DNA of 64,000 nt. It comes from Streptomyces jeddahensis. Lineage in GTDB: Bacteria; Actinomycetota; Actinomycetes; Streptomycetales; Streptomycetaceae. Under the pieces are notes generated by a model. That model was not told the DNA's origin. It saw nothing but the letters and a program-made list of their open reading frames with translations, and ran no database searches. The DNA lies in assembly GCF_001642995.1 (NCBI RefSeq), contig NZ_LOHS01000107.1, forward strand, positions 1-64,000. The letters are read 5' to 3'. This document shows, piece by piece, positions 1 to 64,000 of the stretch (the first letter of the stretch is position 1; every line of letters begins with the position of its first letter). The position numbers and the translations under genes were made by a program.

Positions 1-102
1 GTGCCCACCCGTGCCGCCCAAGCGGCACGACTGCCCACAAGGGCGGCGCGCAGCCCGCACCCCCACCGCGGCAGCGGAAGCGCCGGCGGCAGCCACAACG
101 CC
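1..102. other. rpoC downstream spacer (edge of window)
   Basis: This is non-coding sequence between the end of rpoC and the window edge. It contains a small hairpin, GTGCCGC at 11-17 and GCGGCAC at 22-28. In Streptomyces the ribosomal genes rpsL and rpsG normally follow rpoC on this strand, so this is probably the start of the rpoC-rpsL spacer; rpsL itself is outside the window. Confidence 0.5.
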
Positions 103-139
103 GAAGGGCGGCCACCCCGGCAAGGGGTGGCCGCCCTTC
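103..139 (-). terminator. rpoC terminator hairpin
   Basis: A perfect 16-bp inverted repeat, GAAGGGCGGCCACCCC at 103-118 and its complement at 124-139, with a 5-nt loop. It begins 17 nt beyond the rpoC stop codon. There is no long T run, which is usual for streptomycete terminators. It should end rpoBC transcription or strongly reduce read-through towards the rpsL side. Confidence 0.8.
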
Positions 140-155
140 GACTCAAGCGACCCGC

Positions 156-4055
<3,900 letters not shown>

Positions 4056-4152
4056 TTGTCGTCAATCCCTCTTTCGGGGTCGTGTCTTCAGGGGTCTGAC
4101 TGGGGTCCGGGGTTGGCCGGGACCTTGTGGGTGAAGGTCCCGGCCAGACCCG

Positions 4153-7100
4153 TCAGACCTCTTCGACGCTGCTCGGCTCGCGCCGGGACAGGTCGATACC
4201 GAGCTCCTCCGCTGCGCGGAAGACGTCCTCGTCGGTGTCGCGCATCTCGATGGACATGCCGTCCGAGGACAGCACCTCCACGTTGAGGCACAGGGACTGC
4301 ATCTCCTTGATGAGCACCTTGAAGGACTCGGGGATGCCGGGCTCAGGGATGTTCTCGCCCTTGACGATGGCCTCGTAGACCTTCACGCGGCCGGTGACGT
4401 CGTCGGACTTGATGGTCAGCAGCTCCTGCAGGGCGTAGGCGGCACCGTAGGCCTCGAGGGCCCACACCTCCATCTCGCCGAAGCGCTGGCCACCGAACTG
4501 GGCCTTACCACCCAGCGGCTGCTGGGTGATCATCGAGTACGGACCGGTCGAACGGGCGTGCAGCTTGTCGTCGACCAGGTGGTGGAGCTTGAGGATGTAC
4601 ATGTACCCGACCGAGATCGGGTCCGGGAACGGCTCGCCGGAGCGGCCGTCGAACAGCCTCGCCTTGCCGGACGGGAGGACCATGCGGTCGCCGTCGCGGT
4701 TCGGGATGGTGTGTTCCAGCAGACCGGCCAGCTCGTCCTCGCGGGCACCGTCGAAGACCGGGGTCGCGACGTTGGTCCGCGGGTCGACCTGGTCGGCGCC
4801 GATGGACTGCAGGCGCTGCGCCCACTCGTCCGCGAGGCCGGAGACGTCCCAGCCCTGGCTGGCGAGCCAGCCGAGGTGGATCTCCAGGACCTGTCCCGGG
4901 TTCATTCGGGACGGCACACCCAGCGGGTTGAGGATGATGTCGACCGGGGTGCCGTCCTCCAGGAACGGCATGTCCTCGATCGGCAGGATCTTCGAGATGA
5001 CGCCCTTGTTGCCGTGGCGGCCGGCGAGCTTGTCACCGTCGGTGATCTTGCGCTTCTGCGCGACGTACACGCGCACCAGCTGGTTCACACCGGGCGGAAG
5101 CTCGTCGCCCTCCTCGCGGTCGAAGACGCGGACGCCGATGACCTTGCCGGTCTCGCCGTGCGGCACCTTCAGCGAGGTGTCACGGACCTCACGGGCCTTC
5201 TCACCGAAGATCGCGCGCAGCAGGCGCTCCTCGGGGGTCAGCTCGGTCTCACCCTTCGGGGTCACCTTGCCGACGAGGATGTCGCCCGCGATGACCTCGG
5301 CACCGATGCGGATGATGCCGCGCTCGTCGAGGTCGGCGAGGACCTCCTCGGAGACGTTCGGGATGTCCCGGGTGATCTCCTCGGGGCCGAGCTTGGTGTC
5401 ACGGGCGTCGACCTCGTGCTCCTCGATGTGGATCGAGGAGAGGACGTCGTCCTGCACGAGGCGCTGCGACAGGATGATCGCGTCCTCGTAGTTGTGACCC
5501 TCCCACGGCATGAACGCCACGAGCAGGTTCTTGCCGAGCGCCATCTCGCCGTTCTCGGTCGCCGGACCGTCGGCCAGCACCTGGCCGGTGACGACCCGGT
5601 CGCCCTCGTCCACGACGACCTTCTGGTTGACGGAGGTGCCCTGGTTGGAGCGCGAGAACTTGGCGAGGCGGTACGTGATGTACGTGCCGTCGTCGTTGGC
5701 GGTGGTGATGTAGTCCGCGGAGACCTCCTGGACCACACCGTCCTTCTCGGCCTTCAGCACGTCGCCGGCGTCGACCGCGCAGCGGTACTCCATGCCGGTG
5801 CCGACGAGCGGTGCCTCGGACTTAATCAGCGGCACGGCCTGACGCATCATGTTCGCGCCCATGAGGGCACGGTTGGCGTCGTCGTGCTCGAGGAACGGGA
5901 TCATGGCGGTCGCGACCGACACCATCTGGCGCGGGGAGACGTCCATGTAGTCCACGTCGTCGGGCGCGACGTAGTCGACCTCGCCGCCACGGCGGCGGAC
6001 CAGCACACGGGCCTCGGCGAACCGGAGCTCGTCGGTCAGCGGCGCGTTGGCCTGCGCGATGACGAACCGGTCCTCCTCGTCGGCGGTCAGGTAGTCCACC
6101 TCGTCGGTGACCTGGCCGTCGGTGACCTTGCGGTACGGCGTCTCGACGAAGCCGAACGCGTTGACGCGGCCGTACGAGGCGAGCGAACCGATCAGACCGA
6201 TGTTCGGGCCTTCAGGGGTCTCGATCGGGCACATGCGTCCGTAGTGGGACGGGTGCACGTCACGGACCTCGAAGCCGGCCCGCTCACGGGACAGACCACC
6301 CGGGCCAAGAGCCGACAGACGGCGCTTGTGGGTGAGACCCGACAGCGGGTTGTTCTGGTCCATGAACTGGGACAGCTGGCTGGTGCCGAAGAACTCCTTG
6401 ATGGAGGCGACGACCGGCCGGATGTTGATCAGCGTCTGCGGCGTGATCGCCTCGACGTCCTGGGTCGTCATGCGCTCGCGGACGACGCGCTCCATACGGG
6501 CCAGACCGGTGCGGACCTGGTTCTGGATGAGCTCGCCGACGTTGCGCAGACGACGGTTGCCGAAGTGGTCGATGTCGTCGGTCTCGACGACGATCTGGTT
6601 GCCGTTGTCGCCGACCGTCTCGGTCTCGCCGGCGTGCAGCCTCACCAGGTACTTGATCGTCGAGATGATGTCCTCGACGGTCAGGATCCCGGCGTCCAGC
6701 GGAGCGTCGGCGCCCAGCTTCTTGTTGACCTTGTAGCGGCCGACCTTCGCGAGGTCGTAGCGCTTGGGGTTGAAGTAGAGGTTCTCGAGCAGCGTCTGCG
6801 CGGCCTCACGGGTCGGGGGCTCGCCCGGGCGCAGCTTGCGGTAGATGTCGAGCAGCGCGTCGTCCTGGCCCTGGGTGTGGTCCTTCTCCAGGGTGGCGCG
6901 CATGGACTCGTACTCGCCGAACTCCTCGAGGATCTGCTCGGTCGTCCAGCCGAGGGCCTTGAGGAGGACGGTCACGGACTGCTTGCGCTTGCGGTCGATG
7001 CGGACACCGACCATGTCGCGCTTGTCGATCTCCATCTCCAGCCAGGCACCCCGGGACGGGATGATCTTGGCCGAGAAGATGTCCTTGTCGGACGTCTTGT

Positions 7101-7638
7101 CGATGGTCGAGTCGAAGTAGACACCGGGCGAACGGACCAGCTGGGACACCACGACACGCTCGGTGCCGTTGATGACGAAGGTGCCCTTGTTGGTCATGAG
7201 CGGGAAGTCACCCATGAAGACCGTCTGAGACTTGATCTCACCGGTCTCGTTGTTGGTGAATTCCGCAGTGACGAACAGCGGAGCCGCGTAGGTGAAGTCG
7301 CGCTCCTTGCACTCGTCGATGGAGTTCTTCGGAGGCTCGAAGCGGTGGTCGCGGAAGGTCAGCGACATCGACCCGGAGAAGTCCTCGATCGGGGAGATCT
7401 CCTCGAAGATCTCCTCCAGACCGGACTTGGTGGGGACGTCCTGTCCGCTTTCCAGAGCCGCCTCGACACGAGCCTTCCACGCGTCATTGCCGAGCAGCCA
7501 GTCAAAGCTCTCGGTCTGCAGAGCAAGAAGGTTCGGAACCTCGAGGGGCTCCTTGATCTTTGCAAAGGAGATGCGCAGCGGGGCGGTGCTGGCGCCGTTG
7601 TTCGTATTCGCGGTCGAGGCAGTGCGCGAGGCGGCCAA
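4153..7638 (-). CDS. rpoB: DNA-directed RNA polymerase subunit beta
   Basis: RpoB, 1161 aa, forms the second half of the polymerase active site. The start chosen is a TTG (complement of CAA at 7636-7638) giving [15 protein letters not shown]. It sits about 8 nt after GGAAGGA, whereas the in-frame ATG at 7668 has no ribosome binding site. The 1161-residue product agrees with the length I recall for S. coelicolor RpoB. The rifampicin pocket (about residues 420-445, [15 protein letters not shown] then [13 protein letters not shown]) has the usual sensitive residues, including the His and Ser most often mutated in resistant strains, so this copy looks rifampicin-sensitive. The gene is followed by rpoC. 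Confidence 0.97.
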
Positions 7639-7959
7639 GAGGGGGTCCTTCCGAGGGCTCGGACTCACTACGCGCGTACCGGTCCCAGGCTGGGTACAGG
7701 GACAGAGAAACCCGGGCGGGGTCGCTTCGGTCCGCTGTGCTCATACATGGGCATGCCCCTGGTGACGGGCAGGAGGCAGCTAACAGGCAGCGCAAAGGGT
7801 CAGTGTAGCCACTCGGCCCACTGATGTCCAGTGCGGGTTTTTGGAGACCCTCATTGTTCTCAACACCTGCGGCAAGCCACGCCCTCAGTGCACATCGATA
7901 CTGCCCTCTTCGTCGTCGATCCATGCCTCGGATACGGATCGTTGTGACGACGCGTCCTG

Positions 7960-7988
7960 AGAATTGCGCGCTGCGTGCAGTTCGTCAA
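7960..7988 (-). promoter_or_regulatory. candidate rpoB promoter
   Basis: On the minus strand TTGACG (7988-7983) is followed after 17 nt by AATTCT (7965-7960), a reasonable vegetative -35 and a weak -10. It would give a leader of about 315 nt before the rpoB TTG. It was found by eye only. Its position downstream of the rplL hairpin makes biological sense. Confidence 0.3.
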
Positions 7989-8124
7989 GGCCTTCCAAGC
8001 ACTGACCGGGTGCTGCGATTGTCACGTTGGAGCCCGTCACCCGGCGCCCGGAGGCGCAACGAAGATCACCATACTCGCCAGGACGGACAGTGCAAGGCAG
8101 CCCTCGCGGGAGGCCGGGAACAGC

Positions 8125-8158
8125 GAAGGGCGACCACCCGGATGGGTGATCGCCCTTC
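8125..8158 (-). terminator. rplL-rpoB hairpin (terminator or attenuator)
   Basis: Arms of 15 nt at 8125-8139 and 8144-8158 (GAAGGGCGACCACCC and GGGTGATCGCCCTTC) pair with a single mismatch around a GGAT loop. It starts about 90 nt after the rplL stop. The arm resembles the rpoC terminator stem. Complete termination would cut rpoBC off from the L10-L12 promoter, so partial termination, as in the known rplL-rpoB attenuators of other bacteria, is the likely role. Confidence 0.7.
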
Positions 8159-8249
8159 AGTGCGTATGCGTCAACAGCGCTTTGACAGCGCCCGCACGCG
8201 CGAGCCGAGCCGGTACCCGCTCAGCGGAGCCCGGCTACGACTCGTCGGG

Positions 8250-8636
8250 TCACTTGACCTCGACGGAGGCGCCGGCGGCCTTGAGGGACTCGGCAGCCTT
8301 GTCCGCGGCCTCCTTGTTGACCTTCTCGAGGACCGGCTTCGGGGTGCCGTCGACGAGGTCCTTGGCCTCCTTCAGGCCCAGGGAGGTCAGCTCGCGCACG
8401 ACCTTGATGACCTGGATCTTCTTGTCGCCGGCGCCGGTGAGGATGACGTCGAACTCGTCCTTCTCCTCGGCGGCCTCGGCGGCCGGGGCGCCCGGGACAC
8501 CGGCGGCGGCAACGGCGACCGGAGCGGCGGCGGTGACGTCGAACTTCTCCTCGAACGCCTTCACGAACTCGGAGAGCTCGATGAGGGTCATCTCCTCGAA
8601 CTGCGCGAGCAGGTCTTCCTGGCTGAGCTTCGCCAT
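8250..8636 (-). CDS. rplL: 50S ribosomal protein L7/L12
   Basis: L7/L12, 128 aa, forms the stalk dimers that recruit elongation factors to the ribosome. The N-terminal dimerisation part ([16 protein letters not shown]), the Ala/Pro-rich hinge near residues 40-55 and the C-terminal factor-binding domain ([20 protein letters not shown]) are in the expected order. The start at 8636 follows GGAAGGA by about 8 nt; the ATG six codons upstream is ruled out by family alignment. It lies 124 nt downstream of rplJ and is almost certainly co-transcribed with it. Amounts should be set by the rplJ leader and L10 autoregulation. Confidence 0.97.
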
Positions 8637-8760
8637 GATGGGCGATCCTTCCACTAATTCGGCTGGTGCCGGATGTACATGTCGGCGGGCGTACGTTGGG
8701 CCCGCTTCGACCGTCGCTTCAGGCGGCCTGCCTCAGGCGGCGGTCAATGTGCGAGCCGAA

Positions 8761-9291
8761 TTACTCGGCACCGCCCTGCTCGGCCTGCTTGGCGCGAAGC
8801 GCGTCCACGGTGCGGACGAGCTTCGACGGGAGCGCCTGGAAGACCGCGGCAGCCTGACCCTGCTTGGCCTTCATGGCGCCCGCCAGCTTGGCGAGCAGAA
8901 CCTCGCGGGACTCGAGGTCCGCAAGCTTCTTGATCTCGTCGGCGGACAGCGCCTTGCCGTCAAGGACACCGCCCTTGATGACGAGATTCGGGTTTTCCTT
9001 GGCGAAGTCACGAAGACCCTTCGCCGACTCCACCGGGTCACCGGTGACGAAGGCAACCGCCGTCGGACCGTTGAACAGGTCGTCCAGCGTGTTGATCCCG
9101 GCCTCGTTGGCCGCAATCTTGGTCAGCGTGTTCTTCACCACGGCGTAGGACGCGTTCTCACCGAGAGAACGGCGCAGCGTCTTGAGCTGCGCCACGGTGA
9201 GACCGCGGTACTCGGTCAGCACGGCGGCGCTCGAGTTGCGGAACTTGTCCGTCAGCTCGGCAACCGCGGCAGCCTTGTCGGGCCTCGCCAT
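8761..9291 (-). CDS. rplJ: 50S ribosomal protein L10
   Basis: L10, 176 aa, anchors the L7/L12 stalk on 23S rRNA. The start [20 protein letters not shown] at 9291 follows a strong GGAAGGAGG; upstream codons in the same frame show no family similarity. The typical EYRGLTVAQ and VVKNTL segments are present, and the C-terminal helix that binds L12 is alanine-rich. In other bacteria the L10-L12 complex represses its own mRNA by binding the leader. A hairpin followed by a T-rich stretch lies about 60 nt upstream, which suggests an attenuator of the same sort. Confidence 0.97.
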
Positions 9292-9348
9292 AGAGCCTCG
9301 GCCTCCTTCCGGGTGATTCGGACCGCGCGGACCCGAAGGAGGACTGGG

Positions 9349-9383
9349 GAAAACGAAACGCCCCGGCGCAGGCGCACGGGGCG
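9349..9383 (-). terminator. intrinsic terminator-like hairpin in rplJ leader
   Basis: On the minus strand CGCCCCG (9383-9377) pairs with CGGGGCG (9365-9359) around an 11-nt loop and is followed at once by TTTCGTTTTC. That is an unusually good T tract for this genome. It is placed between the promoter and the rplJ start, so it could only act as an attenuator for L10-L12 expression. Confidence 0.6.
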
Positions 9384-9530
9384 TGAGCTCGACCGAACAT
9401 CCACGAGGGATACGTCCGGGAGCACTTCCACAGTCACCTGCGCGGGTCGTCCGCTGTTCAGCGGATCCTTCGGCCACCGCACTCTCTTGCGAGGGCACGG
9501 CAACGACCAGCGGTCTTTGGCTTCCGTGGA

Positions 9531-9560
9531 AGACTACGTGAACGTATCGGCGTCAAGCAA
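9531..9560 (-). promoter_or_regulatory. candidate rplJ promoter
   Basis: On the minus strand TTGCTT (9560-9555), 18 nt, then TAGTCT (9536-9531). The -10 fits the TANNNT pattern of streptomycete vegetative promoters; the -35 is imperfect. It would give a leader of about 230 nt containing the hairpin at 9349-9383. Visual call only. Confidence 0.35.
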
Positions 9561-9592
9561 ATCCGACCGGGACGGCGGTCCGCCCGCCCGGC

Positions 9593-10519
9593 TCAGACGC
9601 CCTTGCCGGAGGCCGCGGCCCCCAGCTCGCCCAGCATCTCCACCAGGTCGAACGTCTCGCTCGCGGCAGGCGGGGCGACGGAGGCCTTGGCGCCGAAGTC
9701 GGTGTAGTCGGCCCTGACCTCGACCGCGCCCTCAGGGCTGTCCATCCGGACGTCCATACGGGCCGGCAGCTCGTCCTCGTTGACCCAGACCTCGATGTCG
9801 TACCCCTCGATCTCGGACTTCTCGAGGTTGCTCAGCAGCTCCTTGCGCTCCTTCGCGTCGAGGGTGTCGAACGCCTTGTTGGACTTGATGGCCTCCTCGA
9901 CCGTCAGGGTGCCCTTGTAGTGCTCGGTCTCCATGCCGTTGACCTTCGCGGAGCCGACGTGCTTGAGGTTGGGCGACTCCAGGAGGAGGGCGAGCTGCTG
10001 GGCCGGGTTCTGGTTCATGTTGTCCAGGCCGGCCGTCATCTGACGGGCGGTCTTCTCGTCCGGGGCCTGCTTGGCGATGGCGGCGAAGTCCATCTTCATC
10101 CAGCGCTTGCCGTCCATCTGGGCGGCCTGCTTCGCGCCCATGTCCATGTAGAGGACGTTGTCCTGCCACAGCATGCGCATCTTCTCCGGGGCGTCCGGGT
10201 TGCCGGCGGTGAGGGCAGAACCCTCCATCGTGACGTCCATCACGGTCGGGTCCCAGCCCTGGACGCCGCTGATCGTCATCTCGCCGCCCTCGGCGCCCGG
10301 AACCTTCATGACCATGTCGACATGGGCGGAGCGGACGTCGGCCGTCTTCTTGTACGCGGCGGACAGCGCGGTCGCCGGGGAGTTGACGGTCGTGCCCTCG
10401 CCCGCGGCCTTGGCGTCCTTGGGCTTGTCCTGGTCGGTGGAGGCCGAGCAGGCCGCCGTGGCCGTGAGGACGGCGGCGGTGGCGAGGGCGGCGAGCGGCA
10501 TGCGGATGGTCGTCTTCAC
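9593..10519 (-). CDS. putative LolA/LppX-fold lipoprotein
   Basis: A 308-aa secreted lipoprotein of unknown role. It starts at a GTG (10517-10519) with a GGGGGGA ribosome binding site. The first 25 residues are a signal peptide (KTTIRMPLAALATAAVLTA) ending TAAC, with Cys about residue 23 followed by Ser and a charged linker, a loose lipobox. The rest resembles the all-beta LolA/LppX type of lipid-binding lipoprotein, judging by the pattern of short strands and the phrase SALTAGNPDAPEKMRMLWQD. It is inserted between rplA and rplJ, two ribosomal genes, on the same strand. Function is not inferable; the fold assignment is moderate. Confidence 0.75.
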   Translation of the reverse strand: MKTTIRMPLAALATAAVLTATAACSASTDQDKPKDAKAAGEGTTVNSPATALSAAYKKTADVRSAHVDMVMKVPGAEGGEMTISGVQGWDPTVMDVTMEGSALTAGNPDAPEKMRMLWQDNVLYMDMGAKQAAQMDGKRWMKMDFAAIAKQAPDEKTARQMTAGLDNMNQNPAQQLALLLESPNLKHVGSAKVNGMETEHYKGTLTVEEAIKSNKAFDTLDAKERKELLSNLEKSEIEGYDIEVWVNEDELPARMDVRMDSPEGAVEVRADYTDFGAKASVAPPAASETFDLVEMLGELGAAASGKGV

Positions 10520-10686
10520 TGGGGTCCCCCCGGGATGCGGTGTGGATGTGGAACGACGGGACGCACACGGACCTCCCCGGTCTGGTGCGCGGACACCAGT
10601 GATCTTATGAGAGAGCTGTGACAGCCGGGACGAGTTCTTTCTGGCAGTCCTGTCCGGCTGGATCTGCCGCATCCCGGCAAGCAGAA

Positions 10687-10728
10687 CGGCGGCGGCCCCA
10701 CACACCGAGGTGTGCGGGGCCGCCGCCG
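10687..10728 (-). terminator. rplA terminator hairpin
   Basis: A long stem: CGGCGGCGGCCCC at 10687-10699 pairs with its complement ending at 10728, extended inwards by CACAC/GTGTG with one mismatch. It lies about 22 nt beyond the rplA stop and separates the rplKA unit from the lipoprotein gene. Confidence 0.8.
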
Positions 10729-10750
10729 TGCGTGGGGCGAGCTGTAGGGC

Positions 10751-11476
10751 TCAGACCGCGGCCGGGTCCTCCTCGACGAGGAGGTTGCGGGTGCGGTTCG
10801 GGTCGACCGGAATGCCGGGGCCCATCGTGGTGCTGATGGCGGCCTTCTTGATGTAGCGACCCTTGGCGGCGGACGGCTTCAGACGGAGGATCTCCTCCAG
10901 CGCGGCGCCGTAGTTCTCCACCAGCTTGGCCTCCTCGAAGGAGGTCTTGCCGATGATGAAGTGCAGGTTCGAGTGCTTGTCGACGCGGAACTCGATCTTG
11001 CCGCCCTTGATGTCGGTGACAGCCTTGGCGACGTCCGGGGTCACGGTGCCGGTCTTCGGGTTCGGCATCAGGCCACGGGGACCGAGCACGCGGCCGAGGC
11101 GGCCGACCTTGCCCATGAGGTCCGGAGTGGCGACGACGGCGTCGAAGTCCAGTCGGCCCTTCGAGACCTCGTCGATCAGCTCGTCGGCGCCGACGATGTC
11201 GGCGCCCGCGGCACGCGCGGCCTCGGCACGGTCACCGGTCGCGAAGACCAGGACCCGGGCGGTCTTACCGGTGCCGTGCGGAAGGTTCACGGTGCCACGG
11301 ACCATCTGGTCGGCCTTGCGCGGGTCGACGCCCAGACGGAAGGCCACCTCGACGGTGCCGTCGAACTTGGTGGTGGAGGTCTCCTTGGCGAGACGGACGG
11401 CCTCGAGCGGGGCGTAGAGCTTCTCCCGGTCGATCTTGGCGTCCGCAGCGCGGAGAGTCTTGCTGCGCTTGCTCAC
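10751..11476 (-). CDS. rplA: 50S ribosomal protein L1
   Basis: L1, 241 aa, binds 23S rRNA at the E-site stalk and in many bacteria also represses the rplKA mRNA. The sequence is standard throughout, including [21 protein letters not shown] and the C-terminal [11 protein letters not shown]. The start [16 protein letters not shown] follows a purine-rich stretch. It is 72 nt downstream of rplK and is ended by a strong hairpin. Confidence 0.97.
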
Positions 11477-11548
11477 TGCTGCTCCTGTGTGTTCTGAGGA
11501 GTCGTGGTGCGGGCCGAGCAGGCCCTTCCACGGTTACTACGGTTGGGT

Positions 11549-11983
11549 TCAGCCCTCGACCGTGATGCCCATGGAACGGGCGGTGCCGGCGATGATCTTC
11601 TCGGCGGCGTCCAGGTCGTTGGCGTTGAGGTCGGGCATCTTGGTGGTGGCGATCTCGCGGACCTGGTCACGCGTCAGCTTCGCGACCTTGGTCTTGTGCG
11701 GCTCGCCGGAGCCCTTCTCCACGCCCGCGGCCTTGAGGATCATCCTCGACGCCGGCGGAGTCTTGGTGATGAAGGTGAAGGAACGGTCCTCGTAGACCGT
11801 GATCTCCACCGGGATGACCCAACCGCGCTGCGACTCGGTCGCGGCGTTGTAGGCCTTGCAGAACTCCATGATGTTGACGCCGTGCTGGCCCAGCGCGGGG
11901 CCGACCGGCGGGGCCGGGTTGGCTGCGCCGGCCTGGATCTGGAGCTTGATGAGCCCCGTGACCTTCTTCTTCTTGGGAGGCAT
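11549..11983 (-). CDS. rplK: 50S ribosomal protein L11
   Basis: L11, 144 aa, binds the GTPase-associated centre of 23S rRNA and is needed for RelA activation and thiopeptide action. The start [15 protein letters not shown] is the actinobacterial form; upstream in-frame codons are not conserved. The proline pair in the N-terminal domain ([19 protein letters not shown]), where thiostrepton-resistance mutations map, is intact. It is cistron one of a rplK-rplA unit; nusG upstream is separated by a hairpin at 12088-12120. Confidence 0.97.
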
Positions 11984-12087
11984 TCCGGGTCCTGTCCTCT
12001 TCTGATCTTCCTTGTGCCCGATTGGCCCCGGGCACCAGGCATACCGCACAACGATAACGGGTATGGCTGCGCGGCCTGAAACCGAGC

Positions 12088-12120
12088 AGGTCAGACGAGC
12101 TTTGGCAGCTCGCCTGACCT
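12088..12120 (-). terminator. nusG terminator hairpin
   Basis: Two 14-nt arms (12088-12101 and 12107-12120, AGGTCAG...CTGACCT) pair with one G.U on the minus strand, with a 5-nt loop. It lies 28 nt after the nusG stop. It separates secE-nusG from rplK-rplA, implying a rplK promoter in the about 100 nt before rplK. Confidence 0.75.
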
Positions 12121-12147
12121 GGTCGGAGGCAGTTGTTCCAGAAGCTG

Positions 12148-13002
12148 CTAGTTCTTCTGGATCTGGTCGAAGGAGAGCTCGACCGGGGTCTCGCGGCCAA
12201 AGATCTCGACGAGGCCCTTGACCTTCTTCGAGTCGGCGTTGATCTCGTTGATGGTCGCCTGCAGCGTCGCGAACGGGCCGTCGGTGACGGTGACCGAGTC
12301 GCCGACCTCGAAGTCCAGCACCTGGACCTCGACCTTGCGCTGCGGAGCGGGCTTGCCCTCGGCCTCGGCGGCCTCGCGCGCGGCCTTCTCCTCGGCCTCC
12401 GGGGCGAGCATCTTGACGATCTCGTCCAGGGTCAGCGGGTACGGGTCGTAGGCGTTGCCCACGAAGCCGGTGACGCCGGGGGTGTTGCGGACGACGCCCC
12501 AGGACTCGTTCGTCAGGTCCATGCGGACCAGGACGTAGCCCGGGAGCTTGTTCTGCTTGATGGTCTTACGGTCGCCGTTCTTGATCTGAACGACCTCTTC
12601 CTGCGGCACCTCGGCCTGGAAGATGTAGTCCTCGACGTTGAGCGAGACGGCTCGCTGCTCGAGGTTGGTCTTCACACGGTTCTCGTAGCCCGCGTAGGTG
12701 TGGATCACGTACCACTCACCGGGGAGGGTGCGCAGCTCCTCGCGGAGCGCGGCGACCGGGTCGACCGGCTCGGTCTCCTCCTCGACCTCGGCCTCGGCGC
12801 CCGCAGCGGCGGCCTCGTCCTCGGAACCGGCCTCGTCTTCGTCCACGACGTGGACGGCGGCCTCTTCGGCGGGCTCTCCGGCGGCGGCGTCGGCAGCCTC
12901 GGCCTGGTCCGGGTCCACGGCGTCCGCCGCCTCGACGATGTCGAGCTCGTCCTCAGCGGACTCGACCGGCTCGATCGCCTCGTTCAGGTTCGGGTCAGAC
13001 AC
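12148..13002 (-). CDS. nusG: transcription termination/antitermination factor NusG
   Basis: NusG, 284 aa, binds RNA polymerase beta-prime and couples it to Rho or ribosomes. Residues about 1-90 are a strongly acidic, Ala/Glu/Asp-rich extension. The NGN domain follows ([20 protein letters not shown], about 95-115) and a C-terminal KOW domain ends [20 protein letters not shown]. Between NGN and KOW is a short Ala/Glu/Lys-rich insertion. The acidic N terminus is a known feature of streptomycete NusG and makes it about 100 residues longer than the E. coli protein. The gene is 77 nt downstream of secE. Confidence 0.96.
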
Positions 13003-13079
13003 TGTGGCTGCTTCTTCCTGGATACATGGGGGTGGAACACGCGAAATGGGCGCCGGGTAGGGCGCCCTCCGCTCTCGGC

Positions 13080-13367
13080 TCAGCCGAAGACGTACTTGAC
13101 GGCCTGGTTGAACCCATAGTCAATCACGGTCACCAGGGCGATCATGATGACGACGAAGACAATCACCACTGTGGTGTATGTCGTCAGCTGGCTGCGAGTC
13201 GGCCAGACGACCTTGCGGAGTTCCGCGACGATCTGGCGGTAGAAGAGCGCGAGCCGCTTCAGCGGGCCCTTCTTGCCGCGCTTGCCGCCCTTGCGGGTCT
13301 TCTTCCTGGACTCCGGCGCCTCGTCCTGGGCATCAGGCATGTCGATGGAGCCCACGGCGTCCGTCAC
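13080..13367 (-). CDS. secE: preprotein translocase subunit SecE
   Basis: SecE, 95 aa, is the single-span subunit of the SecYEG channel. The N-terminal half is charged and Lys/Arg-rich ([17 protein letters not shown]). It is followed by the conserved [21 protein letters not shown] amphipathic helix and one membrane segment ([19 protein letters not shown]). Size and order are normal for actinobacteria. It is followed by nusG and preceded by tRNA(Trp), as in mycobacteria. Confidence 0.95.
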
Positions 13368-13474
13368 TCGTCCTCACCTGATTCCGGGTCGTGGCCGTGC
13401 CGCGCCCGGTTGAGCCGCACGGCGGTGCATTGCAGTACGTACATGCGCACACATCCTGGCGAAGGTGTGTGTAG

Positions 13475-13547
13475 CAGGGCCGGAGGGACTTGAACCCCCA
13501 ACCGCTGGTTTTGGAGACCAGTGCTCTACCAATTGAGCTACGACCCT
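13475..13547 (-). tRNA. tRNA-Trp (CCA anticodon)
   Basis: A 73-nt cloverleaf. Acceptor arms AGGGTCG and CGGCCCT pair with one G.U. The anticodon loop CTCCAAA gives anticodon CCA (complement of 13512-13514), and the T-arm GGTTCAAGTC is present. The CCA tail is not encoded. It lies 107 nt upstream of secE on the same strand. Confidence 0.95.
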
Positions 13548-13773
13548 TTGGTTCCCCCAACGTACCGCATCCATCCACATGCACGGAGTGCGTGGGACGC
13601 GTACGGCCGGTGAAGGCCAACGGGAAGTGAGTGTACGTGTTCTGGAGCCGGTCGTCGAACAGAAAGCGGCAGGTCCCGCTCAGTCGCTTGCGGCACGTCC
13701 TGCTCCGTCCCTTGGTGCCCGGTGTGTGAAACCCGTGTGCCGCGGCGGTTTCCGGTCTGGAACGATGGGGTGT

Positions 13774-15000
13774 ATGAGCGCTGCAACTCCTTCCACCGAC
13801 CGCCGGGTCTCCGCCCGCATCGGCGCGATCTCCGAGTCCGCGACCCTCGCCGTCGACGCCAAGGCCAAGGCCCTCAAGGCCGCCGGCCGTCCGGTGATCG
13901 GTTTCGGCGCGGGCGAGCCCGACTTCCCGACCCCCGGCTACATCGTCGAGGCGGCCGTCGAGGCCTGCAAGAACCCCAAGTACCACCGCTACACGCCGGC
14001 CGGCGGCCTGCCCGAGCTGAAGGCCGCGATCGCCGCGAAGACGCTGCGCGACTCCGGCTGGGAGCCCGACGTCTCGCAGATCCTGGTCACCAACGGCGGC
14101 AAGCAGGCCATCTACGAGGCCTTCGCCGCTGTCCTCGACCCGGGGGACGAGGTCATCGTCCCGGCGCCGTACTGGACGACCTACCCGGAGTCGATCCGGC
14201 TGGCCGGCGGTGTGCCGGTCGAGGTCGTCGCCGACGAGACGACCGGTTACCGGGTGTCCGTGGAGCAGCTGGAGGCCGCGCGCACGGAGCGTACGAAGGT
14301 CGTGCTGTTCGTGTCGCCGTCGAACCCGACCGGTGCCGTCTACAGCGAGGCCGAGACCGAGGCGATCGGCCGCTGGGCCCTCGAGCACGGCCTGTGGGTG
14401 CTGACCGACGAGATCTACGAGCACCTGGTCTACGGCGACGCGGTCTCCGTGTCGCTGCCGGCGCTGCTGCCCGAACTGCGCGACAAGTGCATCGTGGTCA
14501 ACGGTGTGGCGAAGACCTACGCGATGACCGGGTGGCGTGTGGGCTGGATCATCGGCCCGAAGGACGTCGTGAAGGCCGCCACGAACCTGCAGTCGCACGC
14601 CACGTCGAACGTCGCGAACGTCTCGCAGGCCGCGGCCCTCGCCGCCGTCTCCGGCGATCTGACGGCCGTGGCGGAGATGCGTGAGGCCTTCGACCGGCGC
14701 CGCAAGACGATCGTGCGGATGCTCAACGAGATCGACGGCGTCGTCTGCCCGGAGCCGGAGGGCGCCTTCTACGCGTACCCGTCGGTGAAGGCCCTGATCG
14801 GCAAGGAGATCCGCGGGAAGCGCCCGCAGGACACTGTCGAGCTGGCCGCGCTGATCCTGGAGGAGGCCGAGGTCGCGGTGGTGCCGGGCGAGGCGTTCGG
14901 TACGCCGGGTTACCTGCGGCTGTCCTACGCGCTGGGCGACGAGGACCTCGTCGAGGGCGTCTCCCGCATCCAGAAGCTGCTCGCCGAGGCGCGGGACTGA
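13774..15000 (+). CDS. aspC: pyridoxal-phosphate aspartate-type aminotransferase
   Basis: A 408-aa class I aminotransferase, probably aspartate or aspartate/prephenate aminotransferase, transferring amino groups to 2-oxoglutarate. Visible signatures are [12 protein letters not shown] near the N terminus, [13 protein letters not shown] (cofactor Asn), [11 protein letters not shown] (Asp and Tyr) and [16 protein letters not shown], whose Lys247 is the Schiff-base lysine. The start [17 protein letters not shown] at 13774 is the family start; the upstream in-frame stretch is not conserved. It is the first rightward gene here, divergent from tRNA(Trp)-secE, and is ended by a perfect hairpin. Exact substrate preference cannot be read from the sequence. 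Confidence 0.9.
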
Positions 15001-15035
15001 GGTTCCTTCCGGTTTTCGCGCTCCACGCGTGCGTG

Positions 15036-15075
15036 CGGGCCGTCTCCCTCCGGGGAGACGGCCCGTTTCTTCGTT
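15036..15075 (+). terminator. aminotransferase gene terminator
   Basis: A perfect 13-bp stem, CGGGCCGTCTCCC (15036-15048) with its complement at 15053-15065, TCCG loop, followed by TTTCTTCGTT. It sits 35 nt after the stop codon and is a textbook intrinsic terminator. Confidence 0.88.
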
Positions 15076-15140
15076 CGAGCAAGGCCACGAACGGGGAAAG
15101 CGGCTACCGGCGCGACACCTGTGTGCGGCAAGATCTGCGG

Positions 15141-16163
15141 ATGGAGCGCGTAGTACGTGATGTGAGTCAGCTGCCGAAGGCACATCTGCACCTGCACTTC
15201 ACCGGGTCGATGCGGCCCACCACCCTGCTGGAACTGGCCGACAAGTACGGCGTCCACCTGCCGTCGGCGCTGACCAGCGGCGAACCGCCCAAACTGCGGG
15301 CCACCGACGAACGCGGCTGGTTCCGCTTCCAGCGGCTGTACGACGCCGCGCGGGCCTGCCTGCGAGAGCCAGAGGACATCCAGCGGCTGGTGCGCGAGGC
15401 CGCCGAGGAGGACCTCAAGGACGGCTCGGGGTGGCTGGAGATCCAGGTCGATCCGACGTCCTACGCGCCCCGGCTGGGCGGTCTCATCCCGGCCTTGGAG
15501 ATCATCCTGGACGCCGTGGACACCGCCTCGCGCGATACGGGGCTCGGTATGCGCGTCCTGGTCGCCGCGAACCGTATGAAGCACCCGCTGGACGCCAGGA
15601 CGCTGGCCCGGCTCGCGGTGCGGTACGCCGACCGCGGCATCGTGGGCTTCGGGCTCTCCAACGACGAGCGGCGGGGCATGGCCCGGGACTTCGACCGCGC
15701 CTTCGCCATCGCGCGCGAGGGCGGACTGCTGTCCGCACCGCACGGCGGGGAGCTGACGGGCCCGGCCTCCGTGCGGGACTGCCTGGACGACCTGGGGGCG
15801 TCCCGTATCGGACACGGGGTGCGGGCCGCCGAGGACCCGCGCCTGCTGAAGCGGCTCGCGGACCGCGGCGTGACCTGCGAGGTGTGCCCCGCGTCGAACG
15901 TCGCCCTCGGTGTGTACGAGAAGCCGGAGGACGTGCCGCTGCGGACGCTGTTCGAGGCCGGGGTGCCGATGGCGCTGGGCGCCGACGACCCGCTGCTCTT
16001 CGGGTCGCGACTGGCCGCGCAGTACGAGATCGCGCGTGTCCATCACGGGTTCACCGACGCCGAGCTGGCCGAGCTGGCCCGGCAGTCGGTACGCGGCTCC
16101 GCCGCCCCCGTCGGCGTACAGGAGAAGCTGCTGGCGGGGATCGACGCGTGGCTGGCCGGCTGA
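15141..16163 (+). CDS. adenosine deaminase-family protein
   Basis: A 340-aa metal-dependent deaminase of the adenosine/AMP deaminase family. The metal site begins at H15-x-H17 (KAHLHLHFTGSM). Further on are PHGGE (catalytic Glu), RIGHGVR, CPASNVALGV and GADDPLLFGS (metal and catalytic Asp pair), so the active site looks complete. The start ATG 15141 is the one preceding MERVVRDVSQLPKAHLH. The motif HLHLHFTGSM differs from the common HLHLDGSL, so the substrate may be adenosine or another 6-aminopurine or aminodeoxyfutalosine-type compound. It follows the aspC terminator. Confidence 0.85.
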   Translation: MERVVRDVSQLPKAHLHLHFTGSMRPTTLLELADKYGVHLPSALTSGEPPKLRATDERGWFRFQRLYDAARACLREPEDIQRLVREAAEEDLKDGSGWLEIQVDPTSYAPRLGGLIPALEIILDAVDTASRDTGLGMRVLVAANRMKHPLDARTLARLAVRYADRGIVGFGLSNDERRGMARDFDRAFAIAREGGLLSAPHGGELTGPASVRDCLDDLGASRIGHGVRAAEDPRLLKRLADRGVTCEVCPASNVALGVYEKPEDVPLRTLFEAGVPMALGADDPLLFGSRLAAQYEIARVHHGFTDAELAELARQSVRGSAAPVGVQEKLLAGIDAWLAG

Positions 16164-16237
16164 GGGCGTCGCGGTGGTGAGGCGGGGCGCCGTCCTCTCC
16201 AGGCTCGGGGCACGCACGCGTGCGGACCCGGATCTCC

Positions 16238-17293
16238 TCAGAGGCTGACGCCCACCGTCACCGGCTCGTTGACGAGCGTGATGCCGAAGGCGTCCCGTAC
16301 CCCGGCGACGACCTCGCGGGCGAGGGCGAGCAGGTCCTCGGTCGTGGCGGAGCCCCGGTTCGTGAGCGCCAGCGTGTGTTTGGTGGAGATCCGGGCCGGA
16401 CCGTCGCCGTAGCCCTTGTGGAACCCCGCCTTGTCGATGAGCCAGGCGGCGGAGGTCTTGGTGAGGCCGTCACCCGCGGGATAGGCGGGCGCGGTGACGT
16501 CAGGGCCGAGACGCTCGGCCACGCGCGCGTGGAAGGCCGCGAGCTCCTCCGCGGTGAGGATCGGGTTGGTGAAGAACGACCCGGCCGACCAGGTGTCGTG
16601 GTCCTCCGGGTCGAGCACCATGCCCTTGCCGGTGCGGAGCTTGAGCACGGTCTCACGCGCGTCGGCGAGCGGTACGCGGTCTCCGGGCTCGACACCCAGG
16701 GCGCGGGCCGTCTCGGCGTACCTGAGCGGGGCGGAAAGCCCCTCCGCGTCCTCCAGCCGGAACCGGACACGCAGCACCACGAACCGTTCCGGATCGGCCT
16801 TGAAACGGCTGTGGCGGTACGAGAAGTCACACTCGGCGTTCGGAATGGTGACCGTCTCGCGCGCCCTGCGGTCGTAGGCGATCACTTCGGTGATCGTCGA
16901 CGAGACCTCCTGACCGTACGCACCGACGTTCTGGATGGGTGTGGCGCCTGCGGAACCGGGGATCCCGGCCAGGCACTCGATGCCCGCAAGACCCGCCTCG
17001 ACCGTACGGGCCACCGCGTCGGTCCACACCTCGCCGGCGGCCAGTTCCAGCTCCGTACCGTCGAGTGCGAAGCCGCGCGTGGCGATGCGCAGGGCCGTAC
17101 CGGCGAAACCCTCGTCGCTGATGACTAGGTTGGATCCGCCGCCGATCAGCAGCAGCGGGGTGCCGGTGTCGTCGGCCTCGCGCACGGCGGCGACCACGTC
17201 GTCGTCGGTGGTCGCCGTGATCAGGCGGCTCGCGGGCCCACCGAGACGGAAGGTGGTCAGCGGGGCCAGAGGGGCGTCGTGGAGTTCCTGCAC
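16238..17293 (-). CDS. murB: UDP-N-acetylenolpyruvoylglucosamine reductase
   Basis: MurB, 351 aa, is the FAD enzyme that reduces enolpyruvyl-UDP-GlcNAc to UDP-MurNAc in peptidoglycan synthesis. FAD-binding segments TTFRLGGPASRLI and LIGGGSNLVISDEG are clear, as are AGIPGSAGATPIQNVGAYGQEV and the catalytic serine in WSAGSFFTNP. I chose the GTG at 17291-17293 (VQELHDAPLAPLTTF). Another GTG two codons upstream is possible and neither has a good ribosome binding site. The stem of a terminator (17311-17340) ends only 17 nt before this start, so the mRNA may be leaderless. Confidence 0.93.
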   Translation of the reverse strand: MQELHDAPLAPLTTFRLGGPASRLITATTDDDVVAAVREADDTGTPLLLIGGGSNLVISDEGFAGTALRIATRGFALDGTELELAAGEVWTDAVARTVEAGLAGIECLAGIPGSAGATPIQNVGAYGQEVSSTITEVIAYDRRARETVTIPNAECDFSYRHSRFKADPERFVVLRVRFRLEDAEGLSAPLRYAETARALGVEPGDRVPLADARETVLKLRTGKGMVLDPEDHDTWSAGSFFTNPILTAEELAAFHARVAERLGPDVTAPAYPAGDGLTKTSAAWLIDKAGFHKGYGDGPARISTKHTLALTNRGSATTEDLLALAREVVAGVRDAFGITLVNEPVTVGVSL

Positions 17294-17310
17294 GCGCACC
17301 AGAGTACGAG

Positions 17311-17340
17311 AACGGCCCCGCTGCTCAGGGCGGGGCCGTT
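17311..17340 (-). terminator. hadAB terminator abutting murB
   Basis: AACGGCCCCG (17311-17320) pairs perfectly with CGGGGCCGTT (17331-17340) around a 10-nt loop. It lies 11 nt after the stop of the dehydratase gene and 17 nt before the murB GTG. Confidence 0.75.
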
Positions 17341-17351
17341 CGACGGCTGCT

Positions 17352-17792
17352 CTAGGCAAGCTGTACGACCGCCCGGGACATGCCGAGCACCTTCTGGCCC
17401 CCGGACGTGGCCGTCAGGTCGACACGCACGCGGTTGTCGTCGAGCTTGGCCGCGACCTTGCCGCTGACCTCGATCACCGCGCCCTTGTCGTCGTTCGGGA
17501 CGACGACGGGCTTGGTGAACCGCACGCCGTACTCGACGACGGCGCCCGGGTCCCCCACCCAGTCGGTGACCACGCGGATCGCCTCGGCCATGGTGAACAT
17601 GCCGTGTGCGATGACGTCCGGCAGCCCGACCTCTTTGGCGAACTTCTCGTTCCAGTGGATCGGGTTGAAGTCGCCGGAGGCGCCCGCGTACTGCACGAGC
17701 GTCGCGCGGGTCACGTTGAAGGTCTGGGCCGGAAGCTCCGTGCCGACCTCGACGTCGTCGTATGCGATCTTCGCCGCCGTGCTCACCGTCAT
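17352..17792 (-). CDS. MaoC-like (R)-hydroxyacyl dehydratase, HadB type
   Basis: A 146-aa single hot-dog-fold protein of the MaoC family. The catalytic Asp/His signature is visible as SGDFNPIHWNEKFA, followed by the glycine-rich VIAHGMFTMAEA. It closely resembles mycobacterial HadB, the catalytic subunit of the 3-hydroxyacyl-ACP dehydratase that works with HadA. Its ATG overlaps the stop of the upstream HadA-like gene (ATGA), implying translational coupling and a heterodimer. The neighbourhood is the same as in mycobacteria, although streptomycetes make no mycolic acids, so the substrate is likely a shorter or branched acyl chain. Confidence 0.85.
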   Translation of the reverse strand: MTVSTAAKIAYDDVEVGTELPAQTFNVTRATLVQYAGASGDFNPIHWNEKFAKEVGLPDVIAHGMFTMAEAIRVVTDWVGDPGAVVEYGVRFTKPVVVPNDDKGAVIEVSGKVAAKLDDNRVRVDLTATSGGQKVLGMSRAVVQLA

Positions 17793-18241
17793 GCCTCCTC
17801 CGCCCCGCGTGCCACGAGCTTGGTCCAGGCCGTCACGACGTGCTCGCCGGCCTCGTCGTGGACGTCGCCGCGGATGTCCAGGATGTCGTTGCCCGCCAGG
17901 GACTTGATGGCCTCGATGGTCGACGTGACCGTGAGCCGGTCGCCCGCGCGGACCGGACGCGTGTACGCGAACTTCTGGTCGCCGTGCACGACGCGGCTGT
18001 AGTCCAGCCCGAGCTGCGGGTCCGCGATGACCTGGCCCGCCGCCTTGAACGTGATGGCGAACACAAAGGTCGGCGGCGCGATCACATCGGCGTGACCGAG
18101 CGCCTTGGCGGCGTCCGGGTCGGTGTACGCCGGGTTGGCGTCCCCCACCGCCTCCGCGAACTCGCGGATTTTCTCCCGGCCGACCTCATAGGGGTCGGTG
18201 GGCGGGTAGGACCGCCCGACGAAGGACTGGTCGAGCGCCAT
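17789..18241 (-). CDS. MaoC-like dehydratase, HadA type
   Basis: A 150-aa hot-dog-fold protein resembling mycobacterial HadA (MALDQSFVGRSYPPTDPYEVGREKIREFAEAVG). The position equivalent to the MaoC catalytic motif reads GDANPAYTDPDAA, without the His seen in the partner gene, which is typical of the non-catalytic substrate-binding subunit. The start ATG 18241 is the family start; the in-frame ATG at 18274 adds unconserved residues. It is the first gene of the pair and overlaps the next by 4 nt. It lies downstream of rpmG but separated from it by a terminator. Confidence 0.85.
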   Translation of the reverse strand: MALDQSFVGRSYPPTDPYEVGREKIREFAEAVGDANPAYTDPDAAKALGHADVIAPPTFVFAITFKAAGQVIADPQLGLDYSRVVHGDQKFAYTRPVRAGDRLTVTSTIEAIKSLAGNDILDIRGDVHDEAGEHVVTAWTKLVARGAEEA

Positions 18242-18360
18242 GGCTCGGCACCTCCTGGTTTCCACGGCTGTCACTGGCTCGCACGGCTGCCACCGTCCGG
18301 CTGCCCGTCAGGGTTCCACGGATGACCCGATAAGGACGCGAGGCCGCCCCCGGAACGACG

Positions 18361-18392
18361 CGAGGCCGTCCCCGAAGTAGGGGACGGCCTCG
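18361..18392 (-). terminator. rpmG terminator hairpin
   Basis: A perfect 13-bp stem CGAGGCCGTCCCC (18361-18373) with its complement at 18380-18392 and a 6-nt loop. It starts 14 nt after the rpmG stop and isolates rpmG from the hadAB pair. Confidence 0.82.
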
Positions 18393-18406
18393 CGTACGAG
18401 CCTTGT

Positions 18407-18571
18407 TTATCGCGTCTCGCGGTGCGCGGTGTGCGCGTTGCAACGCGGGCAGTGCTTCTTCATCTCAAGACGGTCCGGGTTGTTGCGCCGGTTCTTCTTG
18501 GTGATGTAGTTCCGCTCCTTGCACTCCACGCAGGCCAGCGTGATCTTCGGGCGGACGTCGGTGGCAGCCAC
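18407..18571 (-). CDS. rpmG: 50S ribosomal protein L33 (zinc-ribbon form)
   Basis: L33, 54 aa. Translated by hand from a GTG start (18569-18571) 8 nt after AAGGAG, it reads [19 protein letters not shown] and later [19 protein letters not shown], ending HRETR. Two CxxC pairs (CVEC and CPRC) make this the zinc-binding C+ form, which streptomycetes replace by a cysteine-free paralogue when zinc is scarce; that paralogue is not in this window. It lies just downstream of the tRNA(Met) and tRNA(Thr) genes and is ended by a strong hairpin. Confidence 0.95.
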
Positions 18572-18658
18572 GTGAGTGCTCCTTGACGAACGGATGGGTC
18601 ATTTAACGCAGAAAGAGTAGCCGATCGAAGGACCGACCCCGCAATCGGCTACTGAGAG

Positions 18659-18731
18659 TAGCGGTGACCGGACTTGAACCGGTGACACAGCGATTATGAG
18701 CCGCTTGCTCTACCGACTGAGCTACACCGCT
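18659..18731 (-). tRNA. tRNA-Met (CAT anticodon, elongator type)
   Basis: A 73-nt cloverleaf. Acceptor AGCGGTG pairs with CACCGCT. The anticodon is CAT (complement of 18696-18698) with loop CTCATAA, and the T-arm is ACCGGTTCAAGTCCGGT. The first acceptor pair is a normal Watson-Crick pair and the three G-C pairs of initiator tRNA are absent, so it is the elongator. CCA is not encoded. Confidence 0.93.
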
Positions 18732-18777
18732 GCGATGTGGCGGGCTTCCCGCCTAGACGAAAAGCCTTACACATCAG

Positions 18778-18850
18778 AGCCCCAATACGGAATCGAACCG
18801 TAGACCTTCTCCTTACCATGGAGACGCTCTGCCGACTGAGCTATTGGGGC
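18778..18850 (-). tRNA. tRNA-Thr (GGT anticodon)
   Basis: A 73-nt cloverleaf with perfect acceptor GCCCCAA/TTGGGGC and anticodon GGT (complement of 18815-18817) in loop ATGGTAA. CCA is not encoded. It lies 46 nt upstream of tRNA(Met), probably in one transcript. Confidence 0.94.
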
Positions 18851-19241
18851 GAGCGATGAAGACATTACACGCTCGCCCGCCGATCGCCCAAATCCGTTTT
18901 CCCGGCCCTGCCGTACGGCGGTGACGTGCCGCGCACGGATGCCGCCAGCTGCGCACCAGCGGACTCTCACTGTGCCCAGGGGTCTCTGCGGCCTCTGTGG
19001 TCACGCGCCCTCTGTGGTCACGCGCCCTCTGTGGTCTAGCGACGGCCTCCTCCGGCGTTGCACTCCCCTTGCCGTCACGCTGCAACGTGCCCCGGACAGT
19101 GCGCACCACGCCGGTACGACTATTGCGCTCCTCCTCGAAGCCGACGAGCCGTCACCCTAGGCTCGACTCACGCTGCGTGATCATGCGTGCGTCGCCGCGT
19201 TCGACATGACTCCCGCAGCCGTCCCGAGCCCCAGGAGCGCG
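18851..19241. other. 391-nt spacer with short tandem repeat
   Basis: There is no gene here with supporting evidence. It contains the presumed tRNA(Thr) promoter on the left, a 17-bp tandem repeat at 18992-19036, and the ribosome binding site of the rightward amidohydrolase-like gene on the right. Confidence 0.5.
18992..19036. repeat. 17-bp tandem repeat, 2.6 copies
   Basis: The unit CCTCTGTGGTCACGCGC occurs at 18992-19008 and 19009-19025 exactly, with a third partial copy (11 nt) at 19026-19036. It is non-coding and lies between tRNA(Thr) and the amidohydrolase-like gene. Confidence 0.9.
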
Positions 19242-20609
19242 ATGCCCGACAGCCAGCCGCAGCAGCCCGACTCCCCCGGCACCCCTGACTCCGGGGGCCC
19301 GTCGGAACCGTCGGGCTCCCCGGGCTCTCCGGGCTCTCCGGGCTCTCGGGGAGCCGCGGGCTCGTCCGGTTCGTCGGGCAGCGGCGCCGGTGACCGGGCG
19401 GTCGGCGACGGCACGGCACTGCTGCTCTGCGGCGCACGTCTGACCGACGGCCGGACGGTGGATGTGCGGCTCGGCGGTGTCCGCATCGAGGCGGTCGGCA
19501 CGGCGGGCAGCCTGACCGCGCCCGCCGCCCGCGTCGACCTGACGGGATATCTCCTGCTGCCCGCGCCCGCGGAGCCGCACGCCCACAGCGACACGGCACT
19601 CTCGGCCGAGACGCCGGGGCCGGTGTCGTACGACGTCCAGGACGTGCAGCGGCGGACCACCGAGGCCGCGTTGCTGCAGCTCGGGCATGGCGCGACGGCT
19701 CTGCGCTCGCATGTGCGGATCGGTGATGTGCAGGGGCTCGGGCCGATGGAGGCCGTGCTCCAGGCGCGGAGGTCGCTGCGGGGCCTGGCCGATCTGACGG
19801 CGGTGGCGGTGCCTCGGCTCCTGACGGGCGTCGCAGGCGCGGACGGGCTCGCGATGCTGCGGGACGCGGTCAAGATGGGCGCCTCCGTGATCGGCGGCTG
19901 TCCCGACCTCGACCCCGATCCTGCGGGGTACGTGGAGGCCGTACTGGAGGTCGCGGCGGAGCACGGCTGCCCTGTCGATCTGCATACGGACGCGGGTGAT
20001 CCAGCGCGTGTGTCCCGGCTCGCCGCGATGGCGGGCGGGCTGCGGCCCGCGGTGACGATCGGGCCGTGCAGCGGGCTCGGGCGGATGCCGGCCGAGGCGG
20101 CGTCGCGCAGCGCGGAACAGCTCGCCGCGGCCGGAGTGAGCGTGGTGTGCCTTCCGCAGGGCGGCTGCGGGGGCGGTGGCGTGCTGGGGGGCGGTGGGGC
20201 TCCGGTACGGCTGCTGCGGGCGGCCGGGGTGCGCGTCGCGGCCGGCAGCGGCGCTCTTCGGGACGTGTCCAATCCGGTGGGGCGCGGGGATCCGCTGGAG
20301 GCCGCGTATCTGCTGGCCTCGCAGGCGGGGCTGCGCCCCGAGGAGGCTTACGACATGGTGAGCGCCCGGGCCCGGGCTGTGCTGGGACTGCCTGAGGTGC
20401 GTGTGGAAGCGGGCTTTCCGGCCGAGTTGCTGGCCGTCCGGGGAGACCAGCTCGCTGGCGCGCTCTCGCTCGCGTACAGCCGCATCGTGGTGCACCGGGG
20501 GCGCGTGGTCGCACGGACCAGCGCGGTACGCGAATACTGCGACTCAGCGGCGGCGGTGGCGCTGGACCTGCCGCGCCAGGGGCGGTCGAAGGGCTGCGAT
20601 CCGCCGTGA
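19242..20609 (+). CDS. cytosine deaminase-like amidohydrolase, probably degenerate
   Basis: A 455-aa protein with the amidohydrolase fold, closest in layout to E. coli CodA. The start MPDSQPQQPDSPG at 19242 follows CAGGAG by about 5 nt. Residues about 1-50 are a Ser/Pro/Gly repeat linker. LLPAPAEPHAHSDTALSAE keeps the HxH pair and VDLHTDAGDP keeps the third His. But the positions matching CodA E217, H246 and D313 appear to be Ala, Pro and Gly (HTDAGD, TIGPCSGLGRM, AGSGALRDV). It therefore probably lacks hydrolase activity, or has a changed mechanism. It stands alone on the plus strand after the tRNA block. Confidence 0.75.
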   Translation: MPDSQPQQPDSPGTPDSGGPSEPSGSPGSPGSPGSRGAAGSSGSSGSGAGDRAVGDGTALLLCGARLTDGRTVDVRLGGVRIEAVGTAGSLTAPAARVDLTGYLLLPAPAEPHAHSDTALSAETPGPVSYDVQDVQRRTTEAALLQLGHGATALRSHVRIGDVQGLGPMEAVLQARRSLRGLADLTAVAVPRLLTGVAGADGLAMLRDAVKMGASVIGGCPDLDPDPAGYVEAVLEVAAEHGCPVDLHTDAGDPARVSRLAAMAGGLRPAVTIGPCSGLGRMPAEAASRSAEQLAAAGVSVVCLPQGGCGGGGVLGGGGAPVRLLRAAGVRVAAGSGALRDVSNPVGRGDPLEAAYLLASQAGLRPEEAYDMVSARARAVLGLPEVRVEAGFPAELLAVRGDQLAGALSLAYSRIVVHRGRVVARTSAVREYCDSAAAVALDLPRQGRSKGCDPP

Positions 20610-20770
20610 GAGCCGCGGCCCCCGGCGTCGGCGGGCCGGGGCAGCGGATCGCGAGGGCAGCCGTGCGGACCGGTGGCTCAACTCGCCGGGCCGGGTGGGC
20701 GAGTCGGCGACCGCAGGCGCGCGAAACAGCCGCGCGGCGAACTCGTGCGGCCCGGCGTACGGTCGGAAGC

Positions 20771-21427
20771 ATGCGCATTGTCATTGCTGGAGGGCACGGT
20801 CAGATCGCGCTGCGGCTGGAGCGGTTGCTCGCTGCGCGCGGGGACGAGGTCGCGGGGCTCATCCGCAGCGCCGATCAGGCCCCCGACCTGGAGGCCGCGG
20901 GGGCGGAACCGATTCTGTGCGACCTCGAGTCCGCTTCTGTGGAGGAGGTCGCGGAGCATCTGCGGGCCGCGGACGCAGCCGTCTTCGCGGCGGGCGCAGG
21001 GCCGGGCAGCGGCGCCGCGCGCAAGGAAACGGTGGACCGCGCGGCGGCCGTTCTCTTCGCGGACGCGGCGGAACGGGCCGGCGTACGGCGGTATCTGGTG
21101 GTCTCGTCGATGGGCGCGGATCCGGCCCACCAGGGCGACGAGGTCTTCGACGCGTATCTGCGGGCCAAGGGCGCGGCCGACGACGACATCCGCGGGCGGA
21201 AGGACCTGGACTGGACGATCCTCCGGCCCGGCATGCTGACGAACGACGCGGGAACCGGGCTCGTACGCCTCGAAGCCCACACCGGCCGCGGGCCGGTCCC
21301 ACGGGACGACGTCGCGGCGGTGCTGGCGGAGCTGGTTGACACGCCGGCGACGGCTGGCCTGACGCTGGAGCTGATCAGCGGTTCGACGCCGGTGTCGGTG
21401 GCGGTCAAGTCCGTGGCGGGGAACTGA
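20771..21427 (+). CDS. NAD(P)H-binding atypical short-chain reductase
   Basis: A 218-aa Rossmann-fold protein of the atypical SDR (NAD(P)H-binding) family. The nucleotide loop is at the N terminus (MRIVIAGGHGQIALRLERLL), VVSSMGADPAHQGDE holds the conserved Ser region, and TILRPGMLTNDAG is typical of the SDR_a5/NmrA-like group. The start at 20771 puts the glycine-rich loop at residue 7, as expected. It could be a redox sensor or an epimerase-like enzyme; no substrate can be inferred. It follows the amidohydrolase-like gene by 161 nt. Confidence 0.8.
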   Translation: MRIVIAGGHGQIALRLERLLAARGDEVAGLIRSADQAPDLEAAGAEPILCDLESASVEEVAEHLRAADAAVFAAGAGPGSGAARKETVDRAAAVLFADAAERAGVRRYLVVSSMGADPAHQGDEVFDAYLRAKGAADDDIRGRKDLDWTILRPGMLTNDAGTGLVRLEAHTGRGPVPRDDVAAVLAELVDTPATAGLTLELISGSTPVSVAVKSVAGN

Positions 21428-21577
21428 GGGGCCGACGGGTTTCGCCTTGGGCGTAAGGCGTTCGCTGTGGACGCAATGCGGGAGCCCGGGGACAGGCCGG
21501 TGCTTGGCTAAGCATCCGGCCGGCCCTCTCGACGCCGCGCGTCCGTCCCGCCTCTTTCCGAGCGAGGAGCCCCGCCC

Positions 21578-22006
21578 ATGAGCACCGACGAGCCCCTGAA
21601 CCAGCAACCGGACGTACCGGCGCAGCAGGCCTCCCTGCTGCGCCGGATGTACGAGGTGTTCAGCACCGATGAGCGCGAGGCCGTCCTGGCCGTCGCGCTC
21701 GCCCCGGACGTGGACTGGCCGAACGTCCTCGACGGCGTCCGCCTCCATGGCCACGAGGAGGTACGCGCGTACTGGGCACGCCAGTTCGCCGCCGGAACTC
21801 CACTCGTACGGCTGGAGGGGCTGCGGCTCGACGAGGAGGAGCCGGGCGCGGCGGCGCCCCCGGGCGGATCCCCGAGGGTCGTGGCGACGGTCCGGACCGG
21901 CATGCGCGACGAGACGGGCGACCACTGGGCCGACGCCCTGGTCGAACATGTCTATTCGTTCACGGTGGGCGGGCTGGTGAGCAGGATGGACGTACGTCAG
22001 CCCTGA
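21578..22006 (+). CDS. SnoaL/NTF2-like protein
   Basis: A 142-aa small protein with the NTF2-like cone fold pattern. It has an N-terminal helix (ASLLRRMYEVFSTDEREAVL), then DWPNVLDGVRLHGHEEVRAYW, typical of SnoaL-like proteins, and closing strands with HVYSFTVGGLVSRMDV. The ATG follows GAGGAG by 9 nt. Members include isomerases, cyclases and proteins of unknown role. No biosynthetic cluster is nearby, so function is open. Confidence 0.75.
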   Translation: MSTDEPLNQQPDVPAQQASLLRRMYEVFSTDEREAVLAVALAPDVDWPNVLDGVRLHGHEEVRAYWARQFAAGTPLVRLEGLRLDEEEPGAAAPPGGSPRVVATVRTGMRDETGDHWADALVEHVYSFTVGGLVSRMDVRQP

Positions 22007-22032
22007 GTGCATGAAGCCTTGAGCGCATGAAG

Positions 22033-22073
22033 AAACCCCCTCCGATCTGCGTGTTCGCAGTCGGAGAGGGTTT
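22033..22073. terminator. bidirectional terminator between SnoaL-like gene and tRNA-Tyr
   Basis: AAACCC...GGGTTT closes a stem extended by CTCCGA/TCGGAG and CTGCG/CGCAG between 22033 and 22073. T-rich flanks occur on both strands. It lies between the rightward SnoaL-like gene and the leftward tRNA(Tyr), and can serve both. Confidence 0.8.
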
Positions 22074-22082
22074 CCCTCAGCG

Positions 22083-22164
22083 TGGCGGCGCCAGGATTCG
22101 AACCTGGGTAGGCATAGCCGACAGATTTACAGTCTGCTCCCTTTGGCCGCTCGGGCACACCGCC
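22083..22164 (-). tRNA. tRNA-Tyr (GTA anticodon)
   Basis: An 82-nt class II tRNA with a long variable arm. Acceptor GGCGGTG pairs with CGCCGCC with one G.U. The anticodon is GTA (complement of 22128-22130) in loop TGTAAAT. CCA is not encoded. It is followed by a strong terminator. Confidence 0.95.
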
Positions 22165-22354
22165 GGGGATTGCTGCTGTTGAGCCGCTTTCGCGGTGCTC
22201 CGTGGCAACGACGTAAACGATACCTGATGCGCGGGGGTGCTTCGCCACCCTATTGATCAGCGCCTGTCCGCGGCGTGGTGGCTAGGCTTTGCTGATGCGG
22301 CCGAGCGGGATCGGCGGCCGCCCCTACGCACCCCGATACAAGGAGCCACAGGAC

Positions 22355-22843
22355 ATGGCCGACTCCAGTTTCGACATCGTCTCGAAGGTCGAGCGGCAGG
22401 AGGTCGACAACGCCCTCAACCAGGCCGCCAAGGAGATCTCGCAGCGCTACGACTTCAAGGGCGTGGGTGCCTCGATCTCGTGGTCCGGTGAAAAGATCCT
22501 GATGGAGGCGAACTCCGAGGACCGGGTGAAGGCTGTCCTCGACGTCTTCCAGTCCAAGTTGATCAAGCGCGGGATCTCCCTGAAGGCACTGGATGCGGGC
22601 GAGCCGCAGCTGTCCGGCAAGGAGTACAAGATCTTCGCGTCGATCCAGGAGGGCATCTCCCAGGAGAACGCGAAGAAGGTGGCGAAGATCATTCGTGACG
22701 AGGGCCCGAAGGGCGTGAAGGCGCAGGTGCAGGGCGACGAGCTGCGCGTCAGCTCGAAGAGCCGCGACGACCTGCAGGCCGTGATCGCGCTGCTGAAGGG
22801 CAAGGACTTCGATTTCGCGCTGCAGTTCGTGAACTACCGGTAG
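22355..22843 (+). CDS. YajQ-family nucleotide-binding protein
   Basis: A 162-aa protein matching the YajQ family along its whole length ([58 protein letters not shown] at the C terminus). YajQ proteins are two-domain, RNP-like folds; homologues in gamma-proteobacteria bind cyclic di-GMP, and others were described as nucleic-acid binding. The start at 22355 has AGGAG about 12 nt upstream. It is monocistronic, divergent from tRNA(Tyr), and ended by a perfect hairpin. Confidence 0.93.
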
Positions 22844-22879
22844 TCGTTCGGCCCCCCGGTTTGTCTGATCTGTGCGGCG

Positions 22880-22912
22880 GAGGGCGGCACCCGGAGCGGG
22901 TGCCGCCCTCCA
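22880..22912. terminator. bidirectional terminator after yajQ
   Basis: A perfect 14-bp stem, GGAGGGCGGCACCC (22880-22893) and its complement at 22899-22912, 5-nt loop. It lies between the convergent YajQ gene and the GlsB-type gene. Confidence 0.85.
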
Positions 22913-22936
22913 CTGCTCTCCGGCCGCGGTCTCGCG

Positions 22937-23203
22937 TCAGCGCCGGGAGTGCCCGAACAGGAGGCGGTAGGCGATCAGCAGGACGAGGGAGCCGCCGATC
23001 GCGGAGGCCCAGGTCGCTCCGTCGTAGAAGTCGTTGACGATCGGGCGGTGGAGGTAGCGGGCGGAGATCCAGCCGCCGACGAAGGCGCCGGCGATGCCGA
23101 TGAGTGTCGTACCGATGAAGCCGCCCGGATCCCGCCCGGGCAGCAGAAGTTTGGCGATGGCACCGGCCAGCAACCCCAGAACGATCCAGCTGATGATGCT
23201 CAT
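22937..23203 (-). CDS. GlsB/YeaQ/YmgE-family stress membrane protein
   Basis: An 88-aa integral membrane protein with three hydrophobic segments and the family glycines (GLLAGAIAKLLLPGRDPGG, IGIAGAFVGGWIS, GGSLVLLIAYRLLFG). The start MSIISWIVLG at 23203 is the family N terminus. Members are induced by envelope or osmotic stress; their molecular role is unknown. It stands alone, convergent with the YajQ gene. Confidence 0.88.
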   Translation of the reverse strand: MSIISWIVLGLLAGAIAKLLLPGRDPGGFIGTTLIGIAGAFVGGWISARYLHRPIVNDFYDGATWASAIGGSLVLLIAYRLLFGHSRR

Positions 23204-23342
23204 GCCCTGAACCTGCCTTTCCTGCACGGTGTTCGTGCGCTGTTACCTGGGATGACGTCGTCGGGGCAGCGCCCGGTTGCGGTGATCAGTAGGGTGCGGC
23301 ACATGACACACGAGCGCGACATATGACACGGGGACGGGGCAC

Positions 23343-24566
23343 ATGACACAGGAGCTGCGGAGGACGCTGGGCGTCTTCGACGCCGTGGTCATCGGGCTGG
23401 GGTCGATGGTCGGGGCGGGAATCTTCGCGGCGCTCGGACCGGCGGCGGGCGCCGCCGGGTCGGGGCTGATGCTCGGGCTCGGGCTCGCCGCCGTGGTCGC
23501 GTACTGCAATGCGATGTCGTCGGCGCGGCTGGCGGCGCTGTATCCGGCGTCCGGTGGGACGTATGTGTACGGCCGTGAGCGGCTCGGCGAGTTCTGGGGG
23601 TATCTGGCCGGCTGGGCGTTCGTCGTCGGCAAGACGGCGTCCTGCGCGGCCATGGCGCTGACCGTCGGGGCGTACGTGTGGCCCGGGCAGGCGCATGCGG
23701 TCGCCGTCGCCGCCGTGGTGGCGCTGACCGCCGTGAACTACGGCGGCGTGCAGAAGTCCGCATGGCTGACCCGGGCGATCGTCGCCGTGGTGCTGGCGGT
23801 CCTCGCGGCGGTCGCCGTGGCCTGTCTGGGCGCGGGGCAGGCGGACTTCGGGCGGCTGGACGTCGGGGCCGACGCCACGGCTGCCGGGGTGCTTCAGGCG
23901 GCTGGGCTGCTGTTCTTCGCCTTCGCCGGGTACGCGCGTATCGCCACGCTGGGAGAGGAGGTGCGTGATCCGGCGCGCACCATTCCGCGCGCGATCCCCC
24001 TCGCGCTCGGTATCGCGCTCTGCGTATACGCCGCCGTGGCCGTGGCGGCTCTCTCGGTGCTGGGGTCGGGCGGCCTGGCCGGTGCGTCCGCTCCGCTGGC
24101 CGACGCGGTGCGGGCCGCGGGCGCACCGGGTCTGGCGCCCGTGGTGCAGGTAGGCGCGGCGGTGGCGGCGCTCGGGTCGCTGCTCGCCCTGATCCTGGGG
24201 GTGTCGCGGACGACCCTCGCCATGGCGCGGGACCGGCATCTGCCGGGCGCTCTGGCCGCCGTGCATCCCCGGTTCCAGGTGCCGCACCGTGCGGAGCTCG
24301 CCGTGGGGGCCGTGGTCGCGGTGCTTGCTGCGACGGTCGACGTGCGCGGGGCCATCGGCTTCTCCTCCTTCGGAGTGCTCGTCTACTACGCCATTGCCAA
24401 CGTCTCGGCCTGCACGCTGAGTTCCCGGCGCACACTCCCCGTAGTCGGCCTCGTGGGGTGCCTTCTGCTGGCCTTCTCGCTGCCATTCACCTCGGTGGCC
24501 GCGGGTGTGGGCGTTCTGGCGGTGGGGATGGTCGCCTACGCGGTACAGCGCCGGTCGGTGCAGTGA
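23343..24566 (+). CDS. APC-family amino acid permease
   Basis: A 407-aa polytopic membrane protein. The first segment (GVFDAVVIGLGSMVGAGIFAALGPAAG) carries the unwound-helix motif G-S-M-V-G-A-G-I-F that binds substrate in APC transporters. The next loop has YPASGGTYVYGRERLGEFWGY, and FFAFAGYARIATLGEEVRDP is the typical helix 6 region. About 11-12 membrane spans are visible. It is somewhat shorter than common 450-500 aa members. The substrate is probably an amino acid or polyamine, not resolvable here. Confidence 0.88.
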   Translation: MTQELRRTLGVFDAVVIGLGSMVGAGIFAALGPAAGAAGSGLMLGLGLAAVVAYCNAMSSARLAALYPASGGTYVYGRERLGEFWGYLAGWAFVVGKTASCAAMALTVGAYVWPGQAHAVAVAAVVALTAVNYGGVQKSAWLTRAIVAVVLAVLAAVAVACLGAGQADFGRLDVGADATAAGVLQAAGLLFFAFAGYARIATLGEEVRDPARTIPRAIPLALGIALCVYAAVAVAALSVLGSGGLAGASAPLADAVRAAGAPGLAPVVQVGAAVAALGSLLALILGVSRTTLAMARDRHLPGALAAVHPRFQVPHRAELAVGAVVAVLAATVDVRGAIGFSSFGVLVYYAIANVSACTLSSRRTLPVVGLVGCLLLAFSLPFTSVAAGVGVLAVGMVAYAVQRRSVQ

Positions 24567-24637
24567 GTCACTGATACCGGCGGGGGTAGGGCGCGGTGAC
24601 CGTGCCCGCCCAGGCCCGGATCACCGTGCCCGCTCCG

Positions 24638-25786
24638 TCAGGCCAGGGTCACCTGGACCCCCATCTCGGCCAGATGGCCCAGCAGTTCTTCGAACGTCGG
24701 CGGGCGGCCGTGGGCCTGCGGGGTCACGCCGAGGCAGGTGCGTGCGACGTGGGCGTCATGCCACACGAGGGTGAAGGGTCGCCGGGCGCCGAAGCCGCCG
24801 TACAGGCAGTCGTCCAGGGCGTCGAGACTCCTGCCGAAGTACCCGCCCGGGCCGTTCACCGTCTCGCCGAGTGCACAGTAGAAGCCGGGCTCGTCGGTGA
24901 TGTGACGGCCGTCGAGGTGGTGCGTTGCACCGGGCGCCGCATCGGGCCTGCGGCTGTCGTGGCTGGTCAGGGCCGTGCCGAGCCAGAAGTCGCGGCTCGC
25001 CGTGTCGCACTGCGCCCACAGGTTCGGCTCGGCGGGGACGCCGTCCCACCACAGGTCCCAGACCGCGCGGGCCGCGCGCGGGGGCCTCTGCGACCAGGGT
25101 TCGAGGGTGAGGTCGACCAGCCCTCGGCCGTGCGCCGACGGGATCCACGCGGTGAGCTCGCCCTCCACGGCGTACTGGAGCGTGCGTCCGAAGGCGTCGA
25201 GGCGGAGGACCTGGGCGTGGCCGAACTCCTCGTCACCGGCGTCCAGCGCTGCCCGCAGAGCACCTCGCGGCGCGCAGCCGAGCAGCCGCAGCGGGGGCTC
25301 CTGCGGCTCGGGATACGGCTCGCTGACGTGGGCCAGGTCCCGGCAGCGGCCGTACGGTTCGTGCCGCCCGCCGGACAGCCGGTAGCCCGGGGACAGCGGT
25401 GGCCGTGCCGGGTAGGCGCGCTGACCGTCGGTCTCGCGTGCCTCCACGGTGATGTCGCGTAACGACAGGTCCCGTGCGCAGGGGCGGTCGCCGAGGAGGC
25501 GTACGTCCTCCAGGCGCCACTCGTCCATGCCGTTGCCCGACTTGTCGAGGATCTCCAGCACCAGGAGGCCGAGCGGTGCGGAGCCCTCGGCCCGTGCCCG
25601 TGTGAGGGCGGCGCCGAGCTGTCCTTCGGGTGCGCAGCCGAGCAGTTCGTGACGCGCGCGCTCAGGTGGCGGCGGATCGGCGAAGAGATCCTCCGCGTCC
25701 GTGCACAGGGCCCAGAGCTGGTCGTGCGGGGGGTATTCGGCGTCGTACGCGGCCAGGGCGTACTTCGGCAGGTGCACCCCCGCCAC
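24638..25786 (-). CDS. unknown protein with C-terminal barstar domain
   Basis: A 382-aa protein. Residues about 289-382 match barstar, the inhibitor of the secreted RNase barnase: LDGRHITDEPGFYCALGE, GPGGYFGRSLDALDDCL, PFTLVWHDAHVA and a final FEELLGHLAEMGVQVTLA. The first 285 residues belong to no family I recognise. They hold two copies of a module beginning RHELLGCAPEGQLGAAL (about 45) and LRLLGCAPRGALRAAL (about 165). There is no signal peptide, so it is likely cytoplasmic. No RNase toxin gene is adjacent. It might be an orphan immunity protein or a regulator using the barstar fold; the N-terminal role is open. Confidence 0.8.
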   Translation of the reverse strand: MAGVHLPKYALAAYDAEYPPHDQLWALCTDAEDLFADPPPPERARHELLGCAPEGQLGAALTRARAEGSAPLGLLVLEILDKSGNGMDEWRLEDVRLLGDRPCARDLSLRDITVEARETDGQRAYPARPPLSPGYRLSGGRHEPYGRCRDLAHVSEPYPEPQEPPLRLLGCAPRGALRAALDAGDEEFGHAQVLRLDAFGRTLQYAVEGELTAWIPSAHGRGLVDLTLEPWSQRPPRAARAVWDLWWDGVPAEPNLWAQCDTASRDFWLGTALTSHDSRRPDAAPGATHHLDGRHITDEPGFYCALGETVNGPGGYFGRSLDALDDCLYGGFGARRPFTLVWHDAHVARTCLGVTPQAHGRPPTFEELLGHLAEMGVQVTLA

Positions 25787-25789
25787 CCG

Positions 25790-26188
25790 CTACCAGCTTG
25801 TCCGGGCGAACGGCTGGTCCGTGCGTACGATGTCGCGGCCCAGCGGCAGCAACGAGACCGGTATGAGCTTGAAGTTGGCTATGCCCAGCGGGATGCCGAT
25901 GATCGTCAGGCAGAGGGCGATGCCGGTTGTGATGTGGCCGAGCGCGAGCCACCAGCCCGCGAGGACCAGCCAGAGGACGTTGCCGACGCAGGAGGGCGCG
26001 CCCGCGTCCCTCCGCTCGACCGTCGTATAGCCGAAGGGCCACAGGGCGTAGACGCCTATACGGAAGGCCGCGATGCCGAACGGGATGCCGATGATCGTGA
26101 TGCAGAGGATGAGGCCCGCGAGTACGTACCCGAGGAACAGCCAGAAGCCGCTCAGCACCAGCCAGATGACGTTCAGGATGGTCTTCAT
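25790..26188 (-). CDS. YccF-domain inner membrane protein
   Basis: A 132-aa membrane protein consisting of two tandem YccF modules: [20 protein letters not shown] then [16 protein letters not shown], and [20 protein letters not shown] then [15 protein letters not shown]. The internal duplication is obvious. Function of the family is unknown. Its ATG overlaps the stop of htpX by 4 nt (ATGA), so the two are translationally coupled, suggesting a shared membrane quality-control role. The next gene, with the barstar domain, follows after a 3-nt gap on the same strand. Confidence 0.88.
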
Positions 26189-27048
26189 CGGCGTCGACCT
26201 GCCATCTGCTCGAGACGGGCGATGCGCTCCGCCATCGGCGGGTGTGTGGAGAACAGCTTCGACATTCCCTGGCCCGGACGGAACGGGTTGGCGATCATCA
26301 TGTGGCTCGCCGTCTCGAGACGGGGCTCGGGCGGCAGCGGCAACTGCTTGGTCCCGGCCTCGAGTTTGCGCAGCGCGCTGGCGAGGGCGAGCGGGTCGCC
26401 GGTGAGCTGGGCGCCGGAGGCGTCCGCCTCGTACTCGCGGGAACGGCTGATGGCCAGCTGGATGATGCTCGCGGCGAGCGGCCCCAGGAGCATGATCAGC
26501 AGCATGCCGAAGAGGCCGGGGCCCTCGTCGTTGTCCGAGCGGCCGACCGGGATCAGCCAGGCGAAGTTGACCAGGAACATGATCACTGAGGCGAGGGCGC
26601 CCGCGACGGAGGAGATGAGGATGTCGCGGTTGTAGACGTGGCTGAGCTCGTGGCCGATCACGCCCCGGAGTTCACGCTCGTCGAGGATTCTGAGGATGCC
26701 CTCGGTGCAGCAGACGGCGGCGTTGCGCGGGTTGCGCCCGGTGGCGAACGCGTTCGGCGCGTCCGTCGGCGAGATGTACAGCCGGGGCATGGGCTGGCGC
26801 GCCTGCGTGGAGAGCTCGCGGACCATGCGGTACAGCCCTGGTGCCTCGAACTCGCTGACCGGGCGCGCACGCATGGCGCGCAGCGCGAGCTTGTCGCTGT
26901 TCCAGTAGGCGTAGGCGTTCGTGCCCAGGGCGATGAAGAGTGCGGCGATGAGGCCCGTACGCCCGAAGAAACTGCCGATGACGAGGATGAGGGCGGACAG
27001 TCCCCCGAGGAGTACGGCGGTCTTGAGCCCGTTGTGCCGGCGGTGCAC
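26185..27048 (-). CDS. htpX: M48 membrane metalloprotease HtpX
   Basis: A 287-aa zinc protease of the HtpX type that degrades misfolded membrane proteins. Two N-terminal membrane spans ([20 protein letters not shown] and [18 protein letters not shown]) precede the HExxH zinc motif in [14 protein letters not shown]. Two more spans follow, then the third ligand region [10 protein letters not shown]. The start is a GTG at 27046-27048 with GGAGGG 7 nt upstream; the in-frame ATG at 27129 would add an unconserved Pro-rich leader. It overlaps the YccF gene. Confidence 0.93.
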
Positions 27049-27110
27049 GGTACGCCCTCCTGGTGGTGCGGCAGGGGAACCCTCTGCTGGTTGACGCTCT
27101 GGTGCTTCCC

Positions 27111-27145
27111 CTGTCCAGTGGATGCTCACTGTCCAGTGGACGCTC
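27111..27145. repeat. 17-18-bp direct repeat upstream of htpX
   Basis: CTGTCCAGTGGATGCTC at 27111-27127 is followed at 27129 by CTGTCCAGTGGACGCTC, one base different. It lies 63-97 nt upstream of the htpX GTG, so it may be a regulatory element rather than junk; no regulator is suggested by the sequence. Confidence 0.8.
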
Positions 27146-27321
27146 CCGATCTGGTCAACGCCAGGCGGGAGGTACTAGTTCCCTTGTGCGCGCACCGGCG
27201 TGCGTGGGCCGTACGGGTGACGGGCCACGCACGCGTGCAGGTGAAGCGGTCCGCGCGCCGGGGGGCGGATTCCACGCGCGCGTGCCGGTCGGAGTCGCGT
27301 CTGCGCGACTCAGATCACGGC

Positions 27322-27375
27322 CGTCTGGTCGAAACGTCTGATCGAAAACGTCTGATCGGAAACGTCTGATCGAAA
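27322..27375. repeat. 13/14-bp tandem repeat, four copies
   Basis: Units CGTCTGGTCGAAA, CGTCTGATCGAAAA, CGTCTGATCGGAAA and CGTCTGATCGAAA follow each other from 27322 to 27375. They stop 2 nt before the nuoN stop codon complement at 27377. The array is thus transcribed as the immediate 3' end of the nuo operon mRNA. Confidence 0.9.
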
Positions 27376-27376
27376 C

Positions 27377-28897
27377 TCAGAACAGCCCGGTGCCCGCGAA
27401 GCGCATGACCAGCTGGGGCGCTCCGGAGAGGGCGATGCCGAGGACGGCCGTCACGGCGATCGCGGCGGTCAGCGGGGCCGGTACGGGGTGCCTTTCCGGC
27501 TCACCCTCGGGGGCGCGGAACAGCACCGCGGTCCACTGCAGGTAGTAATAGAGCGCGATCACGACGTTGACGGCCATGACCACCGCGAGCCAGCCCAGTC
27601 CGGCGTCAACCGCGGCCGAGAAGACGGTCACCTTGGCGAAGAGACCGATGATGCCCGGCGGCAGTCCCGCGAGGCAGAGCAGGAAGAACGCGAGCACCAG
27701 GGCCGTCACCGGCTGGGAGGCGTACAGGCCGCGGTAGTCGCTGATGCGGTTGAGCGGCTTGGCACGGGCGACGAGGGCGGCCACGGCGAACGCGCCGAGA
27801 TTCACGGCGGCGTACATCAGGGCGTACGCGACGGTCGAGCCGATGGCCCGCTCGGCGTCCTTGGAGTAGCCGGCGGCGGCGATCGGCACCAGCAGGTAGC
27901 CGGCCTGTCCGACGGACGACCAGGCGAGCAGCCGGACCGCGCTGTACGCGCGCGTGGCCTGCTGCCGCAGCGCTGCGGCGTTGCCGACGGTCATGGTGAG
28001 CGCGGCGAGGATGGCGAGCGCGGGGCCCCACACGTCCGCGTACGAGGGGAAGGCGACGACGGTGACGAGGATCAGCCCGGAGAAGCCGACCGCCTTGCCG
28101 ACGACGGACAGGTACGCCGCGACCGGCAGGGGCGCCCCGATGTAGGTGTCGGGCACCCAGAAGTGGAAGGGCACCGCGGCCGTCTTGAAGGCGAAGCCGA
28201 CGAGGGTGAGGACGACGCCGGCCTGGGCGAGGGTCCCCAGCTGAGGGTCGATGTCCCGCAGTTCCGCGGCCGTCTCGGTCAGGTACAGGGTGCCTGTCGC
28301 CGCGTAGAGGAAACTGACGCCCATGAGCGTCACGGCGGTGGCGGTGACGGACGACAGGAAGAACTTCAGCGCTGCCTCGGCGGACCGCCTGTCGCCCCTC
28401 TTGAGGCCGACCAGGGCGAAGGCGGGCAGCGACGCGACCTCGAGGGCGACGACGAGGGTGGCGAGGTCACGGGACGCGGGGAGCAGGGCGGCACCGGCGG
28501 CGGAGGACAGCAGCAGGAACCAGAACTCCCCTTCGGGGAGTTCCCTTCCGGCGTCTTTCGCTTCCTTGAGGGCGCTTGCCGACAGGAGTGCCGCCAGCAG
28601 GGCTCCGCCGAGGACGAGGAACTGGATGACGAGGGTGAAGGGATCGGCGGTGTAGCTGCAGACGTCCGCGTCGTCCCGCAGGCAGAAGGTGGAGCGGTCG
28701 CCGTCCAGCAGCGGCAGAAGCGACAGCGTGGCCGCGGCCAGTCCGGCGATGGACACCCAGCCGAGGAGGGCCTTCCTGTCGTCGCGTACGAACAGGTCGG
28801 CGACCAGCACGACGAGTCCGACGACCGCGGCGATGGTGGGCGGCGCGATGGCGAGCCAGTCGACGGACTGGACCACGGACTGGGCCAGGGAGCTCAT
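27377..28897 (-). CDS. nuoN: NADH-quinone oxidoreductase subunit N
   Basis: NuoN, 506 aa, is an antiporter-like proton-pumping subunit of the complex I membrane arm with about 14 spans. The start MSSLAQSVVQSVDWLAIAPP at 28897 follows GGAGGC and overlaps the nuoM stop by 4 nt; the longer open frame upstream is only a shadow of nuoM. Conserved features include AGLPPGIIGLFAKVTVF and the broken-helix lysine regions. It is the last gene of the nuoA-N unit. Confidence 0.95.
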   Translation of the reverse strand: MSSLAQSVVQSVDWLAIAPPTIAAVVGLVVLVADLFVRDDRKALLGWVSIAGLAAATLSLLPLLDGDRSTFCLRDDADVCSYTADPFTLVIQFLVLGGALLAALLSASALKEAKDAGRELPEGEFWFLLLSSAAGAALLPASRDLATLVVALEVASLPAFALVGLKRGDRRSAEAALKFFLSSVTATAVTLMGVSFLYAATGTLYLTETAAELRDIDPQLGTLAQAGVVLTLVGFAFKTAAVPFHFWVPDTYIGAPLPVAAYLSVVGKAVGFSGLILVTVVAFPSYADVWGPALAILAALTMTVGNAAALRQQATRAYSAVRLLAWSSVGQAGYLLVPIAAAGYSKDAERAIGSTVAYALMYAAVNLGAFAVAALVARAKPLNRISDYRGLYASQPVTALVLAFFLLCLAGLPPGIIGLFAKVTVFSAAVDAGLGWLAVVMAVNVVIALYYYLQWTAVLFRAPEGEPERHPVPAPLTAAIAVTAVLGIALSGAPQLVMRFAGTGLF

Positions 28898-30477
28898 CGG
28901 GTGCCTCCTGCGAGGAGCTGCTGCACGGCCGGGTCGGTCAGGCCGAGGAGGACCGCGGGCCAGAGTCCGGCGAGGACGGTGAGGGCGACGAGGGGCGTCC
29001 AGGCGGCGAACTCGTAGCCCTGGACGTCGGCGAGCGCGCGGCCTTCCTGCTGGACGGCTCCCACGGCTCCCATGCAGACGCGGCGTACGACGACGAGCAT
29101 GTACGCGGCGGTGAGCAGGGTGCCGATGCCGGCGAACACCATGAACGTCAGGAACGCCGGGCGGCTGAGGCCTTGGGCGGGCTGGAACGCGCCGAACAGG
29201 GCGAGCATCTCGCCCCAGAACCCGGCGAGGCCGGGAAGTCCGAGCGAGGCGACGGCGCCGAAGGCGAGCAGGCCGCCGAAGCGGGGGGCGCGGCCGTAGA
29301 GCGCGGCGCCGGTCTCCTGCGCAAGGGCGTCGAGGTCCGTGGTGCCGGTGCGGTCCTTGAGGGCGCCGACCAGGAAGAACAGCAGGCCGGTGATGAGGCC
29401 GTGGGCGATGTTGGCGAACAGCGCGCCGTTGACGCCGGTCGGGGTCATCGTGGCGATGCCGAGCAGGACGAAGCCCATGTGGCCGACGGACGAGTACGCG
29501 ATGAGGCGCTTGAGGTCGCCCTTCGCGCCCTGCTTGGCGAGGGCGAGGCAGGCCAGGGATCCGTAGATGATGCCGACGACCGCGAAGGCGGCGAGGTAGG
29601 GCGCGAAGGTGTGCATCCCGTCGGGCGTGATCGGCAGCAGGATGCGCACGAACCCGTACGTGCCCATCTTGAGCAGGACACCGGCGAGCAGGACCGAGCC
29701 GACCGTGGGCGCGGCGGTGTGAGCGTCCGGCAGCCAGCTGTGCAGCGGCCACATCGGGGTCTTGACGGCGAGCCCGATGCCGATCGCGAGAACGGCGATG
29801 ACCTGCACGGATGTGGTGAGCGACCGGCCGTTGTCAGTGGCGAGTGCCAGCATGTCGAACGTGCCGGAGTTGAGCCCGACGAGGAGGAGGCCCAGCAGCA
29901 TCACGACGGAGCCGAGCAGCGTGAAGAGGATGAACTTCCAGGCGGCTGGGCCCCGTCCCTCACCGCCCCAGCGGGCGATGAGGAAGTACATCGGGATGAG
30001 CACCATCTCGAAGGCGAGGAAGAACAGCAGCAGGTCGAGGACGGCGAAGGTGGCGAGGGTGCCGGACTCGAGGACGAGGAGCAGGGCGACGAATGCCTTG
30101 GGGGACGGGCCCGTAGGCATCTTGAAGTAGCTGTACAGCGCGCAGAGGAAGGTCAGCAGCGCTGTCATGACGAGGAGGGGGAGCGAGATGCCGTCGATGC
30201 CGAGGTGGATCCGCACGTCGAGGGCGGGGATCCAGCTGATGTCGGTCGTGGCCTGCATCTTCGACGGCTGGTCGTGGTCGAAGCCGAGCGTCAGGACGAT
30301 GGTGGCGGCGAGGACCGCGCCGGTCACGGTCACGCCGTGGCGCAGGACGGCCTGCTCGGGCGACTTCCCCTTCAGCCCGGGCGGGGCGGGGAGAAGGGCG
30401 GCCGCGGCGCCGATGAGCGGGCCGACGACGACGAACGCGAGAAGGAACTGCATCACGGATGCGCTGATATCGATCAC
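28894..30477 (-). CDS. nuoM: NADH-quinone oxidoreductase subunit M
   Basis: NuoM, 527 aa, is the second antiporter-like subunit. It has SWIPALDVRIHLGIDGISLPL, the PMYFLIARWGGEGR segment, LPDAHTAAPTVGSVLLAGVLLKMGTYG with the proton-channel Lys, and FANIAHGLITGLLFFLVG. Translation starts at a GTG (30475-30477), 6 nt after the nuoL stop, with AGGGGAG inside the nuoL end. The stop overlaps nuoN by 4 nt. Length and motifs are normal. Confidence 0.95.
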   Translation of the reverse strand: MIDISASVMQFLLAFVVVGPLIGAAAALLPAPPGLKGKSPEQAVLRHGVTVTGAVLAATIVLTLGFDHDQPSKMQATTDISWIPALDVRIHLGIDGISLPLLVMTALLTFLCALYSYFKMPTGPSPKAFVALLLVLESGTLATFAVLDLLLFFLAFEMVLIPMYFLIARWGGEGRGPAAWKFILFTLLGSVVMLLGLLLVGLNSGTFDMLALATDNGRSLTTSVQVIAVLAIGIGLAVKTPMWPLHSWLPDAHTAAPTVGSVLLAGVLLKMGTYGFVRILLPITPDGMHTFAPYLAAFAVVGIIYGSLACLALAKQGAKGDLKRLIAYSSVGHMGFVLLGIATMTPTGVNGALFANIAHGLITGLLFFLVGALKDRTGTTDLDALAQETGAALYGRAPRFGGLLAFGAVASLGLPGLAGFWGEMLALFGAFQPAQGLSRPAFLTFMVFAGIGTLLTAAYMLVVVRRVCMGAVGAVQQEGRALADVQGYEFAAWTPLVALTVLAGLWPAVLLGLTDPAVQQLLAGGTR

Positions 30478-30483
30478 GTCTGC

Positions 30484-32478
30484 TCACGCTCCCCTGGTGG
30501 CGACGAGGACGGCGACAACCGCCAGGACGGCGGAGCCGGCGAGCAGCACGCTCAGGTAGGTCTGCACATTGCCGGTCTGGGCACGGCGCACGGCCGTGCC
30601 GAGCCAGCGGGGGGCGGTGCCCGCACCGCGTACGTAGGTGTCGACGACCTCGCGGTCGAGGAACCGGACAAGTTCGGCGCCTGCGCGCACGGGGCGTACG
30701 AACAGGGCGCTGTAGACGGCGTCGAGGTGGAAGCCGGCCGCCGCGTGGCGGTGCAGCGGGCCGAGCAGCAGACGGCCCGGGTCGGCCGGGTCGGGGGCAT
30801 AGGCCACGTCTCCGTACGCGGGGGCGTGGGTGGCAATGGCCTCGGCCTCGACCACTCCGGCATCCGCCTCGGGGTGGGCCGCGACCGCGCCCAGGGGGAC
30901 GCGGGCGGCGAGCGTGGTGGTGTGCCGCCAAGCGCCGTAGGTGACCAGTCCGCCGACGAGGGCCAGACCTGTGCCGAGAACGGAGGTGGTGAGGGTCGGG
31001 GTGAGCGGGTGACCGTCGAACCAGTCGGGCAGCAGGCCCGCGGTGAGCCCGAAGGCGAGGGACGGCACGGCGAGCACCCACAGGACGGCGTTCATGACGA
31101 CGGGCTGCGGGCCGTGGTCCGGGGCCTCGGCGCCGTGGCCGCGGAAGGCGAGCAGCCACAGCCGGGTGGCGTAGGCGGCGGTGAGGATCGCGGTGACCAG
31201 TCCCGAGACGAGCACGATCCAGCCCGCTGATCCGGGGACGGCCCCGGCTTCACCGGCGGCGGCGTGCTCGGCGGCGCCCAGCACGGCCTCCTTGGAGAAG
31301 AAGCCTGCGAAGGGCGGGATCGCGGCGAGCGCGAGGAGCGCCACGGTCATCGTCCAGTAGGCGTCGGGGACGCGGCTGCGCAGGTCCCGCATCCGGGACA
31401 TGGCGGCCAGCGAGTTGGTGCCCGCGGCATGGATGATCACGCCCGCGGCGAGGAACAGCAGCGCCTTGAAGGCGCCGTGCGAGAGGAGGTGGAACACGGC
31501 GGCACCGCGGTCGCCGACGGCCAGGGCGCCGGTCATATAGCCGAGCTGGCCGATGGTCGAGTAGGCGAGGACGCGCTTGATGTCGTCCTGGGCGAGCGCG
31601 GCCAGCGCCGAACCGGTCATCGTGACGGCGGCCATGACGGCCAGGACGACCAGGGCGGCCGCCGACGCGGCGAAAACGGGCAGGAGCCGGGCGATGAAGT
31701 AGACACCGGCGGCGACCATCGTCGCGGCGTGGATCAGCGCAGAGACGGGGGTGGGGCCGGCCATCGCGTCGGGAAGCCAGGTGTGCAGCGGGAACTGCGC
31801 GGACTTGCCCGCGACGCCGGCCAGCAGCAGCAGCGCGATCAGCGTCGGATGGTCGAGCGCGCCGCTCGCGACGGCCCCGAGGACGGTCGTGATGCGAAAC
31901 GACCCGGCGTCGGCGGCGAGGGCGAACAGACCGAAGAGGAAGGGGACGTCGCCGAGCTTGGTGACCAGGAAGGCCTTCAGAGAGGCGGCCCGTGCCTCGG
32001 GCGTCTCCCAGTAGTGGCCGACGAGGAAGTACGAGCAGATGCCCATGATCTCCCAGCCGACCAGCAGCACGATCAGGTCGCCGGAGTAGACGACGAGCAG
32101 CATCGCGGAGGTGAAGAGGGAGATGAGCGCCGCGTACGAGGGGTAGCGCGGGTCGTCGCGCAGATAGCCCGTGGAGTAGATCTGCACGCACGACGCGACC
32201 AGGCCGACCAGTACGGCGACGAGGACGGCGAAGCCGTCGAGGTGGAGGGCGAGTTCGACGGGGACCGAGCCGGTGGGGGTCAGCTCGGTGGCCGCGTTGA
32301 TCGCGCGCCCGCCGCCCTGGCGGACGGCGACCAGCACCGCGAGGACCGTCGCCGTCAGGGTGGGCAGGACGGCGAGGGGGCGTACGTAACCGGGGGCGGT
32401 GCGGCCGAGCAGGAGGCCGGCGGCGGCACCCAGGAACGGAAGGAGAGGGACGAGTACGGCAAGGGTCGTGGTGGTCAC
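30484..32478 (-). CDS. nuoL: NADH-quinone oxidoreductase subunit L
   Basis: NuoL, 664 aa, is the distal antiporter-like subunit with the long lateral helix. [29 protein letters not shown] is the hallmark (written here in part: [17 protein letters not shown]), with [14 protein letters not shown] and [15 protein letters not shown] further on. The GTG start overlaps the nuoK stop (GTGA). The C-terminal part ends in a final span, [16 protein letters not shown] then [18 protein letters not shown]. Confidence 0.95.
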
Positions 32479-32867
32479 GCGGCGGCCTCTGTCTTGTCTG
32501 CCATGGCGGGGGCGGCCGTTTCGGTGTCGTCGTCCTCGGGGCCCGGGCGTGCCTCGGCGGTGTCGCGGAGCTTGTCGATGTCCGAGGTGCCGCGGGCGCG
32601 GTAGACGGCCAGCACGATCGCGAGGCCGATGCCGATCTCGGCGGCGGCGATGGCGATGGTGAAGAGGGTGAGCGCCTGGCCGGAGTGCAGGGTGTCGCGG
32701 GCGGCCTGGCTGAGCCAGACGTCGAAGGCGACGAGGTTGAGGTTGACGGCGTTGAGCATCAGCTCGACGGACATCAGCACAAGGATCGCGTTGCGGCGGG
32801 CCAGGACGCCGTACAGGCCGGTGCAGAAGAGGAGGACGGAGAGCACGGCGGGATAGGCGAGGTGCAT
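32475..32867 (-). CDS. nuoK: NADH-quinone oxidoreductase subunit K
   Basis: NuoK, 130 aa, is a three-span subunit. [40 protein letters not shown] (with the conserved membrane Glu) and [21 protein letters not shown] (second conserved Glu) are all present. Residues 101-130 form an acidic tail ([20 protein letters not shown]) about 25 residues longer than usual. Start and stop overlap the neighbours by 1 and 4 nt. Confidence 0.95.
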
Positions 32868-33547
32868 CAGCGGGCCCCTTCCTTGCCGGACGCCGCCTCG
32901 TCCTTGCCGGACGCCGCCTTGATCTCGTCGGACTCCGCCTTGTCCTTGCCGGACGGCGCCTTGTCCTGTGATCGCGGCGGTCGTTCGCCCTCGGCTGCCG
33001 CCTTGCGGGACAGGACGATGGCGCCGACGAGGGCGGCGAGGAGCAGGACCGAGAGCGCCTCGAACGGGAGCACCCAGCTCTGGAAGAGGCTGGCTCCGGT
33101 CACGGCAGTCGAGCCGTCGGAGCCGGCGGCCGCGGCTGTGGCGGCGTCCAGGTCGATCCATGTCGTACGGAACGCGTCGACCACGACCCAGATCAGGGTG
33201 GCGGCCGAGGCGACGGCCACGGTCAGCGCCGCCCAGCGGTTGCCGGAGTCGGCGTCCGGGGAGCGGCCGATGGGGGCCTTGGTGAGCATCAGCCCGAAGA
33301 GGAGGAGGACCACGACGGAACCGACGTAGATGAGGACCTGCACCCAGGCGATGAACTCGGCCGTCAGCAGGAGGTACTCGACGGCGAGACCGCCGAGCGC
33401 CACCACCAGCCACAGGGCGGCATGCACCAGCTGCTTGGTGGTGACGGTGACGATCGCGGCGCCGAGCGTGACGACGCCGACCAGCAGGAAGGCGATCTCG
33501 ACACCCGTCGGGGACAGGAAACCGGGGCTGCTCGCTGCGAGGGTCAC
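32867..33547 (-). CDS. nuoJ: NADH-quinone oxidoreductase subunit J
   Basis: NuoJ, 226 aa, five membrane spans ([60 protein letters not shown] and others). The GTG start 33547 overlaps the nuoI stop by 4 nt. The last 45 residues are an added hydrophilic tail built of repeated ASGKD-like units ([21 protein letters not shown]), absent from standard NuoJ. The stop shares one nucleotide with the nuoK ATG. Confidence 0.93.
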
Positions 33548-34236
33548 GCGGGTCCCTCCTGTCCGGGGGTGTCGGCGGCGCCCGCCGCGGGGCGACCACC
33601 GGCCGTGGAGGAACCACCAGCCGCGGAGGGGCCACCCGCCGCGGGGGGCCCACCGGCAGCCTCGGGGGCGCTGGGCTGCTCCTGTTCCTGGGCGGCGGCC
33701 AGCTTCTCGGCGGTCTTGCGGGCGGCGGCGAGCTCCTTGGGCTCCTCCGCTCCCGGATCGAGGGCGGGCGGGGCCGGGACCGTCCACATCCACTCGCGGA
33801 GCTTGTCGCGCTCGTGGGTGAGGTCGCGGATGTCGGTCTCGGCGTACTCGAACTCGGGGGACCAGAACAGCGCGTCGAAAGGACACACCTCGATGCAGAT
33901 ACCGCAGTACATGCAGAGCGAGAAGTCGATGGCGAACCGGTCGAGGACGTTGCGGCTGCGTTCGCGCCCGCCTGGCGTGGCGGCCGGGATCGTCTCCTTG
34001 TGGGAGTCGATGTAGATGCACCAGTCCGGGCACTCGCGTGCGCACAGCATGCAGACGGTGCAGTTCTCCTCGAACAGACCGATGACACCGCGGGTGCGCG
34101 GCGGAAGCTCGGGCTGGACGTCCGGGTACTGCGCGGTGACGGACTTCCTCGTCATCGTGCGGAGGGTGACGGCCAGGCCCTTGGCGAGGCCGGAACCGGG
34201 AATGCGGGACCGCGTGGGCGGGAGCGACTCGGCCAC
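33544..34236 (-). CDS. nuoI: NADH-quinone oxidoreductase subunit I
   Basis: NuoI, 230 aa, carries the two 4Fe-4S clusters N6a and N6b. Cysteines are at C59-C62-C65-C69 ([12 protein letters not shown]) and C108-C111-C114-C118 ([12 protein letters not shown]). The GTG start (34234-34236) is 2 nt after the nuoH stop. From about residue 155 the protein has an extra Glu/Ala-rich helix, then a Gly/Ala/Pro repeat tail ([14 protein letters not shown]), roughly 50-60 residues more than the usual protein. Cluster ligands are intact, so electron transfer should be possible. Confidence 0.94.
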
Positions 34237-34238
34237 GG

Positions 34239-35207
34239 TTACTGGATCACCACCTTGACGACGCCGGTGAGGGCGATCTGGGCGAGGGCGAGCGGGACGA
34301 GGAGGGTCCAGGAGAGCTTCTGGAGCTGGTCCTCGCGCAGCCGCGGATAGGTCACGCGCAGCCAGATCACGATGAAGGCGAGCACGGCCGTCTTGAGGAG
34401 GGTCCACACCCAGCCGAGCCCGTCGGCGCCCCACGGGCCGTGCCAGCCGCCCAGGAACAGGACGGTGGTGAGGCCGCACAGGACGACGATGCCGGCGTAC
34501 TCGGCGAGCAGGAACAGAGCGAAACGGAGGCCCGTGTACTCGGTGTAGGCACCGAAGATGATCTCCGAGTCGGCGACCGGCATGTCGAAGGGCGGCCGCT
34601 GGAGCTCGGCCAGGCCCGCGACGAAGAAGACGATGGCGCCCACGATCTGCCAGGGCAGCCACCACCACTCGAAGGCGTTGACGATGCCCGGGAGGGAGAC
34701 GGTCCCCGCCGCCATCGCCACCGAGGCGGCGGTGAGCAGCATCGGCAGCTCGTACGCGAGGAGCTGCGCGGCGGTGCGGAGGCCGCCGAGGAGGGAGAAC
34801 TTGTTGGCAGAGGCCCACCCGGCCATCAGGGAGCCGAGCACGCCGACGCCCATGACGGCGAGTACGAAGAAGATGCCCGCGTCGACGAGCACCCCGACAG
34901 CACCCTCGCTCGGCCCGATCGGGATGGCGACCAGGACCAGGAGGTACGGGAGCAGGGCGACGGCGGGGGCGAGCTGGAAGATACGGCGGTCGGCGCCGGC
35001 CGGTACGACGTCTTCCTTCTGCGCGAACTTCACGCCGTCGGCGACGAGCTGGGCCCAGCCGTGGAAGCCGCCCGCGTACATGGGGCCGAGGCGGCCCTGC
35101 ATGTGCGCCATCACCTTGTGCTCGGTCTGGCCGATGATCAGCGGCAGCGTGAGGAAGACGACGAAGACGACGAGGAGTCGCAGAGCGACGTCGAGAGCGT
35201 CGTTCAC
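34239..35207 (-). CDS. nuoH: NADH-quinone oxidoreductase subunit H
   Basis: NuoH, 322 aa, is the membrane subunit forming the entrance of the quinone chamber. [58 protein letters not shown] and [19 protein letters not shown] are the conserved loops. Its GTG overlaps the nuoC stop by 4 nt and has GGAGGC. In ordinary operons nuoD, E, F and G stand between nuoC and nuoH; here they are missing. Confidence 0.95.
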
Positions 35208-36637
35208 TGCGGGCCTCCTGGGCGGTCGTCGGTGTGGGTGGGGGCCGGGGACTCGGGGTCGGCCGGGGACTGGGGTTTGGTGGGGTCGTCGGGTGACCCG
35301 GTGTTCTGGGTCCGCTCGGCGGGCTCAGCGGGCTCGGCAGACTCTGCGGGCTGGGCAGGCTCGGCGGGCTCGGGGGGCTCGGCGGGCTCGGTGCCCTCCG
35401 GCTCCCGGGAATCGGCTGCCGGAGATTCGGCTGCCCGGGGCTCGGAGCCTGGCGCCGTGGCGGCCGGTTTCTTCTGCGCGGACGCGTCGTCCGGCTCGTC
35501 GAAGGCGGGCCGTGCGTGGTGCCAGGGAGCGTCGGCGCTACGGCCCGGGGCGCTGCGGCCGGCCGCAGCCGTGGCCTCCCGCTCGGCGGCCGCAGCCGTG
35601 TCCGGCCGCTTCGCGGACGCGTCGGCGCCCTGCCGCTCCTCGCGCTGGGACGCCGAGCCTTCCGACGCGCTCCGTACGCGTCGCGGCCCGCGAGCCGCGG
35701 GTGCCTGAGCTGCGGGCGCCTCCGCACCTTCAGCCTGCGCACCAGCAGCGGGTGCCCCTCCAGCCTGCGTACCACCAGCGGGCGCACCCTCAGCCTGCGC
35801 AGCCTGGACACCTTCAGCCTGCGCACCTTCAACCGGCGCAGCCCCAGCCGTCGTACCCCGCTGACTGGCCGACCCCTCGCTCACGCTGCGCGACCGGCGC
35901 GGGGTCGCCGCCCCCGCCTGCCCCGTCGCGGCCTCCGCCCCGGCGGCCGCGGCTGCCGCCGCCCCCGTCTGGCTGGCCGACCCCTCGCTCGCCGTACGCG
36001 TACGGCGGACCGGGCGGTCTCCCGCGGCGGCGGCGCGGGCGGCCCCTCGTGCCGGGCGGGCCGGGGCAGCGGGGAGCTGGCCCTTCAACGGCCCCCACTC
36101 GTTGGGGTCGGGTACGCCCGGGGGCAGCATCTGACGGCGCTTAGGCCCGCCGTGCTCGGACTCCCCCGGCTCCTTCGCGCCCGGCCAGGCCTTGGCGACC
36201 CGGGCCGCGAGCACGAAGTCCTTGCGCAACGGGTGCCCCTCGAAGCCATCCGGCAGGAGGAGCGGCGTCAGACCCGGGTGGCCCTCGAAGGCCACGCCGA
36301 ACATCTCGTGGGTCTCGCGCTCGTGCCAGGCCGCGCCCGCGTAGACGCCGACCGCGGACGGCAGTACGGGCGCGTCGTGCGGAACGGTCGTACGGACCAG
36401 GAGGCGGCGTACCGGCGCGAGCGCCACCACGTGCGCCGAGACGCGGAAGCCCGTCCCGGGCTCGTCCACGGCGCTCAGCCAGTCGAAGTAGGTGCAGCCG
36501 AGCACGGAGCGCGCGGTCTCCAGGGCCGCCGTCCAGGAGGACGGGGGCACGTCGACCGTCAGCAGGTCGTACGCCTCCTCGGCCGTCGCGTCCGCACCGA
36601 AGAGTTCCTCGACGGGGGCGGTGAGCCAACCGGTCAC
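35204..36637 (-). CDS. nuoC: NADH-quinone oxidoreductase subunit C with long repetitive tail
   Basis: Residues 1-185 are the 30-kDa subunit: [34 protein letters not shown] and [16 protein letters not shown]. The remaining 290 residues (total 477) are low-complexity, Ala/Pro/Glu/Gly-rich sequence. It contains three spaced copies of RR-x-R-[ST]-x-SEGSASQ (about 211-224, 247-260, 319-332) and a closing run of EPAEP/AESAEP units. The GTG start overlaps nuoB by 4 nt. No NuoD domain is fused. The tail has the same codon bias as the rest and no stop, so it is expressed if the gene is; its role is unknown. Confidence 0.9.
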
Positions 36638-37365
36638 TGGGACGCCTCCCCCGGAACGGGCGGCTTCACCAAGCCGCTCTGCAGCGCCGCGGCCGAAGGC
36701 CGCGCCGCACCGGCACCCGAGCCCGCACCAGCGCCCGCACCAGCCCCGTACCGCTCCCCCAGCGACTCCCGCGCGATCTTCTCCTGCAGCTTGAGGATGC
36801 CCTGGAGCAGCGCCTCAGGGCGGGGCGGGCAGCCGGGCACGTACACGTCGACCGGGATGATCTGGTCGACGCCCTTCGTCACGGAGTACGAGTCCCAGTA
36901 CGGGCCGCCGCAGTTGCTGCAGGCGCCGAACGAGATGACGTACTTGGGCTCGGGCATCTGCTCGTAGAGCCGCTTCACGGCCGGGGCCATCTTGTCCGTC
37001 ACCGTCCCGGACACGACCATCAGGTCGGCCTGGCGCGGGCCGGGCGCGAACGGGATCACGCCGAGCCGGATGAAGTCGTGCCGGGCCATGGACGCGGCGA
37101 TGAACTCGATGGCGCAGCAGGCGAGCCCGAAGTTGAAAACCCACAAGCTGTAACGGCGGCCCCAGTTGAGGATCACCTTCATCGGCTCGGGGGCGAGCCG
37201 GGCCAGCGCCCCGAGCCGCTTCGGCTCGGGAAGCAGCACGGGTTCAGGCGTGGTCACGGGTCCGGGCGTGGTCACATCCGTGTCGCCCTGGGTCACGACA
37301 TCGGTGTCGCCCTGGGCCACGCCCACGTTCTGCGTCACATCCGTGTCGCGCGGGGTCACGCCCAT
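36634..37365 (-). CDS. nuoB: NADH-quinone oxidoreductase subunit B
   Basis: NuoB, 243 aa, binds cluster N2, the last electron carrier before quinone. Ligands C83, C84 (LACCAIEF), C149 (GACSNCGG) and C179 (PGCPPRP) are all present. Residues 1-40 are an added repeat leader ([22 protein letters not shown]). The C terminus has a Gly-Ala run ([15 protein letters not shown]) near 212-226. The ATG at 37365 has GAAGGG upstream and overlaps the end of nuoA by 10 nt. Confidence 0.94.
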
Positions 37366-37883
37366 GTCAGGACGCCCTTCTTGTATGCGTACAGCAGGCC
37401 TACGGCGAGGAAGCCGAGGAAGATGAACATCTCCACCAGCGTCGTCGCCCCGTAACCGGGCGCGGCGAACACCGTGGCCCACGGGAACAGGAAGATCGAG
37501 TCCACGGCGAAGATCACGTAGAGGAAGGCGTAGACGTAGTAGCGGACCTGGGTGTGCGCCCAGCCCTCGCCTACCGGGTCGACGCCGCACTCGTACGTCA
37601 GCAGCTTCTCGGGCGTGGGGACGACGGGCCGCAGCAGCCGTCCCGCGCCGAAGGCGACGGCGACGAAGAGGACGCCGATGACGGCGAGCAGCCCGACGAC
37701 GGAGTACGCCTGGAAGTAGTCGGCGGCCACGTAGTCGGCCGCGAAGTGGTCGGCTGCCACGTAGTCGGCCGCGAGGCCGCCGGACGCGACGTATCCCCCT
37801 GAGAGGTCGCCCACGGCGACGTGGACACCCGCGACGTCGCCCGCAGCGACGTGGCCTGCCGCGAGAACGGTCGGTTCCGGCAC
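37356..37883 (-). CDS. nuoA: NADH-quinone oxidoreductase subunit A with repeat N terminus
   Basis: NuoA, three-span subunit, 175 aa from the GTG at 37883, which has CGAGGGG 5 nt upstream; an ATG at 37904 has no ribosome binding site. The core begins about 60 residues in ([21 protein letters not shown]) and continues with [14 protein letters not shown] and [20 protein letters not shown]. The N-terminal 55 residues are a repetitive Ala/Val/Asp/Tyr stretch ([20 protein letters not shown]). An internal GTG could give a normal-length protein, so the true start is uncertain. First gene of the operon. Confidence 0.88.
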
Positions 37884-38149
37884 GTCCGCCCCTCGTTCCC
37901 TCATTGCGCCCGGTGCCGGGCGGCTTCGTTTCGCCCGGTGACGGGCGTTTCGTTGCGCCCCGTGATGGGCCGTGTTCGACGATCTGTACGCACGGGAGTC
38001 TAGGGCCTGCTAAAGAAACGGTAAGCGGCCCGTCATGCGTGCAGTCGGCGGGTCCCCCGCGGCGGCCCGCACGAGGTGGGGTTATCCCCAGTTAACCGCG
38101 GCGGCGGACCTCATGGCGCAACGGCGCGCGACCGGGCACGCTGGCGGCC
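37884..38149. promoter_or_regulatory. divergent promoter region, nuoA and sensor kinase
   Basis: 266 nt between the divergent nuoA and the first histidine kinase gene. It has repeats of GCGCCCGGTG/CGCCCGGTGACGGGCG type at 37905-37950 and a comparatively AT-rich stretch CTGCTAAAGAAACGGTAAG near 38008. No confident -35/-10 pair or operator was identified. Confidence 0.4.
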
Positions 38150-39463
38150 ATGACCGCACGGACCAGCACCAGCTCCAGCGCCGGGACCGCCGCCACCCAC
38201 CGACCCGGCAGCCCCGCCGCGGCAAGCGCCGCAGGCCCGCCGGACGCCGCCGCCGCAACCGCCGCAGGCACCCCGGACGACGCCGCCGCACGCGGCGACG
38301 ACCGGCTGCCGCCCGCCCGCTTCGCCTTCGACCGGCAGACCTGGAAGGAGATCGCGCATCTCCTCGCGAACCTGCCGGTGGCGCTGCTGGGCTTCACCTA
38401 CGTGATGACGGTGCTCTTCACCGGGGCCTGGCTGACGGTGACGGTGATCGGGTTTCCGCTGCTCGCGGCCGGTCTGATGGGCGCGCGACAGCTGGGCAAG
38501 CTGGAGCGGGCGCGTGCCAGGGCGCTGCTCGGGGTGCGCGTCGACGAGCCGAGTCCACTGCCGCTGCGCGGGCGCGGCGGCTTCTTCCCACAGCTGTGGC
38601 TGGCCCTGAAGGACCCGGTGGGCTGGCGCACCGTGCTCTACGAGTTCATACGGCTGCCGTGGGGCGTGCTCACGTTCACGGTGACGTTCACGTCGCTGTT
38701 CGTCCTGTGGCCGGTCCTGCCGTTCATCGCGCGCGGGCTCACCAACGCCGACCGGGCCATGGTGCGCGGGTTGCTGTCGCCGTCCGACGAGCTGGAGCGC
38801 CGCATCGCCGAACTGGAGTCGGACCGGGGTGTCGTGGTCGACACGGCCGCGGCGGACCTGCGCCGTATCGAGCGCGATCTGCACGACGGCGCGCAGGCCC
38901 GGCTGGTCAATCTCGCGATGGGGCTCGGGCTGGCCAAGGAGAAGCTCCTGGAGGACCCCGATGCGGCCGCCGCGATGGTCGAGGAGGCGCACGGCGAGGT
39001 GAAGCTGGCCCTGCAGGAGCTGCGCGACCTGGCACGCGGCATCCACCCGGCCGTCCTCACCGACCGCGGCCTCGACGCGGCCCTCTCCTCGGTGGCGTCG
39101 CGCTGCACCGTGCCGGTGCAGGTGACCGCCGATCTGGACGCGCGCCCGGCGGCCGCCATCGAGGGCATCGCGTACTTCACGGTCTCCGAGCTGTTGCAGA
39201 ACGTCAGCAAACACAGCGGTGCGCGTTCCGCGTCCGTGGACGTGTGGCGCGCGGACCAGCGGCTGCTGATCCAGGTACGGGACGACGGGCGCGGCGGTGC
39301 GCGCCTGGAGGGCGGGACGGGGATGGCGGGGCTCGCGGAGCGGCTCGGCGCGGTCGACGGGCTGTTCGTGATCGACTCCCCCGCGGGCGGGCCGACGACG
39401 ATCACGGCCGAACTGCCCTGGCGGGACCGGACGGACGACGGCTCGGCACCCAAGAAGCCTTGA
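38150..39463 (+). CDS. sensor histidine kinase (HisKA_3, DesK/NarL type)
   Basis: A 437-aa kinase. Residues 1-52 are an Ala/Gly/Pro-rich leader. About 65-200 is a membrane sensor domain with paired hydrophobic segments (LLANLPVALLGFTYVMTVLF and WLTVTVIGFPLLAAGLMG, then a second pair). The phosphoacceptor H245 is in IERDLHDGAQARLVNLAM. The ATPase is C-terminal with N box VSELLQNVSKH and G boxes RDDGRGG and GTGMAGLAERL. It is followed by a close paralogue and then a LuxR-type regulator, so the three probably form one signalling unit. Upstream, divergent, is the nuo operon. Confidence 0.9.
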   Translation: MTARTSTSSSAGTAATHRPGSPAAASAAGPPDAAAATAAGTPDDAAARGDDRLPPARFAFDRQTWKEIAHLLANLPVALLGFTYVMTVLFTGAWLTVTVIGFPLLAAGLMGARQLGKLERARARALLGVRVDEPSPLPLRGRGGFFPQLWLALKDPVGWRTVLYEFIRLPWGVLTFTVTFTSLFVLWPVLPFIARGLTNADRAMVRGLLSPSDELERRIAELESDRGVVVDTAAADLRRIERDLHDGAQARLVNLAMGLGLAKEKLLEDPDAAAAMVEEAHGEVKLALQELRDLARGIHPAVLTDRGLDAALSSVASRCTVPVQVTADLDARPAAAIEGIAYFTVSELLQNVSKHSGARSASVDVWRADQRLLIQVRDDGRGGARLEGGTGMAGLAERLGAVDGLFVIDSPAGGPTTITAELPWRDRTDDGSAPKKP

Positions 39464-39588
39464 GCTTGAGGTAGGGAAAACCCCCGCCTCAAGACGCCGA
39501 CGGACTCCATGGTTCACGGCCCCCGTCGCCAGCACTGTTGACGTACGACGACAGCCGGGCACCGAGCAGAAACGGACGGGCGACAGCG

Positions 39589-40971
39589 ATGGCCACGGAG
39601 TACGGACAGGGGTACGGGCGGCGCGACCGAACCGGGTTCGGCTGGGCGGGCGGCGAGGAACCGGCGCGGCGGCACGTCCTGCCGGCCGGGCTGCGCGCGC
39701 CGTTCGAGGGGCGCACCTGGCGCGAGTTCGGCTATCTGATGCTGAGCCTGCCGATCAGCATCGTGATGTTCACCTTCGCCGTCACGATGCTGTCGCTCGG
39801 CGCGGGTCTCCTGATCACCTTCCTCGGCATCCCCGTGCTCGCCGTGGCGCTCGCGGGCTGCCGCGGACTCGGCGCGCTGGAGCGGACCCGGGCCAGGGCG
39901 CTCCTGCGCCTGGACGTAGCGGACCCGGAACCGCTCCGGCGCCCGGAGCCGCTCCGACCCCACGAACGCAGCGGCGCGCTGTCCTGGGTGACCGCGCTCC
40001 TGAGGAGCGGCGCCTCCTGGCGGCATCTCGTGTACGCGATCGTGCACTTCCCGTGGGCGGTGTTCGCCTTCTCGGTGGCGCTGTCCTTCTGGACGTACGG
40101 CTGGGCGATGCTGACGTATCCGCTGTGGCAGTGGGTCTTCCCGATGTACGTGGGCGTCGGCGGTATCCAGCTCTACGGCGACGGCACGCACAGCGTCTAC
40201 CTGGACAACCCGTTCGAGATCACGGTGACCGCGCTGGTCGGGCTGCTGATCACGCTGGCCACACCGTGGATCCTGCGGGCCCTGACCACCGTGGACCGGC
40301 TTCTGGTCTCGGGCCTGCTGGGCCCGTCGCGGCTGGCCACGCGGGTGGTGGAGCTGGAGTCGGACCGCGGGGTCGTCGTCGACACGGCCGCGGCCGACCT
40401 GCGCCGTATCGAGCGCGATCTGCACGACGGCGCCCAGGCCCGCCTGGTGAACCTCGCCATGGATCTGGGACTCGCCAAGGAGAAGCTGGCTCAGGACCCG
40501 GAGGCTGCGGCGCGCATGGTGGACGAGGCGCACGGCGAGGTGAAGACGGCGCTGCAGGAGCTGCGCGACCTGGCGCGCGGCATCCACCCGGCCGTCCTCA
40601 CCGACCGCGGCCTGGACGCGGCCCTGTCCGCGGTGGCCTCCCGGTGCACGGTCCCGGTCCGGGTCGAGGTGGACCTGCCGTCCCGCCCGGCGCCCGCGAT
40701 CGAGGGCATCGCCTACTTCACGGTCTCCGAGCTGCTGCAGAACATCAGCAAGCACGCGCGGGCGACCCGGGCCGTCGTCGACGTGTGGCGTGTCGACGAC
40801 CGGCTGCTGCTGCAGGTCGCGGACGACGGCGTGGGCGGCGCGGCGGTCGCGAAGGGCTCCGGTCTCGCGGGCCTCGCCGAGCGGCTGGACGCCGTCGACG
40901 GCATCCTCGTCGTCGACTCCCCGCCGGGAGGCCCGACGCGCGTGACGGCCGAGCTGCCCTGGCGCGGCTGA
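39589..40971 (+). CDS. sensor histidine kinase, paralogue of the upstream kinase
   Basis: A 460-aa kinase of the same architecture. The membrane sensor spans about 45-235 with the same order of segments, H279 is in IERDLHDGAQARLVNLAM, the N box is VSELLQNISKHARA and the glycine box GSGLAGLAERLDAVDG. The catalytic half is nearly identical to that of the preceding gene, whereas the sensor part is more divergent and has an extra loop (about 190-205, GGIQLYGDGTHSVYLDN). I prefer ATG 39589 to the TTG at 39538. It arose by tandem duplication and sits 290 nt before the response regulator. Confidence 0.9.
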   Translation: MATEYGQGYGRRDRTGFGWAGGEEPARRHVLPAGLRAPFEGRTWREFGYLMLSLPISIVMFTFAVTMLSLGAGLLITFLGIPVLAVALAGCRGLGALERTRARALLRLDVADPEPLRRPEPLRPHERSGALSWVTALLRSGASWRHLVYAIVHFPWAVFAFSVALSFWTYGWAMLTYPLWQWVFPMYVGVGGIQLYGDGTHSVYLDNPFEITVTALVGLLITLATPWILRALTTVDRLLVSGLLGPSRLATRVVELESDRGVVVDTAAADLRRIERDLHDGAQARLVNLAMDLGLAKEKLAQDPEAAARMVDEAHGEVKTALQELRDLARGIHPAVLTDRGLDAALSAVASRCTVPVRVEVDLPSRPAPAIEGIAYFTVSELLQNISKHARATRAVVDVWRVDDRLLLQVADDGVGGAAVAKGSGLAGLAERLDAVDGILVVDSPPGGPTRVTAELPWRG

Positions 40972-41169
40972 CGCCGCCCGGCCGACCTTCCGCCCCGCCC
41001 GGCCACCTCCGCCCGGCCACCTGACCTGGCGCGGCTGACCTCCGCCCGGCTGACCTTCCGCCCCCGCCCGGCCCTCGTCCGGCCCCCGCGCGGCCACCCG
41101 GCCGCACGGGAGTCACCCCCCGATTCCCGTGCCTCACCCCGGCACGTCCCGCATGCTGGGATGCTGGTC

Positions 41170-41203
41170 TCTGCCGTACGGCCCCGTGAGGCCGTACGGC
41201 AGA
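41170..41203. promoter_or_regulatory. double palindrome upstream of response regulator
   Basis: Perfect 14-bp arms TCTGCCGTACGGCC (41170-41183) and GGCCGTACGGCAGA (41190-41203) with a 6-nt centre. Each arm contains the self-complementary decamer GCCGTACGGC. It lies 58 nt before the regulator start and about 200 nt after the second kinase. It could be a terminator of the kinase genes or an operator with two dimer sites. Confidence 0.6.
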
Positions 41204-41261
41204 AGCATGCACGTGCCGAGAGAGCCGGGCGGGGACCGAGCCGGGCGGGCCGGGAGAGGCT

Positions 41262-41951
41262 ATGGGGGACCGAGGAATCGTGGAGGACAGGGTGCGGGTG
41301 GTCATCGCCGAGGACTCAGTGCTGCTCAGGGAGGGCCTGACCCGGCTGCTGACCGACCGCGGGCACGAGGTCGTCGCAGGCGTGGGCGACGCCGAGGCAC
41401 TGATCAAGACGATCACCGACCTCGCCGCGGAGGGCTCGCTGCCCGACGTGGTGGTCGCCGACGTACGGATGCCGCCCACGCACACGGACGAGGGCGTACG
41501 GGCCGCGGTGCAGCTGCGCAAGCAGCATCCGGGACTCGGCGTGCTCGTCCTGTCGCAGTACGTGGAGGAGCGTTACGCCACGGAGCTGCTCGCCGGTTCC
41601 AGCAGGGGCGTCGGATATCTGCTCAAGGACCGGGTGGCCGAGGTGCGCGAGTTCGTGGACGCCGTGGTGCGCGTGGCCGGGGGCGGTACGGCGCTCGACC
41701 CGGAGGTCGTGGCGCAGCTCCTTGGCCGCAGCCGCAAGCAGGACGTGCTCGCGGGGCTCACACCGCGTGAGCGGGAGGTCCTCGGTCTGATGGCCGAGGG
41801 CCGGACGAACTCGGCGATCGCCAGGCAGCTCGTGGTGAGCGACGGAGCGGTCGAGAAGCACGTCAGCAACATCTTCCTGAAGCTCGGACTGTCCCAGAGT
41901 GACGGGGATCACCGGCGTGTTCTGGCGGTCCTGACCTATCTGAACTCGTAG
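41262..41951 (+). CDS. LuxR/NarL-type response regulator
   Basis: A 229-aa two-domain regulator. The receiver has the acidic pair in VVIAEDSVLL, phosphoacceptor D67 in VVVADVRMP, Ser in LVLSQYVEE and Lys in GYLLKDRV. The DNA-binding half is a typical LuxR helix-turn-helix (LTPREREVLGLMAEGRTNS, then SDGAVEKHVSNIFLKLGL). The ATG follows GGGAGAGG. Its partners are presumably the two upstream kinases; targets might include the divergent nuo operon or the downstream kor genes, but that is inference. Confidence 0.93.
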   Translation: MGDRGIVEDRVRVVIAEDSVLLREGLTRLLTDRGHEVVAGVGDAEALIKTITDLAAEGSLPDVVVADVRMPPTHTDEGVRAAVQLRKQHPGLGVLVLSQYVEERYATELLAGSSRGVGYLLKDRVAEVREFVDAVVRVAGGGTALDPEVVAQLLGRSRKQDVLAGLTPREREVLGLMAEGRTNSAIARQLVVSDGAVEKHVSNIFLKLGLSQSDGDHRRVLAVLTYLNS

Positions 41952-42254
41952 CGACCTGACACTCTGTCAGACATCAGTCACACCACGCGACGAGGCGCGG
42001 ATCAGGCACGGACGACGCGAGGACGAGGCGCATCAGGCGCGAGCCCTAGAACCAAAGGACGAGCGGCCGGCGTCTTTCGCGGGAAGGGTCAAGGGCGGAC
42101 AGATCATGCCACATCAGGACTGTCGATCATCTCAAAAGTGCGTCCACCATGCGAACGGTCCAGGGAAGGACACCCTTACCGACGTAGGGTGGGCTATGGG
42201 GAGGCCGGTCGGCCGGCCGCCTCGTACGAGCCGCCTCGAGGGAGGTCCAGTTCA
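41952..42254. other. 303-nt spacer before korA
   Basis: Non-coding. Just after the regulator stop there is a short inverted repeat, CTGACA (41956-41961) and TGTCAG (41965-41970), which may be a weak terminator or a binding site. The korA ribosome binding site GAGGGAGG is near 42238-42245. A convincing korA promoter was not identified. Confidence 0.45.
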
Positions 42255-44196
<1,942 letters not shown>

Positions 44197-44204
<8 letters not shown>

Positions 44205-45270
44205 GACCACCACCGGAGGGACCATCGAAGCGCTTTCGCTGGTGCCGAAGGCCGAGGCCAAGCAGTCCATGAAGGACTTCAAGTCCGATCAGGAAGTGCG
44301 CTGGTGCCCCGGTTGCGGTGACTACGCGATCCTCGCCGCCGTGCAGGGCTTCATGCCCGAGCTCGGCCTGGCGAAGGAGAACATCGTCTTCGTCTCCGGC
44401 ATCGGCTGTTCCTCCCGCTTCCCGTACTACATGAACACGTACGGGATGCACTCGATCCACGGCCGCGCCCCGGCCATCGCGACCGGCCTCGCCTCATCGC
44501 GTCGCGACCTGTCGGTGTGGGTCGTCACGGGTGACGGTGACGCGCTGTCGATCGGCGGCAACCACCTGATCCACGCGCTGCGCCGCAACGTCAACCTCAA
44601 GATCCTGCTGTTCAACAACCGGATCTACGGCCTGACCAAGGGCCAGTACTCGCCCACCTCCGAGGTCGGCAAGATCACCAAGTCGACGCCGATGGGCTCG
44701 CTCGACGCGCCCTTCAACCCGGTGTCCCTGGCGATCGGCGCCGAGGCCTCGTTCGTGGCGCGCACGGTCGACTCCGACCGCCAGCACCTCACGAGCGTGC
44801 TGCGCGAGGCGTCCGCCCACCCGGGCACGGCGCTGGTGGAGATCTACCAGAACTGCAACATCTTCAACGACGGCGCCTTCGACGCCCTCAAGGACAAGCA
44901 GCAGGCCGAAGAGGCGGTGATCCGCCTGGAGCACGGGCAGCCGATCCGCTTCGGCCGCGACAACGCCAAGGGCGTCGTCCGGGACGCGGCCACCGGCGAT
45001 CTGAAGGTCGTCACGGTCACGCCGGAGAACGAGTCGCAGATCCTGGTCCACGACGCGCACTCCGCGTCGCCGACGACGGCGTTCGCGCTGTCCCGGCTCG
45101 CCGACCCGGACACCCTGCACAACACCCCGATCGGCGTCTTCCGGTCCGTGGACCGGCCGGTCTACGACACGATGATGGCCGACCAGCTGGACACCGCCAT
45201 CGAGCAGAACGGCAAGGGCGACCTGGCGGCGCTGCTCGCCGGGGGCGACACCTGGACGGTCGTCGGCTGA
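44197..45270 (+). CDS. korB: 2-oxoglutarate/2-oxoacid:ferredoxin oxidoreductase, beta subunit
   Basis: A 357-aa thiamine-diphosphate subunit. WCPGCGDYAILAAVQ carries two cluster-ligand Cys, GIGCSSRFPYYMNTYG a third, and NCNIFNDG probably the fourth. The ThDP/Mg motif is GDGDALSIGGNHLIHALRRN. The ATG follows AGGAGG and overlaps the korA stop by 8 nt. A perfect hairpin closes the operon. Motifs are complete. Confidence 0.94.
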
Positions 45271-45290
45271 TCGCCGCCGCTTCGCGACAC

Positions 45291-45325
45291 GAGGCCCGGA
45301 CCTGAAACGCTCAGGTCCGGGCCTC
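45291..45325. terminator. bidirectional terminator between korB and hxlR
   Basis: A perfect 15-bp stem GAGGCCCGGACCTGA (45291-45305) with its complement at 45311-45325, loop AACGC. It lies between convergent korB and the HxlR-type regulator. Confidence 0.88.
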
Positions 45326-45360
45326 GTCGCGTGGTGGCCGGGAGGTGGCCATGGCGTGGC

Positions 45361-45768
45361 TCAGGAGTGGGCCTCGTCGTATGCCTGGCGGGCCTTCGTC
45401 ACGTCGTCCATCCGCTCGTGGGTCCACATCGCCAATGCCCGTACCTGCTCGGCGGCCTCGCGGCCGAGCTCCGTGAGGGAGTAGTCGACGCGCGGGGGAA
45501 TCACCGGCTTCGCGTCCCGGTGGACGAGACCGTCCCGCTCCAGGGTCTGCAGGGTCTGCGTGAGCATCTTCTCGCTGACGCGGCCGATGGCGCGCCGCAG
45601 CTCGCTGAAGCGGTACGAGCGCTCCAGGAGCTCGATCAGGACGAGCACGCCCCAGCGGCTGGTGACGTGCTCCAGGACGAGGCGGTACGGGCAGAGGGCT
45701 TCGCCGTCGACGTTGTACTTGCCGGCTGCCGTCCTGCTGACTGCTGAGACATCGGTACTTACGGCCAT
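45361..45768 (-). CDS. HxlR-family transcriptional regulator
   Basis: A 135-aa winged-helix regulator. CPYRLVLEHVTSRWGVLVLIELL and RFSELRRAIGRVSEKMLTQT are the HxlR signature, with DYSLTELGREAAEQV at the wing end. A Cys at residue 26 (EALCPYR) is in the position used for thiol sensing by many HxlR proteins. It is divergent from a QorB-like reductase gene, and the intervening 109 nt hold a clear palindrome, as for the QorR/QorA and HypR-type redox systems. It probably represses the reductase and itself until quinone or electrophile stress. Confidence 0.9.
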   Translation of the reverse strand: MAVSTDVSAVSRTAAGKYNVDGEALCPYRLVLEHVTSRWGVLVLIELLERSYRFSELRRAIGRVSEKMLTQTLQTLERDGLVHRDAKPVIPPRVDYSLTELGREAAEQVRALAMWTHERMDDVTKARQAYDEAHS

Positions 45769-45770
45769 GC

Positions 45771-45797
45771 AAGTACCTTACTTCAAAGTGGGTACTT
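45771..45797. promoter_or_regulatory. probable HxlR operator
   Basis: AAGTACC (45771-45777) and GGTACTT (45791-45797) form an inverted repeat, with an inner ACTT (45780-45783) and AAGT (45786-45789) nearly sharing the same centre. A further GGTACTT half-site is at 45754-45760 inside the regulator's first codons. The layout fits an autoregulated HxlR protein that also controls the divergent gene. Confidence 0.7.
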
Positions 45798-45877
45798 TCG
45801 AGGAGTTAGTGCCACCCGTAAGGTGAGTGCCAGACCGCGTAAAGAGTCGCGAACCGCACTTACGGGAGTTGTCAGTC

Positions 45878-46732
45878 ATGAGCATCGTCGTCACCGGAGC
45901 CACCGGAAACCTCGGCCGTTTCGTCATCGAAGGCCTGCTGGAGAAGGTCCCGGCCGACCAGATCACCGCCGTCGTCCGCAGCGAGGAGAAGGCCGCCGGC
46001 TTCGCGGCCCGCGGTGTGAAGATCGCGGTCGCCGACTACAACGCCCCCGAGACCTTCGACGGCCTGTTCTCCGCCGGCGACAAGGTGCTGCTGATCTCCG
46101 GCAACGAGTTCGACAAGGGCCGTGTCGGCCAGCACAAGGTCGTCCTCGAGGCCGCCAAGGCGGCCGGTGTCGCGCTCTTCGCGTACACCAGCGCTCCCGG
46201 CACCCTGACGGCCGCCCTGGCCGACGACCACAAGGGCACCGAGGCGGCGATCCTCGAGTCGGGTGTGCCGTACGTCCTGCTGCGCAACGGCTGGTACAAC
46301 GAGAACTACACCGAGCAGCTCGCGCCCGTCCTCGAGCACAACGCCGTGGTCGCAGCCGCCGGTGACGGCCGGGTCGCCTCCGCCGCGCGCGCCGACTACG
46401 CGGCCGCCGCCGTCGCCGTACTGACCGGTGAGGGCCACGAGAACACGACGTACGAGCTGAGCGGCGACACCGCGTGGAGCTTCGCCGAGTACGCCGCCGA
46501 GCTGAGCAAGCAGACCGGCAAGGAGATCGTCTACAACGCGGTTCCGGCTGAGGCCCTTGTCGGCATCCTGACCGGGGCGGGGCTGCCCGAGATGTTCGCC
46601 CAGATCCTGGCGGGCGTGGACGCGTCCATCGAGAAGGGCGAGCTGGCCGTCACCAGCGGCGACCTGTCCCGCCTGACCGGCCGCCCGACCACGCCGATCG
46701 CGGACTCGATCGCCGCCGCGCTCAAGGGCTGA
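45878..46732 (+). CDS. NmrA/QorB-like NAD(P)H quinone reductase
   Basis: A 284-aa Rossmann-fold protein of the NmrA-like atypical SDR group, closest in layout to E. coli QorB (NAD(P)H:quinone oxidoreductase). The nucleotide loop is VVTGATGNLGRFVIEGLL at residue 4, then VLLISGNEFDKGRVGQHK, YTSAPGT and LRNGWYNENY. The start ATG 45878 is preceded by a purine stretch. Regulated by the divergent HxlR protein through the shared operator. A strong hairpin follows the stop. Confidence 0.87.
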   Translation: MSIVVTGATGNLGRFVIEGLLEKVPADQITAVVRSEEKAAGFAARGVKIAVADYNAPETFDGLFSAGDKVLLISGNEFDKGRVGQHKVVLEAAKAAGVALFAYTSAPGTLTAALADDHKGTEAAILESGVPYVLLRNGWYNENYTEQLAPVLEHNAVVAAAGDGRVASAARADYAAAAVAVLTGEGHENTTYELSGDTAWSFAEYAAELSKQTGKEIVYNAVPAEALVGILTGAGLPEMFAQILAGVDASIEKGELAVTSGDLSRLTGRPTTPIADSIAAALKG

Positions 46733-46775
46733 CCCTCGGCCTCCGGGCCCCACGACCCCGCCTCCTCGGGGACCA

Positions 46776-46823
46776 GCCCCGCCTGTCATGACCGTATAGC
46801 GATACGGGCATGACAGGCGGGGC
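46776..46823 (+). terminator. terminator of the QorB-like gene
   Basis: Outer arms GCCCCGCCTGTCATG (46776-46790) and CATGACAGGCGGGGC (46809-46823) are perfectly complementary. An inner CCGTAT/ATACGG pair extends the stem. TTTC follows. It lies 43 nt after the stop codon. Confidence 0.87.
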
Positions 46824-46868
46824 TTTCGGCGTTACCTTCGTGGAGTTGCCGTGCCCGGAGGAGGTCCC

Positions 46869-47834
46869 GTGAAGTCGAAGAGCGAGCAGCGGATAGGTCT
46901 GCTGAACGGCTTCGCGGCATACGGGGCCTGGGGGCTCGTCCCCCTCTTCTGGCCCCTCCTCAAGCCCGCCGCGGCGAGCGAGATCCTCGCGCACCGCATG
47001 GTGTGGTCGCTCGGCGTCGTGGGCGTCGCGCTGCTGGTGATACGGCGTTGGGCCTGGGCCGGCGAGCTGATCCGGCAGCCCCGGAAGCTGGGGCTGATCA
47101 CGGTCGCCGCGGCCGTCATCACCGTCAACTGGGGCGTCTACATCTGGGCCGTGAACGCCGGCCACGTGGTCGAGGCGTCCCTCGGCTACTTCATCAATCC
47201 GCTGGTCACCATCGCCATGGGCGTCCTGCTACTGAAGGAGCGCCTGCGGCCCGCCCAATGGGCCGCGGTCGGCATCGCGTTCGCGGCGGTCGTGGTGCTC
47301 ACCATCGGCTACGGCCAGCTGCCGTGGATCTCGCTCCTCCTCGCCTTCTCGTTCGCGACCTACGGCCTGGTGAAGAAGAAGGTCAACCTCGGCGGCCTGG
47401 AGTCGCTCGCCGCCGAGACGGCGATCCAGTTCCTGCCCGCGCTGGGCTTTCTGCTGTGGCTCGGCTCGCAGGGGGAAGCCACGTTCGGGGCCGAGGGCGC
47501 GGGCCACGCGGCGCTGCTGGCCGCGACCGGCATCGTGACGGCCGCTCCCCTGGTGTGCTTCGGCGCGGCCGCGATCCGGGTGCCACTGTCCACGCTGGGC
47601 CTGCTGCAGTACCTGGCGCCGGTCTTCCAGTTCCTGCTGGGCATCCTCTACTTCCACGAGGCCATGCCGCCGGAGCGCTGGGCGGGGTTCTCGCTGGTGT
47701 GGCTGGCACTGGCCACGCTCACGTGGGACGCGCTCCGGACAGCGCGGCGGACGCGCACGCAGGCGGAGGCGCTGCGCCGTACGCCGTCCCAGCGCACCGC
47801 GGATTCCGCCGCGGCGCGGGAGCAGACCGCCTGA
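46869..47834 (+). CDS. rarD: EamA/RarD-family transporter
   Basis: A 321-aa, about ten-span drug/metabolite transporter of the RarD (chloramphenicol-sensitivity) type. GLLNGFAAYGAWGLVPLFWPLL, HRMVWSLGVVGVALLV, NWGVYIWAVNAGHVVEASLG and GYFINPLVTIAMGVLLLKERL are family hallmarks. The GTG at 46869 is preceded by GGAGGAGG. Substrate unknown. Converges with the short GntR-type gene. Confidence 0.9.
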   Translation: MKSKSEQRIGLLNGFAAYGAWGLVPLFWPLLKPAAASEILAHRMVWSLGVVGVALLVIRRWAWAGELIRQPRKLGLITVAAAVITVNWGVYIWAVNAGHVVEASLGYFINPLVTIAMGVLLLKERLRPAQWAAVGIAFAAVVVLTIGYGQLPWISLLLAFSFATYGLVKKKVNLGGLESLAAETAIQFLPALGFLLWLGSQGEATFGAEGAGHAALLAATGIVTAAPLVCFGAAAIRVPLSTLGLLQYLAPVFQFLLGILYFHEAMPPERWAGFSLVWLALATLTWDALRTARRTRTQAEALRRTPSQRTADSAAAREQTA

Positions 47835-47837
47835 CGG

Positions 47838-48080
47838 CTACGCGCCCTTGGCAGGCAGGTCGGCTACGAACGACCCTTGCCCCAGCACGGTGCGGAGCTT
47901 CCCTTCAGCACGGAGTGCCGCTACGGCCTTCTGAACCGTGGACGCTGCAACGTCGAACTCTGCGGCAAGCTCAACCACGGCAGGGAAGCGGTCACCCGCC
48001 GCATAGGTACCGGCCTCGATGCGGCGCCTCAGTTCATCGGCCACCTGCGGCCACACCGGCCTGCCACGGTCAAGATCCAT
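47838..48080 (-). CDS. short GntR-type regulator (DNA-binding domain only)
   Basis: An 80-aa protein that is essentially the GntR winged helix: WPQVADELRRRIEAGTYAAG, RFPAVVELAAEFDVAASTVQ, KAVAALRAEGKLRTVLGQGS. There is no effector domain, unlike normal GntR proteins of 230 or more residues. The start ATG 48080 is the one before DLDRGRPVW. It is divergent from two coupled unknown genes, and a series of CGTATGCG repeats lies between, probably its operator. This kind of mini-GntR is common in streptomycete accessory regions. Confidence 0.82.
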   Translation of the reverse strand: MDLDRGRPVWPQVADELRRRIEAGTYAAGDRFPAVVELAAEFDVAASTVQKAVAALRAEGKLRTVLGQGSFVADLPAKGA

Positions 48081-48088
48081 GGATCGAA

Positions 48089-48142
48089 CGTATGCGTCTT
48101 CGCGAAATCGGGCGACCGCGTATGCGCGTATGCGCGTATGCT
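48089..48142. promoter_or_regulatory. CGTATGCG repeats, probable GntR operator
   Basis: CGTATGCG occurs at 48089-48096, then three times head to tail at 48119-48126, 48127-48134 and 48135-48142 (the last ends in CT). It lies in the 138-nt gap between the mini-GntR gene and the rightward pair. No other repeat of this word was noticed nearby, which favours a role as binding site. Confidence 0.6.
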
Positions 48143-48218
48143 GCTCAATGAAGGGACCCCGGCGGGTGCGGGAACACCCCCGGGGCATGGCCGACACGAA
48201 CTAGGAGCGTGCCGACGA

Positions 48219-48506
48219 ATGCGAACCCTACTCGAATGGATCCTGACCCTCTTCCTGCCTCCTCGCGGAAAGCGGCGGGCCTGCGCCGTGCCGACGGCGC
48301 CAGGCCGAACCGTCCCCTGTCCGCCGCGCTCCGCGCGGCATCGGCGCCTGGACGACGACGTGATCCACGCTGACGGACTGCCTCTCGTCCGCCCGTATCT
48401 GCTCCACGCCGAGCGGGAGCAGGAACGGTGGCAACAGCGGGAACGGCGACGGGCTCTGGCGCTCGCGACGCTCGGTCAGGACTACGTCCCGGCGGTGTCG
48501 GCATGA
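48219..48506 (+). CDS. unknown basic small protein
   Basis: A 95-aa protein starting MRTLLEWILTLFLPPRGKRR. It has a short hydrophobic, possibly amphipathic N terminus, then an Arg/Pro-rich middle, and GLPLVRPYLLHAEREQERWQ followed by an Arg-rich helix. I recall similar proteins as conserved hypotheticals in Streptomyces but know no function. AGGAG lies about 12 nt upstream. The stop overlaps the next ATG (ATGA). Codon use has more mixed third positions than the core genes. Confidence 0.7.
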   Translation: MRTLLEWILTLFLPPRGKRRACAVPTAPGRTVPCPPRSARHRRLDDDVIHADGLPLVRPYLLHAEREQERWQQRERRRALALATLGQDYVPAVSA

Positions 48507-48832
48507 TCAACCATCTGCGACGGCTCCCCTGGAACGCCGAGAACGGCGGGAACGCGTTCGTGACGCCTGGAGACGGCATCGTGAACGGCATCGCCGACGC
48601 CATGGAAGCAAGCATGCTGCTCACTGCACAGGAGGACGCGAAACGGGCGACGGCCCTGGCAGAAGATCCCTACGTCTCACTCGCCGAACTCCGCGTAGCC
48701 GTCAAGTACCTGGCTCATGCGGTAGCCGAGGCGGTGAAGGTCGCGGAACTGCGCGGCGAACGACTGCCAACCACCGATGTCGCAACGGCGTTGGGCGAGG
48801 CGCTGAGCGTCAGCCTGCGGCACGAGCCGTAA
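48503..48832 (+). CDS. unknown small protein, coupled to the preceding gene
   Basis: A 109-aa protein starting MINHLRRLPWNAENGGNAF. The middle and C-terminal parts are predicted helical (MLLTAQEDAKRATALAEDP, LRVAVKYLAHAVAEAVKVAE). No signal peptide, membrane span or known motif is visible. It is translationally coupled to the 95-aa gene through an ATGA overlap and shares its presumed GntR control. Function unknown. Confidence 0.7.
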   Translation: MINHLRRLPWNAENGGNAFVTPGDGIVNGIADAMEASMLLTAQEDAKRATALAEDPYVSLAELRVAVKYLAHAVAEAVKVAELRGERLPTTDVATALGEALSVSLRHEP

Positions 48833-49002
48833 GTTCCCTGACACAGCGGAGTCGGAATGGCAGATCCGGGCCACTCGCGACCTCGGCAAAGCCAGGCCAC
48901 AGCCGCCGGAGCTGGCCCATATCTGCCCATCGCCTGCCTGGGCGATCCGCCGGACTCGGCGTCTTCTTGCCAGGCACACTCCAACGCATCACATTCGAGC
49001 GA

Positions 49003-49028
49003 GCCCCGGGAGGCCGGCCTCCCGGGGC
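49003..49028 (-). terminator. terminator of the secreted amidase gene
   Basis: A perfect 26-bp palindrome with arms GCCCCGGGAGGCC (49003-49015) and its complement at 49016-49028. It is 15 nt past the amidase stop. As RNA it would fold with a small loop at the centre. Confidence 0.65.
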
Positions 49029-49043
49029 GGTGATCGGGGCCGG

Positions 49044-50321
49044 TCAGTCCTCGAAGGTGTCGTACAGCTTCACGGGGGTGTAGACGATGGTCCTGGGTTC
49101 GCCCTGGTCGTCGACCATGCCGACGTGGGCCATCTTCATGCCGACGCTGAGTGGCAGGTTGTGGCGGTTGGGAGAGTTCTGCGAGTAGGTGGGCTCTGTG
49201 AAGCCCTGGTTGTCGGTGTAGCTCCCAGTGACGATCATGGTGTGATCCATCGTGCCGTCGGGGTTGTCGTCGTCCCAGTCGGTGAAGATCAGGTCACCGG
49301 GTTCGAGCTCCCAGATGGCGAAGTCCGGCGAGCCCGGCCCGGTCGTCGGGTCCGACGGCGGCCACATGTTTTGCCAGTAGCCGCGCTTGGCGTGCTCGAC
49401 GGTGAAGTCGTAGAGCCAGTTGGCGTTGACCCAGGTCCTGCTGGCCCCGATGCCCCAGCCGGTGAGGTTGTCGTCCCAGTTCTCCGGGTCCTTCGGGTTG
49501 ACACCTTCGTTCTTGGTCCAGCCTCCGGCATACAGGGCCTGGGAGACGAAGTTCGCGCAGTTGGTGCTGCCGAGATCCTCGTAGTCGGGGTTGCGCGCTT
49601 CCCAGACGTGGTTACCGAACCGATCGCTCTTGAAGTTCGACCACTCCAGCGCGTACTCCGCCGCGGCCTGACGGTCGTAGCTGTGCGCGGCCAGCAGGCC
49701 GATGCCGTCGTCCGCTGCCTCCGACTCCGCGTCGTCCGTCGGGGCCGCCGTGGACTCGACCGGAGCGTAGGAGACCTCGGTGATGGTCCAGGTGCGGCCT
49801 TCACGCACGAGTTCGACGATGTAGGTGTCGCTCAGGCTCGACTCGCCGAGCGTGCTGTCGTTCCAGGCCAGGGCGGTGCCAGAGGTGAGAGTGACGGTGG
49901 CGGTGTCGCCGTCGAACGTCACGTCCTCGCCGTCGAAGAAGCCGGTGTCCACCCCGGTGGCGAGCAGGCCCTCCTCGGCCTCGGCCTCGGCCGCCCAGGT
50001 GGCCGGGCCCCTCGCGAACGCGGCTGGCTGCTCGCCGACTTCGGCCCCTTCCGTCTCGATCGCGGCCATCGCGGGGCCAGGCCCCTCCGGGGTCTTCCAG
50101 CCCTCGTCGCGGGCGACGAGGTACTCCTTCGCCAGGTCCACGACGAGTTGTCGGCGCTGGCCTAGAGTGAGGGAGATATCCAGGAACTTGCCGTCCTGCC
50201 CGATCTCGATGCCGATATCCAGGTCGCCGGGGAGGGTCGCAGCGCTGGCGGGTGCCACCGGCGTCAGCAGGACCAGGGCCGTGCCAAGGGTGATCAGGGG
50301 ACCTCTTGTGCGCGTTCTCAT
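49044..50321 (-). CDS. secreted protein with Amidase_6 (CHAP/NlpC-like) domain
   Basis: A 425-aa exported protein. A signal peptide (RTRGPLITLGTALVLLTPVA) ends ASA at residue 27. Residues about 30-210 form an unassigned region rich in acidic residues. The Amidase_6-like domain begins near 214 (SYDRQAAAEYALEWSNF); its probable catalytic Cys255 is in STNCANFVSQALYAGGW and the His in MDHTMIVTG. Such domains act as cysteine amidases on cell wall or peptide bonds. The start ATG 50321 is the one before the signal peptide. Ended by a palindrome. Confidence 0.85.
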   Translation of the reverse strand: MRTRTRGPLITLGTALVLLTPVAPASAATLPGDLDIGIEIGQDGKFLDISLTLGQRRQLVVDLAKEYLVARDEGWKTPEGPGPAMAAIETEGAEVGEQPAAFARGPATWAAEAEAEEGLLATGVDTGFFDGEDVTFDGDTATVTLTSGTALAWNDSTLGESSLSDTYIVELVREGRTWTITEVSYAPVESTAAPTDDAESEAADDGIGLLAAHSYDRQAAAEYALEWSNFKSDRFGNHVWEARNPDYEDLGSTNCANFVSQALYAGGWTKNEGVNPKDPENWDDNLTGWGIGASRTWVNANWLYDFTVEHAKRGYWQNMWPPSDPTTGPGSPDFAIWELEPGDLIFTDWDDDNPDGTMDHTMIVTGSYTDNQGFTEPTYSQNSPNRHNLPLSVGMKMAHVGMVDDQGEPRTIVYTPVKLYDTFED

Positions 50322-50855
50322 CCGACGATGCCTCTCTGTCGTCCGACTGCTGCTGGTGGGCGCGACGGAGGCAGGCGTGCAGACAACTGCTGATAGCGAC
50401 GGCACCGCGTCGCGAAATCCCCCGTCGAGGCCGGTGCTACGGCTTCTCACGTTGCGTAAAGAACAGCCCAATTCTCACAGCGAGTTACCCACACCACCAG
50501 GGCATCAGCGGGCTGACCCCGTGCAGATCCCCACACAGCGGCCGCGCAAGCGGAGCCACTCGCCACCACTCGTGGAACGAAGCCCTCTCCAGGGGGTGAG
50601 CACCCGCACTGGCAGTGGCGAATCAGGGTGCCCAGGTGACCACCCACCCTTGGGCTCCGGCGCGAACCCTCTCCCGTCGGGCTCATGCTGGGCGACCTCG
50701 ACGTCGATGCCGAGGCGGGCGCCGTGCTCGACTACGGCGCTCTTGAACGGGCTCGCGTTGATGGTCGAGCAACGTGATCTCGTCAGTCGTCACGCCAAGC
50801 CGAATGGCGGAGAGTGCGCAGGCGTCAGATGTCTTCGGACGCGTCCTCACCCGCC
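50322..50855. other. 534-nt region with IS remnant, no intact gene
   Basis: This gap between the amidase promoter side and the CGNR gene holds a short IS5-type transposase scrap (about 50630-50766) and otherwise no coding sequence I can support. The amidase promoter is presumably at the left, near 50322-50460, which has a locally lower GC content (GCGTAAAGAACAGCCCAATT). Confidence 0.5.
50630..50766 (-). pseudogene. remnant of an IS5-type transposase
   Basis: On the minus strand, about 40 codons read INASPFKSAVVEHGARLG, then IDVEVAQHEPDGRGFAPEPK, and with a frameshift GWVVTW. This resembles the C-terminal part of IS5-family transposases (...GFxxxPKRWVVERT...). The rest of the transposase and both terminal repeats are absent. 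It is a decayed fragment, recognised by memory of the motif only. Confidence 0.45.
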
Positions 50856-51473
50856 CTACGGACCGGGCTCCCGCGCCCTGCCGCGGTGGGCCCGAACCTT
50901 GTGGCGGTTGCCGCAGTTCTCCATGGCGCACCAGCGGCGGCGGCCGGGGCGCGAGGTGTCCACGAAGAGCAGGAGGCAGTCGTGGGCGGCGCATTCGCGT
51001 ATCCGGTGGGCGTACGGGCCCGTGAACAGGTCGACCGCGTCCCGGGCCACGGTCGACACGAGCCGGGTGCCGGTGGCGCCGGGTGCCCACGCGCGCGTGC
51101 CGTCCGGGGCGATGCGCGCGATGAGCGGGGGGCCGGCGGCAGCCGCGTTGACCACCTCCAGCACGGCGAGGTCAGAGGCCCGGCCGTGAGCACGGTCGGC
51201 AGTGAGCGACCACAGGGCGTCGCGCAGTGCGCGGGCCGCAGCCACCTCGGCCTCCGTGACGGTCAGGTCGAGCCCGTCGGGCAGCCGGCTCGCGGCCGCC
51301 CAGCGGATGAGGTCGGCCGGTCCGTGCAGCACCTCGTGGCGCGCATACGCTCCCGGGCCGCCCGTCGGCAGCAGCTCCAGGCAGAGCGCGCCGGGGTCGA
51401 AGCGGTAGGGGCGGCCCCCCGGCGTGTGCAACGTGAGGCCCGGTTCCGGCTGTGCCGTTGCCCGCTCATCCAT
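50856..51473 (-). CDS. CGNR zinc-finger (ABATE-domain) regulator
   Basis: A 205-aa protein. The N-terminal part is the ABATE-like ligand-binding region (FDPGALCLELLPTGG...), and the C terminus is a CGNR zinc finger: ECAAHDCLLLFVDTSRPGRR then WCAMENCGNRHKVRAHR, with four Cys. These proteins are DNA-binding regulators in actinobacteria. The ATG at 51473 lies at one end of a perfect palindrome whose other end is the ATG of the divergent VOC gene, so it probably autoregulates and controls the VOC gene. Confidence 0.88.
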   Translation of the reverse strand: MDERATAQPEPGLTLHTPGGRPYRFDPGALCLELLPTGGPGAYARHEVLHGPADLIRWAAASRLPDGLDLTVTEAEVAAARALRDALWSLTADRAHGRASDLAVLEVVNAAAAGPPLIARIAPDGTRAWAPGATGTRLVSTVARDAVDLFTGPYAHRIRECAAHDCLLLFVDTSRPGRRRWCAMENCGNRHKVRAHRGRAREPGP

Positions 51474-51497
51474 GTAACCAGTATAAGTGGTTACATG
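51471..51497. promoter_or_regulatory. palindrome containing both divergent start codons
   Basis: CATGTAACCA (51471-51480) and TGGTTACATG (51488-51497) are perfectly complementary, with GTATAAG between. The left CAT is the start of the CGNR gene and the right ATG that of the VOC gene. On the plus strand TATAAG (51482-51487) is a -10 ending 7 nt before the ATG. On the minus strand TATACT (51485-51480) ends 6 nt before its ATG. Both mRNAs should be leaderless, and a dimer bound here would cover both promoters. Confidence 0.8.
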
Positions 51498-51977
51498 ACC
51501 CAGCAGACCGAGCAGACCCCGCACCGGCCGGCCCTCCACTGGAAGCTCGTCATCGACGCCGCCGACCCCCATGCCCAGGCCGTCTTCTGGGCCGAGGCCC
51601 TCGGGTACGAGGTCGAGGACAACAACGCCCAGATCGAACGGCTCCTCGGCTTGGGCGTCGCCCCCGAATCCCTCACGCTCGAGTTCCGCGGCCGGCGCGC
51701 CTGGCGGGATCTCATTGCGGTACGGCACCCGGACGACCCGTACGACGAGGAGTCCGGCATCGGGCTCGGGCGCCGGATCCTCTTCCAGCGGGTGCCGGAA
51801 TCGAAGACCGTCAAGAACCGGCTCCACATCGACGTCCACTCCGCGGACGGGCAACTGGACGCCGAGGTCGAGCGGTTGGCGGGGCTGGGCGCGTCCGTGC
51901 AGCGCCGGGTCAAGGAACCGGCGGGCGAGTGGGTGGTCATGCAGGACCCGGAGGGCAACGAGTTCTGCGTCCAGTGA
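51495..51977 (+). CDS. VOC-superfamily (glyoxalase-like) protein
   Basis: A 160-aa glyoxalase/bleomycin-resistance fold protein. WKLVIDAADPHAQAVFWAEALGYEVEDNN and RLHIDVHSADGQLDAEVERLAGLGA are the two halves of the domain, ending VMQDPEGNEFCVQ. Metal-type residues (His in LHIDVHS, Glu in GNEF) are present. It is probably a detoxifying or resistance-type VOC protein, unspecified. The start ATG is inside a palindrome shared with the divergent CGNR regulator, and the mRNA is likely leaderless. Confidence 0.87.
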   Translation: MTQQTEQTPHRPALHWKLVIDAADPHAQAVFWAEALGYEVEDNNAQIERLLGLGVAPESLTLEFRGRRAWRDLIAVRHPDDPYDEESGIGLGRRILFQRVPESKTVKNRLHIDVHSADGQLDAEVERLAGLGASVQRRVKEPAGEWVVMQDPEGNEFCVQ

Positions 51978-52011
51978 GCCGCCCGACGCGCTCTGCGTCG
52001 TCCGGCAGCCG

Positions 52012-52920
52012 CTACGCCGTGATGTCCTTCGCCGTGAACCTCGCCCAGGCCGCCGAGCCGAACACGGCCGCGTAGACGGCCTGGAGCCCGAGGTTGCGCG
52101 TCAGGTCGTCCCAGTAGACCGGGTCGCGCATCAGATCGGCGAAGGACAGCCAGTAGTGCGAGAAGAGGTACGGCTGGATCGCGTGCAGCTGGGGGATCTG
52201 GTCGAGGATCTGGACCGTGATCAGCAGGCCGACGGTCGTCGCCATCGCCGCGATGCCGCTGTTCGTCAGCGTCGAGACGAAGAGGCCGAGCGCCGCGACA
52301 CCCGTCAGTGACGCGGCGACGACCAGCGCGATCAGCAGCGCGCGCAGCAGCCCCTCGCCCATGCCGATCCGCGTCCCGGAGATCGTGGTGAGATCGCCGA
52401 GCGGGAACAGCAGTGCGCCCACGGTCAGCGCGGACACCGCCACGACAAGGGTCGCGACGAGGCAGAACGCCATCGTGGTCGCGTACTTGGTGAGCAGCAG
52501 TCGCGTACGGCCCGCCGGGGCCACCAGCAGATAGCGCAGCGTGCCCGCGTTCGCCTCGCCCGCTATCGCGTCGCCCGCGATGACGCCGATCGCCATCGGC
52601 AGGAAGAACGGCAGCGTCGCGGCCAGCGCGGTGAACACCAGGAACAGGCCGTTGTTGGTGATCTGCGCGATGAACGCCGGGCCGCCACCGCCCGGGCCGG
52701 TTCCGCCGCCGTCGCTCGTCTCGATCTTCACGGCGATGCCGACGAGCACCGGCACGGCCGCGAGCACGCCGAGGAGCGCCAGGGTGCGCCAGCGGCGGAA
52801 CGTGGTCGTCAGCTCGCTGCGGAACAGGCCGAGGGTCCACAGCCGTCGTACGGAGCGTGCGGCGGGGGCGGTCGGCCTGGTTTCCGTCACGCGTACGGAC
52901 GTGTCCTCAGCCTGCGACAT
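52012..52920 (-). CDS. ABC-2 type transporter permease
   Basis: A 302-aa membrane subunit with six spans (LALLGVLAAVPVLVGIAV, LFLVFTALAATLPFFLPMAIGVIAGD, MAFCLVATLVVAVSALTVGALL and others) and the ABC-2 phrase GEANAGTLRYLLVAPAGRTRLLLTKY. It overlaps the ATPase gene by 14 nt and is its partner. A Gly-rich extracellular loop (SDGGGTGPGGGGP) lies after span 1. It is probably an exporter of drug, peptide or lipid; the substrate is not visible. Confidence 0.9.
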   Translation of the reverse strand: MSQAEDTSVRVTETRPTAPAARSVRRLWTLGLFRSELTTTFRRWRTLALLGVLAAVPVLVGIAVKIETSDGGGTGPGGGGPAFIAQITNNGLFLVFTALAATLPFFLPMAIGVIAGDAIAGEANAGTLRYLLVAPAGRTRLLLTKYATTMAFCLVATLVVAVSALTVGALLFPLGDLTTISGTRIGMGEGLLRALLIALVVAASLTGVAALGLFVSTLTNSGIAAMATTVGLLITVQILDQIPQLHAIQPYLFSHYWLSFADLMRDPVYWDDLTRNLGLQAVYAAVFGSAAWARFTAKDITA

Positions 52921-53875
52921 CGAAGCCCTCCCCCGTCAGCGCCACGAACGCGTCCTCCAGCGAGGCCCGTTGCAGGCCGAAGCCGCGCACCCGCACACCG
53001 GCCGTGACCAGCGCCGCGTTCACCTCCGCGAGATCGCGCGGCGGCTCCGGCGGCTCGCCCGTCGCCCGGTCGTCCGTGACGACGACGTCCGTCACGCCCT
53101 GCTCCTTCAGTACGCGAGCCGCGTCACCCGGGTCCGGGGTCGTCACGACGAGACGGCCGCGCGCGCCCGCCGCGAGCTCGGCGACCGGGCCCTGCGTGAT
53201 CAGCCGGCCGCGGGCCATCACGGCCGCATGGGTGCACACCTGCTCGATCTCGTCCAGGAGGTGCGAGGAGAGGAAGACGGTCGTGCCGTCCGACGCCAAC
53301 TCCCTCACCAGGGCACGTATTTCCCGCATGCCCTGCGGGTCGAGGCCGTTGGTCGGCTCGTCGAGGACGAGCAGCCGCCTGGGCTGCAGCAGCGCGGCCG
53401 CCAGCCCGAGGCGCTGCTTCATGCCGAGCGAGTACGCCTTCGCCTTCTTGCCGGCCGCGGCCGTGAGGCCCACCCGGTCCAGGGCGGCGGCGACGCGCGC
53501 CCGGCGGGTGCGCGGATCGGCGGTCGGGTCCGCCGCGTCGTACCGCAGCAGGTTGTCGCGGCCGGACAGGAAGCCGTAGAGCGCGGGGCCCTCGATGAGC
53601 GCGCCCACGTGCGGGAGCACGGCGCGTGTGGAGCGGGGCATGGGGCGGCCGAGGACCCGGGCCGAGCCGGACGTCGGCTCGATCAGGCCCATCAGCATGC
53701 GGATGGTGGTGGTCTTGCCCGAGCCGTTCGGCCCGAGGAAGCCGAAGACGCTGCCCTCCGGGACGGTCAGGTCGAGCCCGTCCACGGCGAGCTGCCCGCC
53801 GCGGTAGCGCTTGGTGAGCGCGCGGGTGGCGATCACCGCGCCCGTGTCCCTTTCCGCGGCGGACAGTTCGTCCAT
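52907..53875 (-). CDS. ABC transporter ATP-binding protein
   Basis: A 322-aa ATPase of the drug-exporter type. Walker A is GFLGPNGSGKTTTIRML, the signature YSLGMKQRLGLAAALL, Walker B LLVLDEPTNGLDPQG, and the switch His is in FLSSHLLDEIEQ. A C-terminal extension of about 80 residues is usual for this class. The ATG 53875 has GGGGAG 5 nt upstream. First gene of the two-gene transporter; the preceding LolA-like gene may be in the same transcript (gap 45 nt). Confidence 0.92.
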   Translation of the reverse strand: MDELSAAERDTGAVIATRALTKRYRGGQLAVDGLDLTVPEGSVFGFLGPNGSGKTTTIRMLMGLIEPTSGSARVLGRPMPRSTRAVLPHVGALIEGPALYGFLSGRDNLLRYDAADPTADPRTRRARVAAALDRVGLTAAAGKKAKAYSLGMKQRLGLAAALLQPRRLLVLDEPTNGLDPQGMREIRALVRELASDGTTVFLSSHLLDEIEQVCTHAAVMARGRLITQGPVAELAAGARGRLVVTTPDPGDAARVLKEQGVTDVVVTDDRATGEPPEPPRDLAEVNAALVTAGVRVRGFGLQRASLEDAFVALTGEGFDVAG

Positions 53876-53920
53876 GGTTCTCCCCACCTGCTTGTGCCGT
53901 ACCGTTCCTCGTCCTGCGGA

Positions 53921-55189
53921 CTACTTCGCCGCGTCGGCCGCCTTCACCAGCGCGTCCTTCGTCACCGCGCCCGCGTAGACCTTGCCGTCGTCCGTGACGA
54001 GGGCGTTGACCAGGCGGGTCGAGAAGACCGTGCCGGAGCCGAACTTGCCGGAGACCTTGTCGCCCAGCGCGCCCAGCAGCTGCTGCGCCTCCGGCGCGAC
54101 ATCGCCCGAGCCGGCCGACGGCAGGCCCTGGCCGCCCGGCAGCTCGAACTCGGCGATGGAGCTCCAGCCCTCCCCGATGACCTTCATGCCGCTCAGCCCG
54201 GTCATCCCGTCCTCGAGGCCCTCGCCCGGCTTGGGCGCCTTGTCGTGGGACCCGTGGGACTCCTGGGACTTCGTCTCGTCGCCCTCGGTGACCTTGGTGC
54301 CCTTGGGCGGGCTGAAGTCGAACGTGGACGCGGCCGGCTTGCCGAAGTCGACCTTGGTGAAGCCCGCGTCGACGACGGCGGCGCCGCCACTGGCCGGAGT
54401 CAGCGTGAACTTCAGCGGCATACCGGTCTTCGCGTCCACCGCCACCGAGATCGCGCCGACCGTCGAGCCGGACTGCTTCGGCTTGATGACCAGCTTGTAC
54501 GCATCGCGGCCCGCGACCTGCGCGGTGCCGTCGACCGTCACCGACGTCGTGTCGTCGACCGCCTTCAGCGCCTCATCGGCCAGCTCCTTGGGCGTGGCCG
54601 GGACGTCCTCCGGCGCGCCCTTGCCGCCCTTGTCGCCCTTCTCGGCGTGCTCCGCTGCGCCCGTCGCGTGGAACGCCTCGTTCGACGCGCTGTCGTACGC
54701 CCACACCTCGTCGCCGTTGCGGATCACGCTGTACTCGGACGCGTCGTCGAGGACCGACAGCTTCTGCTTGTCGGGGCCGTCGGCCGCCACGCGCAGCGTG
54801 TGCGTCCCGGACGCGAGCTCCATCAACTTGGCCTGGGGATCGGCGGACGAGCCGCTGCCGTCGCCGCTCGGGCCGGCCCCGGGCGCGAAGCCGCCGGCGA
54901 TGTCGCCCAGCGCGGGGAGCCCGAGATCGGTGCTGATCTTCACCGTGCCGGAGAGCTGCTGCACATCCGACGCGGCGATCTTCTCGATGAGTTCCTGGGC
55001 GCTGATCTTCGGCAGATCGGGGTCACCGGAGTCGGCGAGCGCCGGGACGAGCCCGATGGTCGCCGCCGCCACCCCCACGACCGCGACCGGGACCACGTAG
55101 CGCGCGGCCCTGCGGCGGCCCGCGCGCAGGTCCTCGACCTCCGCGGCGGCCCCCTCCGCTGACGTCTTGCCGGATTCGTACGGTGCCAT
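53921..55189 (-). CDS. membrane-anchored LolA/DUF2092-like protein
   Basis: A 422-aa extracytoplasmic protein. After a charged 30-residue cytoplasmic start, one membrane span (RYVVPVAVVGVAAATIGLVPALA, about 30-52) anchors it; there is no lipobox. The outside part looks like the COG2834 LolA-like fold: SAQELIEKIAASDVQQLSGT, DGDEVWAYDSASNEAF, TTSVTVDGTAQVAGRDAYKL, KFTLTPASGG. It contains Gly/Ser and Lys/His-rich low-complexity loops. The start ATG 55189 follows GGAGG. It is immediately upstream of the ABC exporter, so a role in sensing or handling its lipophilic substrate is possible. Confidence 0.8.
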   Translation of the reverse strand: MAPYESGKTSAEGAAAEVEDLRAGRRRAARYVVPVAVVGVAAATIGLVPALADSGDPDLPKISAQELIEKIAASDVQQLSGTVKISTDLGLPALGDIAGGFAPGAGPSGDGSGSSADPQAKLMELASGTHTLRVAADGPDKQKLSVLDDASEYSVIRNGDEVWAYDSASNEAFHATGAAEHAEKGDKGGKGAPEDVPATPKELADEALKAVDDTTSVTVDGTAQVAGRDAYKLVIKPKQSGSTVGAISVAVDAKTGMPLKFTLTPASGGAAVVDAGFTKVDFGKPAASTFDFSPPKGTKVTEGDETKSQESHGSHDKAPKPGEGLEDGMTGLSGMKVIGEGWSSIAEFELPGGQGLPSAGSGDVAPEAQQLLGALGDKVSGKFGSGTVFSTRLVNALVTDDGKVYAGAVTKDALVKAADAAK

Positions 55190-55366
55190 CTGTGCCCTAC
55201 CTCCGTGGTTCGGCGGCGGCCTTCCCTGTCCCTGTACTCGTCCACTCCGCGCCGCCATTCTCACCCGAAGTGCTGTGAAGTGGTGTGGTCCATCTGACCA
55301 AATCGGCCACGAGGAAGCGTCAGACCCGGGACTCAACTCCGTGTACTCCTGCGGTATGACATACGA

Positions 55367-55406
55367 CGGCGGCGCCTCCCCCGTCCCGTAGGGGGAGGCG
55401 CCGCCG
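55367..55406 (-). terminator. terminator of the polyprenyl synthase gene
   Basis: A perfect 16-bp stem CGGCGGCGCCTCCCCC (55367-55382) with its complement at 55391-55406, 8-nt loop. It lies 48 nt after the stop of the polyprenyl diphosphate synthase gene. Confidence 0.88.
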
Positions 55407-55453
55407 TTGTGTCCCTGAGGGGCCGTCAGGGGCGATGAACCGGGGAAACGGCC

Positions 55454-56464
55454 TCAGCCCGCCCGGTGCACCACCGCGTCGCACAGCTCCACCAGCGCCG
55501 CCTTCGCATCGCACTCCGGCAGGGGGGCGAGCGCGGACCGCGCCTCCTCCGCGTACCTCACGGTGTCCCGGCGGGCCTGCTCCAGCGCTGGGTGGACGCG
55601 CAGCTTGGCCAACGCCTCTGCGTGGCGGGCGTCGTCGCTGAGGTCCGAGTCGAGGAGCTCGCACAGGGCGATGTCCTCGGGCAGGCCGAGCCGCTCCGCG
55701 CGCTCGCGCAGCCGCAGCACCGGCAGCGTCGGGATGCCCTCGCGCAGATCCGTGCCCGGCGTCTTGCCGGACTCGCGCGTGTCGGAGGCGATGTCCAGGA
55801 CGTCGTCGGCCAGCTGGAAGGCGACGCCGAGCCGCTCGCCGTACTGGGTCAGCACGTCCACGACCGTCTCGTCGGCGCCCGACATCATGGCGCCGAAACG
55901 ACCCGCCACGGCGATCAGCGAGCCCGTCTTGCCGCCGATCACGTCCAGGTAGTGCTCGACGGGGTCGCGGCCGTCGCGCGGTCCCGCGGTCTCCAGGATC
56001 TGCCCGGTGACCAGGCGCTCGAAGGCCTCGGCCTGGATGCGGACGGCCTCCGGACCGAGGTCCGCCAGGATGTGCGAGGCGCGGGCGAAGAGGAAGTCGC
56101 CGGTCAGGACCGCGACGGAGTTGCCCCAGCGGCTGTTGGCGCTCGCGACGCCGCGGCGCACGTCGGCCTCGTCCATGACGTCGTCGTGGTAGAGGGTCGC
56201 GAGGTGCGTGAGCTCGACGACCACGGCGGAGGGCACGACACCCGGCGCATACGGGTCGCCGAACTGCGCGGCGAGCATCACGAGCAGCGGGCGGAACCGC
56301 TTTCCGCCCGCGCGCACCAGATGCTGTGCGGCCTCCGTGATGAACGGGACCTCACTCTTGGTGGCCTCGAGGAGGCCCTCCTCGACAGCCGCCAATCCGG
56401 CCTGGACATCGGCTTCGAGAGCCTGGTCCCGCACGCTCAGCCCGAACGGCCCGACGACGGTCAC
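55454..56464 (-). CDS. trans-polyprenyl (heptaprenyl-type) diphosphate synthase
   Basis: A 336-aa long-chain isoprenyl diphosphate synthase. The first Asp-rich motif is LYHDDVMDEADVRRG, the second QLADDVLDIASD, with GGKRFRPLL and GKTPGTDLREGIPTLPVL, so all catalytic motifs are complete. The product is probably the menaquinone side chain (C35-C45), as for similar actinobacterial enzymes. The GTG start 56464 has AGGAG. Monocistronic, divergent from a CocE-type hydrolase. Chain length cannot be set by eye. Confidence 0.9.
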   Translation of the reverse strand: MTVVGPFGLSVRDQALEADVQAGLAAVEEGLLEATKSEVPFITEAAQHLVRAGGKRFRPLLVMLAAQFGDPYAPGVVPSAVVVELTHLATLYHDDVMDEADVRRGVASANSRWGNSVAVLTGDFLFARASHILADLGPEAVRIQAEAFERLVTGQILETAGPRDGRDPVEHYLDVIGGKTGSLIAVAGRFGAMMSGADETVVDVLTQYGERLGVAFQLADDVLDIASDTRESGKTPGTDLREGIPTLPVLRLRERAERLGLPEDIALCELLDSDLSDDARHAEALAKLRVHPALEQARRDTVRYAEEARSALAPLPECDAKAALVELCDAVVHRAG

Positions 56465-56796
56465 GAGGGATCTCCTGTCTGCTGACGATCACAAGGTCGG
56501 TCACATGGGCGATGACACGGTTTGTCGCTTTGTTTGTCGATCTGTCGCTGCCATCACTCGAGTCAGCGTATCCGGTCGTCTTTCGATCACAGTGAGCGCC
56601 TGCCTGTCCAAGCCGGGCGCCGTGCGACCTCCCCCGGTATGTTCGTGATCATCCATATACGTCCCCAAATACCCCAAACGCCCGCTCTGCATCTTCGAAG
56701 CCCTCGCCCGGACGCCTCAGGTCCGTCACACAGGTCCGGCCCCTCACACGTCATACGCAGAAGTGGCCGCCGGAGTTCCGCCACCGAGGTCCGCCC
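56465..56796. other. 332-nt divergent promoter region
   Basis: Non-coding, between the polyprenyl synthase and the hydrolase. It has TTTGTCG at 56521-56527 and 56533-56539 and CTGTCG at 56542-56547, a possible direct-repeat element about 60-80 nt upstream of the synthase. The ribosome binding site of the hydrolase is GAGG near 56783. Confidence 0.45.
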
Positions 56797-58878
56797 ATGA
56801 AGATCCGCACCTCCTTTCCGTACGAGACGACCCACCAGGACGTCCGGATTCCGCTGTCGGACGGAACGCGGCTGTACGCGCGCGTGTGGCGCCCGATGAC
56901 CGACGAGCCCGTACCGGCGCTGCTCGAATACCTCCCGCACCGGCTGACCGACCGCACGGCGCCCCGCGACTGGCAGCGGCATCCCTGGTACGCGGGCCAC
57001 GGATACGCGTCCGTGCGGGTGGACGTGCGCGGACACGGCAACTCGGAGGGCATGCCCGGCGACGCGTACTCGCCCGTCGAACTGTCCGACGGGGTCGAGG
57101 TGATCGAGTGGCTGGCCGCCCAGCCCTGGTGCAGCGGCCGGGTCGGCATGTTCGGCATCTCCTGGGGCGGCTGCAACGCCCTCCAGATCGCGGCCCTCGC
57201 ACCTGAGCCGCTCGAGGCGGTCGTCACCGTCTGCTCCTCCGACGACCGCTACGACAACGACGTGCACTACTCGGGCGGCTCCGTCCTCGCCGTGGACATG
57301 CACGCGCGGGCCGCGGCGATGCTCGCCTCCGAGGCGCTACCGCCCGACCCGCTGTACGCCGGTGACGCATGGCGCGAGACGTGGCTGTGGCGCCTGGAGG
57401 CCGTCGAGCCCCTCGTCCACACCTGGCTGGGCCACCAGACGCGGGACGCCTACTGGCGGCACGGCAGCGTCTGCGAGGACTACGGCTCGATCAGGGCCGC
57501 CGTCCTCGCGGTCGGCGGCTGGCACGACCCGTACCGCGACACGGTCCTGCGGCTGGTGGAGCACCTGGGGCACCTTCCGGACGACCGGGTGCGGGGGCTG
57601 ATCGGCCCCTGGCCGCACCAGTACCCGGACCGGGGGCTGCCTCCGGGCCCGGCGATCGGCTTCCTGCAGGAGACGCTGCGCTGGTGGGACCGGCATCTGA
57701 AGGGCATCGGCCCGGGCGCGTCTGCGGAGCCGAAGCTGCGCTCCTGGATCAGCGACTCCCATCCGCCGGCGACGGTGTACGAGGAGCTGCCGGGGCGCTG
57801 GGTGGGCGACCCGTCGTGGCCCTCGCCGAACGTCGGCTTCGTGTCGTACGGGCTGGCGGACGCGGGGACTCGATCACGAAGGGCCCCGAGCACCGGACCT
57901 GAAGGCACGCCGGGGTCTCCGGGGACCCGGGCCGAGGACGCGGCCCCCGTCCTCGTACGGTCGCCCCTGCACACCGGCCTGGACGCCGGCCGCTTCCGCC
58001 CCTCGGGCGACGACGCGGACCTGCCGCCGGACCAGCGCGAGGAGGACGGGAAGTCGGTGTGCTTCGACTTCGCGGTCGAGCAGGAGACGTGGATCCTGGG
58101 GCGGCCGCGGGTCCGGCTGCGGCTCACCTCGCCGACGCCCCGGGGACAGGTGGTCGCCCGCCTGTGCGATGTGGCGCCGGACGGCGCGTCGACGCTGGTC
58201 ACCCGGGGTGTGCTCAATTTCTCGGCGCGGCGGGGCCGGGACAAGGCCGTCGAGTGGACCCCGGGCACGACCGAGGACGTCGACGTCGAACTGAACGGCA
58301 TCGGCCACGCCTTTGAGGTCGGCCACCGCATCCGGCTCGCCGTCTCGTCCGCGTACTGGCCCTGGATCTGGCCGCAGCCCGGCTCCGAGGCGGGCTTCGT
58401 GCTGGACCCGGCGGGCAGCACGCTCGAACTCCCGGTCCGCGAGGTCACGGTCGACGCCATCACCTTCGCCGAACCGGAGCAGTCGGAGCCGCTGGGCGTC
58501 GTCATCCCCCTGACCCTGGACGGACAGCGCCCGGAACGCCTCGTCGTACGCGATGTCGCCCAGGGCGAGTGGCGCCTCGAGGTGAACCCACGCTACGGCG
58601 GCACTCGCGACTACCCGGACGGCCTCGAATTCACGGAGGACGCCGTGGACACGTACACGATCAACGAATCCGGCCCGCTCTCGGCCCGCACCCGCTCGGA
58701 CTGGTCGCTCCGGCTGCACCGGCCGGAGCTGCCCTGGGACGTGAGGATCGAGACGCGTTCGGAGATCGCCTGCGACGCGACGTCCTTCAGCACGTCGGAC
58801 GAGGTGGTGTGCCGTGAGGGGGACGAGGTGGTGTTCCACCGGACGTGGGAACGCCGCATCCCACGGAACGCGGGCTGA
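56797..58878 (+). CDS. CocE/NonD-family (X-Pro dipeptidyl-peptidase-like) hydrolase
   Basis: A 693-aa serine hydrolase. The alpha/beta domain has the nucleophile S122 in GMFGISWGGCNA, the acid in LAVGGWHDPYRD, and the base His in IGPWPHQYPD. The C-terminal jelly-roll typical of PepX and CocE follows (FDFAVEQETWILGRPRVRLR, FEVGHRIRLAVSS). It is longer than most CocE proteins (about 570 aa) owing to a Pro/Gly-rich loop (about 360-385) and a C-terminal extension (about 560-693). No signal peptide, so cytoplasmic. The last 24 nt of the gene are duplicated just downstream. Confidence 0.87.
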   Translation: MKIRTSFPYETTHQDVRIPLSDGTRLYARVWRPMTDEPVPALLEYLPHRLTDRTAPRDWQRHPWYAGHGYASVRVDVRGHGNSEGMPGDAYSPVELSDGVEVIEWLAAQPWCSGRVGMFGISWGGCNALQIAALAPEPLEAVVTVCSSDDRYDNDVHYSGGSVLAVDMHARAAAMLASEALPPDPLYAGDAWRETWLWRLEAVEPLVHTWLGHQTRDAYWRHGSVCEDYGSIRAAVLAVGGWHDPYRDTVLRLVEHLGHLPDDRVRGLIGPWPHQYPDRGLPPGPAIGFLQETLRWWDRHLKGIGPGASAEPKLRSWISDSHPPATVYEELPGRWVGDPSWPSPNVGFVSYGLADAGTRSRRAPSTGPEGTPGSPGTRAEDAAPVLVRSPLHTGLDAGRFRPSGDDADLPPDQREEDGKSVCFDFAVEQETWILGRPRVRLRLTSPTPRGQVVARLCDVAPDGASTLVTRGVLNFSARRGRDKAVEWTPGTTEDVDVELNGIGHAFEVGHRIRLAVSSAYWPWIWPQPGSEAGFVLDPAGSTLELPVREVTVDAITFAEPEQSEPLGVVIPLTLDGQRPERLVVRDVAQGEWRLEVNPRYGGTRDYPDGLEFTEDAVDTYTINESGPLSARTRSDWSLRLHRPELPWDVRIETRSEIACDATSFSTSDEVVCREGDEVVFHRTWERRIPRNAG

Positions 58879-58906
58879 TCCACGCATCCCACGGAACGCG
58901 GGCTGA
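58855..58906. repeat. 24-bp direct duplication at the end of the hydrolase gene
   Basis: The stretch CGCATCCCACGGAACGCGGG plus CTGA at 58855-58878 (the last seven codons and stop) recurs exactly at 58883-58906 after TCCA. It looks like a recent slippage duplication that left the reading frame intact. Confidence 0.92.
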
Positions 58907-58912
58907 CCCTCG

Positions 58913-59476
58913 CTAACAGGAGCCGGGAGGGAGCACGCGGCACGTCAGGCCTCCGATGGCTGCGATCCCGGCCGGGCCGACCGGGGAACCGGGGGTCGGC
59001 CAGAGCTGGAACAGCCACTCTTCCTGATGGTCGACGGCGTCCCGGTGCCGGGGTGACCGTCGATGAGCGCGCACGCGCCAGACGCCTCGCCGACCGAGCC
59101 ACACGGTGGCCACGTTGTCTCCCATGAGGTTCTGCAACTGGAGTTCCTGGCTCTCCAGCAGCGCGAAATCGCATTCCATGGCTTCGTACGCGGCCCACTC
59201 GGCGGCGATGACGGGCTCGGAGTCGTAGACCTCGAGGCTCACGGATGCGTGACGGATGTCCGAGACGGCGCTGCGTGCGACCAGACCGGAGGACGTGCAG
59301 ACCAGCATCCTGCGGTAGTCCTCGTCCCGCCACAGCCGCAGACCGTCGTCCTGGTGGCAGGCAGGGGCGTCGTAGAGGAGGAAACAGCCGTGGTCGACAC
59401 GGGTTCGGGCCCATACGGTCTGGTGGGGCGACGGTGAACTGGGCGTCGACGTCTGCGAGGACCGGACTCTGCTCAT
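58913..59476 (-). CDS. unknown protein
   Basis: A 187-aa soluble protein without signal or membrane segment. The start MSRVRSSQTSTPSS at 59476 is my choice. The central part reads LRLWRDEDYRRMLVCTSSGL and SVSLEVYDSEPVIAAEWAAY, the end DHQEEWLFQLWPTPGSPVG. I do not recognise a family. The pattern of alternating strands suggests a small alpha/beta domain. It converges with the hydrolase and lies downstream of the membrane-bound sigma factor gene on the same strand (158-nt gap). Confidence 0.65.
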   Translation of the reverse strand: MSRVRSSQTSTPSSPSPHQTVWARTRVDHGCFLLYDAPACHQDDGLRLWRDEDYRRMLVCTSSGLVARSAVSDIRHASVSLEVYDSEPVIAAEWAAYEAMECDFALLESQELQLQNLMGDNVATVWLGRRGVWRVRAHRRSPRHRDAVDHQEEWLFQLWPTPGSPVGPAGIAAIGGLTCRVLPPGSC

Positions 59477-59634
59477 GCTCTCCTGCCGGGCTGCGTTGGA
59501 CGAGGACACGACGGGTGTCGTGTCCTCTGTTCACGCAGCGGGAGGGCGCGTCCGCCGGTAGACACTCCTGTTTTTTTGTGACACGGCATCACATCACGGC
59601 ATTACCACCGTTATGGGCGGCAAGACGGCGTCGT

Positions 59635-61095
59635 TCAACAGGGGCGGGAGGGGCGGGCCCAGGCCGTCTTGGTCTGCATCGGCATGCCTCCCCCGCCGTT
59701 GCCGAGGGCGGCGTTCTCGGCGCGATGGGGTTGCCGATCCGCGGATTCGGTGCCGCGGGGGCCGGCCGGTGCCATGGCCTTCCCGGGCAGCGGGGGCGGG
59801 GCGTTCGGCGGTACAGCCATCGGCGGTACGGCCATGGGTCCTCCGCCGGCTCGCCCGGGTGTCGGAGGGATGGTCAGCTGGGGGGCGAGACCGGCGACGG
59901 GGAGCTTGCCCCGATCGGCGGGGCTGCCGGGCCCTCCTGGCTTGCCTCCGTCGGAGGGCTTGCCCTTGTCCGTGGGCTTGCCTCCGTCGGCGGGCTTCCC
60001 CTTGTCCGCGGGCTTGCCTCCGTCGGCAGGCTTGCCCCCGCCCGCGGGCTTGCCCTTGTCTCCGGGCTTGCCCTTGCCTTTGGACTCGCCCTTGCCTTCG
60101 GACTTCCCCTTGCCTTTCGGCTCGCCCTTGCCTTCGGACTTCCCCTTGCCTTGCGACTCGCCCTTGCCTTCGGACCTGACGTGGCCTTTCGACTCGCCGT
60201 CGTCTTTCGACTCGTCCTTGTCCTGCGACTCGCCCTTGTCCCCGGACTCCCCGCTCCCCGAGGCGGCCGCCACCGAGGCCGACGGTACGGACGCCGGTGA
60301 CAGCGACACAGAGGCGTGCGGGGACACGGGCGCGTACCCGGACGGAACCGGAAACGGCGAGGGGCCGGAGCTCACAGCGGCGGTGGTTTCCGCGGGCAGT
60401 ACGCTCGGCCGTAGATGCTGCGGCGCCGGTTCCACCGTCGCCGGCACGGGTGCGATGACGACCATCACGGCCATCGCCGTCGCGGTCGCGGCCGTCGTGG
60501 CGGCGACAGCCGGGTATGCGGGGGCGAGCCGGGCCGCGTCCGCCGCCCATCTCCACCACACGACGACCAGCCCCAGCGCCGATGCCAGCACGGCCTTCAG
60601 CGTGCTCCTCGCACGGGCCAGCAACGACTCGGCAGTCCGGTAGCTGACCCCGAGCCGCCCGGCCACCTGTAAGACCGTGAGGCCCTCCGCTCGCAGCCGC
60701 AGAGCCCTGGCCTGACGCGTGGGCAGTCGTGACATCGCCTCCGCCGCCCACGCGGCCTCCGCCTGATCGCACACCCGCTCGTCGAAGGACGCCGCATCCA
60801 GGGAGGCGGGGAGGCGGGACCATCTGCGATGCTCACGGATGCGCTGCCGATGCGTGTCGGTGCACAGCCGCACCGTCACACGCACAAGCCACGGAGCAAG
60901 CCCTTCCGCGTCACCGCGGTAGGACTCGACTGCGCGGATCATCGCCTCCTGCACCACGTCTTCGGCGTCCTCCACGGTGGCCGTGCGTGGACGGGCGATC
61001 CGCAGCAGGGCTTCCCGCTGCTGCACCACCGCGTGCCAGCGCACTGCTTCGTCCGGCCCGCATCCGTCAATGCCGTCCTGGACACCCACCGTCAT
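59635..61095 (-). CDS. ECF-like sigma factor fused to a membrane segment and repeat tail
   Basis: A 486-aa protein. Region 2 is about residues 17-90 (VEDAEDVVQEAMIRAVESYR, WLVRVTVRLCTDTHRQRIRE) and region 4 about 112-165 (MSRLPTRQARALRLRAEGLT, LGVSYRTAESLLARARSTL). Immediately after come a weak hydrophobic helix (167-184) and a clear membrane span (about 195-217, AVAATTAATATAMAVMVVIA). A 265-residue tail follows, first Ser/Pro/Ala-rich, then KGKSEGKGE and GGKPADKGKP repeats (285-390), then Pro/Gly-rich. The sigma domain would face the cytoplasm and the tail the wall. The start is the ATG before TVGVQDGIDG. No anti-sigma gene is adjacent. Confidence 0.82.
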   Translation of the reverse strand: MTVGVQDGIDGCGPDEAVRWHAVVQQREALLRIARPRTATVEDAEDVVQEAMIRAVESYRGDAEGLAPWLVRVTVRLCTDTHRQRIREHRRWSRLPASLDAASFDERVCDQAEAAWAAEAMSRLPTRQARALRLRAEGLTVLQVAGRLGVSYRTAESLLARARSTLKAVLASALGLVVVWWRWAADAARLAPAYPAVAATTAATATAMAVMVVIAPVPATVEPAPQHLRPSVLPAETTAAVSSGPSPFPVPSGYAPVSPHASVSLSPASVPSASVAAASGSGESGDKGESQDKDESKDDGESKGHVRSEGKGESQGKGKSEGKGEPKGKGKSEGKGESKGKGKPGDKGKPAGGGKPADGGKPADKGKPADGGKPTDKGKPSDGGKPGGPGSPADRGKLPVAGLAPQLTIPPTPGRAGGGPMAVPPMAVPPNAPPPLPGKAMAPAGPRGTESADRQPHRAENAALGNGGGGMPMQTKTAWARPSRPC

Positions 61096-61128
61096 CGGTC
61101 CACCCCTGGGGAGTTCCACCAACAACCC

Positions 61129-61151
61129 TGCAGAAGGGTAACGTTTCTGCA
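61129..61151. promoter_or_regulatory. inverted repeat upstream of the sigma factor gene
   Basis: TGCAGAA (61129-61135) and TTCTGCA (61145-61151) with a 9-nt spacer (GGGTAACGT). It lies 34-56 nt upstream of the sigma factor start, where an operator or the sigma factor's own promoter would be. It could bind a dimeric repressor. Confidence 0.45.
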
Positions 61152-61251
61152 CCCGCCTCGGTGACGGCTTCGGCGCAAGCTGACGGATAACGGGGGTACT
61201 GGCGGGCGACGAACTTGTCTGCAGGTCACGCGAGCGACATTGCCCAGAAAA

Positions 61252-62109
61252 TCATCCGAACAACCGCTCCAGCACCACCGCGATCCCGTCCTCCTCGTTC
61301 GACAGGGTCACCTCGTCGGCCACCGCCTTGAGGTCGTCGTGTGCGTTGGCCATGGCGACGCCGCGGGCGGCCCAGTGGAACATGGGGATGTCGTTGGGCA
61401 TGTCGCCGAACGCGATCGTGCCGGACGGGGCCAGGCCCAGGCGTTCGGCCGCCAGTGCCAGACCGGTCGCCTTGTTTATGCCGCACGGCTGGAGCTCGAC
61501 GGTGCCGGGGCCGGACATCGTCACCGCAGCCAGCGAGCCGACGGCCTGCCGGGCCGCCGCCGCCAACTCGTCGTCCGACAGCCATGGGTGGCGCAGCAGC
61601 ACCTTGCTGATGGGCTCGGTCCACAGGTCGTCCCGCCGGTCCACGCGGACCGCCGGGAGCAGGGGGTGCGGCATCCGGTAGCCGGGCTCGATGAGCGTGA
61701 GGCCGTCCACCCCGTCCTGGTCCACGGCCGCGTAGACCTCGCCGACCTCCGCCTCGATCTTGCCGAGCGCCGTCTCCGCCAGTTCGCGGTCCAGGGTCAC
61801 CGACCAGACCATGCGGTCCTCTCCCGCGTCGTACAGCTGTGCTCCCTGCCCGCATACGGCCAGCCCGCGGCAGCCGAGGTCGTCGAGCAGCGGCCGTACG
61901 CGCGGCGCCGGGCGTCCGGTCACCACCAGGTGCTGGGCGCCGGCGGCGACCGCATCCGCCAGCGCGTCCCGTGACCTGTCGGAGAGCGTGTCGTCGCCGC
62001 GGAGCAGCGTTCCGTCCAGGTCTGTGGCGATCAGCGCATATGCGGGGGGTACGACGAGGGGTACGAGGGGTGCGATGGGTGCGGCCATGAGCCTGAGAAT
62101 ACGGACCAT
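61252..62109 (-). CDS. HAD-superfamily Cof-type phosphatase
   Basis: A 285-aa HAD hydrolase. Motif I is IATDLDGTLLRGDD, motif II LVVTGRPAPRV, motif III the Lys in PCGINKATGLALAAERLGL and motif IV FGDMPNDIPMFHWA. The C2B cap between motifs II and III marks the Cof type. It dephosphorylates small phosphorylated metabolites; the exact substrate is unknown. The start could be 62109 or the ATG at 62088; neither has a strong ribosome binding site. It ends 156 nt before the sigma factor start. Confidence 0.9.
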   Translation of the reverse strand: MVRILRLMAAPIAPLVPLVVPPAYALIATDLDGTLLRGDDTLSDRSRDALADAVAAGAQHLVVTGRPAPRVRPLLDDLGCRGLAVCGQGAQLYDAGEDRMVWSVTLDRELAETALGKIEAEVGEVYAAVDQDGVDGLTLIEPGYRMPHPLLPAVRVDRRDDLWTEPISKVLLRHPWLSDDELAAAARQAVGSLAAVTMSGPGTVELQPCGINKATGLALAAERLGLAPSGTIAFGDMPNDIPMFHWAARGVAMANAHDDLKAVADEVTLSNEEDGIAVVLERLFG

Positions 62110-62197
62110 CGGCTCATCGGCCCCACGGGATGCGTAGCTTCAGTTCAGTCACATCCGCACCACAGTGGGCCGTCGGCTTCGTCCGCCTCAGTCTTCC

Positions 62198-63751
62198 TTA
62201 CTGGGCCTCGGCCTCCGCCTTCGCCTTCGCCGGGGCGTCCGGCCCCGGCCGCTCCGCCCTGCGCAGCAGCAGCGCCGCCACACAGCCGCCGACGAGGACC
62301 GCCGCCGCACCCGCGAGCTGGCTGGTCTCGATGCCGGAGGTGAAGGCGTCCATGACGGCACCGCGTTCGGCGTCGTCCGTCCCGGCGGCGGCCAGAGCGG
62401 CCGGGAGGGAGCCCGCGCCGGCGACGGCGGCTGGCAGAAGGGCCGTGAACCGGGCGTTCATGACGGCGCCCAGGACGGCGACGCCCAGGCTGGTGCCGAG
62501 TTCGGACATGGTGCCGTCAACCCCGGCGCCCGCCCCTGCCTTCTCCGGGGGGATGGCACCCATCACCGCCTCGACGATGGCCGGGTTGGCGAGCGCGCAG
62601 CCCGCGCCCATGAGGACGAGACCGAGCAGCAGCACGCCGTAGCCGTCGGTGGACGGCAGGGCGGCGACGGTGAAACCGGCGGCCAGCAGCGCCATACCGA
62701 CGGCTATCGACAGCGGCAGGCCGAGGCGGCGCATCAGCCTCGCCGAGACTCCCACGGAGTTCAGAGCGACGACGGTCAGCGCGAAGGGCGCGATGCGCAG
62801 GCCCGCCTCCAGCGGCGCGTACCCGCGGACGAACTGCAGCTCCTGCGTCAGCAGATAGAGCGTGCCGCCGCTGCCGAAGGTGATGAGGACCACGCCCGCG
62901 ACCGCCCCGACGAAGCGCCGGTCCCGGAAGAACTCCATGTCCAGCATGGGATACGGGACACGGCGTTCCCACAGCGCGAACGCGCCGAGTACGAGTACGC
63001 CCCCTGCGGCCGGAAGCAGCACCCGGCCGGAGCTCCAGCCGTGCTCGGGCCCCGAGATGATCGCGTAGACGACCGCGGCCATGCCGACGGTGGACAGCAG
63101 TGCGCCGAGCAGGTCGGGGCGGTGCCCGCTGAGGTTCCTGGATTCGGGCACCAGGGCCCGGACGGCGACGAGTGCGAGCACGACGACGGGGATGTTGATC
63201 AGGAAGATCGCGCCCCACCAGAAGTGGGCGAGCACCAGCCCGCCGACGGGAGGCCCGGCCGCGAAGCCGAGGGCGTTCACCGCGGCCCAGACACCGATCG
63301 CCTTGGGACGCTCTTCGGCGTCGAATATCTGTATGGCGACGGCGAGCGTGGTGGTCAGCAGCAGCGCGCCGCCGACGCCCATGCCCGCCCGCGCGGCGAT
63401 CAACTGGCCGCTGGACTGGGCGAGTCCGGCCGCCAGCGACCCGACGCCGAACAGGGCGAGCCCGGCGAGCAGCAGCCTCTTGCGGCCGTACCGGTCGGCG
63501 GCGCTGCCCGCGGCGAGCAGCAGTCCGGCCTGGACGAGCGAGTACGCGTTGATGACCCACTGGATGTCGGCGGTCGTCGCGTCGAGATCCCTGCTGAGGG
63601 TGGGGATCGCGACGTTCAGGACCGTGTTGTCGAGCACCACCGTGAGCTGGGCGAGGCAGATCACGGCGAGGATCAGCCACCGCGCGGGAAGCCGGGCAGC
63701 TGCCGGGGCCGCGGTGGACCCGTCGGCGGCCGTGTCGGCGGCCGCGGTCAC
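62198..63751 (-). CDS. MFS transporter, DHA2 (14-span) drug exporter type
   Basis: A 517-aa major-facilitator protein. VICLAQLTVVLDNTVLNVAIPTL with the DHA2 motif D1, AGSAADRYGRKRLLLAG (motif A) and GFAAGPPVGGLVL (motif C, exporters) are visible, with about 14 spans. The GTG start 63751 is the only plausible one. It is typically an antibiotic or dye exporter controlled by a TetR or MarR regulator; none is in the window, but the upstream region runs off the edge and holds a perfect palindrome at 63899-63914. Confidence 0.9.
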   Translation of the reverse strand: MTAAADTAADGSTAAPAAARLPARWLILAVICLAQLTVVLDNTVLNVAIPTLSRDLDATTADIQWVINAYSLVQAGLLLAAGSAADRYGRKRLLLAGLALFGVGSLAAGLAQSSGQLIAARAGMGVGGALLLTTTLAVAIQIFDAEERPKAIGVWAAVNALGFAAGPPVGGLVLAHFWWGAIFLINIPVVVLALVAVRALVPESRNLSGHRPDLLGALLSTVGMAAVVYAIISGPEHGWSSGRVLLPAAGGVLVLGAFALWERRVPYPMLDMEFFRDRRFVGAVAGVVLITFGSGGTLYLLTQELQFVRGYAPLEAGLRIAPFALTVVALNSVGVSARLMRRLGLPLSIAVGMALLAAGFTVAALPSTDGYGVLLLGLVLMGAGCALANPAIVEAVMGAIPPEKAGAGAGVDGTMSELGTSLGVAVLGAVMNARFTALLPAAVAGAGSLPAALAAAGTDDAERGAVMDAFTSGIETSQLAGAAAVLVGGCVAALLLRRAERPGPDAPAKAKAEAEAQ

Positions 63752-64000
63752 GACTGCGCGCCGAGCGGGCCGCGTCGGAGCAGGTCGTCTGCGCTTCGGG
63801 CTCGATGTATGCGGGCTCGATACATGACAGCGTCTTCTCTTCTGACTCGTCCGGCTCTTGTTCGTCCGGCTCCTGAGGGCTACTGGACGGCGCGCGAAGT
63901 TAGGTTAACCTAACCGAAGTAGAACGCGGTGGGCGGCGCCTGCTCGCCGGCCCCACACGGCTCGACGGACCACATCCACCCGGCTCTTCCGTACGACGGT
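63752..64000. other. upstream region of the MFS gene (window edge)
   Basis: No gene is supported in the last 249 nt. It holds ATGTAT (63805-63810) and ATACAT (63820-63825), a short inverted repeat, and the 16-bp palindrome at 63899. A divergent regulator could begin beyond the window edge. Confidence 0.45.
63899..63914. promoter_or_regulatory. 16-bp perfect palindrome, probable operator
   Basis: GTTAGGTTAACCTAAC is fully self-complementary and stands out as AT-rich. It lies about 150 nt upstream of the MFS transporter. The form fits a TetR- or MarR-type operator. Confidence 0.6.

Follow-up and report, generated by a model that had tools for sequence, protein, structure and literature searches.

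The window that we analyzed, a 64,000-nt stretch of Streptomyces jeddahensis DNA, contains one gene (positions 59635-61095) in which a sigma factor seems to continue without a break into a hydrophobic region and a long repetitive tail. The locus raises the question of whether this is one regulatory protein, on which side of the membrane its tail would lie, and what it would switch on. A preliminary description of the DNA had placed a complete ECF-like sigma factor between these coordinates, and the open frame together with Pfam matches to sigma-70 regions 2 and 4, both above the curated cut-offs, bears this out (Table 1). TIGR02937 also matched above its cut-off. No match to region 3 was found with Pfam, and there was no Pfam match of any kind past residue 168, with only sigma and HTH families being matched. 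The presence of regions 2 and 4 with region 3 absent places the protein among the ECF (group 4) sigma factors. The closest solved chains by sequence are the ECF factors SigE, SigJ, and SigL, and the best Foldseek matches are ECF factors too, with low whole-chain TM-scores (~0.27). An alternative in-frame GTG start at 61152 would lengthen the sigma protein by 19 residues.

Table 1. Features of the sigma factor locus, with positions counted from the first nucleotide of the window.
Feature	Positions	Strand	Details
Putative membrane-tethered ECF-like sigma factor, 486 aa	59635..61095	minus	ATG at 61095, stop at 59635
Sigma-70 region 2, residues 27-85	60841..61017	minus	Pfam PF04542, E 6.5e-10
Sigma-70 region 4, residues 118-166	60598..60744	minus	Pfam PF08281, E 2.3e-10
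Hydrophobic segment 1, residues 165-185	60541..60603	minus	Apparent insertion energy -0.63; AlphaFold2 helix
Hydrophobic segment 2, residues 199-221, most likely membrane span	60433..60501	minus	Apparent insertion energy +0.9; charge asymmetry; predicted helix
Low-complexity Gly/Pro/Ala/Lys/Ser tail, residues 222-486	59638..60432	minus	Repeats at ~59939-60249
Upstream element, imperfect dyad GCAGAAACGTTACCCTTCTGC (coding strand)	61130..61150	minus	Core GAAACGTTAC conserved in the Streptomyces himalayensis locus (L059)
Orphan 198-aa gene directly downstream of the sigma gene	58913..59509	minus	Also next to the sigma gene in L059

We considered a frameshift between the sigma part and the tail and ruled it out on codon-position G+C, the closest orthologue, and the wider family. 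Third-position G+C is 0.82 in the sigma part, 0.90 in the hydrophobic part, and 0.84 in the tail; such consistently high values indicate that sigma part and tail share one reading frame. The closest orthologue, in S. himalayensis (L059), shares both the fusion and the flanking genes, and its sigma part is 86% identical. Compared with this orthologue, dN/dS is ~0.23 for the sigma part and 0.27 for the hydrophobic part, suggesting that both are constrained. The host genome (8.45 Mb, 206 contigs) encodes two paralogues with 42-45% identity, a like layout, and Pro/Val-rich tails. The preliminary description had the sigma factor running in frame into about 265 residues of low-complexity sequence and named a frameshift, or absence of the fusion in relatives, as what would undo this; the open frame, its codon-position G+C, the orthologue, the two paralogues, and the family described below all uphold the fusion.

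Matches at E 1e-15 or better are present in at least 103 of 392 Streptomyces genomes, and at least 82 have a match better than 1e-30; seven candidates were scored per genome, so these counts are lower bounds. Alignments at E <1e-30 mostly end at query residues 199-212 with 42-53% identity, and few end earlier. For the 21 genomes with weaker matches, alignments mostly end near residue 175 and the frames are short, representing mostly sigma-only relatives. Within the class, 28 of 246 genomes gave hits to a family profile (E 1e-20 or better); they belong to several other families, and the matching proteins are fused frames of ~310-450 aa in some and sigma-only in others. Our comparisons use 96 loci, comprising the genus matches at E <~1e-30 (93 within the genus, L059 and the window included) and three loci of a genome from another family (G085). 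The window protein shares the family layout of sigma domains, segment 1, basic loop, segment 2, and tail, and is homologous to the other members through segment 2. Copies of its own type are rare: one pattern-based scan of contigs and up to 392 genus genomes found two intact genes, those of the window and L059. In Streptomyces spinoverrucosus (L136), regions 2 and 4 are separated by a frameshift; this copy aligns as two fragments, at 60% and 75% identity, and has a tail that is not Lys/Gly-rich. We also note that three sigma-only Streptomyces loci (L029, L269, and L271) adjoin an oxidoreductase-like gene, as judged by eye, with no anti-sigma gene visible, and that a gene for a low-complexity Ala/Gly protein lies nearby in two of them.

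The main branch of this family is tied to one type of mce lipid-import operon. YrbE-type permease genes lie directly downstream of the sigma gene, on the same strand, in 75 of the 96 loci (e.g., L131 4578-8951). Among these 75, an Mkl-type ATPase is encoded close by in 74 and Mce proteins in 69, some of the stretches ending earlier, and in 59 a co-oriented lytic transglycosylase gene precedes the sigma gene by no more than 500 bases. Products of the mce-linked copy in the host match ABC_tran, MlaE, MlaD, and SLT_2. Plasmid records gave two sigma matches, one without annotation and one on a plasmid of Streptomyces sp. NBC_00467, where the annotated order is lytic murein transglycosylase, sigma-70 family sigma factor, ATP-binding protein, two permeases, MCE, and MlaD.

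A YrbE search of the genus separated two operon types, type 1 with at least 85% identity to the host copy and type 2 with ~69-75%; the search is complete for type-1 operons, and the type-2 operons are those among the best matches listed. Type-1 operons occur in 77 of the 392 Streptomyces genomes, and the sigma gene is just upstream in 75 of the 77. For the remaining two (G416 and G138), the locus is interrupted by a contig end: the G416 sigma gene lies at the extreme end of a contig with the permease on another, and the G138 contig begins shortly ahead of a frame containing the sigma tail motif, followed directly by the ATPase gene. No such sigma gene was found in the 10 kb read at each of five sampled type-2 operons, from five genomes. 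The mce-linked ATPase of S. coelicolor is SCO2422 (PMC1810536), and SCO2423 appears in a list of secreted proteins (PMC3087709); this species probably carries a type-2 operon, which may explain why a link between the sigma gene and the mce operon has been little noticed. We found no description of this link in Streptomyces in the literature searched, most of it outside subscription journals.

Exceptions to the mce position make up 21 of the 96 loci. Seven, hereafter the second group, are followed by a gene for a different protein; the one scanned (L133) contains a PepSY domain. The other 14, the window among them, lie elsewhere or are cut short. The window gene is not upstream of a type-1 mce operon and instead sits between a HAD hydrolase gene and the orphan gene of Table 1. 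We used the family tree, which has very long outgroup branches and unsettled bootstrap values, only to show that the mce-linked rows cluster; they do so without forming one clade (two changes).

The upstream regions divide along similar lines. An element of the form CCACAAC N15 GGTAATGTC is present in 73 of the 75 mce-linked loci (at least 26 of 37 consensus positions, compared to a median best match of 22 in shuffled sequence). In 56 of the 73 it lies 40-59 bases ahead of the start adopted here. It occurs in none of the seven second-group loci and in one of the 14 others, an mce-type locus cut by a contig end. A tighter, exact pattern was found once each in nine of 16 genomes, always at the sigma gene (e.g., G000:C199:67615-67643), and was absent from the other seven, three of which have an mce-linked gene; the reversed pattern was not found. 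The element behaves like a dedicated promoter, and it could also be an ordinary one, read either by this sigma factor or by the housekeeping one. The textbook ECF pattern (GGAAC and a spaced GT) lies within 350 bases upstream in one of the 75 mce-linked loci, a count without a shuffled baseline. Second-group loci (L132, L133, L134, and L150) have a conserved upstream stretch of their own, GGTTAGGTTCCGTGCGG.

We found no match to the mce-branch element in the window lineage (18 of 37 positions, compared to a best of 23 in 20 shuffles) and dropped an autoregulated promoter of the mce type there. Upstream of the window gene is the imperfect dyad GCAGAAACGTTACCCTTCTGC, which would fall inside the frame if the GTG start at 61152 were used. 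The orphan gene begins ~125 bases downstream of the window sigma gene on the same strand; its counterpart in S. himalayensis is 80% identical and lies 112 bases downstream of the sigma stop. It had no match in the other 119 of the 120 genomes searched, nor in plasmid records, and its product has no Pfam or PHROG family and nothing above cut-off in NCBIfam. We see the orphan gene as the strongest candidate for a partner, or a first target, of the window sigma factor. Five neighbouring genes were scanned with Pfam and none encodes an anti-sigma domain, in agreement with the preliminary description, which saw no adjacent anti-sigma gene; the orphan gene is one of the five, and an MFS transporter gene is the sole envelope gene among them.

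The tail of the window protein has 265 residues with 18- and 36-base tandem repeats and includes 28 Lys, for a net charge of +10. The preliminary description suggested a one-component design in which an external tail senses wall or polymer state; a specific sensing role for this Lys/Gly tail is not supported. Lys makes up 11% of the window tail and 5% of the S. himalayensis tail, which is of the GKPADPGKP type, and less than 5% of each of the other 91 family tails, so that two of 93 reach 5%. Between the two species, the two blocks of the tail share 43% and 50% identity and have dN/dS values of 0.83 and 0.27, respectively; the repeats make these alignments doubtful. As the Lys-rich tail is confined to the window lineage and diverges fast, we do not accept a dedicated polymer sensor; the tail may serve as a wall-spanning spacer. 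Family tails range from 110 to 265 aa, except for that of L139, at 400 aa, where the frame probably continues into the next gene. Another host protein (L005) has a PADPGQP repeat linker that resembles part of the tail and, by eye, no obvious signal peptide, indicating that repeat composition does not prove export.

Which side of the membrane the tail occupies depends on the hydrophobic region. The preliminary description gave the protein one membrane span; a membrane segment is indeed present, but there are two hydrophobic segments, both in predicted helices. AlphaFold2 models a continuous helix from residue 152 to 190, which extends the last sigma4 helix and contains segment 1, then a four-residue break and a helix at 195-212, where confidence is low (block means of pLDDT 53-63). 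The model of the mce-linked paralogue shows a like pattern, with helices at 157-187 and 198-211. Insertion energies, calculated with parameter values that were checked on three known helices only, are marginal, with medians over 44 family proteins of 0.2 for segment 1 and 0.8 for segment 2. Two segments, of which at least one is a likely span at these marginal energies, correspond to the C-terminal membrane helix or helices of ECF52, ECF48, and ECF53.

Two spans would leave the tail inside. Such a hairpin would keep both the sigma domain and the tail in the cytoplasm, where the basic tail would bind an internal polyanion or partner and the wall would not be sensed. It draws on the energies of the window protein, in which segment 1 has the more favorable insertion energy of the two, on the pair of modeled helices with their short break, and on the Lys content and positive charge of the tail. 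The family as a whole argues the other way. In the family consensus the loop joining the segments is rich in Arg, evidence against a membrane-spanning segment 1, and net charge over 15 residues is higher before segment 2 than after it in 91 of 93 family proteins (75/75 mce-linked, 6/7 in the second group, and 10/11 others). These figures leave out three of the 96 rows, namely L136 (frameshifted), L195 (cut by a contig end), and L223 (without the end-of-region-4 motif). Median charges in the mce-linked branch are +3 before and -1 after segment 2, and the asymmetry of the window protein itself is weak (net 0 vs -1). A more positive sigma side favors segment 2 as a single inside-to-outside span.

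Cysteines in the tails bear on the same choice. Outside the genus, we counted them in 15 rows, two of which represent one gene, and all 14 distinct relatives examined have an even number (2 or 4); L254 has an extra cysteine nearer the membrane, and the start of L275 is uncertain. Even counts fit disulfides outside the cell and an exported tail, with fewer than 14 independent cases because even counts are common by descent within groups. The relatives with even counts are L251-L257, L270, L272-L275, L138, and L223; several of their tails have a C-(x13)-C end that reads YIGC or similar and might form a small extracellular domain that Streptomyces lacks. Among 91 Streptomyces tails, 85 are without cysteine, three have one (window, L059, and L135), one has two, L139 has four, and L200 has 13, probably in a wrong frame. 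The charge rule and the even cysteines thus disfavor a cytoplasmic tail, and we consider an extracytoplasmic tail probable; the score of segment 1 leaves the hairpin as an unlikely reading that still deserves weight.

The window protein has four cysteines only, at positions 12, 78, 109, and 486. Cys78 and Cys109 are invariant in 43 of 43 aligned family rows; a redox switch formed by this pair was dropped, as sigma-only relatives also carry both, by eye.

The predicted continuity of segment 1 with sigma4 also suits a degenerate sigma/anti-sigma fusion of the ECF48/52/53 type, in which the recognizable anti-sigma domain has been lost and the hydrophobic helix folds back on the sigma domain. ECF52 has the same order of sigma domain, membrane region, and Pro-rich region, and ECF48 and ECF53 are described as similar fusions (PMC8999054, PMC5826349). 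Against this, region 4 extends to residue 166 while segment 1 already starts at 165, so that an anti-sigma domain would not fit between them, and the four cysteines of the window protein form no zinc-finger motif. Furthermore, we saw by eye no clear membrane anti-sigma gene within ~1.5 kb on each side of ten sigma-only loci (one without a called sigma gene), and we regard the degenerate fusion as improbable. The window gene might also be a decaying paralogue, its tail a product of neutral repeat slippage and the gene on its way to being lost. The scarcity of intact copies, the frameshift in S. spinoverrucosus, and a tail that is 43-50% identical where the sigma part is 86% identical would all be expected of such a gene, but the low dN/dS of the sigma and hydrophobic parts and the conserved gene order and downstream gene speak for retention, making decay very improbable.

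We lean toward a one-piece membrane-tethered ECF sigma factor whose tail lies outside the cell and whose sigma domain is freed by proteolysis and switches on its own locus. Segment 2 would span the membrane with the tail outside, holding the sigma domain at the inner membrane face and pinning sigma4 so that it cannot dock freely at the -35 element. Since the last sigma4 helix is predicted to continue into the hydrophobic helix, the tether itself would hinder DNA docking. We hypothesize that the tail, or its junction, becomes accessible to a site-1 protease in response to an envelope signal, after which an intramembrane protease would free the sigma domain to act on its own locus. M50 (site-2-type) protease genes are present in the host genome, and matches are also found in 14 of 14 control genomes. 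For the main branch, the target would be the mce lipid-import operon that the sigma gene heads; for the window protein, a rare relative with no mce link, the likeliest first targets would be its own gene and the downstream orphan gene.

It is also conceivable, although we think it improbable, that this sigma factor is itself the membrane receptor. Lacking an anti-sigma domain and a recognizable anti-sigma partner, it would act without being released, bringing RNA polymerase to the membrane and coupling transcription of the mce importer to insertion of its membrane proteins, with the tail reporting on the envelope; the window protein would then be a rewired copy, having a new locus, a new Lys/Gly tail, and a new partner gene.

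Whichever way the sigma domain acts, a membrane tether without a recognizable anti-sigma domain means that this family isolates the question of whether tethering alone controls a sigma factor. The tight link to one mce operon type in turn offers a regulator and a testable target for the lipid importers of Streptomyces.

In membrane-bound one-component regulators of the ToxR/CadC type, a single chain combines an internal DNA-recognition domain with an external sensory part. The inner part here differs in being a sigma factor, which must engage RNA polymerase. Fused membrane ECF sigma factors are known in Actinobacteria as ECF48, ECF52, and ECF53 and are described with zinc-finger domains (PMC8999054, PMC5826349) and expected to be under the control of built-in anti-sigma domains (PMC8999054). 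Among these, ECF52 (SCO4117 of S. coelicolor) likewise combines a sigma domain, a membrane region, and a Pro-rich low-complexity stretch in one actinobacterial protein, and proteolytic release has been proposed for it (PMC5826349, PMC8999054). However, in ECF52 a zinc-finger domain separates the sigma domain from the membrane, and the window protein has none by Pfam or by its cysteines; ECF52 ends in a carbohydrate-binding module, and the window protein has no such module, given the lack of Pfam matches past residue 168. SCO4117, moreover, adjoins atrA (PMC5826349), whereas the main branch of the present family is linked to mce operons. Among the frames inspected at eight zinc-finger matches in the host, no clear fusion of sigma, zinc finger, and membrane region of the ECF52 type was seen. 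ECF48 and ECF53 are also described with a zinc-finger domain that is absent here, the distinction being drawn from published descriptions.

Proteolytic release has a precedent in IutY and has been proposed for ECF48, ECF52, and ECF53 (PMC8999054, section 3.5). IutY (ECF243, Pseudomonas putida) resembles the window protein in joining sigma and membrane parts in one protein; it is activated by regulated proteolysis (PMC8999054). It is, however, a fusion to the anti-sigma factor of an iron-signaling system, and Pfam gave no such domain in the window protein. The same source counts at least 26 ECF groups with extensions, 15 of them still to be studied, and the family described here may already bear an ECF group number. 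We found no description of this family in the literature searched, mostly without subscription journals. Fused membrane ECF sigma factors are thus known, and what appears to be new, as judged from sequence and from published descriptions of the other groups, is a family without a zinc-finger domain that is linked to an mce operon.
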